Assembly: GCF_025699065.1 (NCBI RefSeq)
Contig: NZ_JAILWF010000001.1
Span: 87,626 to 151,625 of the forward strand
Length of the DNA stretch: 64,000 bases
Direction: 5' to 3'
DNA from: Nitrosarchaeum sp.
GTDB taxonomy: Archaea > Thermoproteota > Nitrososphaeria > Nitrososphaerales > Nitrosopumilaceae
The notes beneath the pieces were generated by a model. The model made no database searches and had not been told where the DNA came from. It worked only from the letters and a program-made list of their open reading frames with translations. Numbering within the stretch: the stretch's first letter is position 1; the number at the start of each line of letters is the position of its first letter. Made by a program: the position numbers and the translations under genes. Shown here piece by piece: positions 1 through 64,000 of the stretch.

Positions 1-27
1 TTCTTATTGGCCATGTTTTCTATATTT

Positions 28-399
28 ATGACTCAAAAGGGATTGAAGTTGATTTTGCATAATCCTATATTTTTGAGTATTTTATTTTTTATGGCTCTAT
101 CTGTTGGACTGATTTATGCTGAACCTGTTTTTGATTTTAATTTTGGCAGCTCAGGTACTGGAAATGGTCAATTCAAGGCACCTGAAGATGTGGCACTTGA
201 CGCATCAGGTAACATCTATGTTGCAGATACAAACAACAATAGAATTCAAAAGTTTGATTCATCTGGTACATACTTGTCACAATTTGGCAGCTCAGGTAAC
301 AAAAATGGACAATTTAGATCACCTGAAGATGTGGCACTTGACGCATCAGGTAACATCTATGTTGCAGATACAAACAATCACAGAATTCAAATGATCTAA
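28..399 (+). CDS. Truncated secreted NHL-repeat protein
   Basis: Short extracytoplasmic protein of 123 residues from the ATG at 28. Residues 1-31 form a signal peptide (MTQKG, then a hydrophobic run ending IYA). Two NHL beta-propeller repeats follow, each with a PEDVALDASGNIYVADTNN core, the second ending abruptly at HRIQMI-stop. NHL propellers normally need five or six blades, so this is a fragment or needs a partner. The frame is open to the left window edge, so an upstream start cannot be excluded; 28 is chosen because it gives a clean signal peptide. The repeats are identical at DNA level over 56 bp, which suggests recent blade duplication or loss by recombination. Confidence 0.7.
   Translation: MTQKGLKLILHNPIFLSILFFMALSVGLIYAEPVFDFNFGSSGTGNGQFKAPEDVALDASGNIYVADTNNNRIQKFDSSGTYLSQFGSSGNKNGQFRSPEDVALDASGNIYVADTNNHRIQMI
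181..377 (+). repeat. Direct 56-bp repeat, 141-bp period, inside NHL gene
   Basis: Bases 181-236 and 322-377 are identical by eye (both begin CCTGAAGATGTGGCACTTGA). They are spaced by exactly 141 bp, or 47 codons, so the frame is kept. They encode the NHL blade core. Such repeats can expand or contract by slippage or unequal recombination. Confidence 0.85.
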
Positions 400-506
400 T
401 GTACCCTGAAATCAGAACAAACTACCCGTACATATCGCCATGTGATGTTCAGGGAATAATTGGATTGTATGATGGTAAACAGAAAAGTGAAATTATCTGT
501 CAATAA
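399..506 (+). CDS. Possible 35-aa ORF or gene remnant
   Basis: The ATG at 399 overlaps the NHL gene stop (ATCTAATG) and opens 35 codons beginning MYPEIRTNYPYISPCDVQG. The composition is protein-like, but there is no signal for a stand-alone gene. It may be a remnant of a longer gene whose 5' part was replaced. Its 3' end overlaps the opposing small ORF at 493-582, so at most one of the two is likely to be real. Confidence 0.25.
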   Translation: MYPEIRTNYPYISPCDVQGIIGLYDGKQKSEIICQ

Positions 507-864
507 AAACATGCTTTTGGTAAAATTTACGTGTATCCAACTTTGCGTATGTTTCAATCGACTCACCCAATTGCTTGTTCATTCAAAATAATCAACCGAT
601 GATTCAAAAACAGATGCATTGGATTGAGGCCTAAGTTATTGAAACAAGTGTCTTGTGCCTATCTCTGAGATTATGCATTTTATCGTGTCTTTCGATGTTT
701 TTCAATCGAGTGTGTCATTCATGATTTGCCTCCAAAAAAATACTGATTTTTAAATTGCCTTATTCTAATTCACTAATTGTACTCAATATTGATTATTTTC
801 ATTAAAAATTCTTGAAATAGGCCGGTTCATATAGTAACAAAATTAAACTATATTGATCTTATTT
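400..864. other. Gene-poor stretch with two short ORFs
   Basis: Apart from the two weak ORFs at 399-506 and 493-582, I see no gene here. On the minus strand a GGAGGC precedes an ATG near 739 but the frame stops after a few codons, consistent with decay. The right end (about 825-864) is the AT-rich promoter region of the TFB gene. Confidence 0.5.
493..582 (-). CDS. Possible 29-aa ORF or remnant
   Basis: Reverse-strand ATG at 582 opens 29 codons (MNKQLGESIETYAKLDTRK then FYQKHVFIDR). The sequence is hydrophilic and protein-like and could be the preserved C-terminus of a decayed gene. Upstream on the same strand, at 640-745, short ORFs are broken by several stops even though a GGAGG sits before one ATG. 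I do not recognise the family. Confidence 0.3.
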   Translation of the reverse strand: MNKQLGESIETYAKLDTRKFYQKHVFIDR

Positions 865-1782
865 TTGGTTCAACAAATTATCAATACTGACACCACATGT
901 GGTCGTTGTGGAAAAAAGGGAATGCTGACAGACAATGTAACTGGAGAAAGATTTTGCGGAAAATGTGGATATGTAATTACCGAAGTACTGTCAGATTCTG
1001 GTCCTGAATGGAGATCATTTTCAAAAGAAGGTGGAGCAGATCCTACTAGAACTGGCGCACCTACATCACTTACTATTCATGACAGGGGACTTGCAACAAT
1101 TATCAATCCAATAAACAGAGACTCTTCTGGAAAACCGTTATCATCATCGATGAAGAGCACCATTGAACGTTTACGTACATGGGATAGTCGAAGTAAGGTT
1201 CACGAATCTGCTGACAGAAATCTCAGACAAGCATTAAGTGAACTATCTAGATTAAAGGACAAACTCTCACTTTCTGATGCTGTAATTGAAAAAGCTGCTT
1301 ACATTTACAGAAAAGCATTAGAGAAAGGATTGGTGAGGGGACGTTCGATCTCAGCCCTGATTGCTTCTGCACTTTATGCAGCATGCAGGGATACAGAAAC
1401 TCCTAGAACTCTAAAAGATGTTTCTGATGCAGGAAATATCAAGAAAAAAGACATTGCAAGATGCTATCGATTGTTACATCGTGAGCTAGATCTAAAGATG
1501 CCAGTAGTTGACCCAATCCAATGTGTTGCAAGAATTGCAAGCAAGCTTGGAATTTCAGAAAAGACAAAACGTTTTGCTGTCAAAGTTCTAAAAACAGCAC
1601 AAGAGCATGAAGAATCTGCAGGAAAAGATCCGATGGGGCTTGCTGCAGCTGCACTATACCTATCATGCGTAAATAACTGTGAAAATATGACTCAACGCGA
1701 TATTGCCGAAGCTGCAAGTGTAACTGAGGTAACAATAAGAAATAGATACAAGGGTTTAAGATTAGACCAAACTGATCTATGA
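865..1782 (+). CDS. tfb: Transcription initiation factor TFB (TFIIB)
   Basis: Archaeal TFIIB homologue that binds TBP-TATA and recruits RNA polymerase. With the TTG at 865 it has 305 residues, typical for TFB. An N-terminal zinc ribbon (Cys12, Cys15, Cys31, Cys34) is followed by the B-finger/linker (GPEWRSF) and two cyclin-like repeats at roughly 105-200 and 205-300; the second ends in a helix-turn-helix (TQRDIAEAASVTEVTIRNRY). A start at 853 would add four residues before the conserved N-terminus. Lack of an SD sequence fits leaderless translation. It lies 15 bases upstream of the TBP gene, so both general factors are probably co-transcribed. Thaumarchaea usually carry several TFBs; which paralogue this is cannot be told here. 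Confidence 0.95.
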   Translation: MVQQIINTDTTCGRCGKKGMLTDNVTGERFCGKCGYVITEVLSDSGPEWRSFSKEGGADPTRTGAPTSLTIHDRGLATIINPINRDSSGKPLSSSMKSTIERLRTWDSRSKVHESADRNLRQALSELSRLKDKLSLSDAVIEKAAYIYRKALEKGLVRGRSISALIASALYAACRDTETPRTLKDVSDAGNIKKKDIARCYRLLHRELDLKMPVVDPIQCVARIASKLGISEKTKRFAVKVLKTAQEHEESAGKDPMGLAAAALYLSCVNNCENMTQRDIAEAASVTEVTIRNRYKGLRLDQTDL

Positions 1783-1797
1783 TATAGAGTAGAAAAT

Positions 1798-2358
1798 ATG
1801 ACAGAAACAAAACCAGTAATAGCAATAGTTAATGTCGTAGCCTCTGCAACAATTGACCAAAAACTAGACCTTGTAGATATTACAAAAAAATTTCCAGACG
1901 TGGAATATCATCCAGAACAATTTCCAGGAGCCGTCTTTAGACTCAAAAACCCAAAAACAGCAACACTTCTCTTTAGTTCTGGCAAGATGGTCTGTACTGG
2001 TGCAAAGTCACAAGAGTTGGCCGAAGATGCAGTGTCCAAAGTCGTTGAAATATTGAGAAAGGGTAAAATCAAAATTAAAAATGATGCTACAGTTACAATA
2101 CAAAATATTGTTTCATCAATTAATCTTGGGGGAAGAGTAAATCTGGAACAAGCTGCAAGAACATTACCTAGAAGCATGTATGAACCAGAACAATTTCCAG
2201 GATTGATTCATAGAATGCTTGATCCAAAAACTGTGATTCTGATTTTTGCTTCAGGTAAATTAGTCTGCGTCGGTGCTAAACTTGAAAAAGACATACACCG
2301 TTCTGTCAACCAAATTCACAGCATGCTTGAAGAGAAAAATTTAATGGTTTATTCATAA
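1798..2358 (+). CDS. tbp: TATA-box binding protein TBP
   Basis: 186-residue saddle protein that nucleates transcription at archaeal promoters. It shows the two imperfect TBP repeats, about residues 8-95 and 98-184. Each contains the YxPEQFPG, FSSGK/FASGK and vCtGAK signatures (first repeat EYHPEQFPGAVFRL, FSSGKMVCTGAK; second MYEPEQFPGLIHRM, FASGKLVCVGAK). Length and symmetry are typical. It sits directly after tfb and directly before bioD (bioD start abuts this stop), so the three read as one unit. Confidence 0.97.
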   Translation: MTETKPVIAIVNVVASATIDQKLDLVDITKKFPDVEYHPEQFPGAVFRLKNPKTATLLFSSGKMVCTGAKSQELAEDAVSKVVEILRKGKIKIKNDATVTIQNIVSSINLGGRVNLEQAARTLPRSMYEPEQFPGLIHRMLDPKTVILIFASGKLVCVGAKLEKDIHRSVNQIHSMLEEKNLMVYS

Positions 2359-3060
<702 letters not shown>

Positions 3061-3063
3061 ATT

Positions 3064-3609
3064 TCAGATGCGTAGTATTTTGAATTTGTTTTGTCCTTGA
3101 ACATTTGCAAACTGTCCAATGTCTACAATTATTTTTAAAAATGATGGGTTCTTCTTTTCAATTATGTATGTGTTATTTTGAGAATCTATTTTCTTTGAAA
3201 GCACCAACCAAATATTTTTGTTGTTTGGTTGTATTTTTCTTAGACTGTCAAGTTTTTGCTTGATTTCGTTGATATCCATTGTTTTTGGTATGTAAATTAT
3301 TAGAGCTTTACCTGGATCATTTTCTAGCGTTTTTAAATTTGGTATTACGATGTCTATCTTGACACCTTTGTGTTCTATCTTTCTTTGACTTGGAATCAAT
3401 GCGTTTGTCAATAGATAATGCAGTAGTCCTGTCGCAAATATCGCTATGCTCTCTTCTTTTTCTCCCATCAAAATTACTCTGTCAAAACAATTTTCTAAAA
3501 CATCATTGATCAATTCAGGAAATTTTGATTGTGATGCTAACTCTTGAATTTTTTTAGATTCTAAATATTCAAACAGATACTCTTTGATTGGATTTGACTC
3601 TTCGGACAT
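3064..3609 (-). CDS. Conserved-looking hypothetical protein downstream of HMG-CoA synthase
   Basis: Soluble protein of 181 residues from the ATG at 3609; an upstream in-frame start at 3669 would overlap HMG-CoA synthase by 56 bases. The ATG at 3609 leaves only a 4-base gap after the HMG-CoA synthase stop, so it is preferred and suggests an operon. The sequence alternates helices and strands (GVKIDIVIPNLKTL, KALIIYIPKTM, NIWLVLSKK) with no metal-binding motif, signal peptide or membrane segment. The strand/helix pattern resembles a small nuclease- or Rossmann-like fold, but no catalytic motif is visible. Function unknown; linkage to the mevalonate pathway is only positional. Confidence 0.7.
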   Translation of the reverse strand: MSEESNPIKEYLFEYLESKKIQELASQSKFPELINDVLENCFDRVILMGEKEESIAIFATGLLHYLLTNALIPSQRKIEHKGVKIDIVIPNLKTLENDPGKALIIYIPKTMDINEIKQKLDSLRKIQPNNKNIWLVLSKKIDSQNNTYIIEKKNPSFLKIIVDIGQFANVQGQNKFKILRI

Positions 3610-3613
3610 TTGT

Positions 3614-5008
3614 TTATTCGTTGAATATGTATCGTCTTTCGCCCCTTGATTCTGTCGTGGTGTTGACATCTACTAAGATGAACTCTCTTTTTGTACGAAG
3701 TATTGACTCTTCTGGGGAAAGCTTGTTTTCATGTAGTGTCTCATACTCATCTAATGTGAGTCTTCGCCTTGGTGCAAGCTCTGCTTCCAAGTTCATGTTT
3801 TTAACAATTTCTTCGTATTGTGGTTGAACTGTGCCGCTAAACACCATGGCACTACTTCCACTACCATATGACCCAAATCCGAAACGTTTTCCATTCAAAT
3901 CAATTCCCTTTTGATATTCAAATTCAAGACAACTTCTAAATCCCAAATACAATGATGCAGTATAGAGATTTCCAATCATCTTTGATGCCACCAATGAGCT
4001 TGCCAATTTTGCTTCATAGATTTCTTGAAACTCTCGTGTTTTTGTAAATGCTTTTGTAAACTCGTGATCTTTTGCCATGAACTCTTCATCTCCTAATACT
4101 GATTCAATTGTTCCACGTGGATCTTTTGGAATTGGCTCTTGTATCCCTATCTCTTGGATTATTTTTTTCCATCTTGGAAGTTGGCGCCATTCATGTCTTA
4201 CCAAATATGCAAGAGCTTTTTTGCCCATGTTGCTGTATGGCAAGTGCATGTTAAGATAATCCATATGATCTAAAATTGTCTCTCCTGGTTCTAACTTCAT
4301 AAGTCCTGATGATATTGCTTTTTTCTTGTAAGTTTCAAGTGCCTTTCTTACCTGAATCATGTACAGAAGATTGGAATATTGACCATGTACTATTGGTGTC
4401 TCTTTTCCAAATGGTCTGTAAAAATCGTATTCATCTTTAATTGATGTGGCTGTTACTTTAGGATCAAATGACAATAATCTTGGTTCGTCATTGAGTAGCA
4501 TCACAACTGCTCCAGCTCCTTGTGTCATTTCACCACTAGAACCCATATCGTATTTTGCAATGTCTGAAACAACTACCAGTGCATGCTTTCCTTCTGCTTC
4601 TCCTGCTCTAATCCAATTTGTATTATCATAAAGTGCATACGACCCGCTTACACAAGCAAATTTTGTTTCTACTCCGCCACAATGCTCAAACGCTCCTTGA
4701 CCATAAACCTGCTCTAACATGCCAATGACATAAGAGTTCATTGCTTTTGATTCGTCAAATGAAGATTCCGTGGACACATACAGTCTTCCAATATCTTCTG
4801 GCGAAAGCTTGTTTTTTTGCATAATTTGTAAGCATGCATTTGCTGCAAGACATGCAGGGTCTTGGTTTGTATCAACTATTGCCATTTGAGATACTCCCAA
4901 TCCTTTCTGGAGTTTTTCAGGGTCTAGACCTCTGGCTTTTGCAAAATCTGCTGCATCTATGTATAGCCGTGGTATGTAAATTGCAATATCGTCTATTCCA
5001 GCTGCCAT
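3614..5008 (-). CDS. Hydroxymethylglutaryl-CoA synthase
   Basis: Condenses acetyl-CoA with acetoacetyl-CoA to HMG-CoA, the entry into the mevalonate route for archaeal isoprenoid lipids. 464 residues of thiolase fold. The catalytic triad is visible: Glu81 in STESSFDESKA, nucleophile Cys119 in KFACVSGSYALYD, and His255 in LNMHLPYSNMGKKAL. The start at 5008 is supported by an unusual strong SD (GAAGGAGG, 8 bases upstream) and a TATA box further up. A hypothetical gene follows 4 bases downstream. The thiolase and DUF35 genes that many archaea place beside this enzyme are instead at 20.8-22.2 kb. Confidence 0.95.
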   Translation of the reverse strand: MAAGIDDIAIYIPRLYIDAADFAKARGLDPEKLQKGLGVSQMAIVDTNQDPACLAANACLQIMQKNKLSPEDIGRLYVSTESSFDESKAMNSYVIGMLEQVYGQGAFEHCGGVETKFACVSGSYALYDNTNWIRAGEAEGKHALVVVSDIAKYDMGSSGEMTQGAGAVVMLLNDEPRLLSFDPKVTATSIKDEYDFYRPFGKETPIVHGQYSNLLYMIQVRKALETYKKKAISSGLMKLEPGETILDHMDYLNMHLPYSNMGKKALAYLVRHEWRQLPRWKKIIQEIGIQEPIPKDPRGTIESVLGDEEFMAKDHEFTKAFTKTREFQEIYEAKLASSLVASKMIGNLYTASLYLGFRSCLEFEYQKGIDLNGKRFGFGSYGSGSSAMVFSGTVQPQYEEIVKNMNLEAELAPRRRLTLDEYETLHENKLSPEESILRTKREFILVDVNTTTESRGERRYIFNE

Positions 5009-5100
5009 GTAGCTTGCCTCCTTCTGTACTCATATAAGGATATTGAGCTAATTCTATCTTACTAATTAGGGAATTTTTACAAATTTTTATATACTTTTTA
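5009..5100 (-). promoter_or_regulatory. Promoter and SD of HMG-CoA synthase
   Basis: On the minus strand a TATA element (TATATAAAAA, 5084-5093) lies about 75 bases before the ATG at 5008. With the usual 25-base spacing this predicts a 5' leader of about 50 bases. A near-consensus Shine-Dalgarno GAAGGAGG (5017-5024) is 8 bases from the ATG. Most genes here look leaderless, so this leadered, SD-driven start stands out. Confidence 0.6.
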
Positions 5101-5120
5101 CAAATTGATCGATGATTTTT

Positions 5121-5825
5121 CTATTTTTCCAACTCTGAATTGAAAATTCTCTCAAAAACATCATATGGTTGAGCTCCACCAATCTTTGTCACCTTGTTGT
5201 CTGGTCCAATGACAAAAAATGCAGGAGTTCCAGTTAATCCCAGGTCTTTAGCGTCCTGATTACTATTTGCAATAATTTCAGTATGTTTTGACTCTATCAT
5301 GCATTTGGAGAACATATCAATATCTAATCCAACATCTCTTGCAAACCCAAGCAGGTTTTCAGATGATGCCCATCCATTATTCTCGCCATTCCAATTGTTG
5401 TATAATGTATCATGATACTCCCAATACATCTCTTGTTCATCAGCGCAATGAGCTGCATGAGCTGCAGAGACTGAATCTGGACCAATTATTGTATAATCTT
5501 TGAAGATTACTTTGACTTTTCCTGTTTCGACATAGTTTTTGAATAGTTTGGGCTCCGTCTTATGGAAAAACTGGTTACAGTAAAAACACTGATAATCGCC
5601 AAATTCTATCAATGTTACTGGGGCGTTGGGATTGCCTAGAACTGGTGAACCGTTCTCAAAAAATGTTGCACTTGTAATCTGTGCAGGTCCTGATTCTTCG
5701 ATTACAGGGGTGGGCGCGATTTCTAACTCTGATTCATTATTTGACAAGTTAAATGCTAAAAACATTGCAATTATTACCATTGATGCAATTCCGGCCCCTA
5801 TTGCCAAAGATGGGACATGAATCAT
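5121..5825 (-). CDS. Membrane-anchored DsbA-like thiol oxidoreductase
   Basis: Thioredoxin-fold protein, 234 residues, probably acting on the outer face of the membrane. An N-terminal hydrophobic segment (about residues 8-26, IGAGIASMVIIAMFLAF) serves as anchor. A linker leads to the thioredoxin-type domain with redox motif C80-F-Y-C83 and the cis-proline loop T200-P201 (LTGTPAFFVIG). An inserted helical domain carries extra cysteines 127 and 175. These are hallmarks of the DsbA/DSBA-like family used for disulfide formation or isomerisation. The separation from HMG-CoA synthase and its own upstream AT-rich region suggest independent transcription. Confidence 0.9.
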   Translation of the reverse strand: MIHVPSLAIGAGIASMVIIAMFLAFNLSNNESELEIAPTPVIEESGPAQITSATFFENGSPVLGNPNAPVTLIEFGDYQCFYCNQFFHKTEPKLFKNYVETGKVKVIFKDYTIIGPDSVSAAHAAHCADEQEMYWEYHDTLYNNWNGENNGWASSENLLGFARDVGLDIDMFSKCMIESKHTEIIANSNQDAKDLGLTGTPAFFVIGPDNKVTKIGGAQPYDVFERIFNSELEK

Positions 5826-5974
5826 GAAAAATTGTCGATTTTTACGACATTTAGTCTTTTGTACACCTGATTTAAAACCACATCTTGATAAATATTTTTG
5901 AACAATTATTTCAACATGTTAAATGAATTATTAATAACATAGATGATTATTCAAATAATTAATCAGGGTAATTC

Positions 5975-6931
5975 ATGAGTTCTAAAAACGATGTTTTGAT
6001 TATTGAAGATAGTCCGGCAATAGGAATGTTATTGAAAAATTATCTTGAAAAATTAGGATATACTCAAATTCACATTTGTTCAAATGGTGCAAGTGGCATC
6101 ACGACATTCAAAGATCTTATATCAAATAAGAAAGATCCAATTGTTTTGCTTGATTATATGCTTCCAGATACTGATGCACGTTCAGTTTTAACTCAGATGT
6201 TTGAAGTAAAGCCAGACATCCGAGTTTTATTGGCAACAGCAACTGAGGAAGATGACGAAGGGGTCAAAGATTTGATCCGATTAGGTGCATACCAGTATTT
6301 ACAAAAACCAATCCGTTTTGAACACATAAAATCTGCTTTTGAAACTATTGAAGAAGAGGATAATTTTTTCAAAAAAGAATCGTCTCAAGTCGATATTATA
6401 TCAAAACAAATTGAAGATCTTGAAAGTAAAATCCGCTATCGTGTTGACATGACACTTCAATCAACTTCTACCTTTAGTCTTAGTTTTTTACAAAATTTAT
6501 TTAATGATTCAAATGAATACATTTCTACATATCTAAAAGAACTAGAGCAACAAGGAAAGATTACTCGTCTATCTGATAAAAAAGAAATTGCATGTAATAG
6601 ATGCGATTCTACATCGATTACTCAGATTTTTTACTGTCCTTCTTGTAAGAGTTCAAAATTTAGATCAGGTAAACTCATTGAACATTATGAATGTGGAAAT
6701 ATTTCAGAAGACAATACTTATGTAAATGATCTATGTCCTAGCTGTAAAAAATTGATCAAGGCACTTGGTGTAGATTATCGTGTGATGAAAAATCACTACA
6801 TATGCAATGACTGTTCAAATTTTTTTCCTCAATTATCAACTGATTATGTTTGTTTAAAATGCCAAAATAAATTCAGTCTAGATGAATGTAAATGGAAGAC
6901 TAGTCCATTTTATAAAACAAATTCCACGTAA
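5975..6931 (+). CDS. Response regulator with Cys-rich (TackOD1-like) output domain
   Basis: Two-component receiver fused to a zinc-ribbon output. 318 residues. Residues 5-120 are a CheY-like receiver: acidic pair E11-D12, phospho-acceptor Asp60 (VLLDYMLPD), conserved Lys111 in the LQKPIRF loop. A helical linker (125-165) and a small winged-helix-like segment (165-200) follow. The C-terminus carries six CxxC-type pairs (CNRCDS, CPSCKS, CPSCKK, CNDCSN, CLKCQN and others), resembling the thaumarchaeal output domain TackOD1 known from archaeal receiver proteins. The target (DNA, RNA or protein) is not evident. It is divergent from the DsbA gene and convergent with the deacetylase-like gene. Confidence 0.85.
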   Translation: MSSKNDVLIIEDSPAIGMLLKNYLEKLGYTQIHICSNGASGITTFKDLISNKKDPIVLLDYMLPDTDARSVLTQMFEVKPDIRVLLATATEEDDEGVKDLIRLGAYQYLQKPIRFEHIKSAFETIEEEDNFFKKESSQVDIISKQIEDLESKIRYRVDMTLQSTSTFSLSFLQNLFNDSNEYISTYLKELEQQGKITRLSDKKEIACNRCDSTSITQIFYCPSCKSSKFRSGKLIEHYECGNISEDNTYVNDLCPSCKKLIKALGVDYRVMKNHYICNDCSNFFPQLSTDYVCLKCQNKFSLDECKWKTSPFYKTNST

Positions 6932-6962
6932 TTTGTAATTAGCATTATGACATGTGTCTAAA

Positions 6963-9491
6963 TTATAGAGGAATAATTATTGTTCTGGATATGAGATTGT
7001 TTATTGCATTTTCTAATTCTACATCTGTGATTTTTCCTTGTTCGTACCAGACGTAGACATGTTTAATCCATGCGGGATATTTTTCAAATAAAGATTCTTG
7101 AGGAATGTCTGTTAATGATATCATTTTGATGTTGTTTTTCTTTAAAGCGTTGATTAGTTCTTCGAGCAGTTTCATTTTGTCTTCGTTTATTTGATTTTTA
7201 AACTCACCATCACGTATTGCAAAGTCAGATGGTTGTGTGCTGATCAACGCATATCCGTATTTTTTTTGCTGATCTTTTATTTTAGTCAGCATTTTTTCAA
7301 CTATAGTTCCTTGAAGAAATGGATCATCATCTAAAAGATTTGGCAAGTATGATGTTTCAGGAATGTGGCGTGGATAAGATTTGACATTTAGCGTATCAGT
7401 TGTAGTCATTGCACTAACATATGCTATGTTGTTTTGTTTTGATGCGTTTATCGTGTTATTGTTGAATTTGCCAAATGGAGCTGAAAATATCTCTGATTGT
7501 ATCCCTAACTTTTTAGATATCTGATTATTTGTTTGTTCAATGCTGGATGATTGTTCTTCTGTTTCATACAATGAATGGTCTACCAACTCCCAACCCCTAA
7601 CCGCTACATCTATTTTCTTGTCTTGAATTTGTTGTTTTAAAAAATCAACAGTCTTAGGATCACTTCCAAAAAATTTACCAATAATACTTGTTGTTACTGG
7701 AACATTATTTTCTGAAAATGTGTTTATCAAATTATTTTGGACATCATTTAACCAGAAATCTTGTACGTTGTCAATTTTAAATGCAACACAGTTACAATTT
7801 ACATTCTCATTTGTATTTGTCTGGTTTTTTATAATCTTCTCAAAAATTACCGAATTATATTCATCTATTTTTCCTACAGGTAGTAACAAATATCCTTTAG
7901 ATTTCAGCGTTGAAATAACTGCTTTTAATTCTTCAAATTTGGTTTGATTTGCTTCATTTATGTATGCCCCACCGTCATAATTTGAAAACTCATAGGGATG
8001 CATCATTACTACAGCATAACCATAATCAAAAAGACTGTCATCTATCAATTCCAATATTTTTTCCTTTGAATTATGATTCCAATATGATGCGATAGGGTCT
8101 AATTTTGCAGTTGATACTGCTGTGTTAAAGTGATAAAAATCAGATTTGACAAATTTTGATGGAACGTCTGTTTGAATTGATGCACTAAGATTATCATAAT
8201 CGTATTTTTTCAAATACGTTATTGTCTCATCCTCAAAAATGTTTTCTGGTGGAATAAACGTGTGTGGTTTTACTTGGAATAGTTCTTGAATTTTGGTGTC
8301 TGTATTTTTAATTAGCTCTTCTTGTGATTCAGAAGATAAACTAGTCATTACCCTATTGTTCCAACTGTGATTTGCAATCTCAAATCTTGGGTTTGCTTGC
8401 AATTGCTCCTTGATTGCATTAACTATCCTAGGATCATTGCCTGTTACCCCGCCAATTACTCCAATAGTGAGTCCTGCTTCTTCTTCTTCAAACAATTTCA
8501 TCATTTGAATTTGTGAATTGCTCAAAAAATAATCTTGTACGTCATCGAATCTAAATGCAACACAGTTGCAATATGACCCTTCAAAGTTCAGCTGAGGATC
8601 GTTTGTAAATATCTTTATTGGTGCATGACTTCCAGACAGAGTCACTTTTTTTGACGCTATAATCTCGCCAGTGTTTTTTGAAACAACATGAAATGCGTAT
8701 GTCCCTACAGGAATGTTAGATAATACCGCATCTCCTTTGTATGATACTGGAGACTCTATTACTTTTGATTTCTTTTTGTCATTTACTTGGATTGTAAGTG
8801 ATCCATCAGATTCTGAGACTTTGGTCTTTTCATCTTTATACACTTCTACTGTTATTGCTGAATTGATTATCTTTGGCCACTTTGTTACTATTTTGATGTC
8901 TTTGGAAAGTGATGACTGTATTTGTAACGGGGAATATGTGTATTTTAATTGAGGATCTATTACTACTTCTACGGTATAATAATCATTATTGATAGTCTGT
9001 GGAAGCCAAAAACGGACAGTATCCCCATTAAAGTCTGTTTGATCAAATCCTACTATCTTTCCACTCATTGTTTTAAAAAATATGCTGGCATCAGATATTG
9101 GAGTCTGCCCATCTTGGTAAAAAACTCCTAATTTTATCCCTCCAGGTAATTTTACATTCATCTCAAAATTGTTGGCTGTCTTTTTTAGATCATAATAATC
9201 TACACTCTGGAAATGATCATTGTAATACAGTTCAATTTTGTATTTGTGGTTTAATGGTAGATTTGTTATTTGTACTGGATTACTTTGTACTTGAATTTCG
9301 GTTATTGGATTTTTATCAAAATCTTTGTAGATTTTTAATGATGTTGATTCGATGCTTGCCTTGTTTCCATTATCGTATTTTAATAAAAGATCAATGTTTC
9401 CAGTGATTTCTGCAAATGTTTGTTCAATAGATATTGAAAATGATGCCAAAAATATTGTCAACAATATTAAAATTTTTAGATTGATTTGCAT
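6963..9491 (-). CDS. Secreted twin-NodB polysaccharide deacetylase-like protein
   Basis: Large exported protein, 842 residues. Signal peptide 1-28, then beta-rich Ig/carboxypeptidase-regulatory-like modules to about 300. Two NodB-type deacetylase domains follow (about 305-545 and 565-800), each opening with a CNCVAF[RK][FI]D[DN]VQD motif, so they arose by duplication. Domain 1 keeps Asp316-Asp317, His375 (ANHSWNN) and His498 (MMHPYEF), but the second His of the usual HxxxH metal motif is Asn. Domain 2 has DN instead of DD and has lost the motif histidines, so it is probably non-catalytic. The C-terminal 40 residues (PAWIKHVYVWYEQGKIT) form a tail shared with the gene at 11732. Next upstream is a GT2 synthase, suggesting joint work on a surface glycan. 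Confidence 0.8.
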   Translation of the reverse strand: MQINLKILILLTIFLASFSISIEQTFAEITGNIDLLLKYDNGNKASIESTSLKIYKDFDKNPITEIQVQSNPVQITNLPLNHKYKIELYYNDHFQSVDYYDLKKTANNFEMNVKLPGGIKLGVFYQDGQTPISDASIFFKTMSGKIVGFDQTDFNGDTVRFWLPQTINNDYYTVEVVIDPQLKYTYSPLQIQSSLSKDIKIVTKWPKIINSAITVEVYKDEKTKVSESDGSLTIQVNDKKKSKVIESPVSYKGDAVLSNIPVGTYAFHVVSKNTGEIIASKKVTLSGSHAPIKIFTNDPQLNFEGSYCNCVAFRFDDVQDYFLSNSQIQMMKLFEEEEAGLTIGVIGGVTGNDPRIVNAIKEQLQANPRFEIANHSWNNRVMTSLSSESQEELIKNTDTKIQELFQVKPHTFIPPENIFEDETITYLKKYDYDNLSASIQTDVPSKFVKSDFYHFNTAVSTAKLDPIASYWNHNSKEKILELIDDSLFDYGYAVVMMHPYEFSNYDGGAYINEANQTKFEELKAVISTLKSKGYLLLPVGKIDEYNSVIFEKIIKNQTNTNENVNCNCVAFKIDNVQDFWLNDVQNNLINTFSENNVPVTTSIIGKFFGSDPKTVDFLKQQIQDKKIDVAVRGWELVDHSLYETEEQSSSIEQTNNQISKKLGIQSEIFSAPFGKFNNNTINASKQNNIAYVSAMTTTDTLNVKSYPRHIPETSYLPNLLDDDPFLQGTIVEKMLTKIKDQQKKYGYALISTQPSDFAIRDGEFKNQINEDKMKLLEELINALKKNNIKMISLTDIPQESLFEKYPAWIKHVYVWYEQGKITDVELENAINNLISRTIIIPL

Positions 9492-9618
9492 GGATATTGA
9501 TTATTTGTTTAATGTTTTGTATTAATATAGTTGTAAATTAATTTCACCATACATTAGATATAATTTCAATAAATCTAGATGATATTATTATTTTGGTTTG
9601 AAAATACGCGGTATTTTT

Positions 9619-11466
9619 TTACACGCCTATTCTTTTAGCGCTTGTCCATGTGGCCTTTTTCTTTCGTAGTTGTTCCAGTATTGCTTTTAGTAGCAAAAAG
9701 TCTATTATCTGTTTAAAGCCAAAAACCAAAAAGCCTGCATGCCATAACAATTTAGGGTCTTCACCATCTATCCTAATAGCTAACGCAGACATTAGATAGT
9801 GAACTACGACAAAAATCAAAGATACCTGCAAAACATACAATCCATCCCCCAAGATTATTCCCAAAATCGCATTTGCGGTAGCCGTAAACCCAATAATTGG
9901 CGTAATTACCATCCCCAAAAACAGATACGGCAACGACAATCTTTGCAGATATCCAAATCGCGGATTAAACAATGCATCTGAATGTCTCTTCAAGACCTGG
10001 ATGTTTCCACGATACCACCTTTTTCTTTGAGCTACAAAATCATGCAGAGTATTTGGTGCCTCAGTATATGCAGTAGCTTTTGAGCTTCCCTGAGTAATCA
10101 AACCTGCTTTTAATAATTTAATTGTCTGATCAAAGTCTTCAACTATTGTTTCTTTGCCATAAATTCCAGCTTCTGCAAGATATGATTTTTTAAAAGCACC
10201 TAATGCTCCCGGAACAATGGTAATTGATCCAAACACATCAAAAGCTCGTCTAACTATTTGAATTCCAGTGATGTATTCTAAGGCTTGACACTTTGTAATC
10301 CAATTAACCCTGTTTCTTACTTTGATGTTACCTGCAACAGCTGCAACGTGTTCGTTTATTTCAAATCCTTTTACAATTTCTTTTAAGGAATGCCTTCCAA
10401 TAATTGTGTCTGCATCAACTATTACAATAATCTCTCCAGTTGCATACACTAGACCATAATTTAACGCAGATGCCTTTCCGCCATTTTCTTTATGCAGTAC
10501 TTTGATCTTGTCTTTGTATTCCATTGCAATGGATAATGTCTTGTCTTTGCTTCCATCATCGACAAATATGATCTCTTTTTTCGGATAGATTGTTTCTAGC
10601 AGTCCTTCTATTGTGTGTGAAATCACTTTTTCTTCATTATATGCCGGAATTATTATTGAGATAGTGGGAAATTCCTTTATGTCTGCCTGGTTATTCTCTC
10701 TGTGCTTACTTAGAACTGCCATTGGCACAAACAACATTGTCGACCAAAATGAAATTGTCATTGCCCACAGTAAAATTATTCTGATTGGGGATTCTAGTAA
10801 TGTGTATCCTTCATATGCAATCAATGTTGCAATAAGAAACGGAGAACCAAGTAAGAATATTAAAAATATTGACGGTGCACGCATTCCTGAAATATTTTTA
10901 GAGTATAACTTTTTACTTGCTCCAAGAACATGATATAGTGTGATGAATCCACCCAATCCCATAGCAATCATGCTTATTGGTCCTAAAAGAAAATAGACTG
11001 TCACAATTAAGAAAATAAAGATTGTAGCTGTTAGTAGAATTTGTACAGGGTCTTTTTTTATTTTAGATGGTACGTTAGATGTACTCTCTGTATTTTCATA
11101 TGTGTTTTTTATGTGTGATTTTTCCTCTTTAACTTTAGAGAGAGCATTAAAACAATCTGAATGAAACCATTCTTTATCTTGTCTTGTAGATTTCTCATTT
11201 AATTGAATATCTCTGTTGCATAGCGAGCATTTAGTTAGCTTTGGATTTAGGAATACTGATAATTCTTTTTTTAGCATATCTGTTTGTTTATCTTTTTTTA
11301 TCTCAATACTGTCTATTCCTAAAATTTTTTTTAGGTATTTCTTATCGGATTCAAAAATAATTTCTTTTTCTTTGATCCTTTTTAGAAGATATTGGTTTCT
11401 TCCAAAATCTCCTATGTTATTTGTAATAGCATAGCTGAGTTTTGAAATAATGTAATTTTTGTCCAA
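9619..11466 (-). CDS. Membrane GT2 glycan synthase with N-terminal Zn module
   Basis: Processive family 2 glycosyltransferase of the cellulose/PNAG/hyaluronan synthase type, 615 residues. Motifs: DDGS (303-306), DAD (351-353), ED (443-444) and QRKRW (480-484), enough for a polymerising active site. Transmembrane helices lie at about 143-182, 198-250 and 500-590. The N-terminal 110 residues are unusual: a helical stretch (GDFGRNQYL, SDKKYL) followed by a Cys80-x2-Cys83 ... WFH102-x2-Cys105 zinc-finger-like motif. The same module with identical spacing begins the KaiC-like protein at 35901. The neighbouring deacetylase-like gene suggests a cell-surface polysaccharide; the sugar is unknown. Confidence 0.88.
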   Translation of the reverse strand: MDKNYIISKLSYAITNNIGDFGRNQYLLKRIKEKEIIFESDKKYLKKILGIDSIEIKKDKQTDMLKKELSVFLNPKLTKCSLCNRDIQLNEKSTRQDKEWFHSDCFNALSKVKEEKSHIKNTYENTESTSNVPSKIKKDPVQILLTATIFIFLIVTVYFLLGPISMIAMGLGGFITLYHVLGASKKLYSKNISGMRAPSIFLIFLLGSPFLIATLIAYEGYTLLESPIRIILLWAMTISFWSTMLFVPMAVLSKHRENNQADIKEFPTISIIIPAYNEEKVISHTIEGLLETIYPKKEIIFVDDGSKDKTLSIAMEYKDKIKVLHKENGGKASALNYGLVYATGEIIVIVDADTIIGRHSLKEIVKGFEINEHVAAVAGNIKVRNRVNWITKCQALEYITGIQIVRRAFDVFGSITIVPGALGAFKKSYLAEAGIYGKETIVEDFDQTIKLLKAGLITQGSSKATAYTEAPNTLHDFVAQRKRWYRGNIQVLKRHSDALFNPRFGYLQRLSLPYLFLGMVITPIIGFTATANAILGIILGDGLYVLQVSLIFVVVHYLMSALAIRIDGEDPKLLWHAGFLVFGFKQIIDFLLLKAILEQLRKKKATWTSAKRIGV

Positions 11467-11731
11467 TTCTGTTAATTTGTTTAGACTATTTTTGCTCTTA
11501 AATGTAAACTTGTCATGTTTATTCTCTAATCTGTCTATTTTTTTAGTTAATTTCTCATTCTATTCAAGCCTGTATCTAAACTAGGTTTTAGAAGTTTTTT
11601 CGCAATAAAAAATATTTTTACAAATAGTAAAAAATTTGACTGTCCATTTTATCCATGCACAAGTCTTAAATTTTTCTCACATCTGTTTCAATAATTTTTA
11701 ATAACAAAGTTAGCTATCAAAAATAACTCCG

Positions 11732-12478
11732 ATGCAAGTTATTTTTACATCTTTAATGGTTGTTTTAATTGTAATTTCAATTATCCCTGTATCTTTTTCA
11801 CTCCCAACTTTAATTCAAGATGAATCATTACAAATTCAGACAGAGAATTGCACTGATGGGTGGTATGTGACAGGATATTTTCTTCCATTAGAAACTGAAT
11901 ATTCATCAGATGTCACTCCTGTCAATATTGATGGAAAGTGGTATGGGTTTCCAATTGACTTTTTGAACGAAGTAAAGGTTCAAGGATGGGGGAAAACAGT
12001 TTTTGGAGATTTTTTAGGTTGGAATGAACAAAAATTCTATTTTAATCCTATTCCATTGGATGCAAACGATAATGAATTGATTATTGGTACTGTTGCAGTT
12101 GATCCTGAAATTATAAAAATGAATTCAAAAATCACAATTCCAAACTCTCCTTCCCCTTGGAATAAAATCGTGTTTAGTTCAAATGATGTAGGTCCGGCCA
12201 TTATTGGAAAGCATATTGATGTGTATACTGGTGTTGGACTAGATGCTAGAAAAGAAGCATTTAGAATCACAGGTGATGACTATTCTGTATGTGTTGTAGA
12301 TAATATGTTATATTTACCGCAAAAAAATATTCTTAAAGATTTTAATTTTGAAATGGCTAAAAATCAAGATTGGATAAAAAATATTTTTTTATGGTATGAA
12401 CAAAATAGAATTTCTGAAACAGAGGCATCAAATGCTTTGAAATTCTTAATTGAGCAACAAATTCTAAAAGTAAAGTAA
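11732..12478 (+). CDS. Secreted 3D-domain (RlpA/MltA-like barrel) protein
   Basis: 248-residue exported protein with signal peptide 1-23. The core (about 117-190) fits the 3D domain named for three aspartates: Asp124 (VAVDPEI), Asp152 (SNDVGPAIIGKH) and Asp163 (IDVYTG). In bacteria this double-psi beta-barrel belongs to lytic transglycosylase-like proteins acting on peptidoglycan, which thaumarchaea lack, so the substrate here is presumably another surface glycan. The C-terminal tail (DWIKNIFLWYEQNRIS) matches the tail of the deacetylase-like protein at 6963-9491. It is transcribed divergently from the GT2 synthase, giving a three-gene surface-glycan neighbourhood. Confidence 0.75.
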   Translation: MQVIFTSLMVVLIVISIIPVSFSLPTLIQDESLQIQTENCTDGWYVTGYFLPLETEYSSDVTPVNIDGKWYGFPIDFLNEVKVQGWGKTVFGDFLGWNEQKFYFNPIPLDANDNELIIGTVAVDPEIIKMNSKITIPNSPSPWNKIVFSSNDVGPAIIGKHIDVYTGVGLDARKEAFRITGDDYSVCVVDNMLYLPQKNILKDFNFEMAKNQDWIKNIFLWYEQNRISETEASNALKFLIEQQILKVK

Positions 12479-12546
12479 GTTTCTTATGGTTTTATGATGT
12501 CTAATCGTGGTCAAATCTAAATAAATGGGGCATTCTTAGAAAAAAT

Positions 12547-13599
12547 ATGAAGAAAGTTTTTGTTAATGGTTATGGTTCTATTGGGAGCAGAATCACATCT
12601 TTTCTAAAAGATGATCCTGAAATCTCAGTGATTGGCGTGGGAAAGTATTCCCCCGATGATGATGTCAATATAGCAATTTCTCGTGGGTTAAACGTCTATG
12701 TACCAGAAAGAAAATTAAACGATTTTAAGAATTTCAAAATTACTGGAACCATAGAGTCAGCTCTTAACGACTGTGATCTAGTAATAGATGCATCTCCAGG
12801 AGGCCATGGTTACAAGAATAAAAAAAATCTCTATGATCCAAAAAACCTATCAGTAATTTATCAAGGTGGTGAGACTACTATGGGTGATGAGGCAGTTTCT
12901 GATTTGTTGTTTAACTCAAGGGCAAATTATGACTTGGCCATTGGAAAAAAACATGTCATGCAGGGCAGCTGCAACGTTACTGGCATGGGACGCATTTTGG
13001 AACCGTTAAGAAACAAATTTTCAAACAAACTAGTCAGATTTGATGTTACGTTAGTTAGAAGATGGGCAGACATTGAACAAACAGATAAACAAGTAATCGA
13101 TACTATCGAAATGACTGAAAAACCTCATCACGGTGATGATGTAAAAATGTATTTTGGAAAAGATGCCCCGTTATTTGTCCGTGCAATTAAAGTTCCAACC
13201 AGGCAAATGCATCTTCACATTATGGATATACGTTTTAATGATAAAGCACCAACTCCTTCAGAAATTCATGAGATTTTTACAAACGAATTTGGTGTGGCAG
13301 TTTTATGGACTGCAAAGGGAACAAAGGACATTAGGGATTATGCCCAAAACATGGGATTTAATTTTACAGACACAAACATGATTCACATTCATGCAAACAT
13401 GACAGTATCAATTGGCGATACAGTTCAAATGATGTATTCTGATGATCAAACAGGAATTGTTATTCCTGAAAATCATATGCTGATGCAGGCAATGCTGTTT
13501 GGAAAATCATACAAGAATGCATTTTCTCATACTGAATCAATATTTAACATGAAAGAAAGAAAACAAAAACTAGAATCTCATTTTGCAAGAAAAAATTAA
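12547..13599 (+). CDS. gap: Type II glyceraldehyde-3-phosphate dehydrogenase
   Basis: Archaeal NAD(P)-dependent phosphorylating GAPDH, which in autotrophic thaumarchaea works mainly in gluconeogenesis (1,3-bisphosphoglycerate to GAP). 350 residues. N-terminal Rossmann motif VFVNGYGSIGSR; catalytic Cys142 in MQGSCNVTGMGR, which is the archaeal form of the Cys-loop. The protein is slightly longer than the usual 335-345. A TATA-like AAATAAAT about 25 bases before the ATG fits a leaderless transcript. It converges with the CNNM/CorC-like gene, the two stops being only three bases apart. Confidence 0.93.
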   Translation: MKKVFVNGYGSIGSRITSFLKDDPEISVIGVGKYSPDDDVNIAISRGLNVYVPERKLNDFKNFKITGTIESALNDCDLVIDASPGGHGYKNKKNLYDPKNLSVIYQGGETTMGDEAVSDLLFNSRANYDLAIGKKHVMQGSCNVTGMGRILEPLRNKFSNKLVRFDVTLVRRWADIEQTDKQVIDTIEMTEKPHHGDDVKMYFGKDAPLFVRAIKVPTRQMHLHIMDIRFNDKAPTPSEIHEIFTNEFGVAVLWTAKGTKDIRDYAQNMGFNFTDTNMIHIHANMTVSIGDTVQMMYSDDQTGIVIPENHMLMQAMLFGKSYKNAFSHTESIFNMKERKQKLESHFARKN

Positions 13600-13601
13600 T
13601 T

Positions 13602-14855
13602 TTATTTCTTTATTTTTTCTATTCTGATTTTTACAGGTTTGTTTTTAATTACTTTTTCAACGACTATTCTAACATCCTCAAATTCAAGTTTATCTCCTTC
13701 TCGAGGAATGTCTTGTAATCTTTCATGTAAAAGCCCGTTCAGTGTAGAGTAATCGTCTCCTTCAGGCAAATCTGATTTGAAAATTTGATTTAGTCTGTAA
13801 ATTTCAATGTCTCCGTTTGTAATTATCGTCTCTTTATCAATTGACTCAAATTCTTTTGGTGGTATGTTGTCTGTTTCATCTTCAATATCGCCCACTATCT
13901 CCTCGATTAGATCTTCAAACGTGACCAATCCTTCTACCCCACCATGTTCATCAATCACGATTGCCATGTGTGTTTTTCTGCCTTTCATCTCTTTTAGTAA
14001 AGCACTTACCATTTTTTCTTGAGAAGCAAACACTGGCTTTCTTGCAACTTGTTCCAATGTGACCATCCTTTCTTCTTTTTCAATGTGTGTCAGTATGTCC
14101 CTTACATGTACAAATCCTACAATATCATCTTGAGATTCTCCAAAAATCGGTATTCTTGAATGAGGGTTTTCATTAATTAAAGGAAGAGCATCAACTAATA
14201 ACATCTTTGCAGGAAGTGAGAACATTTTTGTTCTAGGGGTCATCACTGACCTAATTACGGTATCATCAAACTCTAATGCACTGTGAACCAAATCACTTTC
14301 ATCTTTTTCTAATGCTTTGTCTGCAAATCCTTGTTCAACTATGCCTCTAATTTCTTCTTCGGTGATTAACGGACCATGGTGACTACTACCAGTTAATTTT
14401 ACTATCGACACTGTAATTATTTCCAACATTTTAACAACTGGCCAAAACGCATAGCCAAAAATCAGCAAAACCGGTGCAAATCTTAGAGCCACTTTTGTTG
14501 CATTTGCATTACAATATGTTTTAGGGGTAATCTCGCCAAATACCAAAATAAGAAATGTCATTATTCCAACGGCTATTGCCAGACCATTATCTCCAAATAC
14601 TCTTAATGCAATGCTGGTTGCAAATGCCGAAGACCCCACATTTACTATATTATTTCCTAGATTTACACTTGACATCATCCATCCTGGATTAGATTTTATT
14701 TTGTAAAGTGCATTAGCCCCCTTTACTTTTTGTTTTAGTAGTTGGTTGACAGTTGACTTTCTAGTTCCTACTAACGCAACTTCCAGACCACTGAAAAATC
14801 CAGATAATCCTATTAGCGCAGCTAACGCTGTAAGTTCAACCCAAAGTTCTACCAT
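13602..14855 (-). CDS. CNNM/CorC (HlyC) family DUF21-CBS membrane protein
   Basis: 417-residue membrane protein of the CorB/CNNM/hemolysin-C family, members of which are linked to Mg2+ homeostasis. Residues 1-170 form a DUF21 domain with about four membrane helices. A CBS pair follows, starting at SVMTPRTKMFSLP (about 205) and running to about 335 (HMAIVIDEHGGVEGLVTFEDLIEEIVGD). A CorC_HlyC-type C-terminal domain (about 345-410) completes the canonical order. Substrate and transport direction are not provable from sequence. A short perfect palindrome lies 24 bases upstream of the start. Confidence 0.88.
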   Translation of the reverse strand: MVELWVELTALAALIGLSGFFSGLEVALVGTRKSTVNQLLKQKVKGANALYKIKSNPGWMMSSVNLGNNIVNVGSSAFATSIALRVFGDNGLAIAVGIMTFLILVFGEITPKTYCNANATKVALRFAPVLLIFGYAFWPVVKMLEIITVSIVKLTGSSHHGPLITEEEIRGIVEQGFADKALEKDESDLVHSALEFDDTVIRSVMTPRTKMFSLPAKMLLVDALPLINENPHSRIPIFGESQDDIVGFVHVRDILTHIEKEERMVTLEQVARKPVFASQEKMVSALLKEMKGRKTHMAIVIDEHGGVEGLVTFEDLIEEIVGDIEDETDNIPPKEFESIDKETIITNGDIEIYRLNQIFKSDLPEGDDYSTLNGLLHERLQDIPREGDKLEFEDVRIVVEKVIKNKPVKIRIEKIKK

Positions 14856-14878
14856 TTCATACCCCGTAAAATCTTGTT

Positions 14879-14895
14879 AGAACAATATTTGTTCT
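14879..14895. promoter_or_regulatory. 17-bp palindrome upstream of DUF21-CBS gene
   Basis: AGAACAATATTTGTTCT has perfect 7-base arms around a 3-base centre. It lies 24 bases upstream of the start at 14855, overlapping the expected promoter, so it may be an operator for a dimeric regulator. It is too short and AT-rich to be sure. Confidence 0.35.
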
Positions 14896-15004
14896 TCATT
14901 TTATTTTTTATGCACCATCTCTTGGTTGATAATATTTTGTAAACCCCTCTTTTAAGGATTAATGTCTAAACAGCATAAATAATAAAAAAATTGTTTAATT
15001 GAGG

Positions 15005-16342
15005 CTAGTTCTTAGGTGGAATCGCAAATTTATTTTTTGGATTATTGTGATATTCTACTGGAAGCATTGCATCTTTTTGCCTGCCTGTAAGAATGCCTAC
15101 TACCACATCATCTTTTTTGATAATTTCTTCGTTTATCAATTTTTTAATTCCTACAACTGATGCCCCTGAAGCCATTTCACAATCAAATCCATTCAAACCT
15201 ACTACTGCCATGCCGTCTAACATCTCCGAATCTGAGACGGTTGTTACAACACCATTTGTAAATTCTAATGCACGTAATCCTTTTAGAATATTGGCAGGCC
15301 TTCCAATCTGAATTGCAGTAGCTTTAGTTTTCGGCCTAATGCCTTCTTTGTCTAAATGATCATAATATCTTGAAATCAATTCTGTGTTTGTATTTCCTTT
15401 ATTCCAACGTAGTTCTTCTCCTTCAAATTTCCCATTATACAAATCAGATAATGTGCTTGCACCTTCAGAATTAATCACTGCAATTCTTGGTATTTTTTTA
15501 ATCCATCCCCATTCGTATAACTCCATCAATGCTTTTCCACAACTAGATGTGTTTCCAAGTGCACCGCCAGGATATACAATCCAATCCGGAGCTTCCCATC
15601 TCAGATATTCTAAAGCTCTAAACGGAATTGTTTTTTGCCCTTCTATTCTAAATGGATTTATGGAATTCACTGTGTATCCGTTATGGTTTTTTGCGTCATC
15701 AAGAGATTGTTTTAACGCATCATCAAAATTTCCATCTACCTGAATAATTTGAGCTCCGAATTGATACGCTTGACTTAGCTTACCTGGAGCAATTTGACCT
15801 GATGGGATGTATACGTCACAGTTGATTCCTTCATTTGCAGCAAACATGCCAGCAGATGCGGAAGTATTTCCAGTTGATGCGCAAACAATTTTTTTTGCTC
15901 CCACCATTTTTGCATGGGTTACTGCAGTTGCCATTCCGTTATCTTTGAATGACCCACTTGGATTGTATCCTTCTGGCTGCAACCATAATTTGTTATTTGC
16001 AATCCCTACAAATTCTGCTGCTTTTGACATTTGATAAGGCTTTGATTGTCTTCCTTCTGAACCGTCTAGTGAAACTAAATACTTTGAACACTCGGCAACA
16101 TTTTCTGTGTCTATTTGGCAAAAATTAAGAAGTTCTCTAAATCGCCAAACTCCACTTTCATTAAATATATTTTCTTGAGAGTCTCGCCTCTGGTAAAATG
16201 TTTTTTTTAGTTGATCTGAAGGTTTGTTTTTATATTTTACATCTAATAGATGACCTTTTTCACATTCTACATTAGTACTCATTATAGGATATTCTAATCC
16301 ACAATGAGGGTCAATACACTTGAGATATGCGTCACCTTGCAT
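15005..16342 (-). CDS. thrC: Threonine synthase
   Basis: PLP enzyme converting O-phosphohomoserine to threonine. 445 residues. An N-terminal Cys-containing segment (CIDPHCGLEYP, then ECEKGH) resembles the zinc-ribbon lead of archaeal threonine synthases. The PLP lysine is Lys133 in YNPSGSFKDNGM. The phosphate-binding loop (CASTGNTSASAG) and YPGGALGNTSS are intact. The fold and motif set exclude IlvA, which is separate at 27.7 kb. It is transcribed alone, with its own AT-rich upstream region. Together with the threonine dehydratase gene it supplies the isoleucine precursor route. Confidence 0.95.
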   Translation of the reverse strand: MQGDAYLKCIDPHCGLEYPIMSTNVECEKGHLLDVKYKNKPSDQLKKTFYQRRDSQENIFNESGVWRFRELLNFCQIDTENVAECSKYLVSLDGSEGRQSKPYQMSKAAEFVGIANNKLWLQPEGYNPSGSFKDNGMATAVTHAKMVGAKKIVCASTGNTSASAGMFAANEGINCDVYIPSGQIAPGKLSQAYQFGAQIIQVDGNFDDALKQSLDDAKNHNGYTVNSINPFRIEGQKTIPFRALEYLRWEAPDWIVYPGGALGNTSSCGKALMELYEWGWIKKIPRIAVINSEGASTLSDLYNGKFEGEELRWNKGNTNTELISRYYDHLDKEGIRPKTKATAIQIGRPANILKGLRALEFTNGVVTTVSDSEMLDGMAVVGLNGFDCEMASGASVVGIKKLINEEIIKKDDVVVGILTGRQKDAMLPVEYHNNPKNKFAIPPKN

Positions 16343-16455
16343 TGTCAGTTAGCGGAATCAGTGATAATTTAAAGTTAAGAATGGATTTCATAGTGGAAAT
16401 TAATTTGATTTCTAAATTCCAACAAGCTTAAGTTCGTAGATTTTAGATTAAAATC

Positions 16456-16560
16456 ATGGCACGAAAGAAAAAGGATTTGAAACAACGCCAGAATCTTCAG
16501 TGTCATTGGCATTGTCCTTGTGAAGATTGTAGAACTGATGAAAATCAGCAAAATTATTAA
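16456..16560 (+). CDS. 34-aa Cys/His-rich miniprotein
   Basis: ATG at 16456 to TAA at 16560. After a basic N-terminus (MARKKKDLKQRQ) it has CHWHCPCEDC, with four cysteines and two histidines in ten residues, enough to bind one zinc ion. A TATA-like TTTTAGATTAAA just upstream fits a leaderless transcript. Reverse-strand reading over the same bases lacks such structure and is probably not a gene. Function unknown; it belongs to a dispersed set of tiny metal-binding ORFs in this window. Confidence 0.65.
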   Translation: MARKKKDLKQRQNLQCHWHCPCEDCRTDENQQNY

Positions 16561-16633
16561 AAACAATCCTCATATTCAAAACTCTGCGTAAATCTTTAAT
16601 TTTATTATTTTTGAAGAAAATTAGTGATTTTTG

Positions 16634-16915
16634 ATGACCTCTTCAAACTTTATCATTACCGGATTTAAAAGAAGACAAAAAATTATCAATGAAGTAGAAA
16701 TCAAATCCCAAAGGCTAAGAAATGAGCTCAATATTGCCGAATCCAAACAATTTGAAGATCATGCTTTATTTTTAAAAGAGGAACTAGGCAGATATTTTCA
16801 GCAATACCGTGAACTTCTTGTTAGTCATGGAATAATACCAATACATCGTGTTGGTATTCCGGCTCTTACAAAAGAAGAATTAAAAAAAGCTGAAGAGTAT
16901 AATCTTAGATTCTAA
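16634..16915 (+). CDS. Hypothetical small coiled-coil protein
   Basis: 93 residues from the ATG at 16634 (a TTG three bases earlier is also possible). A predicted long helix spans about residues 12-65, rich in Glu, Lys, Arg and Gln (RRQKIINEVEIKSQRLRNEL), followed by a short strand (GIIPIHRVGIPAL) and a terminal helix. No enzyme motif, signal or membrane segment is visible. It sits with other small genes of the same strand (16456, 16952, 17330), a possible small-protein cluster. Function unknown. Confidence 0.65.
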   Translation: MTSSNFIITGFKRRQKIINEVEIKSQRLRNELNIAESKQFEDHALFLKEELGRYFQQYRELLVSHGIIPIHRVGIPALTKEELKKAEEYNLRF

Positions 16916-16951
16916 ACTTTTAGATTAGATTAATGCAATCGAAAATTAATC

Positions 16952-17326
16952 ATGGTAACTTATAATGACTATTTGAAAGGGATACTAGAAAAGGTCCAAA
17001 TTGCATATAGTACACTTGAAAAACTCGAGGATAAACCAGGTGATCTTGACACCATTAAAAAAGAAATATCAAAGATAAAGGGATTCTTTCAGGTCTTTGT
17101 TACTAAAACCGATAACGAAAATAATCAAATATCTGATTTTACAGAACTAAAATCCAAGTTTGAGTATTATCTGGATACATATTCATTTGAAAAGGAGATA
17201 GAAACTATGGCTCCATTATATGCCAATGATTCTAATCGATTAAAAAACATGCGACTAAAAATTTTAGAATCACTATCAGACAAAAAATTAATGGATGATA
17301 TAGAGTATATTTTAGATAAAATCTAA
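16952..17326 (+). CDS. Hypothetical helical protein
   Basis: 124 residues, acidic and almost entirely helical by composition (DYLKGILEKVQIAYSTLEKL; LDTIKKEISKIKGFF). No cysteines and no signal or membrane segment. The gene begins 36 bases after the previous one and ends three bases before the 35-aa Cys-rich gene, so the three may be co-transcribed. I recognise no family. Confidence 0.65.
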   Translation: MVTYNDYLKGILEKVQIAYSTLEKLEDKPGDLDTIKKEISKIKGFFQVFVTKTDNENNQISDFTELKSKFEYYLDTYSFEKEIETMAPLYANDSNRLKNMRLKILESLSDKKLMDDIEYILDKI

Positions 17327-17329
17327 AAC

Positions 17330-17437
17330 ATGGAAAAAAAAGATAAAAAATGTATTTTATGTGGGTGTAAGGATCATCGATTAATCGGATGTTCGCGTCA
17401 TATTGCAAAAAAATGCAGTTGTCATGTTGAAAGTTGA
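17330..17437 (+). CDS. 35-aa Cys-rich miniprotein
   Basis: ATG at 17330, TGA at 17435-17437, starting three bases after the preceding stop. MEKKDKKCILCGCKDH is followed by CSRH and CSCH: six Cys and three His in 35 residues, typical of a compact zinc-binding unit. The spacing suggests translational coupling to the upstream helical protein. Function unknown. Confidence 0.65.
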   Translation: MEKKDKKCILCGCKDHRLIGCSRHIAKKCSCHVES

Positions 17438-17456
17438 TTTAAAAAATAATTAATTG

Positions 17457-17573
17457 CTATTTTCTTTTAGGGCCTGATCTTTCGTGGAAATTTAAGCAGC
17501 ATTTGCATTCTTTTTTTCTGCATTCTTCTTCTGTTCTGTGATCACATATCCCACATTCACAACCGCTTGCCAT
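17457..17573 (-). CDS. 38-aa Cys-rich miniprotein
   Basis: Reverse strand ATG at 17573, TAG at 17457-17459. MASGCECGICDHRTEEECRK is followed by ECKCCLNFH and a basic tail: seven Cys plus His. It converges on the 35-aa Cys-rich gene with a gap of 19 bases, so two different Cys-rich miniproteins face each other. Metal binding is inferred; function unknown. Confidence 0.6.
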   Translation of the reverse strand: MASGCECGICDHRTEEECRKKECKCCLNFHERSGPKRK

Positions 17574-17642
17574 GCATTTCTATAACATATTTACAATATA
17601 ACTAATACTGCAAATTTTTCTGATTTTCAGGTCAAATGGTTC

Positions 17643-17966
17643 TTATTTTTTTGACTTTTGTTTTTTTGTTGTAGGTTTATCGGGTTTACCTTCCAACTCT
17701 TTTTCCATCTCTGCGGCTTTATTGTCAACCACTTTGATGATCTCTTGTATTAACCCATCAAGATCACTGTCTGAAGGTTCGGGGTCAACTGCAGTTGCAA
17801 TATCGTTGATGGTACTTGAAATTTCAGCACTAACTTCCTCAAAGCTCTCTGGATCTTCGTATGCTGCATTATACAGGCTCTTGAGGTTATTTACATGATT
17901 TACTACTTGATCCGTTAATGTGAGTCGGAACTCTGTTCCATTAACTTCAATAATCTTAGTAATCAT
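17643..17966 (-). CDS. Hypothetical acidic protein with basic tail
   Basis: 107 residues beginning MITKIIEVNGTEFRLTLTD, acidic through the middle (residues 30-85, helical) and ending in a Lys-rich tail (KPTTKKQKSKK). There are no cysteines and no membrane segment. The N-terminal strand pattern plus helices could be a small regulatory or scaffold fold, but I recognise nothing specific. Its own upstream AT-rich gap suggests single-gene transcription. Confidence 0.65.
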   Translation of the reverse strand: MITKIIEVNGTEFRLTLTDQVVNHVNNLKSLYNAAYEDPESFEEVSAEISSTINDIATAVDPEPSDSDLDGLIQEIIKVVDNKAAEMEKELEGKPDKPTTKKQKSKK

Positions 17967-18042
17967 AGTTCAGATTTCAATTTCTGTTCCTTAAAGGTTT
18001 TTAGTTGAAATATGTTGATGTTTGGTGCGTCAATTCATTATA

Positions 18043-18510
18043 CTAGAATACAATATAGTCCAAAGCTGCCGCATCGCTAATCAGAGTGGTGTGTCTTGAA
18101 CCTAAAACATAACCATTCTTGATATCGTTTGCTGGAACCCATCTGTTTGTTGAAGTATAGTGTCTTTTCTCAGCTAATTCTCGTTCTATTGCTTCTATGT
18201 CAAACTCTCCTTCTTCTACTTCTTGAGAAGAAAGGTGTTTTATTGTGACTAGTATTTTACTGACTTTAACTCGATCACCAAATTTCCACTTTGATGGAGG
18301 GTTTTCATCAGAAACTTCTAAAACTTTAATCTTCATCTGTTTGTTTCCAAATGCATCATAGCTGATCAAAGTTCTTTCATCTGTAAATTCTTCAAAACTT
18401 ACTCGTGATTTTGTTGCCTTTGCTTCAGATACAGTTTCCAATAATGATTTTGATTGAAATTCACTTTCATCATTATCCGATTGTGATTTTTCAACACTAT
18501 CTTCTGTCAT
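18043..18510 (-). CDS. Hypothetical beta-rich protein with acidic N-terminus
   Basis: 155 residues from the ATG at 18510; starts at 18525 (ATG) or 18528 (TTG) are also in frame, but TTTTTTAA about 25 bases upstream favours 18510 for a leaderless message. Residues 1-45 are acidic and probably disordered. The rest is beta-rich (ERTLISYDAFGNKQMKIKVL, KFGDRVKVSKILVTI), reminiscent of an OB or SH3-like barrel but without a named match. The C-terminus (LISDAAALDYIVF) is hydrophobic. It precedes no obvious partner; the Hjc-like nuclease gene lies just upstream on the same strand. Confidence 0.6.
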   Translation of the reverse strand: MTEDSVEKSQSDNDESEFQSKSLLETVSEAKATKSRVSFEEFTDERTLISYDAFGNKQMKIKVLEVSDENPPSKWKFGDRVKVSKILVTIKHLSSQEVEEGEFDIEAIERELAEKRHYTSTNRWVPANDIKNGYVLGSRHTTLISDAAALDYIVF

Positions 18511-18562
18511 GTTATGAATTACCATCAATCATTAAAAAACGCTGTGCTGTTAAATTTGTCAG

Positions 18563-19117
18563 TTAGGCACTAGTTCTATGTTTGTTCTTAAATGGCATCG
18601 TTTGTTCTTCAAGATGAAGATTTGTTCTTTTACCGTCAATTTTTGCAAATATTTCACCATCATATGTACAAACACAATCTGTTATTTTTTTTGACTCATC
18701 CCAAATCTTGTAAAATTCTCTTAATTCCCTATTTTCATACAGTCCCTGCCCAATCCTTTTTTTTGAAAGAAATTTGAATGCCAATATGACTTTTCTTTCT
18801 TTGTATATGTCAAATGTTGTAATCCATTTTTGACATCTCTCAATCTGATCTGCAGGTACAGGAAGGGATGTACTTGTTCCAGACTTTGCCTCTATGCTAA
18901 AAATCATACTAGATTGAGTGTTTACTGCCAAGACATCAGGTAATGCGATACTTGGTGATCCTAATCTGAATGCTTTCCAGTGGTCTACCGAGTTGAACCT
19001 TTTTACCAGCGTATCTTCCCAATTATACCCTCGTTGTCTACGTGTACGTGCAATTTTTTTATTGTCTTTAGCCTGTTTTTGTTTTATTATTGAAATTGAA
19101 GTCAATTTACTACTCAT
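18563..19117 (-). CDS. Holliday junction resolvase-like (Hjc-type) PD-(D/E)XK nuclease
   Basis: 184-residue nuclease-fold protein. The order RGYNWEDTLVKRF, then AFRLGSPSIALPDVLAV, then IFSIEAKSGTS matches the catalytic E...PD...ExK arrangement of archaeal Hjc and related resolvases (a helix Glu, PD Asp, E-A-K). It is longer than classical Hjc (about 120-140 residues), with a basic N-terminus (IIKQKQAKDNKKIARTRRQR) and an extra C-terminal region. Role probably in cleaving branched DNA during recombination or repair; specificity cannot be proven. A separate canonical Hjc elsewhere in the genome is possible. Confidence 0.75.
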   Translation of the reverse strand: MSSKLTSISIIKQKQAKDNKKIARTRRQRGYNWEDTLVKRFNSVDHWKAFRLGSPSIALPDVLAVNTQSSMIFSIEAKSGTSTSLPVPADQIERCQKWITTFDIYKERKVILAFKFLSKKRIGQGLYENRELREFYKIWDESKKITDCVCTYDGEIFAKIDGKRTNLHLEEQTMPFKNKHRTSA

Positions 19118-19291
19118 ATTTCTTTGTACATAATTTGGGTATAGTAAAGTAGGTAATTACAAAATAACCATTACAAAGCATCATGTGACTATTTTCAATT
19201 ATAAATTATTGAACACATATGCTAAAGAAGAATGTAACAATTGATGAATATTTTCAAACAAGATTTTTTTAGGTTGTAACGTTGTTTAATC

Positions 19292-19840
19292 TCAAGAATT
19301 TTTGGCACTGTCTTTTGATTCTTTATCTCGTAATTGATTATAATCCAACATTATTTTTGGCAGTTTGTCGTCAGGGTTTGGGGTTATGCTGTGTTTTTGG
19401 CAATACGTAAAATAATTTGGCCAGTTATTTTTTGCTATTCTTTTGAAATCCTCACCAATCATATGATCATACCAATCAATTATTGTCAAACCATATGCAA
19501 AGAACCGATTAAGATATTGAGCAATGCCTACAGGAATTTTTTTCTGTAATGCTAAAAACGCAATCTCATCTACAGTGTTTAGATAATCATTTGCATATCT
19601 GTGGCAGTCTTCTGTAGTTTTTAGAATTGAATTTTTATCTAGTCTATTTGTGAGATCCTCGTGAAACCCTCTCAGTAATTGAGAATATGTTACTTTGGTA
19701 TTTTCTCGGAGGTTTCTCCAAGTTAAAATCAGTGTAATTACAAAGATTGTTGCAGTAATTGAACTAATTATTACTGCTAATGTAGGAGTATCAATTTTTT
19801 GGATTGATTGTAAAAATACTCCGTAAAGATTAAGGAACAT
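19292..19840 (-). CDS. Hypothetical single-pass membrane protein
   Basis: 182 residues from the ATG at 19840. A TATAATATATG element beginning 28 bases upstream supports this start over in-frame starts at 19852 and 19882. Residues about 18-40 form a membrane helix (AVIISSITATIFVITLILTW). The rest is a helical cytoplasmic domain with conserved-looking aromatic patches (RFFAYGLTIIDWYDHMIGED, NWPNYFTYCQ). The layout resembles small DUF4760-like membrane proteins, but this is only an impression. Function unknown. Confidence 0.65.
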   Translation of the reverse strand: MFLNLYGVFLQSIQKIDTPTLAVIISSITATIFVITLILTWRNLRENTKVTYSQLLRGFHEDLTNRLDKNSILKTTEDCHRYANDYLNTVDEIAFLALQKKIPVGIAQYLNRFFAYGLTIIDWYDHMIGEDFKRIAKNNWPNYFTYCQKHSITPNPDDKLPKIMLDYNQLRDKESKDSAKNS

Positions 19841-19983
19841 ACTGTTAATCATTTTCACATATATTATAAGATGACTAGACAAATTATTTGAAAATCAATA
19901 ACCATTACAAGTGTTAAATTACTATTTTTTATTTTTAATTAAGTCGCAATGAGTTTAAGAATCCCATTTTAGAGATATTTGAC

Positions 19984-20808
19984 ATGCTAGATAGACTGGC
20001 CAAAAATTTAGGCATATTAAAACAAGAATTTGTAAAAACATATGATGGTCACAGTCACATTCAAGAGATAATTCCTAGCTGTTCATCAGAGTTTTTTCCA
20101 ATAGATGAATTTCATTTAAAATTATTGCATAAATTTATTGAAAAAAATCCAATCTATCATAATTCTTATGAAAAAAAAATTGCTGACACATTATGTACAG
20201 TTTATGAAGGAGACATTAACGAATATTGGCTTAACAGCATCAAACATGGGTCTAGCTGCCAGCCATTTTATCCAACATGGGTTATTTCAGCATACATTGC
20301 AACATCAATTGCAAAAACTCTCCAATACAAAGAACTAATCGATATAGGTTCAGGAGATGGCAGAATTGCATACTGTGCAAAAATTTTAGATTTGAAAGCA
20401 ACTAGTATTGAAATTGATGATGTGTTGGTGGAATTACAAAATAATATTTTATCTTCAACAAACATTAATTTCAATCCAGTATGTGCTGATGCGATTGAAT
20501 TTGATTATTCTGCATTAAATTTATCATTTCCAGTATTTTTTATTGGAGGACTACCTCAGATGGGAGGTGATGTTTTAGCAAAAAACATCATTGATAAAAT
20601 ATCCACTACAAACCTTAAAAAAAATACATGCATTGTTTTTGCTGGAACGCATTCAAAAAGACAACTTTCAGGAAACCAATCGATAGGGGGATGGAGTTCA
20701 TTGATTGACAGTCACCGTTTACAAGTAATTAAAACGGTTTTACTTCCAACCATTTGGACTTTTGATCAGATGTCAGATACTCCGTACATCTATACAAAAT
20801 TTAATTAA
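19984..20808 (+). CDS. Putative class I SAM-dependent methyltransferase
   Basis: 274 residues. The SAM-binding motif I is visible as LIDIGSGDGRIAYCAKIL (about residues 118-135), followed by the acidic motif II (TSIEIDDVLVE) and a motif-III-like CADAIEFDY. The later strand FPVFFIGGLPQMGG occupies the motif IV place. The N-terminal 90 residues are unique and contain several His and Cys. The substrate is unknown. It converges with the DUF35 gene, its stop touching the next stop. Confidence 0.75.
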   Translation: MLDRLAKNLGILKQEFVKTYDGHSHIQEIIPSCSSEFFPIDEFHLKLLHKFIEKNPIYHNSYEKKIADTLCTVYEGDINEYWLNSIKHGSSCQPFYPTWVISAYIATSIAKTLQYKELIDIGSGDGRIAYCAKILDLKATSIEIDDVLVELQNNILSSTNINFNPVCADAIEFDYSALNLSFPVFFIGGLPQMGGDVLAKNIIDKISTTNLKKNTCIVFAGTHSKRQLSGNQSIGGWSSLIDSHRLQVIKTVLLPTIWTFDQMSDTPYIYTKFN

Positions 20809-21126
20809 TCATACTAAAGAGATTTCAAAATTATAATTATTATTTTCAATTCCACATTTTTCTATCTTTATATGTTGGCCTTCTACAGGAATCCCTCTAG
20901 ATAGTTTTCCGATTATTCTGATGCTTTTTTCTATTTCAATTAGACAAAAATAAGAATTGTTTTTCCTTGAAAATTCGATAATTTTACCTTCATGGGCTCC
21001 TTTTCGCCATGATACATCTCTAAAACACTTGTTGCAAAAATCAGATGGAGGCCATACAACTTTTTGACAATGGTTACATTCTGCTACCATAAAATTTCCG
21101 TTTCTTAATTCAGCATCAAAATTCAT
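20809..21126 (-). CDS. DUF35 Zn-ribbon/OB-fold acyl-CoA-associated protein
   Basis: 105 residues. The N-terminal rubredoxin-like zinc ribbon (CNHCQKVVWPPSDFCNKC) is followed by an OB fold, the DUF35 architecture. In archaea DUF35 proteins bridge thiolase and HMG-CoA synthase and channel acetoacetyl-CoA. The start overlaps the thiolase stop by four bases, so the two are translationally coupled and very likely form a complex. HMG-CoA synthase is 16 kb away, so either this is the mevalonate thiolase pair split from the synthase, or it serves another CoA pathway. Confidence 0.9.
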   Translation of the reverse strand: MNFDAELRNGNFMVAECNHCQKVVWPPSDFCNKCFRDVSWRKGAHEGKIIEFSRKNNSYFCLIEIEKSIRIIGKLSRGIPVEGQHIKIEKCGIENNNYNFEISLV

Positions 21127-22232
21127 CTTTCCAATACCAGAACAGTCGAAGATGTTGACGCTGCAGACATGTTGTGAACTAGACCTATCTCTGCATTGTT
21201 TACCTGTCTTTTATCTGCAGATGATTGCAATTGTTGTGTTATTTCAATTGTTTGTGCAATCCCTGTTGCTCCAAGTGGATGTCCTGCCCCAATTAAACCA
21301 CCTCTTGGATTTATTTTAAAATTATCGGTTGTATGTAGTTCTTTTATCATGTTCATTCCTTCTCCTTTATCAGTAAAGCCTAGCGATTCTAAAGCCATTG
21401 GTTCACAAACAGAAAATGCATCATGAACTTCTGCCACATCTACATCTCTTACACTTCGTTTTGACATTTGAAATGCTGATGTTGCAGCAATCCTTGATGA
21501 TTCCATTGAGCTAAACGTTGTATTTTTTGTAAATCCAGCTGAGGTTGTTTTTTGCCCAATTCCTGAAATCCAGATAGGTGTATCAGTATATTTTTTACAT
21601 ATATTTTCAGATGCAAGTAAAATTGATGCCCCTCCTGTACATGGTCTTGAACAATCATGTAATCTAAGATCATCAGTTAATTTTTTAGAATTTATTACTT
21701 CATCTAACGAATATGTTTTTTCTGAAAGTGCATTTGGATTATTCTTTGACTGTTTGTGATTTTTTACTGGCACGATTGCTAAATCTTCATCAGTAATAGA
21801 AAATTCTCTTTTGTATGCTTTTGTAAATATACTTGCCCAAAAAATTGGATGTTTAAACTCTCCTCTTGAATTATCCCATTCCAAAATTTGCCCAGGACTG
21901 TCATATCTTTCAGCACCGCACACTAAAACCACATCTGCCAATCCTGCTGAGATGTAAGAATATGCAGATGCGATTGCATTTGTTCCAGAATTGCACAAGC
22001 TTTCTACAGAATGGGCAATTTTAGGCTCAATTCCAGACATTTCTGATAAAACTGCAGACAGGTATTTTGAGTTATTATTAGTAGAAACCAATACCGCATC
22101 AATGTCATTTCTACTCAAATTAGGACTGACATCAAATAGTTTTTTTGTAGATTGTAAAAGCACGGATTCAATCTTTGAGTCGTCTTTTGAGAATTTTGTT
22201 AATCCGTATGATGCAATTCCTACTTTGGACAT
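21123..22232 (-). CDS. Archaeal thiolase (acetyl-CoA acetyltransferase family)
   Basis: 369 residues from the second of two adjacent ATGs. SCP2-type thiolase: nucleophile Cys81 in VESLCNSGTNAIAS, catalytic His in AEVHDAFSVCE and in GAGHPLGATG. The C-terminal loop has HNMSAAS rather than the bacterial CxGGG, which is usual for archaeal SCP2-like members. Likely reaction: two acetyl-CoA to or from acetoacetyl-CoA, serving mevalonate synthesis or the last step of the 3-hydroxypropionate/4-hydroxybutyrate cycle. It is coupled to DUF35 downstream and overlaps the oxidoreductase stop upstream (three-gene operon). Confidence 0.9.
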   Translation of the reverse strand: MSKVGIASYGLTKFSKDDSKIESVLLQSTKKLFDVSPNLSRNDIDAVLVSTNNNSKYLSAVLSEMSGIEPKIAHSVESLCNSGTNAIASAYSYISAGLADVVLVCGAERYDSPGQILEWDNSRGEFKHPIFWASIFTKAYKREFSITDEDLAIVPVKNHKQSKNNPNALSEKTYSLDEVINSKKLTDDLRLHDCSRPCTGGASILLASENICKKYTDTPIWISGIGQKTTSAGFTKNTTFSSMESSRIAATSAFQMSKRSVRDVDVAEVHDAFSVCEPMALESLGFTDKGEGMNMIKELHTTDNFKINPRGGLIGAGHPLGATGIAQTIEITQQLQSSADKRQVNNAEIGLVHNMSAASTSSTVLVLER

Positions 22233-23200
22233 CATCTTTCCTCTGAAAATGTAGTTGTAAATAATTTAAAAGAATCAATTACATCACCGACAGGATTGAA
22301 TTGTATTGTTGGTAAGTTAATTCCAGTATCTCTAAATTTTTGCAGTTGCGATAGACATTGATCAGGAGTGCCTGCAATTGTTAATGATTTTAGCATGCTA
22401 TCTGAGACCAACTCATGATTTGTTTTAAATCCAGATTTTTTAAACTCTTCATATATGTTCTTAGTTTCACTCTCAAATCCATTTTTTGATAAAAATTCCC
22501 GATAAATTTTTCCAACAGATATGTAAAATGCCAGAGTTTGTTTAGCTCTATTTATTGCAATTTCCTCATCGTGAGATACACAAGTAATAATTTGACATGT
22601 TACATCAATTTTTCTTTTTGATTGCATTTTTTGAATTGTTTTTTTCATCTCATTTAGTGGTCTTAAATAAAAAATTACTCCATCTGAAATCTCCCATGTC
22701 AACTCTATCATTTTTTGATTAACTGCTGCCAGGTATATTGGGATTTTATTTCTTGGTGGTGTTATCAGCAAAGAAAAGTTTTTCAAATTGAATATCTTTC
22801 CAGAATAATTAACTTGTTTTCCAGATAAAACAAGTCTTATAATTTCGACATATTCTTTCATTCTTAAAACAGGATTTTCAAATTTGTATCCGTGAAAACC
22901 TTCTACAATTGGCGTGCTGCTTGTTCCAAGACCCAAAATCAAACGTCCTTTTGATAATGTGTCCACAGTTGCAGCACCCATGGCAATAGACGATGGGCTC
23001 CTAGAAAAAATATTAATTATTGATGAGCCTATTTTTGGTTTCAATGCTTTTTGTGATACTGCACCTAACATTGAATAATTCTCCATCCCCCATGTTTCTG
23101 GAATCCATATTGTATCTACATCAGTATGTGATAGTATTTCTGAGCATTCTAAGACTTGATTTACTGTAAGAAGAGAGCCTAAACTATATGCTATACGCAT
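22232..23200 (-). CDS. F420-dependent/luciferase-like oxidoreductase
   Basis: 322-residue TIM-barrel protein of the bacterial luciferase/F420-dependent oxidoreductase superfamily. Signatures: early strand TIWIPETWG, then GRLILGLGTSSTPIVEGFHG (cofactor phosphate loop) and PIYLAAVNQKMIEL. Thaumarchaea make F420, so an F420H2- or FMN-using redox enzyme is plausible; substrate unknown. Its stop overlaps the thiolase start, which links it to CoA-ester metabolism by position only. Confidence 0.85.
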   Translation of the reverse strand: MRIAYSLGSLLTVNQVLECSEILSHTDVDTIWIPETWGMENYSMLGAVSQKALKPKIGSSIINIFSRSPSSIAMGAATVDTLSKGRLILGLGTSSTPIVEGFHGYKFENPVLRMKEYVEIIRLVLSGKQVNYSGKIFNLKNFSLLITPPRNKIPIYLAAVNQKMIELTWEISDGVIFYLRPLNEMKKTIQKMQSKRKIDVTCQIITCVSHDEEIAINRAKQTLAFYISVGKIYREFLSKNGFESETKNIYEEFKKSGFKTNHELVSDSMLKSLTIAGTPDQCLSQLQKFRDTGINLPTIQFNPVGDVIDSFKLFTTTFSEER

Positions 23201-23255
23201 GGATTAACTCATACGATTGGATATTCTAGTGTTTCCGATATTTTAGAAAATTTGG

Positions 23256-23336
23256 TCACTCTTCGTATTCAGATGCTTCTAGGAACTCTTTTTTTGAGTT
23301 TTCCAGCTCACTGCAAAACGGACAATTGCACATCAT
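23256..23336 (-). CDS. Possible 26-aa CxC-xx-C peptide
   Basis: Reverse strand ATGATG at 23336/23333, TGA at 23256-23258. It reads MMCNCPFCSELENSKKEF then an acidic tail. The CxCPxC start resembles other tiny Cys-rich ORFs here, but it is very short. Confidence 0.4.
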   Translation of the reverse strand: MMCNCPFCSELENSKKEFLEASEYEE

Positions 23337-23493
23337 CTACAATGCTTATTGCATAATTTGGATTTAAGCACAACAGTTAACATCATATTCATGAGCCTAA
23401 AGTTTTGTGACTAATGTTTTGTCCAACTCTTTTAGCATTGTGTTAATTATGATTGAGGTTGTTTATTATGAAATTAATTTCTAATCATAATCG

Positions 23494-23643
23494 TTGAGTG
23501 AGCAAATTTTCGAAGAAAAACCTAGTTCAGAAGGAACATTTTGGGACGATGCCACAAAATATGCTGCGTCTGCAAATGTAGATGAGTCATTTGTAAGTGA
23601 GATAGCATACATGATGGTAACACTTCACAGAACTGGGGCATAA
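23494..23643 (+). CDS. 49-aa hypothetical protein
   Basis: TTG at 23494 to TAA at 23643. MSEQIFEEKPSSEGTFWDDA continues into a helical, acidic sequence (NVDESFVSEIAYMMVTLHRTGA). Codon use is coherent over the whole frame, and no overlapping gene exists. It has no cysteine or membrane segment. Function unknown. Confidence 0.55.
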   Translation: MSEQIFEEKPSSEGTFWDDATKYAASANVDESFVSEIAYMMVTLHRTGA

Positions 23644-23652
23644 AGAAATTAA

Positions 23653-24324
23653 TTATTTTATTATTTTGTTTATCTCTAATGAACATTCTTCAATATCTTT
23701 GAATGAATCAATAGAATGCCATATTACATTTTTGAATTTTACTGTTGATAGTTTCCTTTTTTTTGCATAATCTGGAAAAACTGTTTTTTCTATATCTCCT
23801 TTTTTTGGCAAATCTTGTAGTATTTCTTTTTGTAAATGATATATTCCTGCATTCATCCATACGTTAGGAATCTCTTTTTTTTCTTTGAATTGTGTTATCT
23901 TGTCTCCATCTATCTCCACAACTCCAAATTTTGTTTTTAATTCAATTGATGCAATTGAGTTTTGTTTTTTTACTAATTTTCCAAGATCAATGTTTGTGAT
24001 TGTATCACCATTTAAAACAAAAAATGATTTATCTTTTATTGATAATCCTGCTTGTTTAATTGCTCCGCCTGTCCCTAATGGTGTCTTTTCTACTGAAAAT
24101 TTTATCTTTACATCTAAATTATTTTTTACTGCAAGAAAATTTTGAATCATTTCTGTCTTGTAACCTGTGCAAATTGTAATTTCTTTTACCCCGAATTTTT
24201 TGAGATATGATATTTGCCATTCTATGATTGGAATGTTATTTAGAGGCACAAGGGGTTTTGGAACATAATCGGTAATAGGTCGTAAACGTTTTCCTCTTCC
24301 ACCAGCCAAAATTATTGCATGCAT
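23653..24324 (-). CDS. Sugar-1-phosphate nucleotidyltransferase
   Basis: 223-residue NTP_transferase family enzyme that makes an NDP-sugar from NTP and sugar-1-phosphate. The N-terminal signature LAGGRGKRLRPITDYVPKPL binds the nucleotide; GTGGAIKQAG and VLNGDTI (metal Asp) are the next conserved blocks. The short length (no C-terminal left-handed helix) fits mannose-1-phosphate guanylyltransferase/RmlA-like minimal forms. It likely feeds glycosylation or the surface glycan genes elsewhere in the window; the sugar cannot be assigned. Confidence 0.88.
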   Translation of the reverse strand: MHAIILAGGRGKRLRPITDYVPKPLVPLNNIPIIEWQISYLKKFGVKEITICTGYKTEMIQNFLAVKNNLDVKIKFSVEKTPLGTGGAIKQAGLSIKDKSFFVLNGDTITNIDLGKLVKKQNSIASIELKTKFGVVEIDGDKITQFKEKKEIPNVWMNAGIYHLQKEILQDLPKKGDIEKTVFPDYAKKRKLSTVKFKNVIWHSIDSFKDIEECSLEINKIIK

Positions 24325-24374
24325 TGAAGTGTCATGATAAGATAGACGTTATAACTTTAATTGGACCTGTTAAA

Positions 24375-24494
24375 TCATTTTTTTAAAATTTTTCTTGATG
24401 TATAGTATCGTTTCTTTTTACAAATTCCACAAAAAAGATACCCATCTTTATGTCTAATCCAATAATGACGTGTATGATTTTTGGATTTTTCCAT
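24375..24494 (-). CDS. 39-aa basic CxxC miniprotein
   Basis: Reverse strand ATG at 24494 to TGA at 24375. Strongly basic (MEKSKNHTRHYWIRHKDGY) with FCGICKKK in the centre and a Lys-rich end. One CxxC plus nearby histidines could bind zinc and nucleic acid. Nothing else occupies this gap between the transferase and the DedA gene. Confidence 0.5.
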   Translation of the reverse strand: MEKSKNHTRHYWIRHKDGYLFCGICKKKRYYTSRKILKK

Positions 24495-24528
24495 AACTAT
24501 GATGTTTTTAGAATTTTGGTTATTTTAT

Positions 24529-25086
24529 TCAATTCACATGATTTTGTATTGTCACATATTGGAAAAAATCAAACGTGGCCATTCCAAAATAATATCCGAT
24601 TGCCGTTAATGCAGTACTCCATATGCATGACCCAATCAAAGTGAAAATAAGAAATTTTAATGGAGGCATATTGAAAATTCCAGCTGGAATCGATACCAGT
24701 TCACGAATCCCTGGAATCAATCTCCCTATGATGACAGATTTATCACCATATTTTGCAAACCAATTATCAGCTTTTTCTAAACTTTTTTCTTTGATTCTTG
24801 CATATTTGAGATATTTTATCAATCCAATTCGCCCCACTTTTTTTGCTATCATGTAAATTACAAAAGCACCAACTGTTGCACCACATCCTCCAGTTATTCC
24901 GACTCCAAAAATATGAAATACATTCATATCATTTTTTAGTATACTGTATCCTGCTAAAGGAAATACTGCCTCACTTGGAATTGGTGGAAAAACTGTTTCT
25001 AACAAAGCAGCTAGAAATACACCAGGATAAAGGTTCTCAGCAACTAGTGAAACTATCCATTGAATGAATGTGTTTATTTCATTCAA
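24529..25086 (-). CDS. DedA/VTT family membrane protein
   Basis: 185 residues, several membrane helices. The DedA signature is clear: an N-terminal re-entrant loop with FPPIPSEAVFPLAGY, and the later GRLIPGIRELVSIPAG that carries the conserved Arg/Pro of the family. DedA proteins are linked to lipid scrambling/undecaprenyl-type carrier recycling and membrane homeostasis in bacteria. Whether this archaeal protein recycles dolichyl phosphate is an inference. It is followed on the same strand by no partner; the upstream neighbour is a 41-aa zinc-finger-like ORF ending one base before the DedA start. Confidence 0.9.
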   Translation of the reverse strand: MNEINTFIQWIVSLVAENLYPGVFLAALLETVFPPIPSEAVFPLAGYSILKNDMNVFHIFGVGITGGCGATVGAFVIYMIAKKVGRIGLIKYLKYARIKEKSLEKADNWFAKYGDKSVIIGRLIPGIRELVSIPAGIFNMPPLKFLIFTLIGSCIWSTALTAIGYYFGMATFDFFQYVTIQNHVN

Positions 25087-25087
25087 A

Positions 25088-25213
25088 TTATTTTTCTTCC
25101 GTCAAATAATAATGCAGTTCAGTATAGCATTCAGTACAATATTCTTGATCATTTGTATGATCACAATCATAAACCTTCGATACATCGTTATTGCATTTTG
25201 CGCAAATTGGCAT
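25088..25213 (-). CDS. 41-aa zinc-ribbon miniprotein
   Basis: Reverse strand ATG at 25213 to TAA at 25088-25090. MPICAKCNNDVSKVYDCDH, then EYCTECYTELHYY: CxxC ... C-D-H ... CxxC, a complete two-knuckle arrangement. The stop is one base before the DedA start, so it may be co-transcribed with dedA. Function unknown. Confidence 0.65.
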   Translation of the reverse strand: MPICAKCNNDVSKVYDCDHTNDQEYCTECYTELHYYLTEEK

Positions 25214-25225
25214 AATTATAATCCT

Positions 25226-25612
25226 CTAGTTTTTCACTATCTTAATTGCACCTAATGCAATTTGAATAATTGCTGGTGCAAATAGCATAAGAGGATTTCT
25301 TTCTACTCCTTCAGGAGCAGGAGTAAATATCATTGCTAACCCACCAATTAGAATTAAAACTCCTGAGATAATTATTAGACCGCCCAATCCTTTTGATTTT
25401 TCTCTAAGAGTAATGAAAAATGCTATGATCGGTAAAATTATTGCTGGACCTCCTAGTCCCATGCCTCGTTGCATATCATTTAATGGTAAAAATCCATCAC
25501 GATCTGCATTGCCCATTGAAACTGCAACGTCTGCACCGTATAACGCCAATAATACAATAGATATTCCCGTTATTATCATTGCTACTTTTATTGCCATGTT
25601 GGAAATCGCCAT
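25226..25612 (-). CDS. Hypothetical four-helix membrane protein
   Basis: 128 residues, with about four hydrophobic helices (8-28, 55-70, 75-95, 105-125) and an N-terminal extracellular-type loop (GADVAVSMGNADRDGFLPL). Conserved-looking Pro/Gly breaks. It lies between a small Cys-rich gene and purK on the same strand, 12 and 18 bases away, so it may share their transcript. No family recognised. Confidence 0.75.
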   Translation of the reverse strand: MAISNMAIKVAMIITGISIVLLALYGADVAVSMGNADRDGFLPLNDMQRGMGLGGPAIILPIIAFFITLREKSKGLGGLIIISGVLILIGGLAMIFTPAPEGVERNPLMLFAPAIIQIALGAIKIVKN

Positions 25613-25630
25613 TTACAACATTTAAACCAA

Positions 25631-26773
25631 TCAGATAGATTTTACTTTTACTTTGTCTTTGATCTGAGATAATTCATTCAATAGTTGATCAATAGTCTGA
25701 TTATTTGTTCCAACAATATTCAAATGACCTAATTTTCTTAATGGTTTAGAAATTTTTTTGCCATACATTTTAAGAAAAACATTTTCTTTAGAAATATTCA
25801 ATGTACTGTATTCACCTTCAAAATTTTTTGGACCTAAAATATTATACATAATGGTAGGATGTAAAAGCATAGTATCTCCCAATTCTAAACCCAAAATAGC
25901 TCTAAGATGTTGCTCAAACTGAGACACTTTGCTTGATTGCAATGTATGATGCCCAGAATTATGCACACGTGGTGCAATTTCATTGATTAGAATTTCATCT
26001 GTTTTTGTAACAAACATCTCTATTCCGAAAATACCAGCTCCTTTTAGAACAGTCATAGTTGTTTGTGCAATATCTTCTGCTTTTTTTGCAACTTTTTCAG
26101 TTACTCTTGCCGGAGCAATTGTTTGGCGAAGAATATTCTCCTCGTGAATATTTTCCACTAATGGATATGTTTTGATTTGGCCTTTAGTATTTCTTGCAGC
26201 AATTATTGAAACTTCCATTTTAAAAGGAACAAATCTTTCAAGCATGAGATTTTTTTTATTGAAATAATCAAACGCTGCTTGGATTTGAGATGATGAGTCT
26301 ATTTTGAAATTACCTCTTCCATCATATGCATCACGTCTTGCCTTTAGTAATGATGGATATCCGAATTTTTCAAGACCTTGTTTTAAATCTGAAATTGAAT
26401 TTACCTGTAAAAATTCAGGAACAGGAATATTATTTTCGGCTAAAAATGATTTTTGTAAAAACTTGTCTTGAATTATTTTTAATGTTTCTGGAGACGGATT
26501 AATCTCTGCATCTTTTTCAACTGATTTTAATACCTCGCTGTCTCCAGATTCAATCTCATATGTTATAATGTCTGATTTTTTGGCAAGCTCAATTATTGCA
26601 TTTTTATCTTTAAAATCTGCTATTATTTGCTCAGCACCAACTTGTGACGCAGAACAATCTGCTACAGGATCCAGAACTATTATCTTTGAAATGTGTTCTG
26701 GCATTTTCTTGGCAGCTTCTGTGATCATCATGCCAAGCTGCCCTCCGCCTATTATCCCAAGAACTTTGCCCAT
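25631..26773 (-). CDS. purK: 5-(carboxyamino)imidazole ribonucleotide synthase PurK
   Basis: ATP-grasp enzyme that carboxylates AIR to N5-CAIR with bicarbonate in purine synthesis. 380 residues. N-terminal GIIGGGQLGMMITEAAKKM and LDPVADCSASQV, the ATP-grasp core (LKARRDAYDGRGNFKI), and INEIAPRVHNSGHHT with metal-binding Glu/Asn are all present. PurE, the next enzyme, is divergent from it at 27119 rather than in an operon. A TAGGCTCAAT box lies about 70 bases upstream. Confidence 0.96.
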   Translation of the reverse strand: MGKVLGIIGGGQLGMMITEAAKKMPEHISKIIVLDPVADCSASQVGAEQIIADFKDKNAIIELAKKSDIITYEIESGDSEVLKSVEKDAEINPSPETLKIIQDKFLQKSFLAENNIPVPEFLQVNSISDLKQGLEKFGYPSLLKARRDAYDGRGNFKIDSSSQIQAAFDYFNKKNLMLERFVPFKMEVSIIAARNTKGQIKTYPLVENIHEENILRQTIAPARVTEKVAKKAEDIAQTTMTVLKGAGIFGIEMFVTKTDEILINEIAPRVHNSGHHTLQSSKVSQFEQHLRAILGLELGDTMLLHPTIMYNILGPKNFEGEYSTLNISKENVFLKMYGKKISKPLRKLGHLNIVGTNNQTIDQLLNELSQIKDKVKVKSI

Positions 26774-27118
26774 GCTTTTTTCTTGAATATCGATTAAAAA
26801 TATCTAATGCTATTTTTTAGATGTATTCTATCTTGTAATATAGGCTCAATTCATCTGAGTGTTATTAGAGATAACATACTTCTGATTAACTGTAAAAGCA
26901 ACAAGCATACATTATGATTCACAATATTGCAAATGATCCAGAAATGAATTATTTACTAAAAATCACAGATTCATTACTAATCAAATTAAAACAACAAATG
27001 TCATAATCTGAAAATCTAATTATCAATATTATTAAAAATAATCAAAAAGGATGATTTTTCTTAGTCAAGCCTACAATACGCCATTATAGATAATAACTTG
27101 CTTTATTTTTCTATAATT
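26774..27118. other. purK/purE divergent intergenic region
   Basis: It holds the promoters of two divergent purine genes. A TAGGCTCAAT box (26841-26850) recurs at 47441 and, inverted, at 47477. A weak 30-codon ORF (26914-27006, MIHNIANDPEMNYLLKITDS) runs forward in the middle; it looks protein-like but has no other support. Confidence 0.45.
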
Positions 27119-27694
27119 ATGAGCTACACAAAAAAACCACTAGTCGGAATCATCATGGGTTCAAGTTCAGATAGTAGAATCATGAAAGATGCAGCAGAAG
27201 TTTTAGATAAATTCAAAATTAAACACGAAGATCAAATAGTATCTGCACATAGAACCCCTACCAGATTAGAAGAATATGGCAAGTATGCAGAAAAAATGGG
27301 ATTTAAAATAATAATTGCAGGTGCTGGAGGAGCAGCACATCTACCTGGCATGATTGCATCACATACAATAATTCCAGTAATTGGAGTGCCAATTATGGTG
27401 TATAACGACAAACAAACCAAAAGAGCAGATAATTCCAAGTTCTCTTCTTTTGGCGGATTAGATTCTCTTCTTTCGATATCTGAAATGCCCACAGGATCTC
27501 CTGTAGTGGCAGTAGGAATTAACAAAGCAGGAAATGCTGGAATATATGCTCTTAAAATTTTGGCAAATGAATTTCCAGAATTAAAAAAGAAATTAAAACT
27601 ACACAAATCCGAACAACATAATTCAGTTCTTAAAGAATCTGAAATTCTAAAAAAACAAGGCCTTAGTAAATTTGTTCAAAAGAAATTCAACTAG
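27119..27694 (+). CDS. purE: N5-CAIR mutase PurE (class I)
   Basis: Converts N5-CAIR to CAIR, following PurK. 191 residues from the ATG at 27119; a start at 27098 would add seven residues not typical of the family. The class I signature is intact: GIIMGSSSDSRIM (substrate phosphate loop), SAHRTPTRLEEYG, GAGGAAHLPGMIASHT. A C-terminal extension of about 30 residues (KLHKSEQHNSVLKESEIL) exceeds the usual 160 residues. It converges with ilvA, stops 2 bases apart. Confidence 0.95.
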   Translation: MSYTKKPLVGIIMGSSSDSRIMKDAAEVLDKFKIKHEDQIVSAHRTPTRLEEYGKYAEKMGFKIIIAGAGGAAHLPGMIASHTIIPVIGVPIMVYNDKQTKRADNSKFSSFGGLDSLLSISEMPTGSPVVAVGINKAGNAGIYALKILANEFPELKKKLKLHKSEQHNSVLKESEILKKQGLSKFVQKKFN

Positions 27695-27695
27695 T

Positions 27696-28904
27696 TTATG
27701 TCAATAATCTAAATTGAATATTTTTCTTTTTTAATGTCTCAATTAGTTTATCTGCTTGTTCTTTTCCTTGTGTTTCTAGACTTAGTGTAACTCCGGCAGA
27801 ACCTGCATTTATGTTGGAACTTAATCTGTCATGCACTACTTCGACAATGTTTGCGTTTGCTGCACTGATTTCATCTACTATTTCTTTAAATGCTCCAGGT
27901 CTGTCAGGTAACAAAATAGATAATTTAAGTAAACGTCCCATAGTTGCTAACCCTTTATCTACAATTTGTCCTAAAAGATACATATCGACATTGCCTCCAG
28001 TTAGTATAGGAACAACTTTTTTCCCGGGTGATGGTTTTGCAGATATTAAGTAAGCCAAACCTACTACCCCAGCTGGTTCTACTACAAATTTCATTCTCTC
28101 CATGAGTAAGAACATTGCTTTGATGATGTCTGAATCATCAACCAATACTATCTCGTCAATTAGTTCTTTAATTATTGAAAAAGTTGTTTGCCCCGGTACT
28201 TTAACCGATATTCCATCTGCAATAGTTCTTTCGCCACCACTTGATGTTAAAGACCCATTTTTTACTGATTCATACATAGATGGAAACGATCTTGATTGAA
28301 CGCCTACTACTTTGATCTTTGGATTTTTTTCTTTTATGGCAATTAAAACTCCTGCTGCAAGTCCGCCCCCACCTATTGGCACATACACTTCATCTACATC
28401 TGGCAAATCCTCTAGAATTTCTAATCCAATTACTCCTTGAGCAGCTATGATCTGTGGATCATCAAAAGCATGTATCATTGTCGCACCTGTTTTTTGTGAA
28501 ATTTCTTTTGCTTTAGCAGATGACTCTTCATAGTTGATACCCTCTAAGATTACATTTGCACCGTAACCTCTAGTTGCAGCTACTTTTGATGGTGATGCGT
28601 TTTTTGGCATAACGATAGTACATGGTATTTTTTCCAATGAAGATGCAAATGCAACTCCTTGAGCATGATTCCCAGCTGATGCTGCAACCACTCCATGTTT
28701 TTTTCCATCAGATGATAAATTACTTATTTTATAATATGCACCACGGAGTTTAAACGATCCCGTTTTTTGTTGAAACTCTGCTTTTAAATAAACTTCAGAA
28801 CCTGTAAGATTGCTAAATGTTGGCGAATACACTAATGGTGTTTTTCGTACGTCTTTGCCTCGTAATGAGTTTGCGTTTTGTATTTCATCATATGATGGAT
28901 TCAT
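27696..28904 (-). CDS. ilvA: Threonine dehydratase (IlvA/TdcB-like) with ACT domain
   Basis: PLP enzyme deaminating threonine to 2-oxobutyrate for isoleucine synthesis. From the ATG at 28904 it has 402 residues, matching the family; an in-frame ATG at 28946 would add 14. The PLP lysine lies in QQKTGSFKLRGAYYKI, and the glycine loop in VYVPIGGGGLAAG. An ACT domain at the C-terminus (LSILLPDRPGAFKEIVDEI) suggests feedback control by an amino acid. TATA-like AAATATCT precedes 28904. Threonine synthase is encoded at 15.0 kb. Confidence 0.93.
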   Translation of the reverse strand: MNPSYDEIQNANSLRGKDVRKTPLVYSPTFSNLTGSEVYLKAEFQQKTGSFKLRGAYYKISNLSSDGKKHGVVAASAGNHAQGVAFASSLEKIPCTIVMPKNASPSKVAATRGYGANVILEGINYEESSAKAKEISQKTGATMIHAFDDPQIIAAQGVIGLEILEDLPDVDEVYVPIGGGGLAAGVLIAIKEKNPKIKVVGVQSRSFPSMYESVKNGSLTSSGGERTIADGISVKVPGQTTFSIIKELIDEIVLVDDSDIIKAMFLLMERMKFVVEPAGVVGLAYLISAKPSPGKKVVPILTGGNVDMYLLGQIVDKGLATMGRLLKLSILLPDRPGAFKEIVDEISAANANIVEVVHDRLSSNINAGSAGVTLSLETQGKEQADKLIETLKKKNIQFRLLT

Positions 28905-29072
28905 TAGAAATTCTGCTAGATAAAAGAGATATTTGACTTCTTCCATTGAATGATCGGATTTTTATTCCAATTTTATGCACAAATTTTGAGAATATGGCCA
29001 ATAATCATAATAATAACACAAATTCATTCTCCATGTAGTTGAGAGTAGGATTTTTTTAAATTAACTAATAAA

Positions 29073-29912
29073 TTAGTTTTGTAATAATTTTGAAAATTCA
29101 TCTAATCGCTTTATGATGCTGTCTTTTACAGACTCGGACATCTTACGAGGATCAAATAACCCTTCTTTTGTTTTATTTTTAATGAATTCGATATCAAATG
29201 TACATAAACATCCTTCTTCTCCTGTTATTAATCGAGTATCATCAATAAGAACAGGACTAGTCTGATATGTTTCAACTAGCAAATTATCTAAATCCTTGAT
29301 CAATTTTGTTTTTTTATTTGACAATTCTTGAAAATCCACTTCAATTTCATTTTCTATTTCTTTGTATATTTTTTCTCTAAACTCATCATTTTCATAAAAT
29401 ATTTCAAATAATTTTTGATGATCAAAATCTTTGTAGCCTTTTTCTTTTAATTTATTTAATACAAATTGATCACTGTTATCAGACATTTGTTTTTCCTTGT
29501 TTTTTGTCAAATCAATTATGTCCGATAATTCCTTTTGTAATTTGATTACTTGTTGATCCGGTTTATAGTATAACAGAACATGGTATTGCAAAGACATATG
29601 TCCAGAAATCAGATAATTTCCTTCTCTTATCTCAAACTTTGTAAAAATCCTTCTAACATCCTCGTTGTTTGAAATAGAAATTTCTTGAACTGACCAGTCT
29701 TTCAAGTTTTTAATGATTGTTTGATAAAAATCGTTTACTAATGCAGGGTCAAATGTTTTTTGTTCTGTAATTGTTGCATCACCTAACATAACCTGGACAT
29801 TTTTTAATTTTGTAAGATTTAGAATTTTTTCAAGAAATTGTTGTTGAATATCCTCATTTTTCTTATTTAGAAGTTGAATGTAATCATTTGATGATCTAGA
29901 TCCTAATCGCAC
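29073..29912 (-). CDS. Hypothetical helical protein
   Basis: 279 residues, charged, no membrane segment. A mixed N-terminal region (residues 20-135, e.g. KNVQVMLGDATITEQKTF, GNYLISGHMSLQYHVLLYY) precedes a long helical, probably coiled-coil section (140-215, rich in Lys and Glu). The C-terminal region has GEEGCLCTFDIEF. No catalytic motif recognised. Possibly a scaffold or signalling protein; function unknown. Confidence 0.7.
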   Translation of the reverse strand: MRLGSRSSNDYIQLLNKKNEDIQQQFLEKILNLTKLKNVQVMLGDATITEQKTFDPALVNDFYQTIIKNLKDWSVQEISISNNEDVRRIFTKFEIREGNYLISGHMSLQYHVLLYYKPDQQVIKLQKELSDIIDLTKNKEKQMSDNSDQFVLNKLKEKGYKDFDHQKLFEIFYENDEFREKIYKEIENEIEVDFQELSNKKTKLIKDLDNLLVETYQTSPVLIDDTRLITGEEGCLCTFDIEFIKNKTKEGLFDPRKMSESVKDSIIKRLDEFSKLLQN

Positions 29913-29989
29913 AATAACTATCGAATTTTTACAGTCATTAAACCTTAAGATTTTGTATGTTTTAAATACAAAAATAAGCTATTTCCTTT

Positions 29990-30112
29990 ATGTCCAAACC
30001 TAAAATAATCTGTAATCAGTGCGGATCTACCATCGTGCAATACTATAATGAAGGTTATAAGGGGAATAGGGGAAAATGCCTTATCTGTAATACGGATTTT
30101 CCGTTAGAATAG
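29990..30112 (+). CDS. 40-aa zinc-ribbon protein
   Basis: ATG at 29990 to TAG at 30110-30112. Two CxxC knuckles (IICNQCGSTIVQYY and KCLICNTDFPLE) separated by 18 residues make a standard zinc ribbon. The stop is 9 bases before the cyclase start, so it is probably co-transcribed with the cyclase and may regulate it or its target. Leaderless ATG preceded by an AT-rich region. Confidence 0.7.
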   Translation: MSKPKIICNQCGSTIVQYYNEGYKGNRGKCLICNTDFPLE

Positions 30113-30121
30113 AGTGATAAA

Positions 30122-30943
30122 ATGTCTAAAATTAATGAATCTGATAAACCAAAAATGAGTCAAAAAGATACTGTTTCTAAAGAACAGTCAAATCCAAATG
30201 TGTTAGATGTACTACTAGGTAAAAATGAGCAAAAAATAGTAGACTTTGATTCAATGATATTAGAAACACAGAAACGAATTTGGGGCGCATTGAAACAGGG
30301 TTATGAATATGTCGGGATAACTGATGATTCTGAAAAATTTCTCAGAAAAAATGTTTTTGCCAAATTTGACATGATTGCTCTATATGTTGATTTAGTAGGG
30401 TCTACCACTATGACCTTGGAACTACCTGAAGAAAAACTTGCAATAATAATTAGTTCATTTGCTCAAGAGATGGCATCAGTAATTAACTTGCATAGCGGTT
30501 ATGTTTTAAAATTTGTTGGTGATGCAGTTATTGGATATTTTGTTGCATCAAATAACGGATTATTAGCTGCAGATAATGCACTAAGCTGTGCAAAATCAAT
30601 GCTTGCAGTAATACAAAAAGGCATCAATCCAATTTTGAATCAATATGATTATCCTGATTTAATGGTAAAAATCGGGGCTGACTTTGGACAGAGTATTGTT
30701 GTAAGATATGGTTCCAATCCAGATGTGTCACACGTAGATTTAATGGGACCTGCAATGAATATTGCATCCAAAATTCAATCGCTTGCAAAACCAAATCAAA
30801 TTTTATTTGGAGACGATGTCTATCGCAAATTACATCCTAGCAATCAACTTTTGTTTAAGGAAGTAGTATGGAAAAATAATGAATGGAAATACCGTTCAAG
30901 ATTATCTGGTGAAATTTACAAAGTTTATGAGTATATCGGTTAA
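30122..30943 (+). CDS. Class III adenylate/guanylate cyclase-like protein
   Basis: 273 residues, soluble. The class III cyclase catalytic domain spans about 80-255. Metal-binding Asp90 (LYVDLVGST) and Asp134 (KFVGDAVIGYF) are present, Lys130 matches the base-specifying Lys, and Asp206/Asn213 fit the second-strand residues (HVDLMGPAMNIASK). The transition-state Arg of active cyclases is replaced by Lys217, so activity may be altered. The N-terminal 80 residues are unique. The gene follows a zinc-ribbon miniprotein and converges with a CxxC miniprotein whose stop overlaps its own. Confidence 0.85.
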   Translation: MSKINESDKPKMSQKDTVSKEQSNPNVLDVLLGKNEQKIVDFDSMILETQKRIWGALKQGYEYVGITDDSEKFLRKNVFAKFDMIALYVDLVGSTTMTLELPEEKLAIIISSFAQEMASVINLHSGYVLKFVGDAVIGYFVASNNGLLAADNALSCAKSMLAVIQKGINPILNQYDYPDLMVKIGADFGQSIVVRYGSNPDVSHVDLMGPAMNIASKIQSLAKPNQILFGDDVYRKLHPSNQLLFKEVVWKNNEWKYRSRLSGEIYKVYEYIG

Positions 30944-31086
30944 ACAGTAAATTTACCAGGACACTCAACGTGTTCATAATGATGTTCAGTGAATTTTTCT
31001 TGAATTACATAAATTACAATTTTATGCAGATCTCCATCTAGGATGTTTTTATTACATCGTATACACGTCTTAGTTATTTCTGTCAT
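30940..31086 (-). CDS. 48-aa CxxC/His-rich miniprotein
   Basis: Reverse strand ATG at 31086 to TAA at 30940-30942, overlapping the cyclase stop by three bases in tail-to-tail orientation. MTEITKTCIRCNKNILDGD, then a helical segment and HHYEHVECPGKF: one CxxC plus Cys and four nearby His. Probable zinc finger. Function unknown. Confidence 0.6.
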   Translation of the reverse strand: MTEITKTCIRCNKNILDGDLHKIVIYVIQEKFTEHHYEHVECPGKFTV

Positions 31087-31224
31087 GCCTATTTGCGATC
31101 TAAAATTGGAATCTATAAGGATCAGCGATCAGCTCAAATTGAGCTAAAATGACTGTAAATTAGCTTTATTGCATATCAAACGCCTAAAGACAAGGCAAAA
31201 ATATGGCAAAAATAGCGAGTTATC

Positions 31225-31611
31225 ATGGAAGATTTGCCAATAAAACATCTCAAAGACCTGTATGGACTAAATCCAAACATACCTCATTTAGCATTACAAT
31301 TTCCAAGACTTCCTCCAGGATTAACAAACCAAATGTTCAAAATTTTTGAAAATCCAATGAAAGAAAAATTTGCAGAAGATAATGCTATAATTAATAAAAA
31401 ATTACAAGGGTTTCAACAGTCATATCAAAGATATGCCTCAGGTTTATTGACAATGAATTCTAATGGAATTATTCCTCCGGGACATCCATTGTTTAATCGA
31501 GTAAATTCGGTCAATACATTAAAAGCTGAAAATGACAAACTGTTAAAAGAAAACCTAGAATTAAAGAAAAAATTAGACGAGAAAAAAGATTCTCATTCAA
31601 AAATGAACTAA
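31225..31611 (+). CDS. Hypothetical protein with C-terminal coiled coil
   Basis: 128 residues. Pro-rich N-terminus (LNPNIPHLALQFPRLPPGL), a middle helix, then a C-terminal heptad-like coiled coil (VNTLKAENDKLLKENLELKK) of about 30 residues. No signal, membrane segment or cysteine. The coiled coil predicts dimerisation. Function unknown. Confidence 0.7.
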   Translation: MEDLPIKHLKDLYGLNPNIPHLALQFPRLPPGLTNQMFKIFENPMKEKFAEDNAIINKKLQGFQQSYQRYASGLLTMNSNGIIPPGHPLFNRVNSVNTLKAENDKLLKENLELKKKLDEKKDSHSKMN

Positions 31612-31704
31612 CAAGGTTCAATTGTGATTTTCAAACAAGCCTATTTTGAAAAAGTTTATTCTACTAAGTAAGAATGCTTATTAATTTCAAATTTAATTTT
31701 TAAT

Positions 31705-32091
31705 ATGGCAAAAACTCCATCTGAAATTTGGAAAGATAAAATTGTTCAGTACAGGAAAAAATGTCAAAGTATCATTGGATTATCAAAGAGTATACGATAT
31801 GCAGGAATAGTAAATGCATATGGTAGAACTTTAACTGGAATTGTCAGACCAAATGTAAAACCATTATTAAAATCAGAACAAGTCAAAAATGAATTTTTCA
31901 TAATATCTACATTAATGACACTAAGAAAAGATACAGTAAGTGCGGTTGGAAAACTCGATTATGTTTTATTACAACATCAAAAAGTATCTATTGTAATTTT
32001 TCAAAAAGATGAAATGACATACTACATTTCAATTGATAGATCTGCAAAAAATATTGATAAAATAATCAATACAATTAAAAAAACAATTTAG
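31705..32091 (+). CDS. Hypothetical roadblock/longin-like small protein
   Basis: 128 residues with the pattern helix-(strands)-helix: IRYAGIVNAYGRTLTGIV, KLDYVLLQHQKVSIVIF, TYYISIDRSA. This resembles profilin/roadblock-type sensor folds, where a strand with AGIVNAYG is followed by antiparallel strands; the fold is inferred only. No enzyme motif. The stop overlaps the stop of the VOC-family gene on the other strand by four bases. Confidence 0.65.
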   Translation: MAKTPSEIWKDKIVQYRKKCQSIIGLSKSIRYAGIVNAYGRTLTGIVRPNVKPLLKSEQVKNEFFIISTLMTLRKDTVSAVGKLDYVLLQHQKVSIVIFQKDEMTYYISIDRSAKNIDKIINTIKKTI

Positions 32092-32501
32092 GCGGGAGTA
32101 AATCCGTGATATCCACTTGTTTGTTCTGTTTTATCATCAAATGATGGTTCAAATAATGAAATTAAATAATCGTCAGGATCCAAGATAACTGCATTTTTTC
32201 CAGCATCCCTATCTACAATTTCGCGATGAATTTTAACACCTTTTGATCTTAATTCCTCAACTGCAGATGAAACATCACCTACCAAAAATCCAATTGTAAT
32301 TCCGTTTTCAATTGAGCTTCCTATATGCTGCGCTGTGAGTGATGCCGGATGTAAACTCAACAAAGCTCCAGAGGTGCCTAAATCTACCCATGATCGTCTC
32401 TGTCTTTTTATTGGCAAGCCAATAATTTCATGGTAAAATTTCAATGATTTATCAATGTCTTTAACTGCTAAAATGACATTTCCTACTTTTTTGATATTCA
32501 C
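32088..32501 (-). CDS. VOC (glyoxalase/bleomycin-resistance) family protein
   Basis: 137-residue metal-binding barrel of the vicinal-oxygen-chelate superfamily. Pattern: VGNVILAVKDIDKSLKFYHE, the GLPIKRQRRSWVDLG strand, and IVDRDAGKNAVILDPDDYLI, ending SLFEP with the conserved C-terminal Glu. Chosen start is the GTG at 32501, preceded by a GGAG about 11 bases upstream; a TTG at 32549 would overlap the upstream RAM gene by 14 bases. The substrate (methylglyoxal, methylmalonyl-CoA epimerase or other) cannot be fixed. It follows two RAM-domain genes. Confidence 0.8.
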   Translation of the reverse strand: MNIKKVGNVILAVKDIDKSLKFYHEIIGLPIKRQRRSWVDLGTSGALLSLHPASLTAQHIGSSIENGITIGFLVGDVSSAVEELRSKGVKIHREIVDRDAGKNAVILDPDDYLISLFEPSFDDKTEQTSGYHGFTPA

Positions 32502-32535
32502 ATAAACCCTACTCCAAAGTATGTTAAATTCTTTG

Positions 32536-32754
32536 TCATTGAACTTCAATCATGGTTTCAGTTCTTTCTACCCCGTTTATTTTTTGAATTTGATTGGTAA
32601 TTTCTTTAATTTTTCCAAGGGTCTCAACCTCAATAATGGCAACTGCATCAAATTGGCCACTTGTAGGAAATGAATCATAAACAGAATTTACTTGACGTAG
32701 TCTTGCGGCAATTAATTTCTTAGGGGATTTTACCAACACTATAGCTCTTACCAA
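32536..32754 (-). CDS. Stand-alone Lrp/AsnC ligand-binding (RAM) domain
   Basis: 72 residues. Beta-alpha-beta RAM fold: strand AIVLVKSPK, helix KLIAARLRQVNSVY, strand QFDAVAIIEVETL, helix and ETMIEVQ end. There is no DNA-binding helix-turn-helix, so it is a stand-alone amino-acid-sensor domain that may oligomerise with full Lrp proteins or the adjacent RAM protein. It overlaps the upstream RAM gene by seven bases. Ligand unknown. Confidence 0.85.
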   Translation of the reverse strand: MVRAIVLVKSPKKLIAARLRQVNSVYDSFPTSGQFDAVAIIEVETLGKIKEITNQIQKINGVERTETMIEVQ

Positions 32755-32987
32755 CCCATATTCACCTCTACTTCAATTAGTGTCTCAGTAGTTACAATCT
32801 CTTTGATTTTTTTAAAATCAATTACTGTATTGTTAATTTCATCAATACTTCCATGCAATACTGCAGCAATATCTGCTCTACCGGAAACCACCATAGTAGT
32901 TTTTACTATTTTACGTTTTTTCTTTACAATGTCAACAACTACATCAACTTTACCTGGTTTTACGGTAATCAAGCACAATGCTTTCAT
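32748..32987 (-). CDS. Stand-alone Lrp/AsnC ligand-binding (RAM) domain
   Basis: 79 residues with the same fold (KALCLITVKPGKVDVVVDIV; VVSGRADIAAVLHGSIDE; TLIEVEVNMGW). It lacks an HTH. The overlap with the second RAM gene makes a tandem pair that probably forms a hetero-oligomeric sensor. The ADIAAVLHG segment corresponds to the ligand-pocket strand of Lrp family domains. Confidence 0.85.
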   Translation of the reverse strand: MKALCLITVKPGKVDVVVDIVKKKRKIVKTTMVVSGRADIAAVLHGSIDEINNTVIDFKKIKEIVTTETLIEVEVNMGW

Positions 32988-33023
32988 ATTGATTATATGA
33001 TCTTAGAGCGAATAAAGATTGCT

Positions 33024-33284
33024 TTAGTCATATGCATCTTGAGACCTAGATTCTTCAAGATATGCCCTTCTTTCCTCATTTACTTTTTCTTGATCAATGA
33101 CAATATCATCATCTACAATAACAATTCCCATATCGTCGCTTTCTTCTTTTGATTTTTTGGGCTTTGATTTTGTTGCTTTTGCCTTTGATGTGGAGGGTTT
33201 TGCCTTTGAAGCGGTTGTTTTTAACTTTGATTTTACTGCCTTAGTCTTTGAGGCAGTTTTCTTTACTGTCTTTTTTTCAGCCAT
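33024..33284 (-). CDS. Lys/Ala/Ser-rich histone H1-like basic protein
   Basis: 86 residues. The first 48 are about half Lys, Ala, Ser and Thr in repeats like KTASKTKAVKSKLKTTASKA, resembling linker-histone tails or bacterial H1-like proteins, and should bind nucleic acid. The C-terminus is acidic (VIVDDDIVIDQEKVNEERR), which could be a self-neutralising or protein-binding tail. No globular domain, membrane segment or signal. A role in chromatin is an inference from composition. Confidence 0.75.
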   Translation of the reverse strand: MAEKKTVKKTASKTKAVKSKLKTTASKAKPSTSKAKATKSKPKKSKEESDDMGIVIVDDDIVIDQEKVNEERRAYLEESRSQDAYD

Positions 33285-33438
33285 TAATGTCGAAAAACAA
33301 GAGGCTACCTTGTTTTTAAATATTATGCAGAATATTTTTTTAAAAATTAATGAATATGGCGCTTATTTTTTGAAATATTTCATCAATAATTTATTGTTGT
33401 GATAATTCATATTTTCAGAATTGATAAATGGGTTAAAA

Positions 33439-35661
33439 TCAAGTTTTGAATTTGGCAGGAATACCAACTTGGTCATCTTGGGTTAACCCCATCAAATACA
33501 TTAAATTATCTACATCTCCTTGATATGTAATTTTTTGAGAATTAATTGCCTCAAGAATTTGCAGTTCCCCTGCTATAATGGATTTATGGGTTTTAGTATC
33601 TAAGGTAATTTTGTATCGTGCATCTGCGTTATTTCCATCCTGGATTATCAACACATTGTTTCTGAAAATAAGTGTGAAGGATTTGTCAACATCTGGATAA
33701 TATACATGCATGATGGCTTTCACATTATCTGCTTTCTCTGATTTTAATTTTGTAGGTAATACTCGCAATACTTTTTCAATTGGAATCTCTTCCAAATCCA
33801 CGTAATTTAATTTTGTAGATTTTTCATCAAATTTTATTTTATCTTCCAATTCCAATGCTTTAGTTAACTCCAGTTGTCTTGCATCTAATGATAACACTCT
33901 TTGTCCTAATACACGTAATGTATTTGCCTTTAACAATTTAGCTTCCAAATTTTCAGGGTCTACGTACAACACATAAGTTACAAGTTCAGATGCCCATTCA
34001 TATTCACCATTCTTAATTGCGTTTCTAACTTCAAGTAGTGTGTTATCAATTCCTCCAAAGCCACTTACGATTTTAGAAGATCTTGTTTCTAAATCAACTT
34101 GATGTAAAAATGCTGCATCTTCTTCATACCAACCAACTGTTCCATAATAGATTTGTTTTACATTCCATGGAATCTGTCCTTTTGGATATGCAAGCCATGG
34201 ATGGTTTTCAAGTGTTGGAGGTAATTTAATCATGGCAGATATCTCATCTATTTGATATCCATTGTTTATTCCTCTGATTGTTTGATCATAAACATACTGT
34301 GTAGCATCTCTGGTTGAAACCAAAATATCTCTGACATTTTCTGTTCCAAGAACAGGTTTTACGTGGGATAAAATCAGAGATTGTGGTTTTAGTGGAATAA
34401 ACTCATCAATTATTTGCACATATGTCATAGGATTGTGATATTCCATACCACCAAGTATGTGATTATTTGGAAATATACCATATAGATTATCTCCGATTAA
34501 AAGGGATTGATCATCAGGAAGCCACATATAGATTTGTTCAGATGAGCTATCCCCCACATGGCCTAAACTCATCTTTACTCCAGAAATATTGAGATTGAAT
34601 TTATCTGAAAAGGTATCTGTTGGTGGAATATAATTAATACTGCTCAATGTTGGAGGAACATAATATTTAGAATTGATTTGATCTCCATTAGGTAATAAAG
34701 AACCCGATGTGTAATAATTTCTAAGTCCAGTGAATTGATTCAACATAATATTTTGCTTCACATAAAAATTCAAGTTATTGTCATGAGAGATAATTTCAAC
34801 ATTTTCGTCACCATACTCTAAAAATGCTTTAGTCCCACCAACATCTTCGGAATTGCCAGATGTGTAAATTATTGTTTTAACTGGTTTAGTTGTGGTTTTT
34901 CTAAATTCCTCAACTACTTTTTTTGCATTTTCATATGAGCTCAAAGTGTTTATGATTATGATTCCTTTTTCACCTTCAATCATCACACTGTTTGACGAAT
35001 CATATCCTACTGCTACCCATATTCGATCATTTACCTTATGAATTGCTGGAGGATATCTGTAATCATGTAATGTTAAAAGTTCTGAACCCATTACAGGTTG
35101 TTTTGACAAAGAAGGGATATCCATATTCTTTTTAGGAGAAATGATATTTGGGAGAATTACTGTTGTTGTGTTTTTTGAATTTATTTCTTCATTTACTTTG
35201 GGAACAGTTGTTTCTTGCCGGATTATTTCTGCCAATCCTAATTTTACCCATGATGCAGCAGTTGATGGACTTGTACAAAATGTATCCTTGTGAGCGAATC
35301 TAAAAACCAGAGTATATCCTTCACGACATTGGGAACTATCATTTATTGGAGTCTTTTTTGTTTGAGTTGGCTCAACATTTGTAACTCGCTCAGATATTTT
35401 TGGAATTTCTGTAGGTTGAATTGTAGCATTTTGAATAATTTCAGCTAATCCTAATTCTGCCCATCTATTTGCAGTGTCAGGACTCGTACATAGATATTCG
35501 TGACTTGATAATCTAAAAATCAAAATATTTCCTTCACGACATCCCGCTTGAATACTTTCTATGGATTCTTTTGAATCATGAGATGCAAAAGATGACTCAT
35601 TTACAGTTAAAGACAGTAGGATTGAAAAGGATAAGAAAATTAATCCTGTTTTTAGTTTCAT
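33439..35661 (-). CDS. Secreted alkylsulfatase-like MBL protein with degenerate metal site
   Basis: 740 residues with signal peptide 1-27. Two copies of a 38-residue module (41-78 and 112-150; CREG...FR...CTSP...W..LGLAEII) are followed by a metallo-beta-lactamase domain. Then come an alkylsulfatase-type dimerisation region (DATQYVYDQTIRGINNGY) and a C-terminal SCP2-like domain, the SdsA1/BDS1 order. The hallmark HxHxDH loop is YTSGNSED (266-273): all its metal ligands are lost. The later SHVKP His is kept. It is therefore probably a pseudoenzyme or works by a changed mechanism. Surface-exposed; substrate unknown. Confidence 0.8.
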   Translation of the reverse strand: MKLKTGLIFLSFSILLSLTVNESSFASHDSKESIESIQAGCREGNILIFRLSSHEYLCTSPDTANRWAELGLAEIIQNATIQPTEIPKISERVTNVEPTQTKKTPINDSSQCREGYTLVFRFAHKDTFCTSPSTAASWVKLGLAEIIRQETTVPKVNEEINSKNTTTVILPNIISPKKNMDIPSLSKQPVMGSELLTLHDYRYPPAIHKVNDRIWVAVGYDSSNSVMIEGEKGIIIINTLSSYENAKKVVEEFRKTTTKPVKTIIYTSGNSEDVGGTKAFLEYGDENVEIISHDNNLNFYVKQNIMLNQFTGLRNYYTSGSLLPNGDQINSKYYVPPTLSSINYIPPTDTFSDKFNLNISGVKMSLGHVGDSSSEQIYMWLPDDQSLLIGDNLYGIFPNNHILGGMEYHNPMTYVQIIDEFIPLKPQSLILSHVKPVLGTENVRDILVSTRDATQYVYDQTIRGINNGYQIDEISAMIKLPPTLENHPWLAYPKGQIPWNVKQIYYGTVGWYEEDAAFLHQVDLETRSSKIVSGFGGIDNTLLEVRNAIKNGEYEWASELVTYVLYVDPENLEAKLLKANTLRVLGQRVLSLDARQLELTKALELEDKIKFDEKSTKLNYVDLEEIPIEKVLRVLPTKLKSEKADNVKAIMHVYYPDVDKSFTLIFRNNVLIIQDGNNADARYKITLDTKTHKSIIAGELQILEAINSQKITYQGDVDNLMYLMGLTQDDQVGIPAKFKT

Positions 35662-35900
35662 GTAAATAAGTATGGTTTGTTGATTATTTACAAAATTGAA
35701 TTAACATACATGGATGGTTTTGTTTACAAATATAGATCATTTTTGAGCTTTTTAGACAAGTATTGTAAATTTAGCCAAAGAATGAATAATCAGGCATATT
35801 TTTTATCTTTGAACGATTTTAAAAAGTACAAATATTTGACTGATAGGCAAATTTTGACAGTCTATATATGATTACTAAAAATCAAAAATAATCATAATTA

Positions 35901-37223
35901 TTGAACGATGATGAACTTGTCGCAAAATTAGAAGAAAGTATGCAACATAATTTGGGGGATTGGGGAAGAACCCAATACCTAATAGAAAGAATTCAAAAAG
36001 AGCAGGAGATTTTTCAATCGGATAAAAAATATCTAGATCGAATGCTAGCTGAAATTCAAAAAATTCATCAAAGGGATTTAGAAGGCAAGAATACAGAAAA
36101 AGTAAAACAACGAATTTTCGTTCAGGATTTAATCAAATGTGATAGATGTGAGTCAGAAATTGGTTTGGATCAAAGGGCAATAAGGAAAAAAAACTTTTGG
36201 TTTCACGAATTATGTTATAATGACATTCCAATATCCAGACAGATTGAAATTACAAAACAACCTATACATGAACAGACAAAAAAATATGACGATTATTTCA
36301 AAATTGAAGATAAGCCATTAGTGAATAAATTTTATCCATTTCAGATTATTTTTACATTATCTATGATGATTTCATTAATTGCATCAATCTACTTTCTCTT
36401 TGATAGAATTTTTTCAATTGTCATTTCCATTGTTTGTACTGCTCTCTTTATCGTAATCTATAAATCTCAATTTCAGATGTTTAACAATAAAAAATACAAC
36501 CAAACACATACATCATTAATTAAAACAGGCATTCCTGGTTTTGAATCATTGATTTCAAATGGCTTAAAGAAGAATAGCGCTATAATCATTTCAGGCCCAC
36601 CTGGCAGTGGAAAAACAACATTTGGCTTGCAATTCCTGTATTCTGGGGCACGTGACTTTGATGAGCCAGGCGTATACATAACAATGTCACAAAATATTGA
36701 TGAGATAAAAAATGACTGCAAATCATTTGGGTGGGATTTTGATGATTTAATCAACAAAGACAAAATCATGATGATTGATGCAAGACCGTTTAAGATTCAA
36801 GACGAGATTATTGGCAAAGATGATTCTCTGTACCGAGGAGAGCAGATGCCATTTGAGCATTTGACAAAGTTGTTGCTAAGCAGCATCAAAAGAATCGAAG
36901 CAAAAAGAGTGGTAATTGACTCTGTTACAATTCTTGCAATGCAGTATTTGGACAAATTTTACATGAGACAGGGATTGCAAGGAATGATTCAGGCATTAGA
37001 AAATTATGGCGTGACATCTCTGATAATATCAGAACATTCAGAAAACAACGAGATTCCTTTGGAATGGTTTGTTACATCAGGGATTATTCAAATGGATAAC
37101 CAAATAATAGAAAATACTCCAAGACAAACTATTCAAATCAAAAAACTTCGTGGAATCAAACACAGTCAGCAGATTCATCCAATAAGACTAGAAGTTGACG
37201 GCTTACATATCTTAGAAGCATAA
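35901..37223 (+). CDS. Membrane KaiC-like RecA-family ATPase with N-terminal Zn module
   Basis: 440 residues from the TTG at 35901, with a TATATATG element about 30 bases upstream. Residues 1-110 carry the GDWGRTQYL/SDKKYL helical block plus C80-x2-C83, WFH102-x2-C105 zinc motif, spaced exactly as in the GT2 synthase at 9619. Two membrane helices (about 146-166, 169-188) tether a KaiC-like ATPase domain (208-440) with Walker A GPPGSGKTT at 232-240 and a Walker-B-like VVIDSVTI. 512 bp of this domain are identical to the inverted copy at 44502-45013. Target unknown; probably a membrane-linked signalling ATPase. Confidence 0.85.
   Translation: MNDDELVAKLEESMQHNLGDWGRTQYLIERIQKEQEIFQSDKKYLDRMLAEIQKIHQRDLEGKNTEKVKQRIFVQDLIKCDRCESEIGLDQRAIRKKNFWFHELCYNDIPISRQIEITKQPIHEQTKKYDDYFKIEDKPLVNKFYPFQIIFTLSMMISLIASIYFLFDRIFSIVISIVCTALFIVIYKSQFQMFNNKKYNQTHTSLIKTGIPGFESLISNGLKKNSAIIISGPPGSGKTTFGLQFLYSGARDFDEPGVYITMSQNIDEIKNDCKSFGWDFDDLINKDKIMMIDARPFKIQDEIIGKDDSLYRGEQMPFEHLTKLLLSSIKRIEAKRVVIDSVTILAMQYLDKFYMRQGLQGMIQALENYGVTSLIISEHSENNEIPLEWFVTSGIIQMDNQIIENTPRQTIQIKKLRGIKHSQQIHPIRLEVDGLHILEA
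36580..37091 (+). repeat. 512-bp perfect inverted duplicate, copy A
   Basis: Checked line by line against the reverse complement of 44502-45013: no mismatch over 512 bases. It encodes the same 170-residue ATPase core in both KaiC-like genes. Both flanks diverge abruptly (residues before IIISGPPG and after SGIIQ). Copy separation about 7.4 kb, opposite orientation. Confidence 0.95.
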
Positions 37224-37282
37224 TCAAATATCAAAATATTTTATAATTTTAATCAAATTAAATAGAAAATTTGATGGTTTTC

Positions 37283-37906
37283 TTATATTCCGTATACTGT
37301 CTGAAGTATTGGACTTTGATTAATAACATTTTGTGTAAACTGGACATTTACTGTAACCTTGTTGTTTTTGATATCAATTTCCACATTGTCAAACAATGAC
37401 TTGTATTTGTCAGTCTTGCGTCCACTCGCAGATATCTCGTATCCATCTTTTATCAAGAGTCCATCTTCGATTAATGAATTGACTTTTCTATATCCTGATG
37501 TTTGAGGGATTTGTAATCTTTCGAGCATTTCCAAAATTGTCCATGACTCACCAATTGACGCATTTAGTATTTTTGATGTTTCATCATCACTGTATGCTTT
37601 TAAGATTGATTGTCCAATTGATGGCTCTGATATTGTAAATCTCTTTTGTGTCTGGTCTTTTTTTGATTTTATGCTGCACAGACTTTCAAGGAATTTTCTT
37701 TCTAGTCCCTCAGCTCCTGCTCCAAAAAATTCCCTCAATACAGAATCTAGTTTTTCAAACTCTTCCATTGACTGAGTTATTGATATACCATATCTCTCAA
37801 ATAATCTATCCTGTATCTTGTGAACCGTATTTTCACCAAGATTTTTTAGCATTGTTTTTTCAAGTGACTTTGCCAACAGTTGAGTAACGCCAGTCATGAT
37901 ATTCAT
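37283..37906 (-). CDS. Winged-helix transcriptional regulator-like protein
   Basis: 207 residues. The N-terminal 70 residues are helical (LLAKSLEKTMLKNLGENTV), and the C-terminal half has a winged helix at about 105-165 (NASIGESWTILEMLERLQIP, TSGYRKVNSLIEDGLL), then a short strand pair. The order resembles thaumarchaeal ArsR/MarR-like regulators. It directly precedes the RR gene in reverse order, stop to start about 36 bases, and may form an operon with it. Probably responds to the receiver. Confidence 0.8.
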   Translation of the reverse strand: MNIMTGVTQLLAKSLEKTMLKNLGENTVHKIQDRLFERYGISITQSMEEFEKLDSVLREFFGAGAEGLERKFLESLCSIKSKKDQTQKRFTISEPSIGQSILKAYSDDETSKILNASIGESWTILEMLERLQIPQTSGYRKVNSLIEDGLLIKDGYEISASGRKTDKYKSLFDNVEIDIKNNKVTVNVQFTQNVINQSPILQTVYGI

Positions 37907-37942
37907 TAGTTCATACTTTCATATTAATATTTTTTGGTTTAA

Positions 37943-38545
37943 TCAGGTTACAATCTCAGATAGTCTGCGAATGTGACTGGTGTCATTTCTGATTGCCAGA
38001 TTGATGGCTTTGCGCATCTCATCAGCATACTTGTCAAATTGCTTTTTGCTTTTTTTGATTATTTCACATTTTTCCACGACTGGCAATGCTTTGAAGTTCT
38101 TGTATTGCTCATAGTTAACTGTGCATGAATAAGATTTGGTTTCCCCTTTGAATTGATATTTTATGTCGAATGATGCCTGCTCTGAATTTCCAGTAAGACA
38201 GTCAATTATTGCTTTTTTTATTGCTTGGACAGCAAATGGTTTTCGAATTACCTGTACATTTAACGAGCTAAGAAATGGATGCATATATGCATTAGAATCG
38301 CCAGTAATTACTATTATCTTGGCATTAGAATTTATGTCCTTGATCTTCTCAATTGCATACAGTCCATCGTATCGTGGCATGTTCAAATCTGTAAAAACAA
38401 TATCTGGATGATGCTTTTTGTACATATTTACTGCATGACGGCCATCATTGGCAGTTGCAAGAACATTTACTTCGATCATACATAGCATATCACAAAATAC
38501 GCTAACAATATCTGGATCATCGTCCACTACGATACAACTTGTCAT
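37943..38545 (-). CDS. Response regulator receiver protein (RR1)
   Basis: 200 residues. Receiver domain 1-120 with acidic triad D8-D9-D10, phospho-acceptor Asp53 (VFTDLNMPRYDG), Thr81 and Lys102 (IRKPFA). The C-terminal 80 residues (FKGETKSYSCTVNYEQYKNF and a helix) form a small output of unknown function. It is similar to the receiver at 39199 (shared MPxYDGLYAI). Probably upstream of the winged-helix gene in one operon. Cognate kinase unknown. Confidence 0.88.
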   Translation of the reverse strand: MTSCIVVDDDPDIVSVFCDMLCMIEVNVLATANDGRHAVNMYKKHHPDIVFTDLNMPRYDGLYAIEKIKDINSNAKIIVITGDSNAYMHPFLSSLNVQVIRKPFAVQAIKKAIIDCLTGNSEQASFDIKYQFKGETKSYSCTVNYEQYKNFKALPVVEKCEIIKKSKKQFDKYADEMRKAINLAIRNDTSHIRRLSEIVT

Positions 38546-38610
38546 ATTGTATATACGACCTTATGACATAATAACTTATAATATATTCATACTTTTTATG
38601 AATATAAGAA

Positions 38611-38715
38611 TTGGTCAAAAAAGTTCAATGCCCTCATTGCTCAAAACGCCTGTCAGGGGAAGGCAACTTAAAAAGACATTTACGAACCATTCATAGATCA
38701 ATCAAGCAAGACTAA
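38611..38715 (+). CDS. 34-aa C2H2 zinc-finger protein
   Basis: TTG at 38611 to TAA at 38713-38715. VQCPHCSKRLSGEGNLKRHL continues with RTIH: C7-x2-C10-x12-H23-x4-H28, a textbook C2H2 finger with basic recognition helix, plus a basic tail (RSIKQD). It stops one base before the stop of the opposing RHH gene. Such single fingers occur in archaea and bind DNA or protein. Confidence 0.75.
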   Translation: MVKKVQCPHCSKRLSGEGNLKRHLRTIHRSIKQD

Positions 38716-38716
38716 A

Positions 38717-38860
38717 TTATTTCAGTCCCTTTTCTAGGATCTCATTTATGATTCTTGAAAAGCTGACAGAGGATGCAGATTCTCGCAGTTTTTTGGCTTG
38801 TAAATTTCGCAGTTTTTTTGCAATGTCACTGTTTAGCATTATGGTTATTCTTTCTGCCAT
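38717..38860 (-). CDS. 47-aa ribbon-helix-helix (CopG/Arc) DNA-binding protein
   Basis: Reverse strand ATG at 38860 to TAA at 38717-38719. MAERITIMLNSDIAKKLRNL starts with the typical RHH strand (RITIML), followed by two helices ending SFSRIINEILEKGLK. It would bind DNA as a dimer. The end is one base from the C2H2 gene stop, so two tiny regulators converge. Candidate palindromes lie upstream at 38896-38913 and 38937-38954. Confidence 0.75.
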   Translation of the reverse strand: MAERITIMLNSDIAKKLRNLQAKKLRESASSVSFSRIINEILEKGLK

Positions 38861-39198
38861 TACAAACCATACGATTAGATATTATTTTGAATTATGTAAA
38901 CTCACTTGTTTACCAAAATGTCAAAGAAATTAGAATATTTCCAAATATGGAAATGCATGTATGAAACATTACAATAAATAATCATTTAGAACGGTCTCTA
39001 GTTTTTTCGTTTAGTTTTTGGACTAAAATTGAGTGCTTTTCTAGATCTAATTTCAAATTGAAATGATAAGTTTATTCAAAAAAATCACAAAATCTGTTTA
39101 CGTCTAAAATTTAACTCAAAAGTAAGATTCTAGCATATAAAATATGTAATAAATTAATCTAACGCAAAATTAATAATATAATAATGTAATAAGAAAAT
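38861..39198. other. Regulatory gap with palindromes between RHH and RR2
   Basis: No gene of size. ATTTCCAAATATGGAAAT (38937-38954) is a palindrome with 7-base arms, and GTAAACTCACTTGTTTAC (38896-38913) has 5-base arms; both are upstream of the RHH start and could be its operators. The right end is a very AT-rich promoter for RR2. Confidence 0.45.
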
Positions 39199-39579
39199 AT
39201 GGTCAATTGTGTAGTCATTGATGATGATGAAATGACTCTAAAGGTTTTTTGCAATCTGTTAAACGACAATGAAATTAATGTTGTCGGAAGAGGCAGAAAT
39301 GGAAAGGAGGCTGTAGATTTATACAAAAAATACAATCCAGACATAATTTTCATTGATTTTGTTATGCCAAAATATGATGGGCTATATGCAATATTAAATA
39401 TCAAAAAATTTCACTCAGATGCAAAAATCATAATTGTTACAGGAGTAGACAAACTAAGTGAATCATACGTTCACGATATACTACAAGTAAGCGGTGTCAT
39501 TTACAAACCATTTGATTTAAAAACATTAAAAGAGATCATTGATACGACATTGTTAGAATTGAACATATTAGAGCAATGA
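39199..39579 (+). CDS. Response regulator receiver (RR2, CheY-like)
   Basis: 126 residues, receiver only. D8-D9-D10 acidic cluster, phospho-acceptor Asp53 (IFIDFVMPKYDG), Thr81 and Lys103 (IYKPFD). Close paralogue of RR1 (37943-38545) with no output domain; the shared block MPKYDGLYAI suggests recent duplication within this regulatory island. Likely a phosphorylatable single-domain signal protein. Confidence 0.9.
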   Translation: MVNCVVIDDDEMTLKVFCNLLNDNEINVVGRGRNGKEAVDLYKKYNPDIIFIDFVMPKYDGLYAILNIKKFHSDAKIIIVTGVDKLSESYVHDILQVSGVIYKPFDLKTLKEIIDTTLLELNILEQ

Positions 39580-39617
39580 AAATTTTTAATATTAAATTTT
39601 AGATTTTTGTTAAATAA

Positions 39618-39713
39618 TTAGATTTGAATTTGATTATATTTTATTAATTCACTTACTTTGTAAAATAAATTATTTATTATCTTGGAGATGTTTTTTATTT
39701 CAATAACAGGCAT
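39618..39713 (-). CDS. Possible 31-aa ORF in AT-rich gap
   Basis: Reverse strand ATG at 39713 to TAA at 39618. It reads MPVIEIKNISKIINNLFYKV, helical and plausible, but without further support. The rest of 39580-39818 is very AT-rich and appears to hold only promoter or terminator sequence. Confidence 0.25.
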   Translation of the reverse strand: MPVIEIKNISKIINNLFYKVSELIKYNQIQI

Positions 39714-39818
39714 GTAATAAAAATGGATTTTAAAATATTTACAAACTTGAGCTAGAAAATAAAAACTAGATACAAAACATCAGAAGAACTTATGAATATG
39801 TGAACTTCAAAATCATAT

Positions 39819-40013
39819 GTGAATCAATGCAAGAACATCTGCAAGAAATATCCGCAAGGAAACAGGAGTAGAATATACAGAGATGGAGGTAGTTTTTGTA
39901 GAAACTGTGACTATTATTTTGAAGAATCAATAATACGATGTCCTTGTTATAACACATTGGTAAGACATTCCACTAGAAACAGAAAAAATCATGAAATGTT
40001 GCAGAGAATATGA
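39819..40013 (+). CDS. 64-aa Cys-rich thaumarchaeal-type protein
   Basis: GTG at 39819. Two Cys pairs open the protein (MNQCKNICKKYPQGNRSRIY; SFCRNCDYYF), then CPCYNTL, and a basic tail (VRHSTRNRKNHEMLQ). The CKNICKKY start and CPC block resemble a multi-copy family of small zinc-ribbon proteins that I associate with marine thaumarchaea (recollection, not checked). Nucleic-acid binding is likely from the basic tail. Function unknown. Confidence 0.7.
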   Translation: MNQCKNICKKYPQGNRSRIYRDGGSFCRNCDYYFEESIIRCPCYNTLVRHSTRNRKNHEMLQRI

Positions 40014-40041
40014 GATAATTTGGAGGTTGAAGAGTTAGAAA

Positions 40042-40362
40042 ATGAAGACAGACTCTAAGATAATAATTTCAATTGACAAACAATTTTACAGTGAAAATGA
40101 TGAAATTAGAATTCATGTATGGTTTAACCACGAGTTTTACACATATGCGACATTGACTATTCTCAGTCCTGCAGGCATAACAATTGATTCTGCTGGATTA
40201 AAAACTGATACCAAAACTACTGAAACGTTTGCGTTTACCTGTGGTGGTCCGTTTATGTTTGAAAACGGATGCTATACCATCAGGGTCCAATGTGAAAATG
40301 TCATATCTGAAAATATGTTTGAATATTACAATTCCAAAAATAGACTCAAACCTAAATTGTGA
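40042..40362 (+). CDS. Hypothetical Ig-like (MG2-type) beta-sandwich protein
   Basis: 106 residues, beta-rich, no signal peptide seen. IISIDKQFYSENDEIRIHVW opens like macroglobulin/bacterial Ig-type domains, followed by TYATLTILSPAGITIDS and TFAFTCGGPFMFENGCYTI. Two Cys could form a disulfide. It is similar in style to domains in secreted thaumarchaeal proteins. The start at 40042 has no SD. Function unknown. Confidence 0.65.
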   Translation: MKTDSKIIISIDKQFYSENDEIRIHVWFNHEFYTYATLTILSPAGITIDSAGLKTDTKTTETFAFTCGGPFMFENGCYTIRVQCENVISENMFEYYNSKNRLKPKL

Positions 40363-40370
40363 ATAGTAAA

Positions 40371-40444
40371 TGCCAGCGGGGGGATTTGAACGCCCGACGG
40401 CCCGGTCTTCAGCCGAGTGCTCTCCCAGGCTGAGCTACGCTGGC
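40371..40444 (-). tRNA. tRNA-Phe (anticodon GAA)
   Basis: 74-nt cloverleaf on the minus strand. Acceptor GCCAGCG/CGCTGGC (7 bp) with discriminator A73; D-arm GCTC...GAGC; anticodon stem CTCGG/CCGGG with loop CTGAAGA giving anticodon GAA; 5-nt variable loop; T-arm GGGCG-TTCAAAT-CCCCC. T-stem pair 52-62 is C-C, a mismatch. CCA is not encoded. No intron. Confidence 0.95.
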
Positions 40445-40581
40445 ACAACAAATTTGCTTTAGCTTGAGGAATTAAAAGTTGTCTTTATCACCAAACATAG
40501 TAAAAAAACACAAGATCATGATGAGATAATCAGGGATTAAACAATTAATCAAGATGCAACTAAAATCAATAAAATGTAAAT

Positions 40582-40701
40582 TTAATCAGAGGATAATTTT
40601 TTCAGCTTATTTTGAACTGCTTCTTGTATTTCCTTTTCCAATTTTTCTTGTTCTTCTACAAGCATTTTCTTCATTGCCTTTTCGACATAGTTTTTACCCA
40701 T
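40582..40701 (-). CDS. 39-aa charged helical miniprotein
   Basis: Reverse strand ATG at 40701 to TAA at 40582. MGKNYVEKAMKKMLVEEQEK continues as one long Glu/Lys helix (EIQEAVQNKLKKLSSD), probably a coiled-coil monomer unit. No cysteine. Function unknown; the frame is clean and unopposed. Confidence 0.6.
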   Translation of the reverse strand: MGKNYVEKAMKKMLVEEQEKLEKEIQEAVQNKLKKLSSD

Positions 40702-40849
40702 TTTGCTTCAACATATTATGAAATAGGTAAGAAATAAGGACATCGAATTTTCATGAGAATTTCAATGTCATTATAGCAATTTATGCAATATGCATGATTA
40801 ATGTTTGGCGATTTGATCATAAATGAAAGTATTATTCATTAATTGCTAA

Positions 40850-41386
40850 TCAGACTTTCCAAATTATGTCTTTTTTTCCACTTCTTTTATTTAAAACACG
40901 CCCCAATACAAAAAAAAGATCAGATAAACGATTTACATACTTGATACAGTTGTCGTTGATTTTTTCTTCTTCACTTAGCATTATGATGAATGTTTCAGCT
41001 CTTCGTGTTACAGTTCGAATATGATGTAGTTGTGATGCTAAAATCGTTCCACCAGGCAAGATAAAATTGGTCAAAGGAACTAATTCGGATTCATATTTAT
41101 CAATATTTTTCTCTAAATTCGATATCATATCTGTAGTAACTCTATTTTTTTTATCTTCTAATTTAGGATTAGAAAGATCAGCTCCAATTACAAATAATTC
41201 ATTTTGAATTAAATTTAGTAAAATAGCAATATCTTTATCGATTTCATATGATTGTATAATACCCAACAATGCATTTGTTTCATCAATTGCACCGTACGCT
41301 ATAATTCGTGGGTTTGATTTTGATACCCTCAAATTACCTTGTAAACCAGTAGTTCCATCATCGCCAGTCTTTGTATATATTTTCAA
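40850..41386 (-). CDS. ATP:cob(I)alamin adenosyltransferase (PduO type)
   Basis: 178 residues. Makes adenosylcobalamin from cob(I)alamin and ATP. The PduO-type start IYTKTGDDGTTGL is the ATP-binding loop, GAIDETNALLGI the trimer contact, and TVTRRAE carries the conserved Arg/Arg-Glu of the active site. Thaumarchaea need adenosylcobalamin for methylmalonyl-CoA mutase in carbon fixation (group knowledge). Single-gene transcription unit on the minus strand. Confidence 0.92.
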   Translation of the reverse strand: MKIYTKTGDDGTTGLQGNLRVSKSNPRIIAYGAIDETNALLGIIQSYEIDKDIAILLNLIQNELFVIGADLSNPKLEDKKNRVTTDMISNLEKNIDKYESELVPLTNFILPGGTILASQLHHIRTVTRRAETFIIMLSEEEKINDNCIKYVNRLSDLFFVLGRVLNKRSGKKDIIWKV

Positions 41387-41571
41387 TAACGTATGAAAAA
41401 TCGATTAAACTATTATGTTGTTCGAATTATTTATTATGGCATACTTGTAAATGCAATAGTTGTACGGATTTTTCACATGTCATGATTCAGAATTTGATAA
41501 AAATCACAAAATAACTCAAATCATTATTGCAGATCTTAAAATCCATCATCATATTAAACAATTTTAAAGCC

Positions 41572-42102
41572 TTGATTATTGATTTTTTTAACACATCTGC
41601 AAAATTAAAAAAAATACCTCGTCAGGGATGGATTGATAAATTATTGATAAATGATCCAGAATCTGTAGCAGAACACACTTTTTCAATGGCAGTAATTGGA
41701 ATGATTTTTGCAGATTTAGAAGGATACAATACAGAAAAAATTTTAAAAATTATCCTATTACACGACATAGCAGAGGCTGTAATTGGAGATATCACTCCAG
41801 AAAAAATGCCAATACAAAGAAAAACAAAATTAGAAAATAATGCAATGAAAAAAATTCTCAGTAATTTACCAAAGAAGTTACAGAAACAATACAATGAACT
41901 TTGGATTGAATATCAATTAAATCACTCTAAAGAGGCTCAATTAGTTCATCAAATAGACAAATTAGAAATGGCATTACAGGCAAAAACCTATTCAAATGAA
42001 GGACATTCTGAAAAATCATTGGCCTCATTTTTTAAGACTGCAGAAAACGAAATTAGAGATCCAAAGTTAATAGAGATATTTAAAAAAATAGTATCCAAAT
42101 AA
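41572..42102 (+). CDS. HD-domain hydrolase (YfbR/HDDC2-like)
   Basis: 176 residues from the TTG at 41572, or 191 from a TTG at 41527; ATATTAAAC about 25 bases before 41572 favours the shorter form. The HD metal motif is intact: H in AEHTFSMAVIG, then LLHDIAEAVIGDITP. This matches the HD_3/5'-deoxynucleotidase YfbR-like family, which removes phosphate from nucleoside monophosphates. It precedes a short helical gene by four bases. Confidence 0.85.
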   Translation: MIIDFFNTSAKLKKIPRQGWIDKLLINDPESVAEHTFSMAVIGMIFADLEGYNTEKILKIILLHDIAEAVIGDITPEKMPIQRKTKLENNAMKKILSNLPKKLQKQYNELWIEYQLNHSKEAQLVHQIDKLEMALQAKTYSNEGHSEKSLASFFKTAENEIRDPKLIEIFKKIVSK

Positions 42103-42106
42103 CGAT

Positions 42107-42334
42107 ATGTCTGAAAAAAGCAAAGACAAATTAATTGAAGCGCAAAAACAAATCATAGGTATACTTTTTGAGGTAATCAAACGATTACAAGCAAATAATG
42201 ATCTTGATGATGAGTATTTTCAAATTATCTCATCTGAAGATAAATCAAAAAAAGAAAGACTAGAAAAAATCCTAATTGAGAGAGAAGAGAACGCAAAAAT
42301 TGTGGGACGTTTATTAGAGCAATTAGAAATTTGA
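42107..42334 (+). CDS. Hypothetical 75-aa helical protein
   Basis: 75 residues, entirely charged helix (EAQKQIIGILFEVIKRLQAN, SKKERLEKILIEREE). No Cys or membrane part. The start is four bases after the HD gene stop, so co-transcribed. Could be a small dimerising partner. Function unknown. Confidence 0.65.
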   Translation: MSEKSKDKLIEAQKQIIGILFEVIKRLQANNDLDDEYFQIISSEDKSKKERLEKILIEREENAKIVGRLLEQLEI

Positions 42335-42350
42335 TATTGATTTTAAAGTA

Positions 42351-42632
42351 CTAATCATCTGAAATAATTTTCAGTCTTGCTGTTTGTTCAAACTTGTCTT
42401 GAACATAGTGAGAAAGGTTGATCACTCGGACTCTTGTCTGCTTATTTGTCCAACTACCCTCATTTTCAAACCATGATTCAATATCATCAACATCATATCT
42501 TTCACCACTCTTTAGTATAGTTTTGAAAATTAATTTTATCTCTTCTATGTCTTGCTCTTTTAGATTATTTTTGTCCTCCACTAATGTGGTAATTTCGTTT
42601 AATTTTATAATTACATTGTTTGTAAGAGGCAT
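42351..42632 (-). CDS. Hypothetical 93-aa protein
   Basis: 93 residues. Helical N-terminal half (NNVIIKLNEITTLVEDKNNL), then RYDVDDIESWFENEGSWTNK and a C-terminal helix (RVRVINLSHYVQDKFEQTA). It could be a small winged-helix-like or protein-binding domain; no definite family. Convergent with the previous gene, its stop 16 bases away. Confidence 0.65.
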   Translation of the reverse strand: MPLTNNVIIKLNEITTLVEDKNNLKEQDIEEIKLIFKTILKSGERYDVDDIESWFENEGSWTNKQTRVRVINLSHYVQDKFEQTARLKIISDD

Positions 42633-42706
42633 GATTCTATCAAATTAAGAAGATATAACAGTCTTTTGAGATATTGTTTTTATAACAATCAAATCTTCTT
42701 TGAGTC

Positions 42707-43054
42707 GTGCAGTATTTTCAAGCCTTAAAAACAGGACAAAAAAGAGTGGCAGAAGCTAGAGAATATCTTAACAAACTGACTAATGGAAAAGCAATGCCTG
42801 CACTGGCACTACGAGATAACAAATCAAACGTCTGGGACCCAGTTGGTGAGGAAAATCTTTATGCATTTGTTGATGAATCTGCAGGATTTGTGTTAACAGA
42901 TAACAGCGGGTACATACTTGCTTTGGTTGACAAATATGGTATTTCTAAAACAATTGTTCAAGGGGTAACTAAAACACAAAAAGAAATCTTGGAGCAATCA
43001 TTTCAAAAAGACAACATTCCAGAATACAAAGGCAAGGTAACTCTACCAGTATAA
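42707..43054 (+). CDS. Hypothetical 115-aa protein
   Basis: 115 residues from the GTG at 42707 (leaderless). A helical N-terminus (FQALKTGQKRVAEAREYL) is followed by beta strands (AMPALALRDNKSNVWDPVG; LYAFVDESAGFVLTDNSGY; YILALVDKYGI). The mixed fold could be PAS- or SCP-like, but no motif is diagnostic. No signal or Cys. It precedes the OCD gene by 75 bases. Confidence 0.7.
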   Translation: MQYFQALKTGQKRVAEAREYLNKLTNGKAMPALALRDNKSNVWDPVGEENLYAFVDESAGFVLTDNSGYILALVDKYGISKTIVQGVTKTQKEILEQSFQKDNIPEYKGKVTLPV

Positions 43055-43129
43055 TTGAAATTTTTTTACCAAAAATAGTCAAATAAAATCAGCGTAAAGC
43101 TTTTGTTATCATCAGATTTAGAATAACAA

Positions 43130-44356
43130 TTGGCAAAATACACACAAGAGATTGAAGTAGACGGGCATCTTATTGACTCATCAATTTTAACAAAAATATT
43201 TGACAAGATAATGGATCTTCACGGAGAATTTCAAGTAGAAGAAATCAACATAGGAAAAAAGAAAAAAGACCCATCATATGCACGGTTATCAGTTACAGGT
43301 AAAAATCAAAAACATCTAGATGAGATTTTAGAAACAATTTATCGTGAAGGGGCAGTCTCAAAAATACAAAAAGGAATTTCATTAAAAAAAGCACCAAAAG
43401 ACATGGTAATGCCAGATGACTTTTACAGTACCACCAATAACCATACTCGAGTTTTTCACAATAAACAATGGATTCAAGTTGAAAATATGATGATGGATAA
43501 ATGCATTGTAGTAAAAAACAACAGAGCGTTTTGTGTCCCTGTAAGGGATGTTAAAAAAGGAGACAACATTATTGTTGGAGAAAGTGGAATAAAGATCACG
43601 CCACCTGAGCGTCCAAGAGAAGGTGTTAATGTTTTTGAGTTTATGGGAAGCTCAAGTTCCAGTGAAAGACCAACTCAACATATTGCAAAAAAAGTAGCAG
43701 AAGACATTTACAAGACAAAAAAGAACGGCGGAAAAATTGTAGTTGTTGGTGGTCCTGCAATAGTACATACCGGTGCAGCTGATGCCGTTGCAGAGTTGAT
43801 CAAACTAGGGTTTATTGACGGAGTTTTAGCTGGAAACGCTTTAGCCGTACATGATATTGAATATGCCACACTTGGAACATCGCTTGGAATGAATGTTCAT
43901 GATGCAACTTTGGCATATCGTGGACATCGAAATCATATGGAGACCATAAATGCTGTTTTCCGTGCCGGTTCAATTTCAAATATGGTTAAGACAAAAAAAT
44001 TAACACGCGGAATAATGTATCAATGTGTGAAAAATAAAATCCCATTTGTATTGGCAGGGTCTATTCGTGATGATGGACCATTACCAGATGTAATTACAGA
44101 TGTTGCAGAGGCACAAAGAGAGTACAAAAAAGTTCTCAAAGATGCAAACATGGTAATTATGATCTCTACAATGTTGCACTCTATTGCAACTGGTAACATG
44201 TTACCTGCAAACGTCAAAGTTGTTGTAGTCGATATCAATCAGCCAACAGTTACCAAGCTTATGGATAGGGGCACTTGGCAGGCATTAGGTATAGTTACGG
44301 ATGTTGGTGCATTTTTGCCAATGGTGTTACAACAGATTAAAAAAATGAAAAAATAA
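43130..44356 (+). CDS. Archaeal ornithine cyclodeaminase-type protein (LOR/SDH family)
   Basis: 408 residues, TTG start at 43130. The N-terminus (to about 120) is the conserved LOR/SDH-linked domain; the rest has a Rossmann core with GGKIVVVGGPAIVHTGAADA and GVLAGNALAVHDIEYA. This matches the archaeal ornithine cyclodeaminase/TIGR00300-type family (ornithine to proline plus ammonia), shared with cyanobacterial ArgZ-type enzymes. Thaumarchaea otherwise lack an obvious proline route, so this may be their proline synthesis step (inference). It converges with the KaiC-like gene, stops two bases apart. Confidence 0.8.
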   Translation: MAKYTQEIEVDGHLIDSSILTKIFDKIMDLHGEFQVEEINIGKKKKDPSYARLSVTGKNQKHLDEILETIYREGAVSKIQKGISLKKAPKDMVMPDDFYSTTNNHTRVFHNKQWIQVENMMMDKCIVVKNNRAFCVPVRDVKKGDNIIVGESGIKITPPERPREGVNVFEFMGSSSSSERPTQHIAKKVAEDIYKTKKNGGKIVVVGGPAIVHTGAADAVAELIKLGFIDGVLAGNALAVHDIEYATLGTSLGMNVHDATLAYRGHRNHMETINAVFRAGSISNMVKTKKLTRGIMYQCVKNKIPFVLAGSIRDDGPLPDVITDVAEAQREYKKVLKDANMVIMISTMLHSIATGNMLPANVKVVVVDINQPTVTKLMDRGTWQALGIVTDVGAFLPMVLQQIKKMKK

Positions 44357-44357
44357 C

Positions 44358-45095
44358 TCAAGGAGTTAATCTAGGATGTTGAATATGCATTCCATCCCCA
44401 TCTAAAACTATAGGATGAATCTGTTGACTGTGTTTTATTCCACGCATCTTTGTTACCTGAATTGTTCTTTCCATGGTATCTTCTTTTCTTGTATGTCTGA
44501 GTTGAATAATCCCTGATGTAACAAACCATTCCAAAGGAATCTCGTTGTTTTCTGAATGTTCTGATATTATCAGAGATGTCACGCCATAATTTTCTAATGC
44601 CTGAATCATTCCTTGCAATCCCTGTCTCATGTAAAATTTGTCCAAATACTGCATTGCAAGAATTGTAACAGAGTCAATTACCACTCTTTTTGCTTCGATT
44701 CTTTTGATGCTGCTTAGCAACAACTTTGTCAAATGCTCAAATGGCATCTGCTCTCCTCGGTACAGAGAATCATCTTTGCCAATAATCTCGTCTTGAATCT
44801 TAAACGGTCTTGCATCAATCATCATGATTTTGTCTTTGTTGATTAAATCATCAAAATCCCACCCAAATGATTTGCAGTCATTTTTTATCTCATCAATATT
44901 TTGTGACATTGTTATGTATACGCCTGGCTCATCAAAGTCACGTGCCCCAGAATACAGGAATTGCAAGCCAAATGTTGTTTTTCCACTGCCAGGTGGGCCT
45001 GAAATGATTATAGATCTATCTTTTTTTAATCCACCAGAAATTATAGAATCTAGTCCAGGAATCCCTGTTTTTACTTTGGAATAAGTATAATCCAT
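44358..45095 (-). CDS. Soluble KaiC-like RecA-family ATPase
   Basis: 245 residues, only the ATPase domain: GIPGLDSIISGGLKKDRS, then Walker A GPPGSGKTT and the Walker-B-like VVIDSVTI. It has no N-terminal zinc or membrane part, unlike its paralogue at 35901. The central 170 residues are identical to that paralogue. Its C-terminal tail differs (ERTIQVTKMRGIKHSQQ, ending RLTP). It follows the TrmB regulator on the same strand by 81 bases, so it probably forms an operon with it. Confidence 0.85.
   Translation of the reverse strand: MDYTYSKVKTGIPGLDSIISGGLKKDRSIIISGPPGSGKTTFGLQFLYSGARDFDEPGVYITMSQNIDEIKNDCKSFGWDFDDLINKDKIMMIDARPFKIQDEIIGKDDSLYRGEQMPFEHLTKLLLSSIKRIEAKRVVIDSVTILAMQYLDKFYMRQGLQGMIQALENYGVTSLIISEHSENNEIPLEWFVTSGIIQLRHTRKEDTMERTIQVTKMRGIKHSQQIHPIVLDGDGMHIQHPRLTP
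44502..45013 (-). repeat. 512-bp perfect inverted duplicate, copy B
   Basis: Reverse complement of 36580-37091 with no mismatch on line-by-line comparison. It lies inside the second KaiC-like gene in opposite orientation. Abrupt ends at both sides indicate gene conversion, recent duplication or recombination rather than slow divergence. Confidence 0.95.
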
Positions 45096-45176
45096 ATCTA
45101 CAAAGAGAGAAGATAGAATTTTCTATATAAAGAGAGAGACTAGTTTGATTCTAACAAAGAAAATCAACACAAACTA

Positions 45177-46025
45177 TTACAAATGAATGTTCTTTGAATT
45201 GGTCCAAAGAGATTCAAAGAGTAATTTCATTGAATATACAAGTGATTTTGAATTAGTCCACATTGCAAATGGTTCTGTTGTAGAGTTTGCATTTTTGGTA
45301 AAGAACAATAATTCAGAGTCATCTTTTAGAATAAAGCACAAGTGGTTTTGAATGTCTTTATCTAGTTTTTTGATATTTTTTCTTTCCAGATTATCAAATA
45401 TGTATGTAGTTTTATCTGAACATGCACTTAGTAATCTAAACTGCTGTTTTGACTTTACAAAGGATTCTAAAAACTCACCATGATACAATTTGATATAGTC
45501 TTTTTCAGAACCGAGGATTAAAAATTCATCTTTAAAGTTATCAGTCATTTCAGTGATTTTTGATTGAATTTGATTTGCACCTTGGAGCATTTGGAATTTT
45601 TCTTCAACTTCATCGTGTAATGAATCAAAAGTAGGAATGTTATCCCATAATTCAGATAAGCCTTTTTCCATATGTTCTAAAGATTTGACTCGCTCTTTTT
45701 CAGCATTTACTAAAATCCATATTGCTTTGTTTAATGGAGATGCTGTAAATTGAATCGGATGTTGAAATGTTGCAGAAACGATTCCTTTGTTTTGTAATGC
45801 TGATAGTAAATGATATGTTTCAGTTCTTGGTAATTTCAGTGCCTTGCATACTTCAGGTGCTGTCTTTGCACCGTATTTTCCAAGATAAATAAACACCTTA
45901 CTTTGATTTGATGTCAATCCATATTGCAAGAGTTCTGATTGAACTTTATCAATGGACAATTTGTACTCATACAACTGTGTATCTGGAGTAGAGTCAAATA
46001 TCGAAGTTTGTGTTTCTATGGTCAT
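45177..46025 (-). CDS. TrmB-family transcriptional regulator
   Basis: 282 residues. N-terminal winged helix (LLQYGLTSNQSKVFIYLGKY, then LPRTETYHLLSALQNKGI) of the TrmB type, a linker coiled coil (residues 90-150), and a C-terminal effector-like domain (KDEFLILGSEKDYIKLYHGE; LFFTKNANSTTEP). TrmB proteins in archaea respond to sugars or other small molecules. Upstream lies an AT-rich promoter with a GATCGGATCGATCG cluster at about 46088. It probably controls or shares its transcript with the KaiC-like gene downstream. Confidence 0.88.
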   Translation of the reverse strand: MTIETQTSIFDSTPDTQLYEYKLSIDKVQSELLQYGLTSNQSKVFIYLGKYGAKTAPEVCKALKLPRTETYHLLSALQNKGIVSATFQHPIQFTASPLNKAIWILVNAEKERVKSLEHMEKGLSELWDNIPTFDSLHDEVEEKFQMLQGANQIQSKITEMTDNFKDEFLILGSEKDYIKLYHGEFLESFVKSKQQFRLLSACSDKTTYIFDNLERKNIKKLDKDIQNHLCFILKDDSELLFFTKNANSTTEPFAMWTNSKSLVYSMKLLFESLWTNSKNIHL

Positions 46026-46166
46026 GTTTTTTCTGGATCCTCAATAAGAAAGGACTAGGCTATATTGTGGTATAGCTAAGAAGTTTTGATCGGATCGATC
46101 GTATTTCTTATTTTCTTTATATATGAAATTATTATAAAATAAGTGGTTTTTTAACATAATCCTTCA

Positions 46167-46793
46167 CTATACGCCTACTTTTAGTAAATTTTCTTGGGAA
46201 ATTGCATTTCCAGTGTAGATCGACTTAAATGAAAAATTCTTCCTAATGTCACTTGATTTGATAAATGATAGTTGAAGTGGACCGCTTGAACCTAGAAAAA
46301 CAATACAGGCCATGTCTTCTTTGAGGCCTTTTTCCATGATGTTTTTTAATGCAGATAATGTTCTTTCCAGATTTTCTTGTTTTGACTTTAATTCATCAAT
46401 TGCCTTAAAATATAATTCAAGTTCTCCTTTTAGTCCAATTCCGTTGTATATCATAATTTGATCAAGATTATACCAATTTGGGCTATCTTTTTTAGATAAT
46501 TTTTTTGGTTTTTCCTGAGTTTTTTTATCTGGAGTTTTTTTATTGTTTTTAGAATCATTTTTAGAATCAGTCATTTTGTCATCAGATTTTTTTTTATCTG
46601 TTGGATCTCCATCTAACTTTGATTTTAATTCTAAAAATTCAGGATCGTCTTTTGAAAATTCTTCGTTTGTTCTAATTTTTTCACCTAAGATATTAGAATA
46701 TTCAGATATTATTTGCCCTACTTCTTCTATCTCTTTTTCTAGATTTGATTTTAGAGCATTGACTGTCTTGTACTTACGAATCAGTTTATACAA
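46167..46793 (-). CDS. Helical surface-cluster partner protein with Lys/Asp-rich linker
   Basis: 208 residues. Helix 1-60 (NALKSNLEKEIEEVGQIISE), a charged low-complexity linker (68-103, Lys/Asp/Ser), helical middle (110-150) and a C-terminal beta patch (DMACIVFLGSSGPLQLSFI). No signal peptide. Its start overlaps the next gene upstream by eight bases, so the two are co-translated. Last gene of the pilin-LamG operon; function unknown. Confidence 0.7.
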   Translation of the reverse strand: MYKLIRKYKTVNALKSNLEKEIEEVGQIISEYSNILGEKIRTNEEFSKDDPEFLELKSKLDGDPTDKKKSDDKMTDSKNDSKNNKKTPDKKTQEKPKKLSKKDSPNWYNLDQIMIYNGIGLKGELELYFKAIDELKSKQENLERTLSALKNIMEKGLKEDMACIVFLGSSGPLQLSFIKSSDIRKNFSFKSIYTGNAISQENLLKVGV

Positions 46794-47376
46794 CGTTTTC
46801 AGTGTTCTCCGTTGAGGGCACCATGTTTGGTAGGTTTTCTTTTAGTTGAGATAATGTGTTTAATTGTTTTGTAGCTGTTCTTAAGAAAGTGATTTTTTCT
46901 GTAAGATATGCTTTTTGTGTTTGAATTAATCCAATTAACTGGGGAGTAACATATTCAATTATTTGGGTGATTGTTTCAGGTGGATAATCTGAAAACTTTT
47001 TAGTTTCTGTTTTACCATTTGATAATTTGATGATTAAATCCAAATTAGGTAACAAGACAATGTTGCTATCAGATGGGAGATTAAATATTTGAGGATGAAC
47101 ATTTACTGAAAAACTCAGAAATTCTGTAATTATTTTTAATGCATTATGTAGGTCATCGATAATGTTTGTTTTTTGATCTTCTAGCTCATAGATTTGCATT
47201 GATTCTTCAATCAATGTGTTTAGTTGAGCCAGAGTGCTTGCTCCAGATGCAATAGGATCAATATTTGCCACTGTGGAATTTGATTCATGTGAAGATACAG
47301 ATGTAGTGGAAACAGATTGATCTTGCTCAGCACTCATTGTAGGATCACTAGGATCAGTAGATTCAGCAGACTGCAT
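46786..47376 (-). CDS. Helical surface-cluster protein with Ser/Thr-rich N-terminus
   Basis: 196 residues. The N-terminal 40 residues are Ser/Thr/Asp-rich and disordered (TMSAEQDQSVSTTSVSSHES), followed by a helical body (LNTLIEESMQIYELEDQKTN; TQIIEYVTPQLIGLIQTQKA). No signal or membrane segment, so probably cytoplasmic. It lies downstream of the LamG protein, with an inverted-repeat motif in the gap, and overlaps the next gene. Function unknown; maybe a partner of the MoxR/VWA pair. Confidence 0.7.
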   Translation of the reverse strand: MQSAESTDPSDPTMSAEQDQSVSTTSVSSHESNSTVANIDPIASGASTLAQLNTLIEESMQIYELEDQKTNIIDDLHNALKIITEFLSFSVNVHPQIFNLPSDSNIVLLPNLDLIIKLSNGKTETKKFSDYPPETITQIIEYVTPQLIGLIQTQKAYLTEKITFLRTATKQLNTLSQLKENLPNMVPSTENTENVV

Positions 47377-47440
47377 ACGCTATTTGGTAGGAGAAAATTA
47401 CATTAAAAGTTGTATGTATTCTAATGTTACAGAATTTTGC

Positions 47441-47486
47441 TAGGCTCAATATAGTCAATTGTGCCTAAAAATTAGAATTGAGCCTA
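47441..47486. promoter_or_regulatory. Inverted repeat TAGGCTCAAT ... ATTGAGCCTA
   Basis: TAGGCTCAAT (47441-47450) and ATTGAGCCTA (47477-47486) are perfect 10-base inverted arms, 26 bases apart. A third half-site ATTGTGCCTA (47457-47466) lies between. Either a terminator-like structure after the LamG gene or an operator for the downstream helical genes. ATTGTGCCTA recurs at 51768, at the MoxR start. Confidence 0.5.
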
Positions 47487-47502
47487 ATTTATTAAAAAAT
47501 AG

Positions 47503-50500
47503 TTAATCCTGAACCTTTACTCTACCCATTTCAAGATTTCTTAGAAACGTAGAACCTTCTTCATCATATCCATTGATAAATACAAACATGTCATATTCTC
47601 CTGCAGGAATTTCAGTACCGCCTGATACGTCTCTGTCAGGTCTATTTTGAATATCCCAAAAGTAGATTTTTCCAATATTATCAACTGGAATAAATATACT
47701 GTCTCTGTCCTCATCAACTCTCCATTCGTTATTACCACCACCGGTATTACATGGGTCTGATTCTGTAGAATTTACCGAACAAATAATTCCGGCATATGAA
47801 ACATCGCCATCAGGATCCTTGAATACAGCTCTTGTTCCTTGATACACAAGCCAGCTGCCTTCCGGACCTACATTGTATATGGTTACTTCCAATCTATCAC
47901 TTTTATCATATGTCCAATACGATATGAATGGAGTATCAGGTGGAGGAATTTGTATAAGACTAGATGTTGGAGTATGTGTCTCATCATCTATTTTAAAATT
48001 TAATTGAAGAGGGTACCACACGTTAGGAGTAGACTCGACATAATTAACAGTAAAATTCAGTCTATCAAGATTAGACATTGTAACATTACTTAATGGAATT
48101 GTATAATTAAAAACACCATAAGTTGAATCATCATCAACGCCATTTCCCATGGAATCATAAAATGGAACATCAAGATCAATTGCAGTTGCAATTGTTTCTG
48201 TGTTTATACCAAGTACAAAATCCGATTTGGTAAATGATATGTTGATTTTATGTGCAGCTATTCCATAATTAGTACGAGCCAATTCTAAAACTTCTGGACT
48301 TGCACTGAGTTCTTTATTGTTCCAATGTATAACATCATCAATCATACCGTGAAACCAATTACCGTTTTCTGCAGAATTACTACCAATGTACCATTTACCA
48401 TCAGTGTCAACAGAGTCAGTTCCAGGATGATTAACATTTTCATTTATTGTCTCAAGAGTATTACCTGCAAGATCAGTAACATACAAATCACAACGATCGT
48501 TTTGAGATTTTCTAACAGCAGCGATATGATACCATTGTTGATCATCATATCGGTTTACACTTTTACATGTAGTTGTGTCACTACCCCCAACATCCATATT
48601 AAATTCAAATACCACTTTTCCAGTATTTGCCTCCAAAAAGATTCTATAGTAATCACATGATGGACAGGTACCTGAACCTTCAAATGCAACCATGTGTTGA
48701 TCAGTAGATCCTACAGCTGCAGCGGTTTTGAACCAAAGGGTAGTAGTATCGGGTTTACTGGTAATATCATTTCCATTAGACGAACTTACATCATTAATGC
48801 TTCTAAAACATGTATTTACGCCATTAAAGACATATGCGCCAGAACCATGAGGTCCACCGTTAGCTGAATATGTGGGAGATTCTGCGCCAGATACAGAATA
48901 CTCAATAGTCAAAATTGGAGCGTCAGAACCGCCACCAGTATCATATGAATCAGCTCTTCGTTTATCATTTGATGAACCAGAAACTCTTTCAACAAAGATG
49001 TTTATGTCTTGATTGTTATTCCAACCTGCTCTGTTAACAATTTCTTGAATAACTGAATTAAGTAGAGTATCAGGGGTAGAATAATAATTATTATTACTCC
49101 AATTTTCAGGGGACCAATTTGCACTTGCACTAGTACGAGGTCTGTTACTAGGAGATAAGTTGTTTGATGATTCAGAAAACGTTGTGGCATCATCTGTTGC
49201 TTCTGCATCAAATTTCAGAGTAATAGAATCGGAATCACTGCTATCTGCTCTGAAAGTCAAATATGCTTTTGAAATTATAGCATTTTTTGGAATATCTATA
49301 TTTGTAAATCTCATTCCAACGTATTGATCTTCATTACCATCATAAGGCATTTCCAAATCGCTACTACCAGTATCTGTAGTTCCAGATGGGTTACGTTGTT
49401 CTGCATCGTCACTACTTGAATTAACTTGTACTGTTTCTGTAAATGATGCACAACCTTGAATGTCTCTATCAGAAGAACCTTCAGAGTTATCTTGAACTTC
49501 AGAGTTTGTGTTAAAATGAAATATCATATCTTCGCCTTCACCTACCAAACTATCAGGCATTGCTTCACTTTGTAAACGAAGTGAGGTCACCCAATCTCCA
49601 GCTGGAATATTTATTTCGTTAGAACCAGTATTGGTAAAAAATGTGGCAGGTGTAGAATCTAGATCAATTTTTAGACCATTACTGCCACCATCAGGACTTG
49701 CAGAGAACATTTGATATTGCCCAGATGGAGTTCGATCAGTTTCTTCATGAAGTATCAAAATACTACTATCTACACCATTTGATTGCAATCCTAAAGAAGA
49801 AATTGCGGTTCCGGATTCCAGAGCAGATAAGATATCTCGTACCTCAACAGTGGTAGTTGCAGTATTAGAAGGAATTCCATTTTCTAAAGAGGTGGTAAAA
49901 TGAATTTGATTAGAATTGATACCTTCAATGGTGTAAGTCCATGTGAATGCAGCTGTCTCTCCAGGTTTAAGACGTGGATAAAATGAAGGGGTAGGACCAG
50001 ACACATAAGTTGCACTACAATCTGGAATACAAGTACTGTCATCAATAGTAGGAAATTCGGTCGGAGTTAAATTCAAAATTGCAGCAGGATTTGTAGAGTT
50101 GTTTGTAACACGCATCAAAATAGTTGCATCAAACGAGTTGGAAATTGTTGGAGGAATAGAGCGTGCAGTTACATACAAACTAGATGAACCAACAGAATTT
50201 ACATAAAATGTTTTAATTGTTCCCCTATCAGAGATCATTTTCATAGTATATCCTTTTGTAGAATCCATATCAAAATCTACAATGTCAAGCAAATTTACTT
50301 GATTACCAGGAGCAATAATTTCTCCAATATCAAATTTTCTAACAGAATCTGGAGTTCCAGTCTCTTCTATCCATAATGTTTTAACACCTAATGGAACTTG
50401 ACCCGTATTAGTCACTACCCCGTCTAGTTTGTCTAAAGGAGTTATTTCTACAGATGTTATTTCAAAGGCTTCAGTTTGTTTCTCTTTTTGTCTTTTTTCT

Positions 50501-50631
50501 TCAGTGATTAGAGATTCAGAAAAATCACTTAAAATATTCATGCTATAAGTGACATAAGATAGAGATCCAATTACAATTGCTACAAGAAAAACAGTTCCAA
50601 CTATTGCACTAAGGCCCCTATGACTCCTTAT
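47503..50631 (-). CDS. Giant pilin-like LamG surface protein (probable ATA start)
   Basis: 1042 residues if it starts at the ATA at 50631. The ATG at 50541 lacks the export signal. In-frame from the ATA: a basic RSHRG and then LSAIVGTVFLVAIVIGSL, a class III (type IV pilin) signal peptide. An SD (AGGTGATC) lies 5 bases before the ATA, which overlaps the pilin stop (ATAA). Beyond come Ig-like beta domains (about 40-260), a carbohydrate-binding-like sandwich (YVGMRFTNIDIPKNA, about 400-570), and a LamG domain (about 580-760). C-terminal beta-rich modules finish it. Probably a surface adhesin assembled with the minor pilin. No ATG, GTG or TTG exists in frame upstream. Confidence 0.8.
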   Translation of the reverse strand: MRSHRGLSAIVGTVFLVAIVIGSLSYVTYSMNILSDFSESLITEEKRQKEKQTEAFEITSVEITPLDKLDGVVTNTGQVPLGVKTLWIEETGTPDSVRKFDIGEIIAPGNQVNLLDIVDFDMDSTKGYTMKMISDRGTIKTFYVNSVGSSSLYVTARSIPPTISNSFDATILMRVTNNSTNPAAILNLTPTEFPTIDDSTCIPDCSATYVSGPTPSFYPRLKPGETAAFTWTYTIEGINSNQIHFTTSLENGIPSNTATTTVEVRDILSALESGTAISSLGLQSNGVDSSILILHEETDRTPSGQYQMFSASPDGGSNGLKIDLDSTPATFFTNTGSNEINIPAGDWVTSLRLQSEAMPDSLVGEGEDMIFHFNTNSEVQDNSEGSSDRDIQGCASFTETVQVNSSSDDAEQRNPSGTTDTGSSDLEMPYDGNEDQYVGMRFTNIDIPKNAIISKAYLTFRADSSDSDSITLKFDAEATDDATTFSESSNNLSPSNRPRTSASANWSPENWSNNNYYSTPDTLLNSVIQEIVNRAGWNNNQDINIFVERVSGSSNDKRRADSYDTGGGSDAPILTIEYSVSGAESPTYSANGGPHGSGAYVFNGVNTCFRSINDVSSSNGNDITSKPDTTTLWFKTAAAVGSTDQHMVAFEGSGTCPSCDYYRIFLEANTGKVVFEFNMDVGGSDTTTCKSVNRYDDQQWYHIAAVRKSQNDRCDLYVTDLAGNTLETINENVNHPGTDSVDTDGKWYIGSNSAENGNWFHGMIDDVIHWNNKELSASPEVLELARTNYGIAAHKINISFTKSDFVLGINTETIATAIDLDVPFYDSMGNGVDDDSTYGVFNYTIPLSNVTMSNLDRLNFTVNYVESTPNVWYPLQLNFKIDDETHTPTSSLIQIPPPDTPFISYWTYDKSDRLEVTIYNVGPEGSWLVYQGTRAVFKDPDGDVSYAGIICSVNSTESDPCNTGGGNNEWRVDEDRDSIFIPVDNIGKIYFWDIQNRPDRDVSGGTEIPAGEYDMFVFINGYDEEGSTFLRNLEMGRVKVQD

Positions 50632-51125
50632 GGTGCGATCACCTGAGTTGTAAATTGATTTCCTCGCTCTGTAAATACAAAGATATCGATATCATCACCA
50701 GACATCCATGTATATGTGGCATTAGTACTAAAAGTACCACCAGTTACTATTCCACCATCAGTAAAATAGAAAATTTGCAAGTCTGTTAAACTTGTTCCAT
50801 CAACAAATTTCATTTCAGTTACGTTAAGTCCCAATGTTCCAACATTTGACATCGTAACATTAACACACTTTCCAGGACAAGTAGAAGAGAACCAAACATT
50901 ATCAAAAATAAGATCTTCGTTTATTTTATTTATTTGTGTAGAAAATGCCTCTTCAATTTCTTGTTTTTGAATTGCTAAATTACTATTTGACCACCCTAAC
51001 ATTGCAACCCCCAGTATACTTACAGCTGATATGACAATTGCACTTGTAACAACATTTGCAATAGCACGTCTATTTTTACAATACGTATGAGTTTTATTTT
51101 TAAGATATGTTTTATACGTTGTCAT
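50628..51125 (-). CDS. Type IV pilin-like surface protein
   Basis: 165 residues. A class III signal peptide: basic leader (KNRRA) and then a hydrophobic helix IANVVTSAIVISAVSILGV, the archaeal PibD-processed pilin pattern. The mature part is beta-rich (NVTMSNVGTLGLNVTEM), resembling archaellin/pilin heads, with several glycosylation-like NxT/S sites and two Cys (CPGKC). Its stop overlaps the start region of the LamG protein, so expression is coupled. Likely forms or caps a filament. Confidence 0.85.
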   Translation of the reverse strand: MTTYKTYLKNKTHTYCKNRRAIANVVTSAIVISAVSILGVAMLGWSNSNLAIQKQEIEEAFSTQINKINEDLIFDNVWFSSTCPGKCVNVTMSNVGTLGLNVTEMKFVDGTSLTDLQIFYFTDGGIVTGGTFSTNATYTWMSGDDIDIFVFTERGNQFTTQVIAP

Positions 51126-51173
51126 AATTTATTTTCACCACTAATACTGTTAACAATTGGTTAGAAATCATGA

Positions 51174-51677
51174 TTATATGTTAGGTTGAGCAATATCTGG
51201 ATTTTCTAATTCAGATTCATTAGTCATTTCTGTACTTGTAGAATCTCCAGTCATCTCGTTAGTATTTTCAATGACATCATTAGTTTCAGAGACAGTATTT
51301 TCAGATCCTATATTACCAGCACCCATTCCGCCAATTTGTATTGGAGGACATGACACATTGAGACTTTTTGAAAGCAAGAAAAATGTGGGAAATAATTCCT
51401 GATAAATTGTTGAGAGTATTTTTGGAACATCGTTTTCATCTTTACTAAGTATATCATCAAGTTCTTTTAAATCACCAGATATTTTGGTAACGCCTTCAAT
51501 AGCAAGACGGACATTTTTAGGATTAGACAGAATTGTAAATCCGTATTTAAAAACAGAGTGTGTTTCTGTATTTTCAACCTCATCTATTGAGGCTTCAACA
51601 TCATATTTGTGAAAAACCGTATTTTTTGGATTATTTTTACTCATGGAAATAGAGTTTAGTTCTACATTTATGTTCAA
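51174..51677 (-). CDS. Hypothetical first-gene protein of the pilin operon
   Basis: 167 residues. Beta/helix N-terminal 100 residues (FHKYDVEASIDEVENTETHS; VRLAIEGVTKISGDLKEL), then a Cys/Gly patch (VSCPPIQIGGMGAGNIG) and an acidic Glu/Asn/Thr-rich tail. No signal or membrane segment. It starts the minus-strand operon, 48 bases before the pilin, and is divergent from the MoxR gene. Function unknown; perhaps a cytoplasmic assembly factor. Confidence 0.7.
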   Translation of the reverse strand: MNINVELNSISMSKNNPKNTVFHKYDVEASIDEVENTETHSVFKYGFTILSNPKNVRLAIEGVTKISGDLKELDDILSKDENDVPKILSTIYQELFPTFFLLSKSLNVSCPPIQIGGMGAGNIGSENTVSETNDVIENTNEMTGDSTSTEMTNESELENPDIAQPNI

Positions 51678-51776
51678 TTTAATAAATAAGGCCTCCAGAA
51701 TTCATTAAACAATGTGTATGTAACATTGGCACACACATAAGAGCATTAACTGTTTAATTAAAGAGATATTGTGCCT

Positions 51777-52799
51777 ATGGAGCAAAAAAGAATCATATCT
51801 TCAGTGAATCATTCTAAGGTAAACACAGACAAGGTTAACCTATCAGTATCAATTTCCAAGATAAAAAAAGACACACACAAGTTATCAAAAATGTATGATT
51901 TTAAAAAATACATGGATTCCTCAGACATGATATTCCCATCAGAGATGCAAGATATGATACCAAAAGATACTCCGCCATATTTGGATAATGGAGAGCATTA
52001 TGTAGAGAGAATTGGAAGGGCCCTAAAATTTTTCAAGCAATGTGCGTTAATTGGGCCCAGTGGAACTGGGAAAACACACATCGTCTATCTGGTAGCCGAA
52101 TTGGCAGGACTTCCAATGTGGGAAATCAACTGTGGTTTAGCAACATCTGTTTTTGATCTTTTTGGAAGATATGTAGGATTGGGAAAAGAGAACTGGATTG
52201 ATGGATTAATTACTGGATGGTGTAGAAAAGGCGGAATATTATATCTCGATGAGGCAAACATGATGAAACAAGACGTTGCAACAAAATTAAACCCGTTATT
52301 GGATCAAAGAGGACACATGGTGCTTACAGAAAAAGACAGTGAAATTATTCACAGACACAAACATGCGTATATGATAATTAGCATGAACCCAGTATCATCA
52401 GAATTTGCAGGTACAAAACCAATCAATGCGGCTATGAGAAGAAGAATGAGCGTATGGTTGAATTTCGATTACATGAGTGTAGGAGATAACATAGACGAAA
52501 AAGAATTCAAGATGGTATCTGAAAGAGGAGGCATATCTTTAGAAGATGCAGAAATTATTGTAAGGATTGGAGCTAAATTAAGACAAGAATACAAAATGGG
52601 CGATCTTCCTTACGGTCCATCGGTAGGAGATTTGGTAAACTGGGCAAAGATTTGCTCAGATGGTGTAGACATTCCAACTGGCGGAGATGAAACTTTGGTT
52701 CCAATGACTAGTGACGATCCAGAAGTTCAGGATGAAGTAAGACAGATAATTAAAAAGGTAATCGAAGGCAAAGTAGCACAACGAAATCGTAAAGTGTGA
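51777..52799 (+). CDS. MoxR-type AAA+ ATPase
   Basis: 340 residues from the ATG at 51777 (a GTG at 51771 adds two). AAA_5-type core: Walker A IGPSGTGKTHIVYLV, Walker B GGILYLDEANMM, sensor 1 ISMNPVSSEF, and the Arg-rich region AAMRRRMSVWL. MoxR ATPases act with VWA proteins as chaperones that mature or activate other proteins. It is directly followed (four bases) by the VWA gene and diverges from the pilin operon. TTTAATTAAA at about 51753-51762 is the likely TATA box. Confidence 0.92.
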   Translation: MEQKRIISSVNHSKVNTDKVNLSVSISKIKKDTHKLSKMYDFKKYMDSSDMIFPSEMQDMIPKDTPPYLDNGEHYVERIGRALKFFKQCALIGPSGTGKTHIVYLVAELAGLPMWEINCGLATSVFDLFGRYVGLGKENWIDGLITGWCRKGGILYLDEANMMKQDVATKLNPLLDQRGHMVLTEKDSEIIHRHKHAYMIISMNPVSSEFAGTKPINAAMRRRMSVWLNFDYMSVGDNIDEKEFKMVSERGGISLEDAEIIVRIGAKLRQEYKMGDLPYGPSVGDLVNWAKICSDGVDIPTGGDETLVPMTSDDPEVQDEVRQIIKKVIEGKVAQRNRKV

Positions 52800-52803
52800 T
52801 TAA

Positions 52804-54366
52804 ATGAAAGAAACAGTAGAGGACGTAGCACACCAAATTTTTTTTGATATATGTGAAAAAAAACCTACTGATGTAGACGTAATTTTTTTAGAAGCTATCA
52901 ATTTTCCAAAATTAGAATACTTGCCAAGAACTACAGCGTATATTCCATTACCTAGGATGGTTAGTGGAAAGAACATTTTTGAAGGAATAATTTTTTCAGA
53001 TTATGAAACAGGGCAAGAAACGATTTGGAATTTATTTTTTGCTACACTCTGTCATGCAGCAGGGCATGCAAAAGTGACTGATTTTAATATATACAAAAAT
53101 TGGATAAAGAACAAAGACAAACAAAAAGCATACAAAATAATTGAATTCATAGAAGATATCAAAGTAAATGATTTTTTAAAGAAATCATTTCCAGAATACT
53201 ATCAAGGCATTAAAAAAATTGATGAGGTTTTTGAAGTATTGAATCAAAGAGACAATATTAAAAAACCAGAATATGCAAAGAAAAAATTTACAGAATATTT
53301 TAATATAAAAAATATAGATATGCAAAAAATCCAAAACGACATTATTGAATTAAACCAAGAAAAGAATGAAAAATTATTAGATATTGCTGATGTATTATAT
53401 AAAAACCAAAATAACATATTAGTTGAAAATGTTCCATATGTAGATCATTATTTTAATCAAAAAAACATATCATGGAAACAAAATATCACAATAACACCAG
53501 AAGGATTGGTTGAAAGAAATGTGCAAAACTTTATCGAGATATGGTTTGAACAATTAAAACGCAGAGCAAAAGTGAGGAAAAGATATGGAGGATTAACTCA
53601 AGATCTTAATTTTGATAAAATTGAATTTGCTCCAGAAAACATTGGCGAATATCTAAGGTTGAAAAATGCCACCCATATGTTTTTGAAAAAATTGAGTAGC
53701 CAGATCAAATTAATTCCTAACGTAATGGATGACGGAGTTCCAGAAGATATGGGATTATTGCAAATGCAAGCAGCTATCCAAGCAGTGGCAGCTCAAAATA
53801 ACAGTATTCAGATTTTTGAACAAGATGACTATAGAAGAATAGAAGAGGAATGGGCAATAGTTTTAGACACAAGTTCCAGCATGAGACTGAAATTTGATGA
53901 AATGAAAAAATTTGCAATATCTCTTGGGGAAGCTGCAAACGAAGTGAATTCAAAAAATGGAAAGTGGGGATTTTTTACTTTTAATAATAATTTTAGAATA
54001 GTAAAAGACCACTATGAAAAATATGATAAAACATCAAGAGCAAGAATAGGAGGAATAGAGATTACAGGATTATCATTTATCGGTGATGCAGTAAAACTAT
54101 GTACTAGAATATTAGAAAGAGAAAATATCGAAAGGAAATATATTTTCCTAGTTACAGATGGGCAACAAGTAGGAACCATTGGAAATACTAAAGACATGGA
54201 AGACGCAGTCATGGAAGCAAGAAAGAAAGGAATCACAGTAATTGCAATAGGGTTTCCTGAAGGAAACTCTAAAATTTTCAATATGGCTATGCCTTATGAG
54301 AATTTACGTAAGACCGTAGCCAAATTCGTGGCAGCATATTCCAGATTGTCTGGAGACGATATCTAA
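52804..54366 (+). CDS. VWA-domain protein, partner of MoxR ATPase
   Basis: 520 residues. Unique N-terminal 345 residues, helical with a metallopeptidase-like patch (TLCHAAGHAKVTDFNIY) where His-x3-His occurs; no full HExxH. The VWA domain at 345-520 keeps the MIDAS DTSSS (Asp355, Ser357, Ser359), a Thr in TGLSFIGDA, and Asp in VTDGQQ, so metal binding is expected. This is the CoxE/NorD-like MoxR-VWA arrangement. The AHAKV His pair could be a remnant peptidase site. No signal peptide: cytoplasmic. Confidence 0.88.
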   Translation: MKETVEDVAHQIFFDICEKKPTDVDVIFLEAINFPKLEYLPRTTAYIPLPRMVSGKNIFEGIIFSDYETGQETIWNLFFATLCHAAGHAKVTDFNIYKNWIKNKDKQKAYKIIEFIEDIKVNDFLKKSFPEYYQGIKKIDEVFEVLNQRDNIKKPEYAKKKFTEYFNIKNIDMQKIQNDIIELNQEKNEKLLDIADVLYKNQNNILVENVPYVDHYFNQKNISWKQNITITPEGLVERNVQNFIEIWFEQLKRRAKVRKRYGGLTQDLNFDKIEFAPENIGEYLRLKNATHMFLKKLSSQIKLIPNVMDDGVPEDMGLLQMQAAIQAVAAQNNSIQIFEQDDYRRIEEEWAIVLDTSSSMRLKFDEMKKFAISLGEAANEVNSKNGKWGFFTFNNNFRIVKDHYEKYDKTSRARIGGIEITGLSFIGDAVKLCTRILERENIERKYIFLVTDGQQVGTIGNTKDMEDAVMEARKKGITVIAIGFPEGNSKIFNMAMPYENLRKTVAKFVAAYSRLSGDDI

Positions 54367-54475
54367 GGCATTACATCAAATTGATGTAAAATTCATTTGT
54401 TTTAAAAGAATTGGCCTTTGATCGATGTTTTTTTTGACTCTAGTAGTTCTAATCACATGTTATTTTGACAGTATT

Positions 54476-54577
54476 ATGAGTTGTAAAATTGGATTCATTC
54501 ATAATTTTTCATATTTTGCCATACAAGACAAGAAAATGTGCATTAATTGTGGGATAGAAGAAAGCAATAATAATTAA
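54476..54577 (+). CDS. Possible 33-aa CxxC peptide
   Basis: ATG at 54476 to TAA at 54575-54577. MSCKIGFIHNFSYFAIQDKK is followed by MCINCGIEESNNN. The single CxxC plus the upstream Cys and His could form a zinc site. Short, no further support. Confidence 0.45.
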   Translation: MSCKIGFIHNFSYFAIQDKKMCINCGIEESNNN

Positions 54578-54595
54578 TCAAATTATTCTGAAATA

Positions 54596-55084
54596 ATGAA
54601 TTCTTTGTTTTTTATTTTTTTGCCTTTTTTGATTTTCAACACTACAGTTTTTGCACAAACTCAATCACATATTGATTCTTCAGAATACATTTTGAAAATA
54701 GATCAACACGTATATTCGATATATTATGTTGTAAATTCAGATATTATTGCAATGGATATCGATCCTGAATCAAAATCACTTCTTATAGGCTTGGAGAATA
54801 CTTATGATTCGAAATTTATTATTGATTTAGAACATGAATTGATTAATGCTCAAGATAACGAATTTGTAGTTTTAGTTGACAGTCAAGAAGTAGATTATAA
54901 AATAACACCAGATTCAGATAGTTCTACATTTGAGTTCTTTGTACCGGTAGGTTCAGAAGAAGTAGAAATTATTGGAACTCATGTAATTCCAGAGTTTCCA
55001 TTTAGCGCAATTTTTGGATTGATAATCATGATTTCATCAATCATAATCTTTACAAAGGTAAAACCGTCTTTTTTTAAGTTGTAA
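54596..55084 (+). CDS. Secreted protein with PEFG-like C-terminal anchor
   Basis: 162 residues. Signal peptide 1-20 (FFIFLPFLIFNTTVFAQ), a beta-rich ectodomain (20-125), then the sorting tail VIPEFPFSAIFGL followed by a hydrophobic helix and a short basic end. This matches thaumarchaeal PEF/PEFG-type C-terminal signals that direct surface anchoring. Function of the ectodomain unknown. Its 3' end overlaps the purP stop by 11 bases (convergent). Confidence 0.8.
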   Translation: MNSLFFIFLPFLIFNTTVFAQTQSHIDSSEYILKIDQHVYSIYYVVNSDIIAMDIDPESKSLLIGLENTYDSKFIIDLEHELINAQDNEFVVLVDSQEVDYKITPDSDSSTFEFFVPVGSEEVEIIGTHVIPEFPFSAIFGLIIMISSIIIFTKVKPSFFKL

Positions 55085-56099
55085 TTTTATCCAATTGATT
55101 AGTTTCTTTTGCAGTTTTTATTTCACGTGCTATTCTTTTACCCATACTCATTGGCTCATTAAATAATAATGAGTAGTAGGGAGAACCATCCATGTAGATA
55201 TTTGTCCCAGCTACTATTCTAGCTGAAAATTCAAACGATGTGAATTTTGCATTCTCATCATAAACTCCCTCTATACAAAATGGGCCATTCATTCCAGGAG
55301 ACACAACTCTTTTAGATGCTTCAACAAAATTTTCACCCATAGTATAGACTTCGTCTAGTAATGACTCTCTTAGTACTATGGGACTATTTCCTATCACATT
55401 AAATGATGGCACCTTATTGCTTTTGAGTTGTTGCTCAGAAGGAATTCTTGCCATACCTTCAATATCGGATTCATGTCTTTGATCAGCGCCAAAAAATTCC
55501 AATTCTTCTTTTAACGGAGAGTAAAAAAATTGCAAGTACGCCAAAACCCCAGCAGCATACTCTTGAATGTAAAGTGTCTCATCGTTAGAAATAATTCCTT
55601 GTGAAATCAGCTGGTTTCGTTTTTTATTATAATCATCAGGTGTGGCAGCTAAAAAATACCCTTTACCTCCAGCAGCGCCTTGTCTTTTTACAATTACGAG
55701 TTTGTCGATATCTTTTGAACTCAATACAGGTTTTGGAACAGGAAGTTTTGCTTCTCGCATAAGTTTTTCTTTCATGGTTCTATCAGATTCCCATCTCAAT
55801 ATCCATTTATTTCCAAATATGGGGGTCTTGATTGATTCAATTTGTTCGGAGCTCATTTGGGCAATTAAAGTTCCATGAGGGATTAAAACGGCATTATTTT
55901 GTTCTAAAATTGATTGGTGTTTTCGTTCTAATACATCTACAAAATTATCAACCAAAATTAATTCATCAATAAATGGAAATCTACGATATAGTTTCTCTCG
56001 TTTTTTCTCACAAACTAGAATTGTTTTCAAACCTTCATCTTTTGCACCTTTTAGTACTTGTAAAGAACAATGAGACCCTAATGTTGCTATTGCCGTCAA
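55074..56099 (-). CDS. purP: FAICAR synthetase PurP
   Basis: Archaea-specific ATP-grasp enzyme that formylates AICAR with formate and ATP (the step bacteria do with PurH). 341 residues. N-terminal IATLGSHCSLQVLKGAKDEG, ATP-grasp lysine region (VKRQGAAGGKGYF), and the GMNGPFCIEG/FEFSARIVAGTN blocks typical for PurP. Together with PurK and PurE in this window it documents a complete-looking archaeal purine branch. The gene is single, with a small hypothetical gene upstream. Confidence 0.92.
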   Translation of the reverse strand: MTAIATLGSHCSLQVLKGAKDEGLKTILVCEKKREKLYRRFPFIDELILVDNFVDVLERKHQSILEQNNAVLIPHGTLIAQMSSEQIESIKTPIFGNKWILRWESDRTMKEKLMREAKLPVPKPVLSSKDIDKLVIVKRQGAAGGKGYFLAATPDDYNKKRNQLISQGIISNDETLYIQEYAAGVLAYLQFFYSPLKEELEFFGADQRHESDIEGMARIPSEQQLKSNKVPSFNVIGNSPIVLRESLLDEVYTMGENFVEASKRVVSPGMNGPFCIEGVYDENAKFTSFEFSARIVAGTNIYMDGSPYYSLLFNEPMSMGKRIAREIKTAKETNQLDKITT

Positions 56100-56128
56100 T
56101 GTGATATTTTATTCTAATTCCTTGGACT

Positions 56129-56341
56129 TTATGAACTATGTGTGGATGACACATATCGAAATACTTCATCGATTAATTCTACACTCAACTCTGACTTGAT
56201 ATTATCAGGAATAACTTTTAAAATAAAATCATACATTGTCGTATTTTTTGGAAGACTTTGTCTTTCCTGATACAAAGAATATACTGCAATTCCATTTGAT
56301 ATCAAAGCAATTAGTTTTTCTTTATTGGATAAAGATACCAT
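56129..56341 (-). CDS. Hypothetical 70-aa protein
   Basis: 70 residues, helical (NKEKLIALISNGIAVYSLYQ; LSVELIDEVFRYVSS). No Cys, no clear membrane segment. Same strand as purP, 29 bases upstream, so perhaps co-transcribed. No family recognised. Confidence 0.6.
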   Translation of the reverse strand: MVSLSNKEKLIALISNGIAVYSLYQERQSLPKNTTMYDFILKVIPDNIKSELSVELIDEVFRYVSSTHSS

Positions 56342-56400
56342 GTAGATTTACACATAAAGTGGTAATTTAATGTAAATTAAAAATCAAGTTATTTTCAAAA

Positions 56401-56586
56401 CTACACAATTAATTCACTAGATATGGATTTCATGAAAGGTATTTGATTTACATGATAAACGATAAAGTCTATGGATTTTTCATGACTTTCTGCTATTTCT
56501 TCATGAGATTCCTGAGATGCATGATATCCCACAAATACGGCTGCGATTATAAAGATCGCTATCACCAATCCAATTAACAAATCCAT
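56401..56586 (-). CDS. Small single-pass membrane protein
   Basis: 61 residues. N-terminal membrane helix (LLIGLVIAIFIIAAVFVGY), then a charged, His-rich extracytoplasmic or cytoplasmic helix (ASQESHEEIAESHEKSI). The HxxxH/E spacing could bind metal, but this is speculative. Function unknown. Confidence 0.6.
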   Translation of the reverse strand: MDLLIGLVIAIFIIAAVFVGYHASQESHEEIAESHEKSIDFIVYHVNQIPFMKSISSELIV

Positions 56587-56931
56587 TACAATCTAGACTG
56601 AAATATTTTCTGATGATAAATGTTACTTTTTTATTAAATTCAATAAATTAACAGAAAACTAGATCCAATTTTCAATAATAATCAAAACTTTAAAAAAAAG
56701 TCTATTTGACTAGTTCTTATTTACGCCCCATTTTTGGATAAATTCTTTAGCAATAGGAATTCTTGATTGATACTTTACACATCTACGCATTTTTGTATAT
56801 TTTGAATATCACCATACATTAGATTCACTTTTTTGATGGAAGTTCATGTTATTGCAGGTATTGGTTAGTATTTATGAAAACAATCGTTTCCCAAAAATTA
56901 ATTACACCATATGACAGAAATTCAGTAAATT
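56587..56931. other. Gap upstream of aspS with one weak ORF
   Basis: Mostly AT-rich. A 26-codon minus-strand ORF (56710-56790, MRRCVKYQSRIPIAKEFIQK) is the only coding-like stretch. The right end has the aspS promoter. No RNA structure recognised. Confidence 0.4.
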
Positions 56932-58242
56932 ATGATAAAAACAGAACTAGGATCATTACGTAGATCACATTACTCTGATGAATTGAATCCATCAATGGAT
57001 GGAAATGAGGTAACTGTAATGGGATGGGTTTTAACAGTTAGAGGACATGGAAATATTAGTTTTGCAACAATAAGGGACAAAAACGGAGACATTCCAATTG
57101 TTGCCAAAAAGGGAGATTGTCCTGATGATGTACGAGAAAAAATATCAATTTTAAAACCACATTCATCTATTGCAGTCATAGGCAAAGTAAAATCATCAGA
57201 AAAAGCACCAACTGGATTTGAAATCATACCAACTGAACTGAGAGTGTTTTCAGATGTTGAAAAAATTCCACCATTTGAGCCTTTAGCAAAAACAGTAAAA
57301 AACATAGATACAAGATTAGAAGTACGTCCAATTGACCTTAGACGTAAACCGTTACAACATATCTTTAATGTAAGAAGCCTAATTCTAAAAATAATTAGAG
57401 ATTATTTTTACCAACAAAAATTTACAGAAATCAATACTCCAAAAATGATAGCTACTGCGACAGAAGGCGGAGCTGCATTGTTTCCAATATTTTATTACAA
57501 TAAAGAAGCATTTTTAGCTCAAAGCCCTCAATTGTACAAAGAGCAACTAACTATGAGTTTTGAAAAGGTATTTGAGATTGCACCTATTTTCAGAGCAGAA
57601 CCTTCAAGAACTAATCGTCATTTGGCAGAAGCCATATCAATTGATTTAGAAGAATCTTTTGTGGATTACAATGATGTGATGGACAGAATTGAGGAAATCA
57701 TAAAAATATCAATAAAGACAGTTAATGAATATGTAAAAACTAATTCCGACTCAGAATTTATTGTTCCATCCATACCTGAACACATTCCGCGATATTCTTA
57801 TGATGAATTAGTAGAAAAAATGCAAAAGGTAGGTGCAAAAACGGAGTGGGGAGATGACTTGTATCCTTCAAATCTCAAAAAGATTGGAGTTGAAGGGTTT
57901 TATTTCATAAAAGACTGGCCACTAGGCCCTAAACCATTTTACGTAAAAGACAGTAAAATAAATCCAAAAATTTCAGAATCATTTGATTTAATGTTTGGGG
58001 ATTTGGAATTATCATCAGGAAGTACCAGAATCGAAAAAAGACATGAACTTGAAGAAAGAATGAAAAACAAAGGGATGAAAACTGATGCGTTTGAATATCA
58101 TTTAGCAGCATTTGATTATGGAGTACCACCTCATGCGGGGTGTGGTATAGGATTAGAACGGTTAATTATGGCACTTACAGGCACAGAAAACATTCGCGAT
58201 GTTACATTTTATCCAAGGGATGTAGACAGATTGACACCATAG
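56932..58242 (+). CDS. aspS: Aspartyl-tRNA synthetase (archaeal type)
   Basis: 436 residues, class II. N-terminal OB-fold anticodon-binding domain (GWVLTVRGHGNISFATIRD), then the catalytic core: motif 2 FRAEPSRTNRHLAEAISID, and motif 3 GCGIGLERLIMALTG. Length matches archaeal AspRS. The adjacent gatC-gatA-gatB genes imply that it is non-discriminating, charging tRNA-Asn with Asp for amidation by GatCAB; this is inferred from context. gatC follows within 12 bases. Confidence 0.95.
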   Translation: MIKTELGSLRRSHYSDELNPSMDGNEVTVMGWVLTVRGHGNISFATIRDKNGDIPIVAKKGDCPDDVREKISILKPHSSIAVIGKVKSSEKAPTGFEIIPTELRVFSDVEKIPPFEPLAKTVKNIDTRLEVRPIDLRRKPLQHIFNVRSLILKIIRDYFYQQKFTEINTPKMIATATEGGAALFPIFYYNKEAFLAQSPQLYKEQLTMSFEKVFEIAPIFRAEPSRTNRHLAEAISIDLEESFVDYNDVMDRIEEIIKISIKTVNEYVKTNSDSEFIVPSIPEHIPRYSYDELVEKMQKVGAKTEWGDDLYPSNLKKIGVEGFYFIKDWPLGPKPFYVKDSKINPKISESFDLMFGDLELSSGSTRIEKRHELEERMKNKGMKTDAFEYHLAAFDYGVPPHAGCGIGLERLIMALTGTENIRDVTFYPRDVDRLTP

Positions 58243-58253
58243 ATGATTTGAAA

Positions 58254-58517
58254 ATGGTAACTCAAAAAGAAATACAGCATGTTGCAAAACTAATGAAAAT
58301 CGAATTAATTGATCCATCCATTTATGAAAGAGTAGATAAAATGTTGGGATATTTTGACATTTTAGATTCTGCAGGTGTTGAATCTGAGGAAATAACTTTT
58401 AGAGAAATTCCTATCACTAACTTAAGAGAAGACAAATACATTCCATTTGATAAAAAACTCATTGAAAAACTTAATCACTATAAGGGAACATATGTCAGAG
58501 CTCCAAAGATGGTTTAA
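58254..58517 (+). CDS. gatC: Glutamyl/aspartyl-tRNA amidotransferase subunit C
   Basis: 87 residues from the ATG at 58254; a TTG at 58248 would add two. Small helical stabilising subunit of GatCAB: IQHVAKLMKIELIDPSIYER and ITFREIPITNLREDKYIP are the characteristic GatC helix and loop. It begins within 12 bases of the aspS stop and ends directly before gatA, so the four genes form one operon. Confidence 0.9.
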   Translation: MVTQKEIQHVAKLMKIELIDPSIYERVDKMLGYFDILDSAGVESEEITFREIPITNLREDKYIPFDKKLIEKLNHYKGTYVRAPKMV

Positions 58518-59963
58518 TTGAACATTAAAATTTCAGCTCTGCAATTTACTAGAGACGTAAAATCAGGAAATTTATCAGCAGAAGAATTCATGGCAAAAAC
58601 ATTAGAGCAAATACAAAACGTAGACGACAAACTACATGCATTTTTATCAATAAATGATAATGCATTAAACCAAGCAAAAGAGATAGACAAGAAAATAAAA
58701 TCAGGTCAAAAAATAGGAAAATGTTTTGGCATGCCAATCTCAATTAAAGACAACATTTGCATCAAAGATACAAAAACAACATGCGCATCAAAGATGCTTG
58801 AAAATTACATATCGCCATACGATGCAACAGTAATCACTAAACTAAAACAACAAGACGCAATCTTTGTAGGAAAAGTAAATTTGGATGAATTTGCAATGGG
58901 TCTCACTACAGAATTTAGCGCGTATGGTCCAAGTAAAAATCCATGGAATACCGATTATGTTCCAGGAGGTTCTTCAGGAGGTAGTGCTGTATCTGTTAGT
59001 GCTTTTGAGTGTGTCGCATCATTGGGTTCAGATACTGGAGGTTCCGTTAGAAACCCTGCTAGTTTTTGTTCAACTGTAGGATACAAACCAACTTATGGGT
59101 TGATTAGCAGATATGGATTAATCTCTTATGCAAACAGCATTGAGCAGATTGGACCTCTAACTAGAACAGTTGAGGATGCAGCATTCATGTTAAACCTCAT
59201 TTCAGGAATTGATTCTAATGACAATACAACAGTCGATAACCACGGAGAGGATTATCTTAAAAACATTGATTCAGGTATCGAAGGCAAAAAAATAGGCATA
59301 ATCAAAGAGATGATAGGAGAGGGAATTGATCCAGCTGTGCTTTCTGCAACAAAAGATGCAATTTCAAAATTGGAGGGATTGGGTGCAAAATGCGAAGAGA
59401 TGTCTTTGGACATGGTAAAATATTCAGTTGCAGCATATTATACAATTACAGCCACTGAAGCAGGAAGTAATCTTGCAAGATATGACAATCTAAGATACGG
59501 GTATGATTTTTCTGTTGAAGGATACGAATTTAATTCATATATCGAAAAAGCAAGAAAAAATCTGGGTCCAGAGGTCACAAGAAGAATGATTATTGGAGGA
59601 TTTGTTCCATCTGCAGGCCATGCTGGAAAATATTTTCTAAAAGCACTCAAAGTAAAAAACAAACTGACACGACAAATTAATGATGCATTTAAAAAATTTG
59701 ATCTATTGATTGCACCAACAGTTCCAATATTGCCATTTAAAATTGGTGAAAAAATAGATGATCCTGTTGCATTATTTCTTGTCGATATTAATACAGTTAC
59801 TGCCAATCTTACGGGAAAACCCGCCATATCAATCCCATTTGCAATAGTCAACGGATTACCAATCGGAATCCAACTCATCGCAAATTCAATGGATGATAAA
59901 TTATTACTACAAGCAGCGCATGCATTAGAAAAAACGATAAAATTGCCAGAGGTACCAATTTGA
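58518..59963 (+). CDS. gatA: Glutamyl/aspartyl-tRNA amidotransferase subunit A
   Basis: 481 residues, TTG start abutting the gatC stop. Amidase-signature enzyme that releases ammonia from Gln/Asn. The Ser-cis-Ser-Lys triad is visible: Lys77 (SIKDN), cis-Ser152 (GGSSGG), nucleophile Ser176 (DTGGSVR), matching known GatA numbering (Lys79/Ser154/Ser178) minus two. Provides ammonia to GatB for Asp-tRNA-Asn to Asn-tRNA-Asn. Confidence 0.97.
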   Translation: MNIKISALQFTRDVKSGNLSAEEFMAKTLEQIQNVDDKLHAFLSINDNALNQAKEIDKKIKSGQKIGKCFGMPISIKDNICIKDTKTTCASKMLENYISPYDATVITKLKQQDAIFVGKVNLDEFAMGLTTEFSAYGPSKNPWNTDYVPGGSSGGSAVSVSAFECVASLGSDTGGSVRNPASFCSTVGYKPTYGLISRYGLISYANSIEQIGPLTRTVEDAAFMLNLISGIDSNDNTTVDNHGEDYLKNIDSGIEGKKIGIIKEMIGEGIDPAVLSATKDAISKLEGLGAKCEEMSLDMVKYSVAAYYTITATEAGSNLARYDNLRYGYDFSVEGYEFNSYIEKARKNLGPEVTRRMIIGGFVPSAGHAGKYFLKALKVKNKLTRQINDAFKKFDLLIAPTVPILPFKIGEKIDDPVALFLVDINTVTANLTGKPAISIPFAIVNGLPIGIQLIANSMDDKLLLQAAHALEKTIKLPEVPI

Positions 59964-61360
59964 CAAAAATAGGATTAGAGATTCACTGTCAACTTACAAA
60001 ATTAGAAAGTAAATTGTTTTGTTCATGCAAAGCAGATTATAGAGAGTTTGAACCAAACATCAACATTTGTCCAATTTGTATAGGATTGCCAGGAAGTCTT
60101 CCAATATTAAATCAAAAAGCAGTAGAGAAAGCTACAATGATTGCAATGGCATTAAATTGCAATACCCCAGAAAAAATTGCATTTTTTAGAAAAAATTATT
60201 TTTATCCAGATTTACCAAAGAATTTCCAAATAACACAACTTAACGTCTATGGAGATACCAGTGTAGGGGGTACTGGAACTCTAATGGTAGGAGAGAAAAA
60301 GATTAGAATAACCAGAATCCAGCTAGAGGAGGACCCTGGAAGATTAATTTATGAAGGAAGTTCTGAAAAAAATCTAATCACTTTAGTAGATTATAACCGT
60401 GCAGGCACACCGTTAGTAGAAATTGTAACAGAGCCTGACTTTGAGAATCCAAAAGAGGTAAGAGAATTTCTAAATATTTTATCAGATTTATTGGAAAATC
60501 TAGGAGTATCAGATCCTAGTTTAGAAGGAGCTATGAGGGCAGATGCCAATGTTTCAATTGAAGGCGGAAATAAAGTAGAAATAAAAAACATAGGATCATT
60601 TCACGATTTAGAAAAAGCAGTACATTTTGAGATTACACGACAACAGAGTCTTCATTCACGAGATATACCAATTATTCAAGAGACACGTCACTGGGATGAT
60701 AAAAGAAAGATCACAGTACCATCAAGATCAAAAGAAGAAGATTTGGATTACCGATATTTTTTAGAAGGAGATATTCCATGGATAAAAATCAACGAAGAGA
60801 TTAAAGAAAAATTAAAAACAGAAATGCCTGAGAGTATTAGTTCTAAAAAACAACGATATATTACAAAATACAATATTCCAACTCAAGTTGCAGAAGTTCT
60901 TTCATCAGACAAATTTTATTCAGATTTATTTGAAAATGCCCATACAAAAGAAAACGCAAAAGAAATTGCAAATATAATTACAACCGATTTAATGGGATTA
61001 GTAGATACTAGAGAAAAACGAGAAGAATCAAAATTAAAACCGTCACATCTCAGAGACATAGCGGATTCAATACTATCCAATAAAATTGCACGAAATTCTG
61101 CTAAAAATGCATTATATGAGATTGTAAAAACTGGGGATAATTTATCAGATATTATAGCTAAACTAGATTTAGGAAATATGACAACTGAATCTGAATTATC
61201 TGCAATCATTGAATTAGTAATTTCTGAAGAACCTAATGCCATAGAGCAAGCAAGATCAAATCCTCAAACAATTAATTATCTAGTAGGAAAAGTTATGCAA
61301 AAAACAAAAGGAAAAGCAGATCCTAGAATAACTTTGGATTTATTAAAAAAGAAGATTTAA
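59960..61360 (+). CDS. gatB: Glutamyl/aspartyl-tRNA amidotransferase subunit B
   Basis: 466 residues; TTG start overlaps the gatA stop by four bases. N-terminal ATP-dependent amidation domain (IGLEIHCQLTKLESKLFC; CKADYREFEPNINICPIC zinc site; EDPGRLIYEGS) and C-terminal helical YqeY-like tail (DPRITLDLLKKKI). Activates Asp-tRNA-Asn and adds the ammonia. A short unknown gene follows five bases later. Confidence 0.96.
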   Translation: MTKIGLEIHCQLTKLESKLFCSCKADYREFEPNINICPICIGLPGSLPILNQKAVEKATMIAMALNCNTPEKIAFFRKNYFYPDLPKNFQITQLNVYGDTSVGGTGTLMVGEKKIRITRIQLEEDPGRLIYEGSSEKNLITLVDYNRAGTPLVEIVTEPDFENPKEVREFLNILSDLLENLGVSDPSLEGAMRADANVSIEGGNKVEIKNIGSFHDLEKAVHFEITRQQSLHSRDIPIIQETRHWDDKRKITVPSRSKEEDLDYRYFLEGDIPWIKINEEIKEKLKTEMPESISSKKQRYITKYNIPTQVAEVLSSDKFYSDLFENAHTKENAKEIANIITTDLMGLVDTREKREESKLKPSHLRDIADSILSNKIARNSAKNALYEIVKTGDNLSDIIAKLDLGNMTTESELSAIIELVISEEPNAIEQARSNPQTINYLVGKVMQKTKGKADPRITLDLLKKKI

Positions 61361-61364
61361 CAGC

Positions 61365-61628
61365 ATGGTGTATTTATCTTTAGAAGACATAGAATTTATT
61401 AAAATACTAGCAAACTCAGACTCTTCCACATTGCAAGTAGGCATGAATGAGGCAACAAAATACAAATTAGATATCCAAATTGGAAAAATTTTACGAGAGT
61501 ATTACAAAGAAAACACTATGAATTTAGAAACAGGATGGATAAAAAAATTTGAAAAAGCTGGAATTACAAAAGAGGAGGGCAAAGCTGCAATTGCATGTGC
61601 AAGAAGACTGGGGATGGACATATCATGA
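61365..61628 (+). CDS. Hypothetical 87-aa protein
   Basis: 87 residues, helical with a C-terminal helix-hairpin-like stretch (FEKAGITKEEGKAAIACARR). The start is five bases after gatB, so it is probably the last gene of the aspS-gatCAB operon. No family recognised; may be a small partner of tRNA charging, inferred only from position. Confidence 0.7.
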   Translation: MVYLSLEDIEFIKILANSDSSTLQVGMNEATKYKLDIQIGKILREYYKENTMNLETGWIKKFEKAGITKEEGKAAIACARRLGMDIS

Positions 61629-61672
61629 TTTCAAAAATCTTTTTACATCAATTAGTTTCCTAAAGTAATAAC

Positions 61673-63595
61673 TTGTCTGAGTTTGAGTTTATACCAACAA
61701 AAAATCAAATTCTTAAATCAAATATTTATAAATTTATGAACAAATTCAGTATTTCAGATATTAATCAATTATCCATCAAAGCAAATCAAAATTTAGAGTG
61801 GTTTTGGCAAGAAGTTAGTAATGAAATAGGAATTATTTGGGATGAACCATATACCAAAATTTTGGATACCTCAAAAGGAATTCAATGGGCAAAATGGTTT
61901 GTAAATGGCAATACTAATATCTACAGGTCATCAGTTGAAAGATTTAGCAATCTTACACCAAATAAAACAGCATACACATTTGTTTCAGAGGACGGGATTA
62001 CTTCAAGTATCACATATTCTGAATTAAATCAAAAAGTAAACAAACTTGCAAATGCCCTTAAACAATTAAAAATCAAAAAAGGAGATGTAATTGCAATATT
62101 TCTGCCAATGATCGAAGAAGCGATAATTGCAATCATGGCTTCTGCTAAAATTGGTGCAATTCAAACAGTGATTTTTTCGGGATACAGTTCAGAATCATTA
62201 CAAATTAGATTAAAAGATTGTAAAGCAAAAATTCTATTTGTTTGTGATGGGTTTCAGAGAAATGGCAAACTAATCTCTCAAAAACAAATTGTGGACAATG
62301 CAATAAAAAACACAGACATAGAAAAAATAATCATAACACAATACAAAGGAATAGATGATTATGAAGAATCTGATCAATGTGTTTTTTACAATAGTTTGGT
62401 ATTTGGTCAAAGCACTAACTGCGATACGGAAATCACCAATTCTGAAGACCCTTTGTTTATTTTGTATACGTCTGGAACCACAGGAAAACCAAAAGGAGTT
62501 ATTCATACACATGGAGGATTTTCAGTTTTTGCAGGATATCAGGCAGCATTCTTAATTGATATGGATAAAGAGGATGTTATTTTGTGGCCTGCAGACATAG
62601 GATGGATTACGGGACTTGTGTGGAATGTTTATGGTCTTTTGATAAGAGGAGCAAGTGCGGTACTTTATGACGGTGCATTAAACTATCCAAATTTTGAAAG
62701 AATTTGGGATATGGCATATAATCATAATGCTACAATTTTTGGTATTTCACCAACAGCGGTAAGATTATTTAAAAAAAATAACATTGAACCATTGAAACTT
62801 CATTCATATGAAAAAATAAAAAACATACCAACTACTGGTGAACCACTTGATGAAGATTCTTGGCGATGGTTGTTTGAAAATGTGGGAAATAAAAAAATAC
62901 CAATTATGAATTTATCTGGAGGAACTGAAATCGGCGGTGCAATGTTATCAGTATTTCCAGGAATTAAATTAAAACCGTCAACTGTTGGAATTCCGTGTCC
63001 TGGAATGAATCTTGATGTGTTTGATGATGATGGAATGTCTATTCGTCAAAAAAATGGGTACCTAGTTATAAAATCTCCTTGGCCTGCAATGACAAAAGGA
63101 TTGTTAAATGATGATTCTCGTTATTTACAAACGTATTGGTCACGATTTGAAAATGTTTGGTTTCATGGAGATTATGTGTATGTAGATAATGATGGCTTGT
63201 GGTATATGAAAGGAAGATCAGATGATGTCATTAATGTATCAGGTCACAGAATGAGTACTGCTGAAATTGAAGAAGTTGCAATATCACATTCTAAAATTTC
63301 AGATGCAGCATCAATTTCAATTCCAGACGATATTACTGGAGAAGCCATTGTAGTTTTTTTTGTAGTTGAAAACAAATCAGAACAGAGATTAGAAAAAGAA
63401 TTATCTGACTACATTTCTGAAAAAATCGGCAAGATTGCACGTCCAAAATACATATTCAACATATCTGAACTTCCTAAGACACGAACTGGAAAAGTCATGA
63501 GACGGTTATTAAAATCAAAATTATTAGGATTAGAGTTGGGTGATTTATCATCTTTAGAAAATCCCATGGTATTAGATGAAATTTCCAAAATATAA
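61673..63595 (+). CDS. AMP-forming acyl/acetyl-CoA synthetase
   Basis: 640 residues, TTG start. ANL superfamily: AMP-binding P-loop LYTSGTTGKPKGVIHTHGG, the GGTEIGG motif, and the C-terminal domain with GRSDDVINVSGHRMSTAEIE and the catalytic Lys in KTRTGKVMRR. Size and N-terminal extension (ACAS_N-like, residues 60-120) fit acetyl-CoA synthetase-like members. The acyl substrate cannot be read from sequence; it is not the ADP-forming enzyme of the carbon fixation cycle. Confidence 0.9.
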   Translation: MSEFEFIPTKNQILKSNIYKFMNKFSISDINQLSIKANQNLEWFWQEVSNEIGIIWDEPYTKILDTSKGIQWAKWFVNGNTNIYRSSVERFSNLTPNKTAYTFVSEDGITSSITYSELNQKVNKLANALKQLKIKKGDVIAIFLPMIEEAIIAIMASAKIGAIQTVIFSGYSSESLQIRLKDCKAKILFVCDGFQRNGKLISQKQIVDNAIKNTDIEKIIITQYKGIDDYEESDQCVFYNSLVFGQSTNCDTEITNSEDPLFILYTSGTTGKPKGVIHTHGGFSVFAGYQAAFLIDMDKEDVILWPADIGWITGLVWNVYGLLIRGASAVLYDGALNYPNFERIWDMAYNHNATIFGISPTAVRLFKKNNIEPLKLHSYEKIKNIPTTGEPLDEDSWRWLFENVGNKKIPIMNLSGGTEIGGAMLSVFPGIKLKPSTVGIPCPGMNLDVFDDDGMSIRQKNGYLVIKSPWPAMTKGLLNDDSRYLQTYWSRFENVWFHGDYVYVDNDGLWYMKGRSDDVINVSGHRMSTAEIEEVAISHSKISDAASISIPDDITGEAIVVFFVVENKSEQRLEKELSDYISEKIGKIARPKYIFNISELPKTRTGKVMRRLLKSKLLGLELGDLSSLENPMVLDEISKI

Positions 63596-63626
63596 TTAAT
63601 TTTATCGTAATAAGATTATCATTTTT

Positions 63627-64000
63627 TCAATTAGGGATTGTAAAATAAAATGTCGTCCCAACATTTTCTTCGCTTTCTACCCATATTTTACCTCCCAACC
63701 CTTCCACAATTCCCTTACAAATTGCCAATCCTAATCCACTTCCATCTCTTTTTCTACTGGTAGAAGTATCGATTTGATAAAATTTCTTAAAAATCTCTTT
63801 TTGGTTATCCTTAGAGATCCCCACACCATTATCTTTGACAAAAAATTGCATGAAGTCATTATCAGGTTTTGCGCCAATTACAATTTCCCCTTTTTCAGGA
63901 ACTACAAAATCAATTGAATTTTTGATTAAATTAGAAAAAACCTGGTTAATTCGATCTCTGTCACTAAAAATTATAGCATCGCCATCATACTCTTTTAATA
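63627..64000 (-). CDS. Histidine kinase C-terminal fragment (cut by window edge)
   Basis: Open to the window end; 123 residues visible. HATPase_c domain: N box NQVFSNLIKNSIDF, G1 DNGVGI, F box FKKFYQID, G2 GSGLGLAICKGIVEG, ending GTTFYFTIPN. Upstream domains and the phospho-His lie outside. It converges with the acyl-CoA synthetase gene. Could phosphorylate a receiver such as those at 37-39 kb, but nothing shows this. Confidence 0.93.
   Translation of the reverse strand, partial: LKEYDGDAIIFSDRDRINQVFSNLIKNSIDFVVPEKGEIVIGAKPDNDFMQFFVKDNGVGISKDNQKEIFKKFYQIDTSTSRKRDGSGLGLAICKGIVEGLGGKIWVESEENVGTTFYFTIPN

Follow-up and report, generated by a model that had tools for sequence, protein, structure and literature searches.

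An identical inverted pair of KaiC-like cores in Nitrosarchaeum is very probably the product of recurrent, domain-limited gene conversion

Why do two KaiC-like genes that differ at both ends carry in their middle, in opposite orientation, 512 bp without a single mismatch? The preliminary description of this Nitrosarchaeum locus named a phase-variable switch, ongoing gene conversion, a recent duplication and an assembly artefact as possible answers. Our comparison of the window (the whole stretch of 64,000 nucleotides analysed here) with related genomes points to the second of these. We consider it highly probable that the perfect repeat represents a KaiC/RecA-like core shared by two old paralogues and homogenised by recurrent gene conversion limited to that domain.

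The repeat itself stands as first described: a base-by-base comparison of 36580-37091 with the reverse complement of 44502-45013 gives 0 mismatches in 512, far beyond what chance would produce, and the first mismatches flanking the left arm lie at 36579 and 37092. A repeat finder draws the arms at 36522-37091 and 44502-45071 (570 nt, 97% identity). This KaiC-core pair is the only inverted repeat of at least 60 nt in the window, and the 512-bp core occurs twice in the genome assembly (11 contigs, 1.598 Mb; the window sits on a 361-kb contig), both times within the window. Separately, positions 142-391 contain a pair of 109-nt direct repeats that are 89% identical and begin 141 nt from each other.

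Both arms lie, as had been proposed, within KaiC-like ATPase genes (PF06745), here called LONG (440 aa, membrane anchored) and SHORT (245 aa, soluble), which are the only full-length matches to the KaiC model in the window's genome (G000; Table 1). The abrupt divergence reported beyond the arms is likewise seen, nucleotide identity between the genes being 68% in the N flank and 65% in the C tail. LONG consists, in this order, of an N-terminal helical "GDWGR" module, a CxxC-x18-HxxC motif that the alignment shows to be kept in the LONGs of two genera, two predicted transmembrane helices (residues 145-164 and 170-194 in a low-confidence structure model, mean pLDDT 51) and the KaiC domain. The same N-terminal module (E 1e-24), comprising a GDFGR helix region, CxxC..HxxC and hydrophobic helices, is observed in a glycosyltransferase family 2 gene at 9619-11466 (minus strand), which is also present in genome BD3; it looks like a membrane/zinc module common to these archaea for which Pfam has no model.

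Table 1. Coordinates of the features discussed, in window numbering.
Feature	Position	Strand	Basis or remark
Alkyl-sulfatase-like gene	33439-35661	-	Divergent from LONG
LONG, membrane-anchored KaiC-like gene	35901-37223	+	TTG start; PF06745, 1.1e-56
CxxC...HxxC zinc-finger-like (LIM/zinc-ribbon-like) motif, LONG residues 80-105	36138-36215	+	Sequence; alignment
Predicted transmembrane hairpin, LONG residues 145-194	36333-36482	+	Sequence; low-confidence model
Imperfect 5' extension of left arm	36522-36579	+	Apparently unconverted in G000, converted in G001
Left arm, homogenised LONG core	36580-37091	+	From just before Walker A to ~43 codons before the stop
LONG-type C-terminal tail	37092-37223	+	Apparently unconverted
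Interval between arms, 7,410 bp	37092-44501	.	Collinear in G001; at gene level in G015
tRNA-Phe	40370-40445	-	
Cobalamin adenosyltransferase	40850-41386	-	
HD gene	41527-42102	+	
ArgZ-like gene	43130-44356	+	
SHORT, soluble single-domain KaiC-like gene	44358-45095	-	PF06745, 8e-62
SHORT-type C-terminal tail	44358-44501	-	Apparently unconverted
Right arm, homogenised SHORT core	44502-45013	-	Identical to left arm, 512 bp
TrmB-like regulator	45177-46025	-	Directly upstream of SHORT, same strand

LONG and SHORT each score above the PF06745 family cut-off and carry a Walker A motif (GPPGSGKTT). Each has one KaiC domain, and neither shows the two domains (CI-CII) and the TFEE glutamate pair of KaiC clock proteins. 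At the position of KaiC's catalytic TFEES both cores read TMSQN (LONG residues 261-265, 36681-36695, and the matching bases of SHORT), so that ATP hydrolysis may be weak or lost with Walker A intact. Both tails keep a K-x-R-G motif (K415, R417 and G418 are invariant), which in KaiC lies near the subunit contact. Among the papers searched, none joins Nitrosarchaeum and KaiC.

The locus alignment with related genomes that the preliminary description suggested as a check proves informative. A one-contig genome of the same genus (G001) has LONG and SHORT in matching places and orientation with matching neighbours, is collinear with G000 inside the interval and on both flanks, and belongs to a different species, since aligned stretches are 91-93% identical. 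Here too the two cores match at all but 2 of 512 columns, one of the exceptions sitting right at the tract end, and they have sequence variants of their own: the G001 cores differ from those of G000 by about 6%, and at 30 sites both copies have changed together between the species. Core identity is 100% within G000 and 99.6-99.8% within G001 versus 94% between the species; at third codon positions, the corresponding values are 100%, 99.4-100% and 85%. Third positions are thus the same in both G000 arms over about 170 codons, whereas about 15% of them differ between the species.

The distribution of two-state sites follows the same division. Within the 512 columns of the core, all 30 such sites sort with the species and none with the gene; of those in the tail, 36 sort with the gene and 1 with the species (Fisher p = 3e-18). 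The observed runs of agreement were never attained in 20,000 permutations. Protein constraint does not explain this pattern, since 26 of the 30 species-specific core sites are third codon positions. The trees of core and tail are discordant as well. In the core tree, LONG and SHORT of G000 and G001 cluster, and a single LONG clade is rejected (AU p = 0.005). In the tail tree, which spans two genera, all LONGs separate from all SHORTs with support of 98/94 and a pairing of the G000 LONG and SHORT tails is rejected; against all four G000 and G001 tails forming one clade, the AU test on only 120 columns is not significant (p = 0.12). LONG and SHORT are on this evidence old paralogues whose duplication predates the species split. 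Greater similarity within than between species, homogenisation of synonymous sites, a duplication older than the species split and differing tract ends are what characterises concerted evolution. It is accordingly the gene conversion option of the preliminary description that is singled out by the species-wise sites, the discordant trees and the renewed homogenisation in G001.

A third species (G015) is assembled in pieces that fit the same picture. The last 120 bases of the contig that carries the LONG N-terminus match SHORT perfectly, an overlap that begins just before Walker A, within a few bases of the tract start in G000. A 5,268-bp contig (C6) runs from the last part of the LONG tail (..VDGLHIFEF, then the stop) through tRNA-Phe, cobalamin adenosyltransferase, the HD gene, two small genes and ArgZ into the SHORT tail, where it directly abuts one end of the contig that carries SHORT and TrmB. 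G015 seems to have the same inverted layout, its arms having been collapsed by the assembler; identity of its LONG core past the 120 bp would follow from the collapsed contig, the core not being assembled separately. Judging from the contig ends, the tract in G015 would extend further into the tail, to the IHP codons. Since the N-terminal half of LONG is only 45% identical between G015 and the window, the LONG/SHORT pair has been together for long. Conversion appears to have operated in two Nitrosarchaeum-like species at the least and most probably in three, and recently in the lineage of the window.

The direction of copying can be read from residues that tell the two genes apart. Six residues of the core distinguish the other genus's LONGs from all SHORTs, and at every one of them LONG of both G000 and G001 has the SHORT type. 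This shows that the middle of LONG has been overwritten by SHORT sequence, with SHORT as the probable source of the core. The tail of both LONGs has LONG-type residues at 200-203 and 206 and SHORT-type residues at the weakly diagnostic positions 207 and 213; residue 27, ahead of the core, is of LONG type in G000 LONG and of SHORT type in G001 LONG. The 3' end of the tract lies at about 37091 in both species and the 5' end at 36580 in G000 and at 36520 in G001 (window numbering), so that the conversion events were independent. Identity of LONG and SHORT 5' of the core is 95% in G001 versus 68% in G000, and a further or longer tract in G001 would have extended to the start of the domain. With a bound on divergence of about 1.8% (95% limit for 0/170) and a steady clock assumed, the last conversion in G000 would be no older than about one eighth of the time that has passed since the species split.

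What lies between the arms was labelled a regulatory segment, and this holds for part of it. Near the left arm we observe a winged-helix-like gene and two response regulators, as the label implies, but much of the interval is housekeeping in nature: onward follow tRNA-Phe, cobalamin adenosyltransferase, an HD-domain/YfbR-like phosphohydrolase, two small conserved genes and an ArgZ/LOR-SDH-like enzyme. The stretch from LONG to tRNA-Phe (37224-40369; winged helix, two response regulators and small ORFs) varies between species: G001 lacks one response regulator, and in G015 neither the winged-helix gene nor either response regulator is present there. The interval is therefore not a conserved regulatory cassette. 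Among the neighbours, TrmB adjoins SHORT wherever SHORT is intact and the contig reaches far enough; the alkyl-sulfatase-like gene adjoins LONG also in G015 and in the other genus and is absent in G001.

LONG has a narrow distribution. Among 250 genomes searched, it is found in G000, G001, G015 and a set of genomes of one other genus, which includes bins named Nitrosopumilus, and hence in a minority of the family; a scan with the LONG protein over named genome contigs gave no match. The corresponding scan with SHORT matched, as close named relatives, Nitrosarchaeum metagenome bins and Nitrosarchaeum sp. BD3, which makes this genus the most likely source of the window. In seven genomes of the other genus with both genes assembled, the cores are 69-75% identical (45-57% at third positions), and no recent conversion between LONG and SHORT appears to have occurred there. 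Where both genes of that genus are on one contig (G081, G091 and G222), they lie 92-99 kb apart. Gene conversion depends on distance and similarity, and the association of closeness with conversion fits this dependence, with distance being confounded with genus.

Genomes without LONG have tRNA-Phe, cobalamin adenosyltransferase, HD, two small genes, ArgZ, SHORT and TrmB, in the same order where contigs allow. Two genomes of the window's genus, G003 (99% complete) and G006 (96% complete), gave no match to either SHORT or LONG, so that SHORT seems dispensable in some species. In BD3 (G004), the first 103 residues of SHORT are missing and its neighbour is not TrmB (L037, ~9590). We rejected a crossover as the origin of this gene, because the junction upstream is with unrelated histidine-kinase and gatB-like genes, not LONG; SHORT was cut there by a separate rearrangement. 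Contig breaks in G013 and G010, considered as candidate repeat collapses, were set aside, as no LONG turned up in either and G013 has two different contigs with TrmB and SHORT (C202 and C103; L034 and L035), which suggests that the bin is a mixture of strains.

Two perfect 512-bp inverted arms at a distance of 7.4 kb offer homologous recombination a good substrate, and a crossover within the core would exchange the tails of LONG and SHORT while flipping the segment between them. A phase-variable switch that yields two protein forms in this manner, as the preliminary description had it, is nevertheless very improbable, since every genome examined has one gene order and one pairing of N-terminus with tail. 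No inverted orientation is seen in the assemblies of G000 and G001, which agree inside the segment and on both flanks, or in the contig ends of G015, which fit the same orientation; assemblies such as these might miss a low-frequency flip. In each complete LONG/SHORT pair, N-terminus and tail are of matching type, a link that a single retained crossover in the core would break and that goes back to before the genera split, and ArgZ adjoins the SHORT tail even in genomes without LONG. A search of the window for tyrosine recombinases (PF00589) found none, the nearest on the contig being about 103 kb away, although homologous recombination would need none. Moreover, the segment includes genes for a tRNA and for enzymes, and we see no sign of a promoter switch.

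Short-read assemblers can collapse repeats of this kind, as seemingly happened in G015, and an assembler could have copied one arm into the place of the other. We find such an artefact extremely unlikely, because the independently assembled single contig of G001, from another species, has the same layout and a different but homogenised core with its own variants in both arms, and the breaks between the G015 contigs coincide with the expected ends of a true repeat. That a recent duplication of a gene fragment made both copies, which the perfect identity on its own would fit, can be practically dismissed, since the paralogues are older than the genus and remain different from each other beyond the core: both are full genes with distinct N-termini and tails, form an orthologous pair in the same places in G001, and fall into separate families in the other genus, the tails forming two clades across both genera.

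Returning to gene conversion, we envisage homologous recombination between the inverted LONG and SHORT genes about 7.4 kb apart that would be resolved without a retained crossover. The core would be copied repeatedly, mostly from SHORT to LONG, and the N-terminal module and C-terminal tail would keep their separate histories. RadA-type repair is the cell's own homologous recombination, and the route might be RadA-dependent non-crossover repair, or crossovers might be counter-selected. Selection for a common ATP-binding, ring-forming core may help to retain the identity. KaiC domains form rings, and with a shared core LONG and SHORT could mix in one ring. It is also conceivable, if unlikely, that mixed LONG/SHORT membrane rings are themselves selected for, that the inverted layout is retained because it refreshes the cores without gene loss, and that in a few cells rare crossovers invert the segment and give rise to proteins with exchanged tails. 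The data are explained equally well by neutral conversion between close copies.

Domain-limited gene conversion, as proposed here, would give ammonia-oxidising archaea a natural example of the process, together with an outgroup genus whose copies of the two genes are widely separated and divergent in sequence. It implies that a soluble paralogue can supply the ATP-binding core of a membrane-bound protein, and it makes mixed LONG/SHORT rings a testable prediction. Trees of KaiC-like proteins built from the core alone would give the wrong gene history.

The closest precedent is the pair mtrA-1 and mtrA-2 of Methanococcales and Methanomicrobiales, in which mtrA-2 is overwritten from mtrA-1 in the shared domain only (PMC4632066). 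Like LONG and SHORT, these are archaeal paralogues that differ in a transmembrane part and have a shared domain homogenised over the long term; unlike them, they lie in one operon and serve methanogenesis, whereas LONG and SHORT are inverted, 7.4 kb apart and separated by unrelated genes, with a duration indicated for three species of one genus (PMC4632066). Conversions between the release factors RF1 and RF2, known from two separate bacterial cases with opposite directions, are similarly limited to the functionally common domain (domain 3) and leave the specificity domains distinct, while conversion of LONG and SHORT appears recurrent, recent and archaeal (PMC4530459).

Many cases of long-lasting concerted evolution in the prokaryotic LRCE-DB set are complex-forming or homopolymeric proteins, and there, as here, paralogues are closer within a species than to their orthologues, at synonymous sites too; that survey covers full-length concerted evolution, whereas in LONG and SHORT it is limited to part of the gene (PMC6053082). 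Invertible-segment phase switches such as the hsdS inversions resemble our locus in that homologous stretches of coding sequence lie in inverted orientation, so that the ends of genes could be exchanged, but LONG and SHORT differ from them in that no inverted state and no nearby tyrosine recombinase is seen and the tails stay linked to their own N-termini (PMC4948785). Rather than a demonstrated genetic switch, LONG and SHORT are a clean new case of a known process.

Follow-up and report, generated by a model that had tools for sequence, protein, structure and literature searches.

Where does translation of a large pilin-like adhesin begin, if no ATG, GTG or TTG precedes its export signal? The question is raised by a pair of overlapping genes in the window, which is the whole 64,000-nt stretch of DNA analysed here and lies on contig C1 of genome G000, an 11-contig assembly. 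According to the initial annotation, the first ATG of the adhesin (50541) gives a protein without an export signal, and the gene probably opens at an ATA 30 codons upstream, either by real non-canonical initiation or as a sequencing error in a normal start. Ammonia-oxidising archaea are abundant, their pili are little studied, and how faithfully archaeal (eukaryote-like) initiation factors select start codons has been worked out in few models. We argue that the window adhesin is very probably translated from AUA as the coupled downstream partner of the pilin, by termination-reinitiation, a reading built on the comparison of gene sequences.

The gene pair and its predicted start codon

The pair consists of the following parts, given in the direction of translation.

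50628..51125, minus strand: upstream pilin-like gene, 165 aa, with class III signal NRRAIANVVTSAIVISAVSILGVAMLGW and a weak ArlF match; translationally upstream partner
50637..50644, minus strand: Shine-Dalgarno (SD) match AGGTGATC, complementary to the G000 16S 3' end GGATCACCTCC, 5 nt before the ATA
50628..50631, minus strand: 4-nt stop/start overlap ATAA, made of the pilin stop TAA (50628-50630) and the ATA; ATGA in five close ATG orthologues, ATAA or ATAG in 15 other species
50629..50631, minus strand: ATA predicted to start the LamG pilin-like adhesin, aligned with orthologue and paralogue starts; no alternative start before the signal
47503..50631, minus strand: coding sequence of the large pilin-like adhesin, 1042 aa from the ATA; frame intact, UpsA-like N-terminus, Laminin_G_3 domain, dN/dS 0.24-0.32 against relatives
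50545..50631, minus strand: class III (prepilin) signal, IRSHRG then hydrophobic LSAIVGTVFLVAIVIGSLSYVTY, kept in every family member examined
50539..50541, minus strand: first canonical in-frame ATG, lying past the signal (residue 31, within the conserved motif TYSMN)
48304..48789, minus strand: LamG/concanavalin-like domain, residues 615-776 (PF13385, E 5e-11)

The pilin ends in CCATAA, the adhesin frame opening within its stop codon, and a five-base spacer, GCACC, separates the ATA from AGGTGATC, which matches the anti-SD over 8 bases (the 16S 3' end of G000 is GGATCACCTCCTTAG). Upstream of the ATA the adhesin frame is open for 20 codons, among which ATG, GTG and TTG are absent, and is closed at TGATGA. 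Translated from the ATA, the adhesin begins IRSHRG-LSAIVGTVFLVAIVIGSL, a class III signal whose short basic N-terminus closes with R/K-G/A before a hydrophobic stretch and which about 137 relatives share, and a start at the residue-31 ATG would delete it. The initial annotation had described this same arrangement, with the ATA overlapping the pilin stop five bases past an anti-SD match, RSHRG and a class III signal read from it, and no canonical codon in the upstream frame, and its description holds on every point, the signal indeed lying upstream of the first ATG. Two in-frame ATT codons, at -15 and -8, were considered as starts and rejected; they lie within the overlapped pilin, and orthologue G004 has an in-frame TAA between ATT and ATG.

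A single sequence, that of G000, stands behind the ATA call in the window, and its start column was compared with those of relatives by tblastn with the adhesin N-terminus. The ATA falls precisely on the ATG with which five close orthologues begin (G010, G012, G004, G017 and G014), all of them ATGA overlaps, and on the GTG that opens a full-length paralogue within G000 itself (C1:205125-208244, 67% identical), so that the start position of the window adhesin is not in doubt. By the initial annotation, orthologues lacking the upstream signal would have spoken against the ATA start; the signal is conserved in all of them and the ATA column falls on their start codon, so its presence in the window is not due to chance. 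By this alignment the change in the window is one base, ATGA to ATAA, with the pilin stop preserved. At the paralogue's site the collinear flanks in G014 lie just 7 bases apart, which points to a recent gain in G000 or a loss in G014.

Recurrence of ATA in Nitrosopumilaceae

Profiles of two subfamilies, the LamG-type A1 and A2 (roughly 570-615 aa), were run against 250 Nitrosopumilaceae genomes and the 5' ends retrieved, yielding about 137 good unique N-termini. Membership in the ATA set was defined solely by the absence of ATG, GTG and TTG before the signal, CTA, GTA and TTA being equally eligible, and one gene (L037) was left out where the contig stops just upstream. In sixteen of the N-termini the signal is preceded by no canonical start, and an ATA lies at the stop of an upstream class III pilin, as ATAA or ATAG. 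They represent 16 species, four genera and both subfamilies, as follows.

A1: window gene (G000)
A1, genus g9, six genes, ATAG or ATAA: G259, G252, G240, G254, G239, G251
A2, genus g12, seven genes, ATAA or ATAG: G197, G178, G046, G196, G190, G174, G143
A2, genus g17, two genes: G033, G275

In these genes the first canonical start lies 11-31 codons further on, into or past the signal, and all 16 possess an SD-like match of 4-8 nt ending 4-6 nt before the ATA; the layout of upstream pilin, SD and ATAA or ATAG overlap is thus that of the window and 15 further species. G033 is a single-contig genome (1,620,156 bp), and in G049, a sister species within g17, the very same position reads ATGA. The remaining family members start mostly with ATG, some with GTG and TTG. 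Quick trees, in which some branches are only moderately supported, call for at least two start-codon changes in A1 (three by parsimony) and, by parsimony, five in A2, where seven of the nine ATA cases belong to one genus. The conservation of an ATA at the pilin stop in 15 other species strongly supports the first option of the initial annotation, real non-canonical initiation; its picture of a hidden ATA start stands as far as the start, judged by sequence, is real, and needs amending in that the start is no one-off and belongs to a recurrent type in the adhesin family.

Other departures from canonical starts were seen in the same family, and the ATA, ATT and ATC cases together are all AUN codons. 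One adhesin of G161 (L235, on C27) has ATT at the start column, where relatives have TTG (L183, in G149) and ATG (L175, in G200), the start codons of all three following the pilin stop by one base and GTGAC by about 6 nt; an AUU start is probable here. Near the g9 ATA clade, the frame of L236 (G246, on C29) is shifted relative to the pilin stop and only an ATC, 3 nt after AGGTGA, precedes the signal, making an AUC start possible. Three g12 genes of A2 (L237 in G149, L238 in G195 and L239 on C139 of G161) have both the overlap ATA and an in-frame ATG eight codons on, before the signal in each case, and may have dual or shifting starts. A pilin-like match in G283 (L215, C1:12711-13217) contains three in-frame TGA codons and is probably a pseudogene.

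ATA initiation is no general habit of these genomes and recurs in one kind of gene pair. Of the 368 orthologue pairs compared between 360 kb of the G000 contig and G014 (roughly 92% identical), the window adhesin alone has lost a canonical start with none nearby to take its place. NTAR overlaps were also screened over three stretches (G000, 360 kb; G014, 400 kb; G033, 400 kb), and outside the pilin family no other ATA start backed by an SD turned up. A sister family, f8, is present in 6 of 70 genomes and uses canonical starts throughout. A search for other hidden starts by upstream conservation returned only overlaps with very conserved neighbours, which gave no usable candidates, and no relatives of the adhesin were found in viral contigs. 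Genome-wide, GGTGATN{3,7}ATG occurs 82 times against 27 in the reversed control and the ATA version 99 times against 66, counts that are uninformative for single genes.

Selection on the genes and on the codon

Reading frames are intact in all 16 ATA genes, at 389-1042 codons. Between genes that both carry ATA, dN/dS is 0.05 for G197 and G178 (dS 1.2), 0.05 for G033 and G275 (dS 2.3) and 0.21-0.35 for the g9 pairs (dS 0.6-1.9). By these ratios the ATA-bearing adhesins are under purifying selection over near-saturated synonymous divergence, with ATA retained throughout.

The codon itself shares bases with the gene that it overlaps, its first A being the third base of the last pilin codon. Of the single-step changes to the second or third base of ATG, ATA is the only one that leaves the upstream gene a stop (TGA becoming TAA), so that a penalty-free loss of the start would at first resemble an overlap ATA. 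At four-fold-degenerate sites that form the A of ATA, however, the base is A in 10 of 10 cases, whereas sites of this kind in those pilin genes are A in 35% (the counts are partly non-independent through shared ancestry), and the pilin stop varies between TAA and TAG while the A stays, all of which argues against penalty-free loss.

Alternative explanations

Neither sequencing error nor gene death can account for the multi-species ATA pattern. Both come into question for the window copy alone, where together they hold a small share of the probability. The better placed of the two, improbable as it is, supposes a true mutation that silences or down-tunes the window copy, the GTG paralogue covering its function. 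That paralogue is full-length and is missing at the matching site of G014, as such an account would have it, but the 1042-codon frame of the window copy is intact, with a dN/dS of 0.24 against the paralogue, and the same start type persists in g12, g17 and g9 genes under strong selection, from which it follows that ATA is compatible with function. A sequencing or consensus error in the window, the true codon being ATG in the usual ATGA overlap, is slightly less probable again: the closest orthologues do carry ATGA, G000 is in 11 contigs, and the window start is the sole loss of its type in the 360 kb compared, but ATA is conserved in 15 other species with independent assemblies, including a single-contig genome, and a random error would have had to strike, by coincidence, the one family in which ATA starts recur. 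Least credible by far is a -1 frameshift at the pilin end, giving a pilin-adhesin fusion later cut at an internal class III site and making the start codon irrelevant, for although the adhesin frame is -1 to the pilin and, in several species, stays open over some 20 codons ahead of the ATA, no slippery heptamer is evident by eye at the pilin end, the open stretch in G254, G251, G033 and G275 reaches back only 5-11 codons from the signal, leaving almost no room for a shift, the ATG, GTG or TTG of orthologues stands at exactly the ATA column, and we know of no internal class III processing of a fusion.

The adhesin and its genomic surroundings

Residues 5-143 of the adhesin match NCBIfam UpsA (NF046073) at 32.8 bits (E 6e-8), below the curated cut-off of 130 bits, so that the protein as predicted has an UpsA-related N-terminal domain and is not UpsA. 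A prepilin peptidase (PF01478, C1:154134-154442) and a secretion ATPase (PF00437, C1:159043-159528) lie about 15-23 kb from the pair, in a stretch (C1:153.8-161.6 kb) that also holds two pilins and a gene labelled FlaJ-like by its position and length. The likeliest role of the adhesin would be that of a rare, pilus-tip-like adhesive pilus subunit.

Beside the pair, from about 54390 to the window's end at 64000 and on to C1:160183, an 18-kb block is inverted with respect to G014 and 79% identical to it, against about 92% in the flanks; it contains a class II tRNA synthetase, gatA/gatB, an acyl-CoA synthetase, the prepilin peptidase and the pilus ATPase, and looks like a replacement or an old inversion. 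Divergent from the pilin operon, at 51771-54366, are genes for a CbbQ/NorQ-type AAA ATPase and a VWA protein, with no metal enzyme seen adjacent. Such pairs usually activate metal enzymes.

The archaeal type IV pilin families UpsA and ArlF (census in PMC4858521) resemble the window adhesin in class III signal, UpsA-like N-terminal region and nearby prepilin peptidase and ATPase. Unlike those pilins, the adhesins are about 390-1040 aa long, and the window gene has a LamG-type C-terminal domain and falls short of the UpsA cut-off; no mention of start codon or LamG was found in the census.

A proposed mechanism for AUA initiation

In translation from AUA by termination-reinitiation, the reading preferred here, a ribosome would end the pilin at UAA or UAG, be held by the SD-like sequence within the pilin 3' end, and restart on the overlapping AUA with initiator Met-tRNA through a third-position C-A mismatch. 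Such a mismatch may be most easily tolerated where a terminating ribosome is already parked on the codon and held by the SD. The class III signal of the product would lead to processing by prepilin peptidase and to assembly into a type IV pilus as a rare LamG-bearing adhesive subunit. Restart at AUA is probably inefficient and would give few adhesins per pilin, a low yield that, we hypothesise, suits few copies per pilus. We infer all four elements of this scheme, namely initiation at AUA, insertion of Met, reinitiation in preference to de novo initiation, and a lowered adhesin:pilin ratio.

Near-cognate AUU starts occur in bacteria, for example in infC and pcnB, and NCBI table 11 lists ATA, ATC and ATT as possible starts. 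Like the window ATA, the bacterial AUU, AUA and AUC starts are AUN codons mismatched to the CAU initiator anticodon at the third position; unlike them, it would be read with the archaeal factors aIF1, aIF1A and aIF2, sits on the stop of another gene, and recurs across species in a surface-structure family. In E. coli, initiation at ATT (AUU) runs at about 0.3% of the ATG level, a figure from Hecht et al. that PMC10666635 cites. A reconstituted bacterial system accepts only Watson-Crick pairs at the first two start bases and partly tolerates weaker pairs at the third (PMC10158994).

Huber et al. 2019 (PMC6728339) proved termination-reinitiation at 4-nt ATGA overlaps in Haloferax volcanii, and gene overlaps are enriched among subunits of complexes (Huber et al. 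2023, PMC10666635). The window pair shares with those ATGA and TGATG pairs the 4-nt overlap (in the ATGA form), an SD inside the upstream gene and products that are plausible subunits of one complex, and differs in its AUA start and its ATAA (elsewhere ATAG) overlap. No ATAA overlap was found in PMC6728339 or PMC10666635, the latter mentioning ATT only as a non-canonical start that may occur rarely at -5 overlaps, and the open-access literature searched yielded no conserved archaeal AUA start.

Implications

A wider reading, which we offer as a serious possibility that falls somewhat short of probable, is that AUA (and AUU, possibly AUC) at the pilin stop is a coupling device evolved in Nitrosopumilaceae, in which reinitiation relaxes the third-position check and AUG has repeatedly been swapped for AUA, fixing a low adhesin:pilin ratio. 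If true, this device would be a case of selected, lineage-wide use of a near-cognate start in archaea. Annotation that accepts only ATG, GTG and TTG would truncate adhesins in at least 16 species and drop their pilin signal, and the truncated adhesins would escape surface-protein predictors. If AUA is tolerated after termination at an overlapping stop, these gene pairs would provide a natural test system for start selection relaxed by reinitiation.
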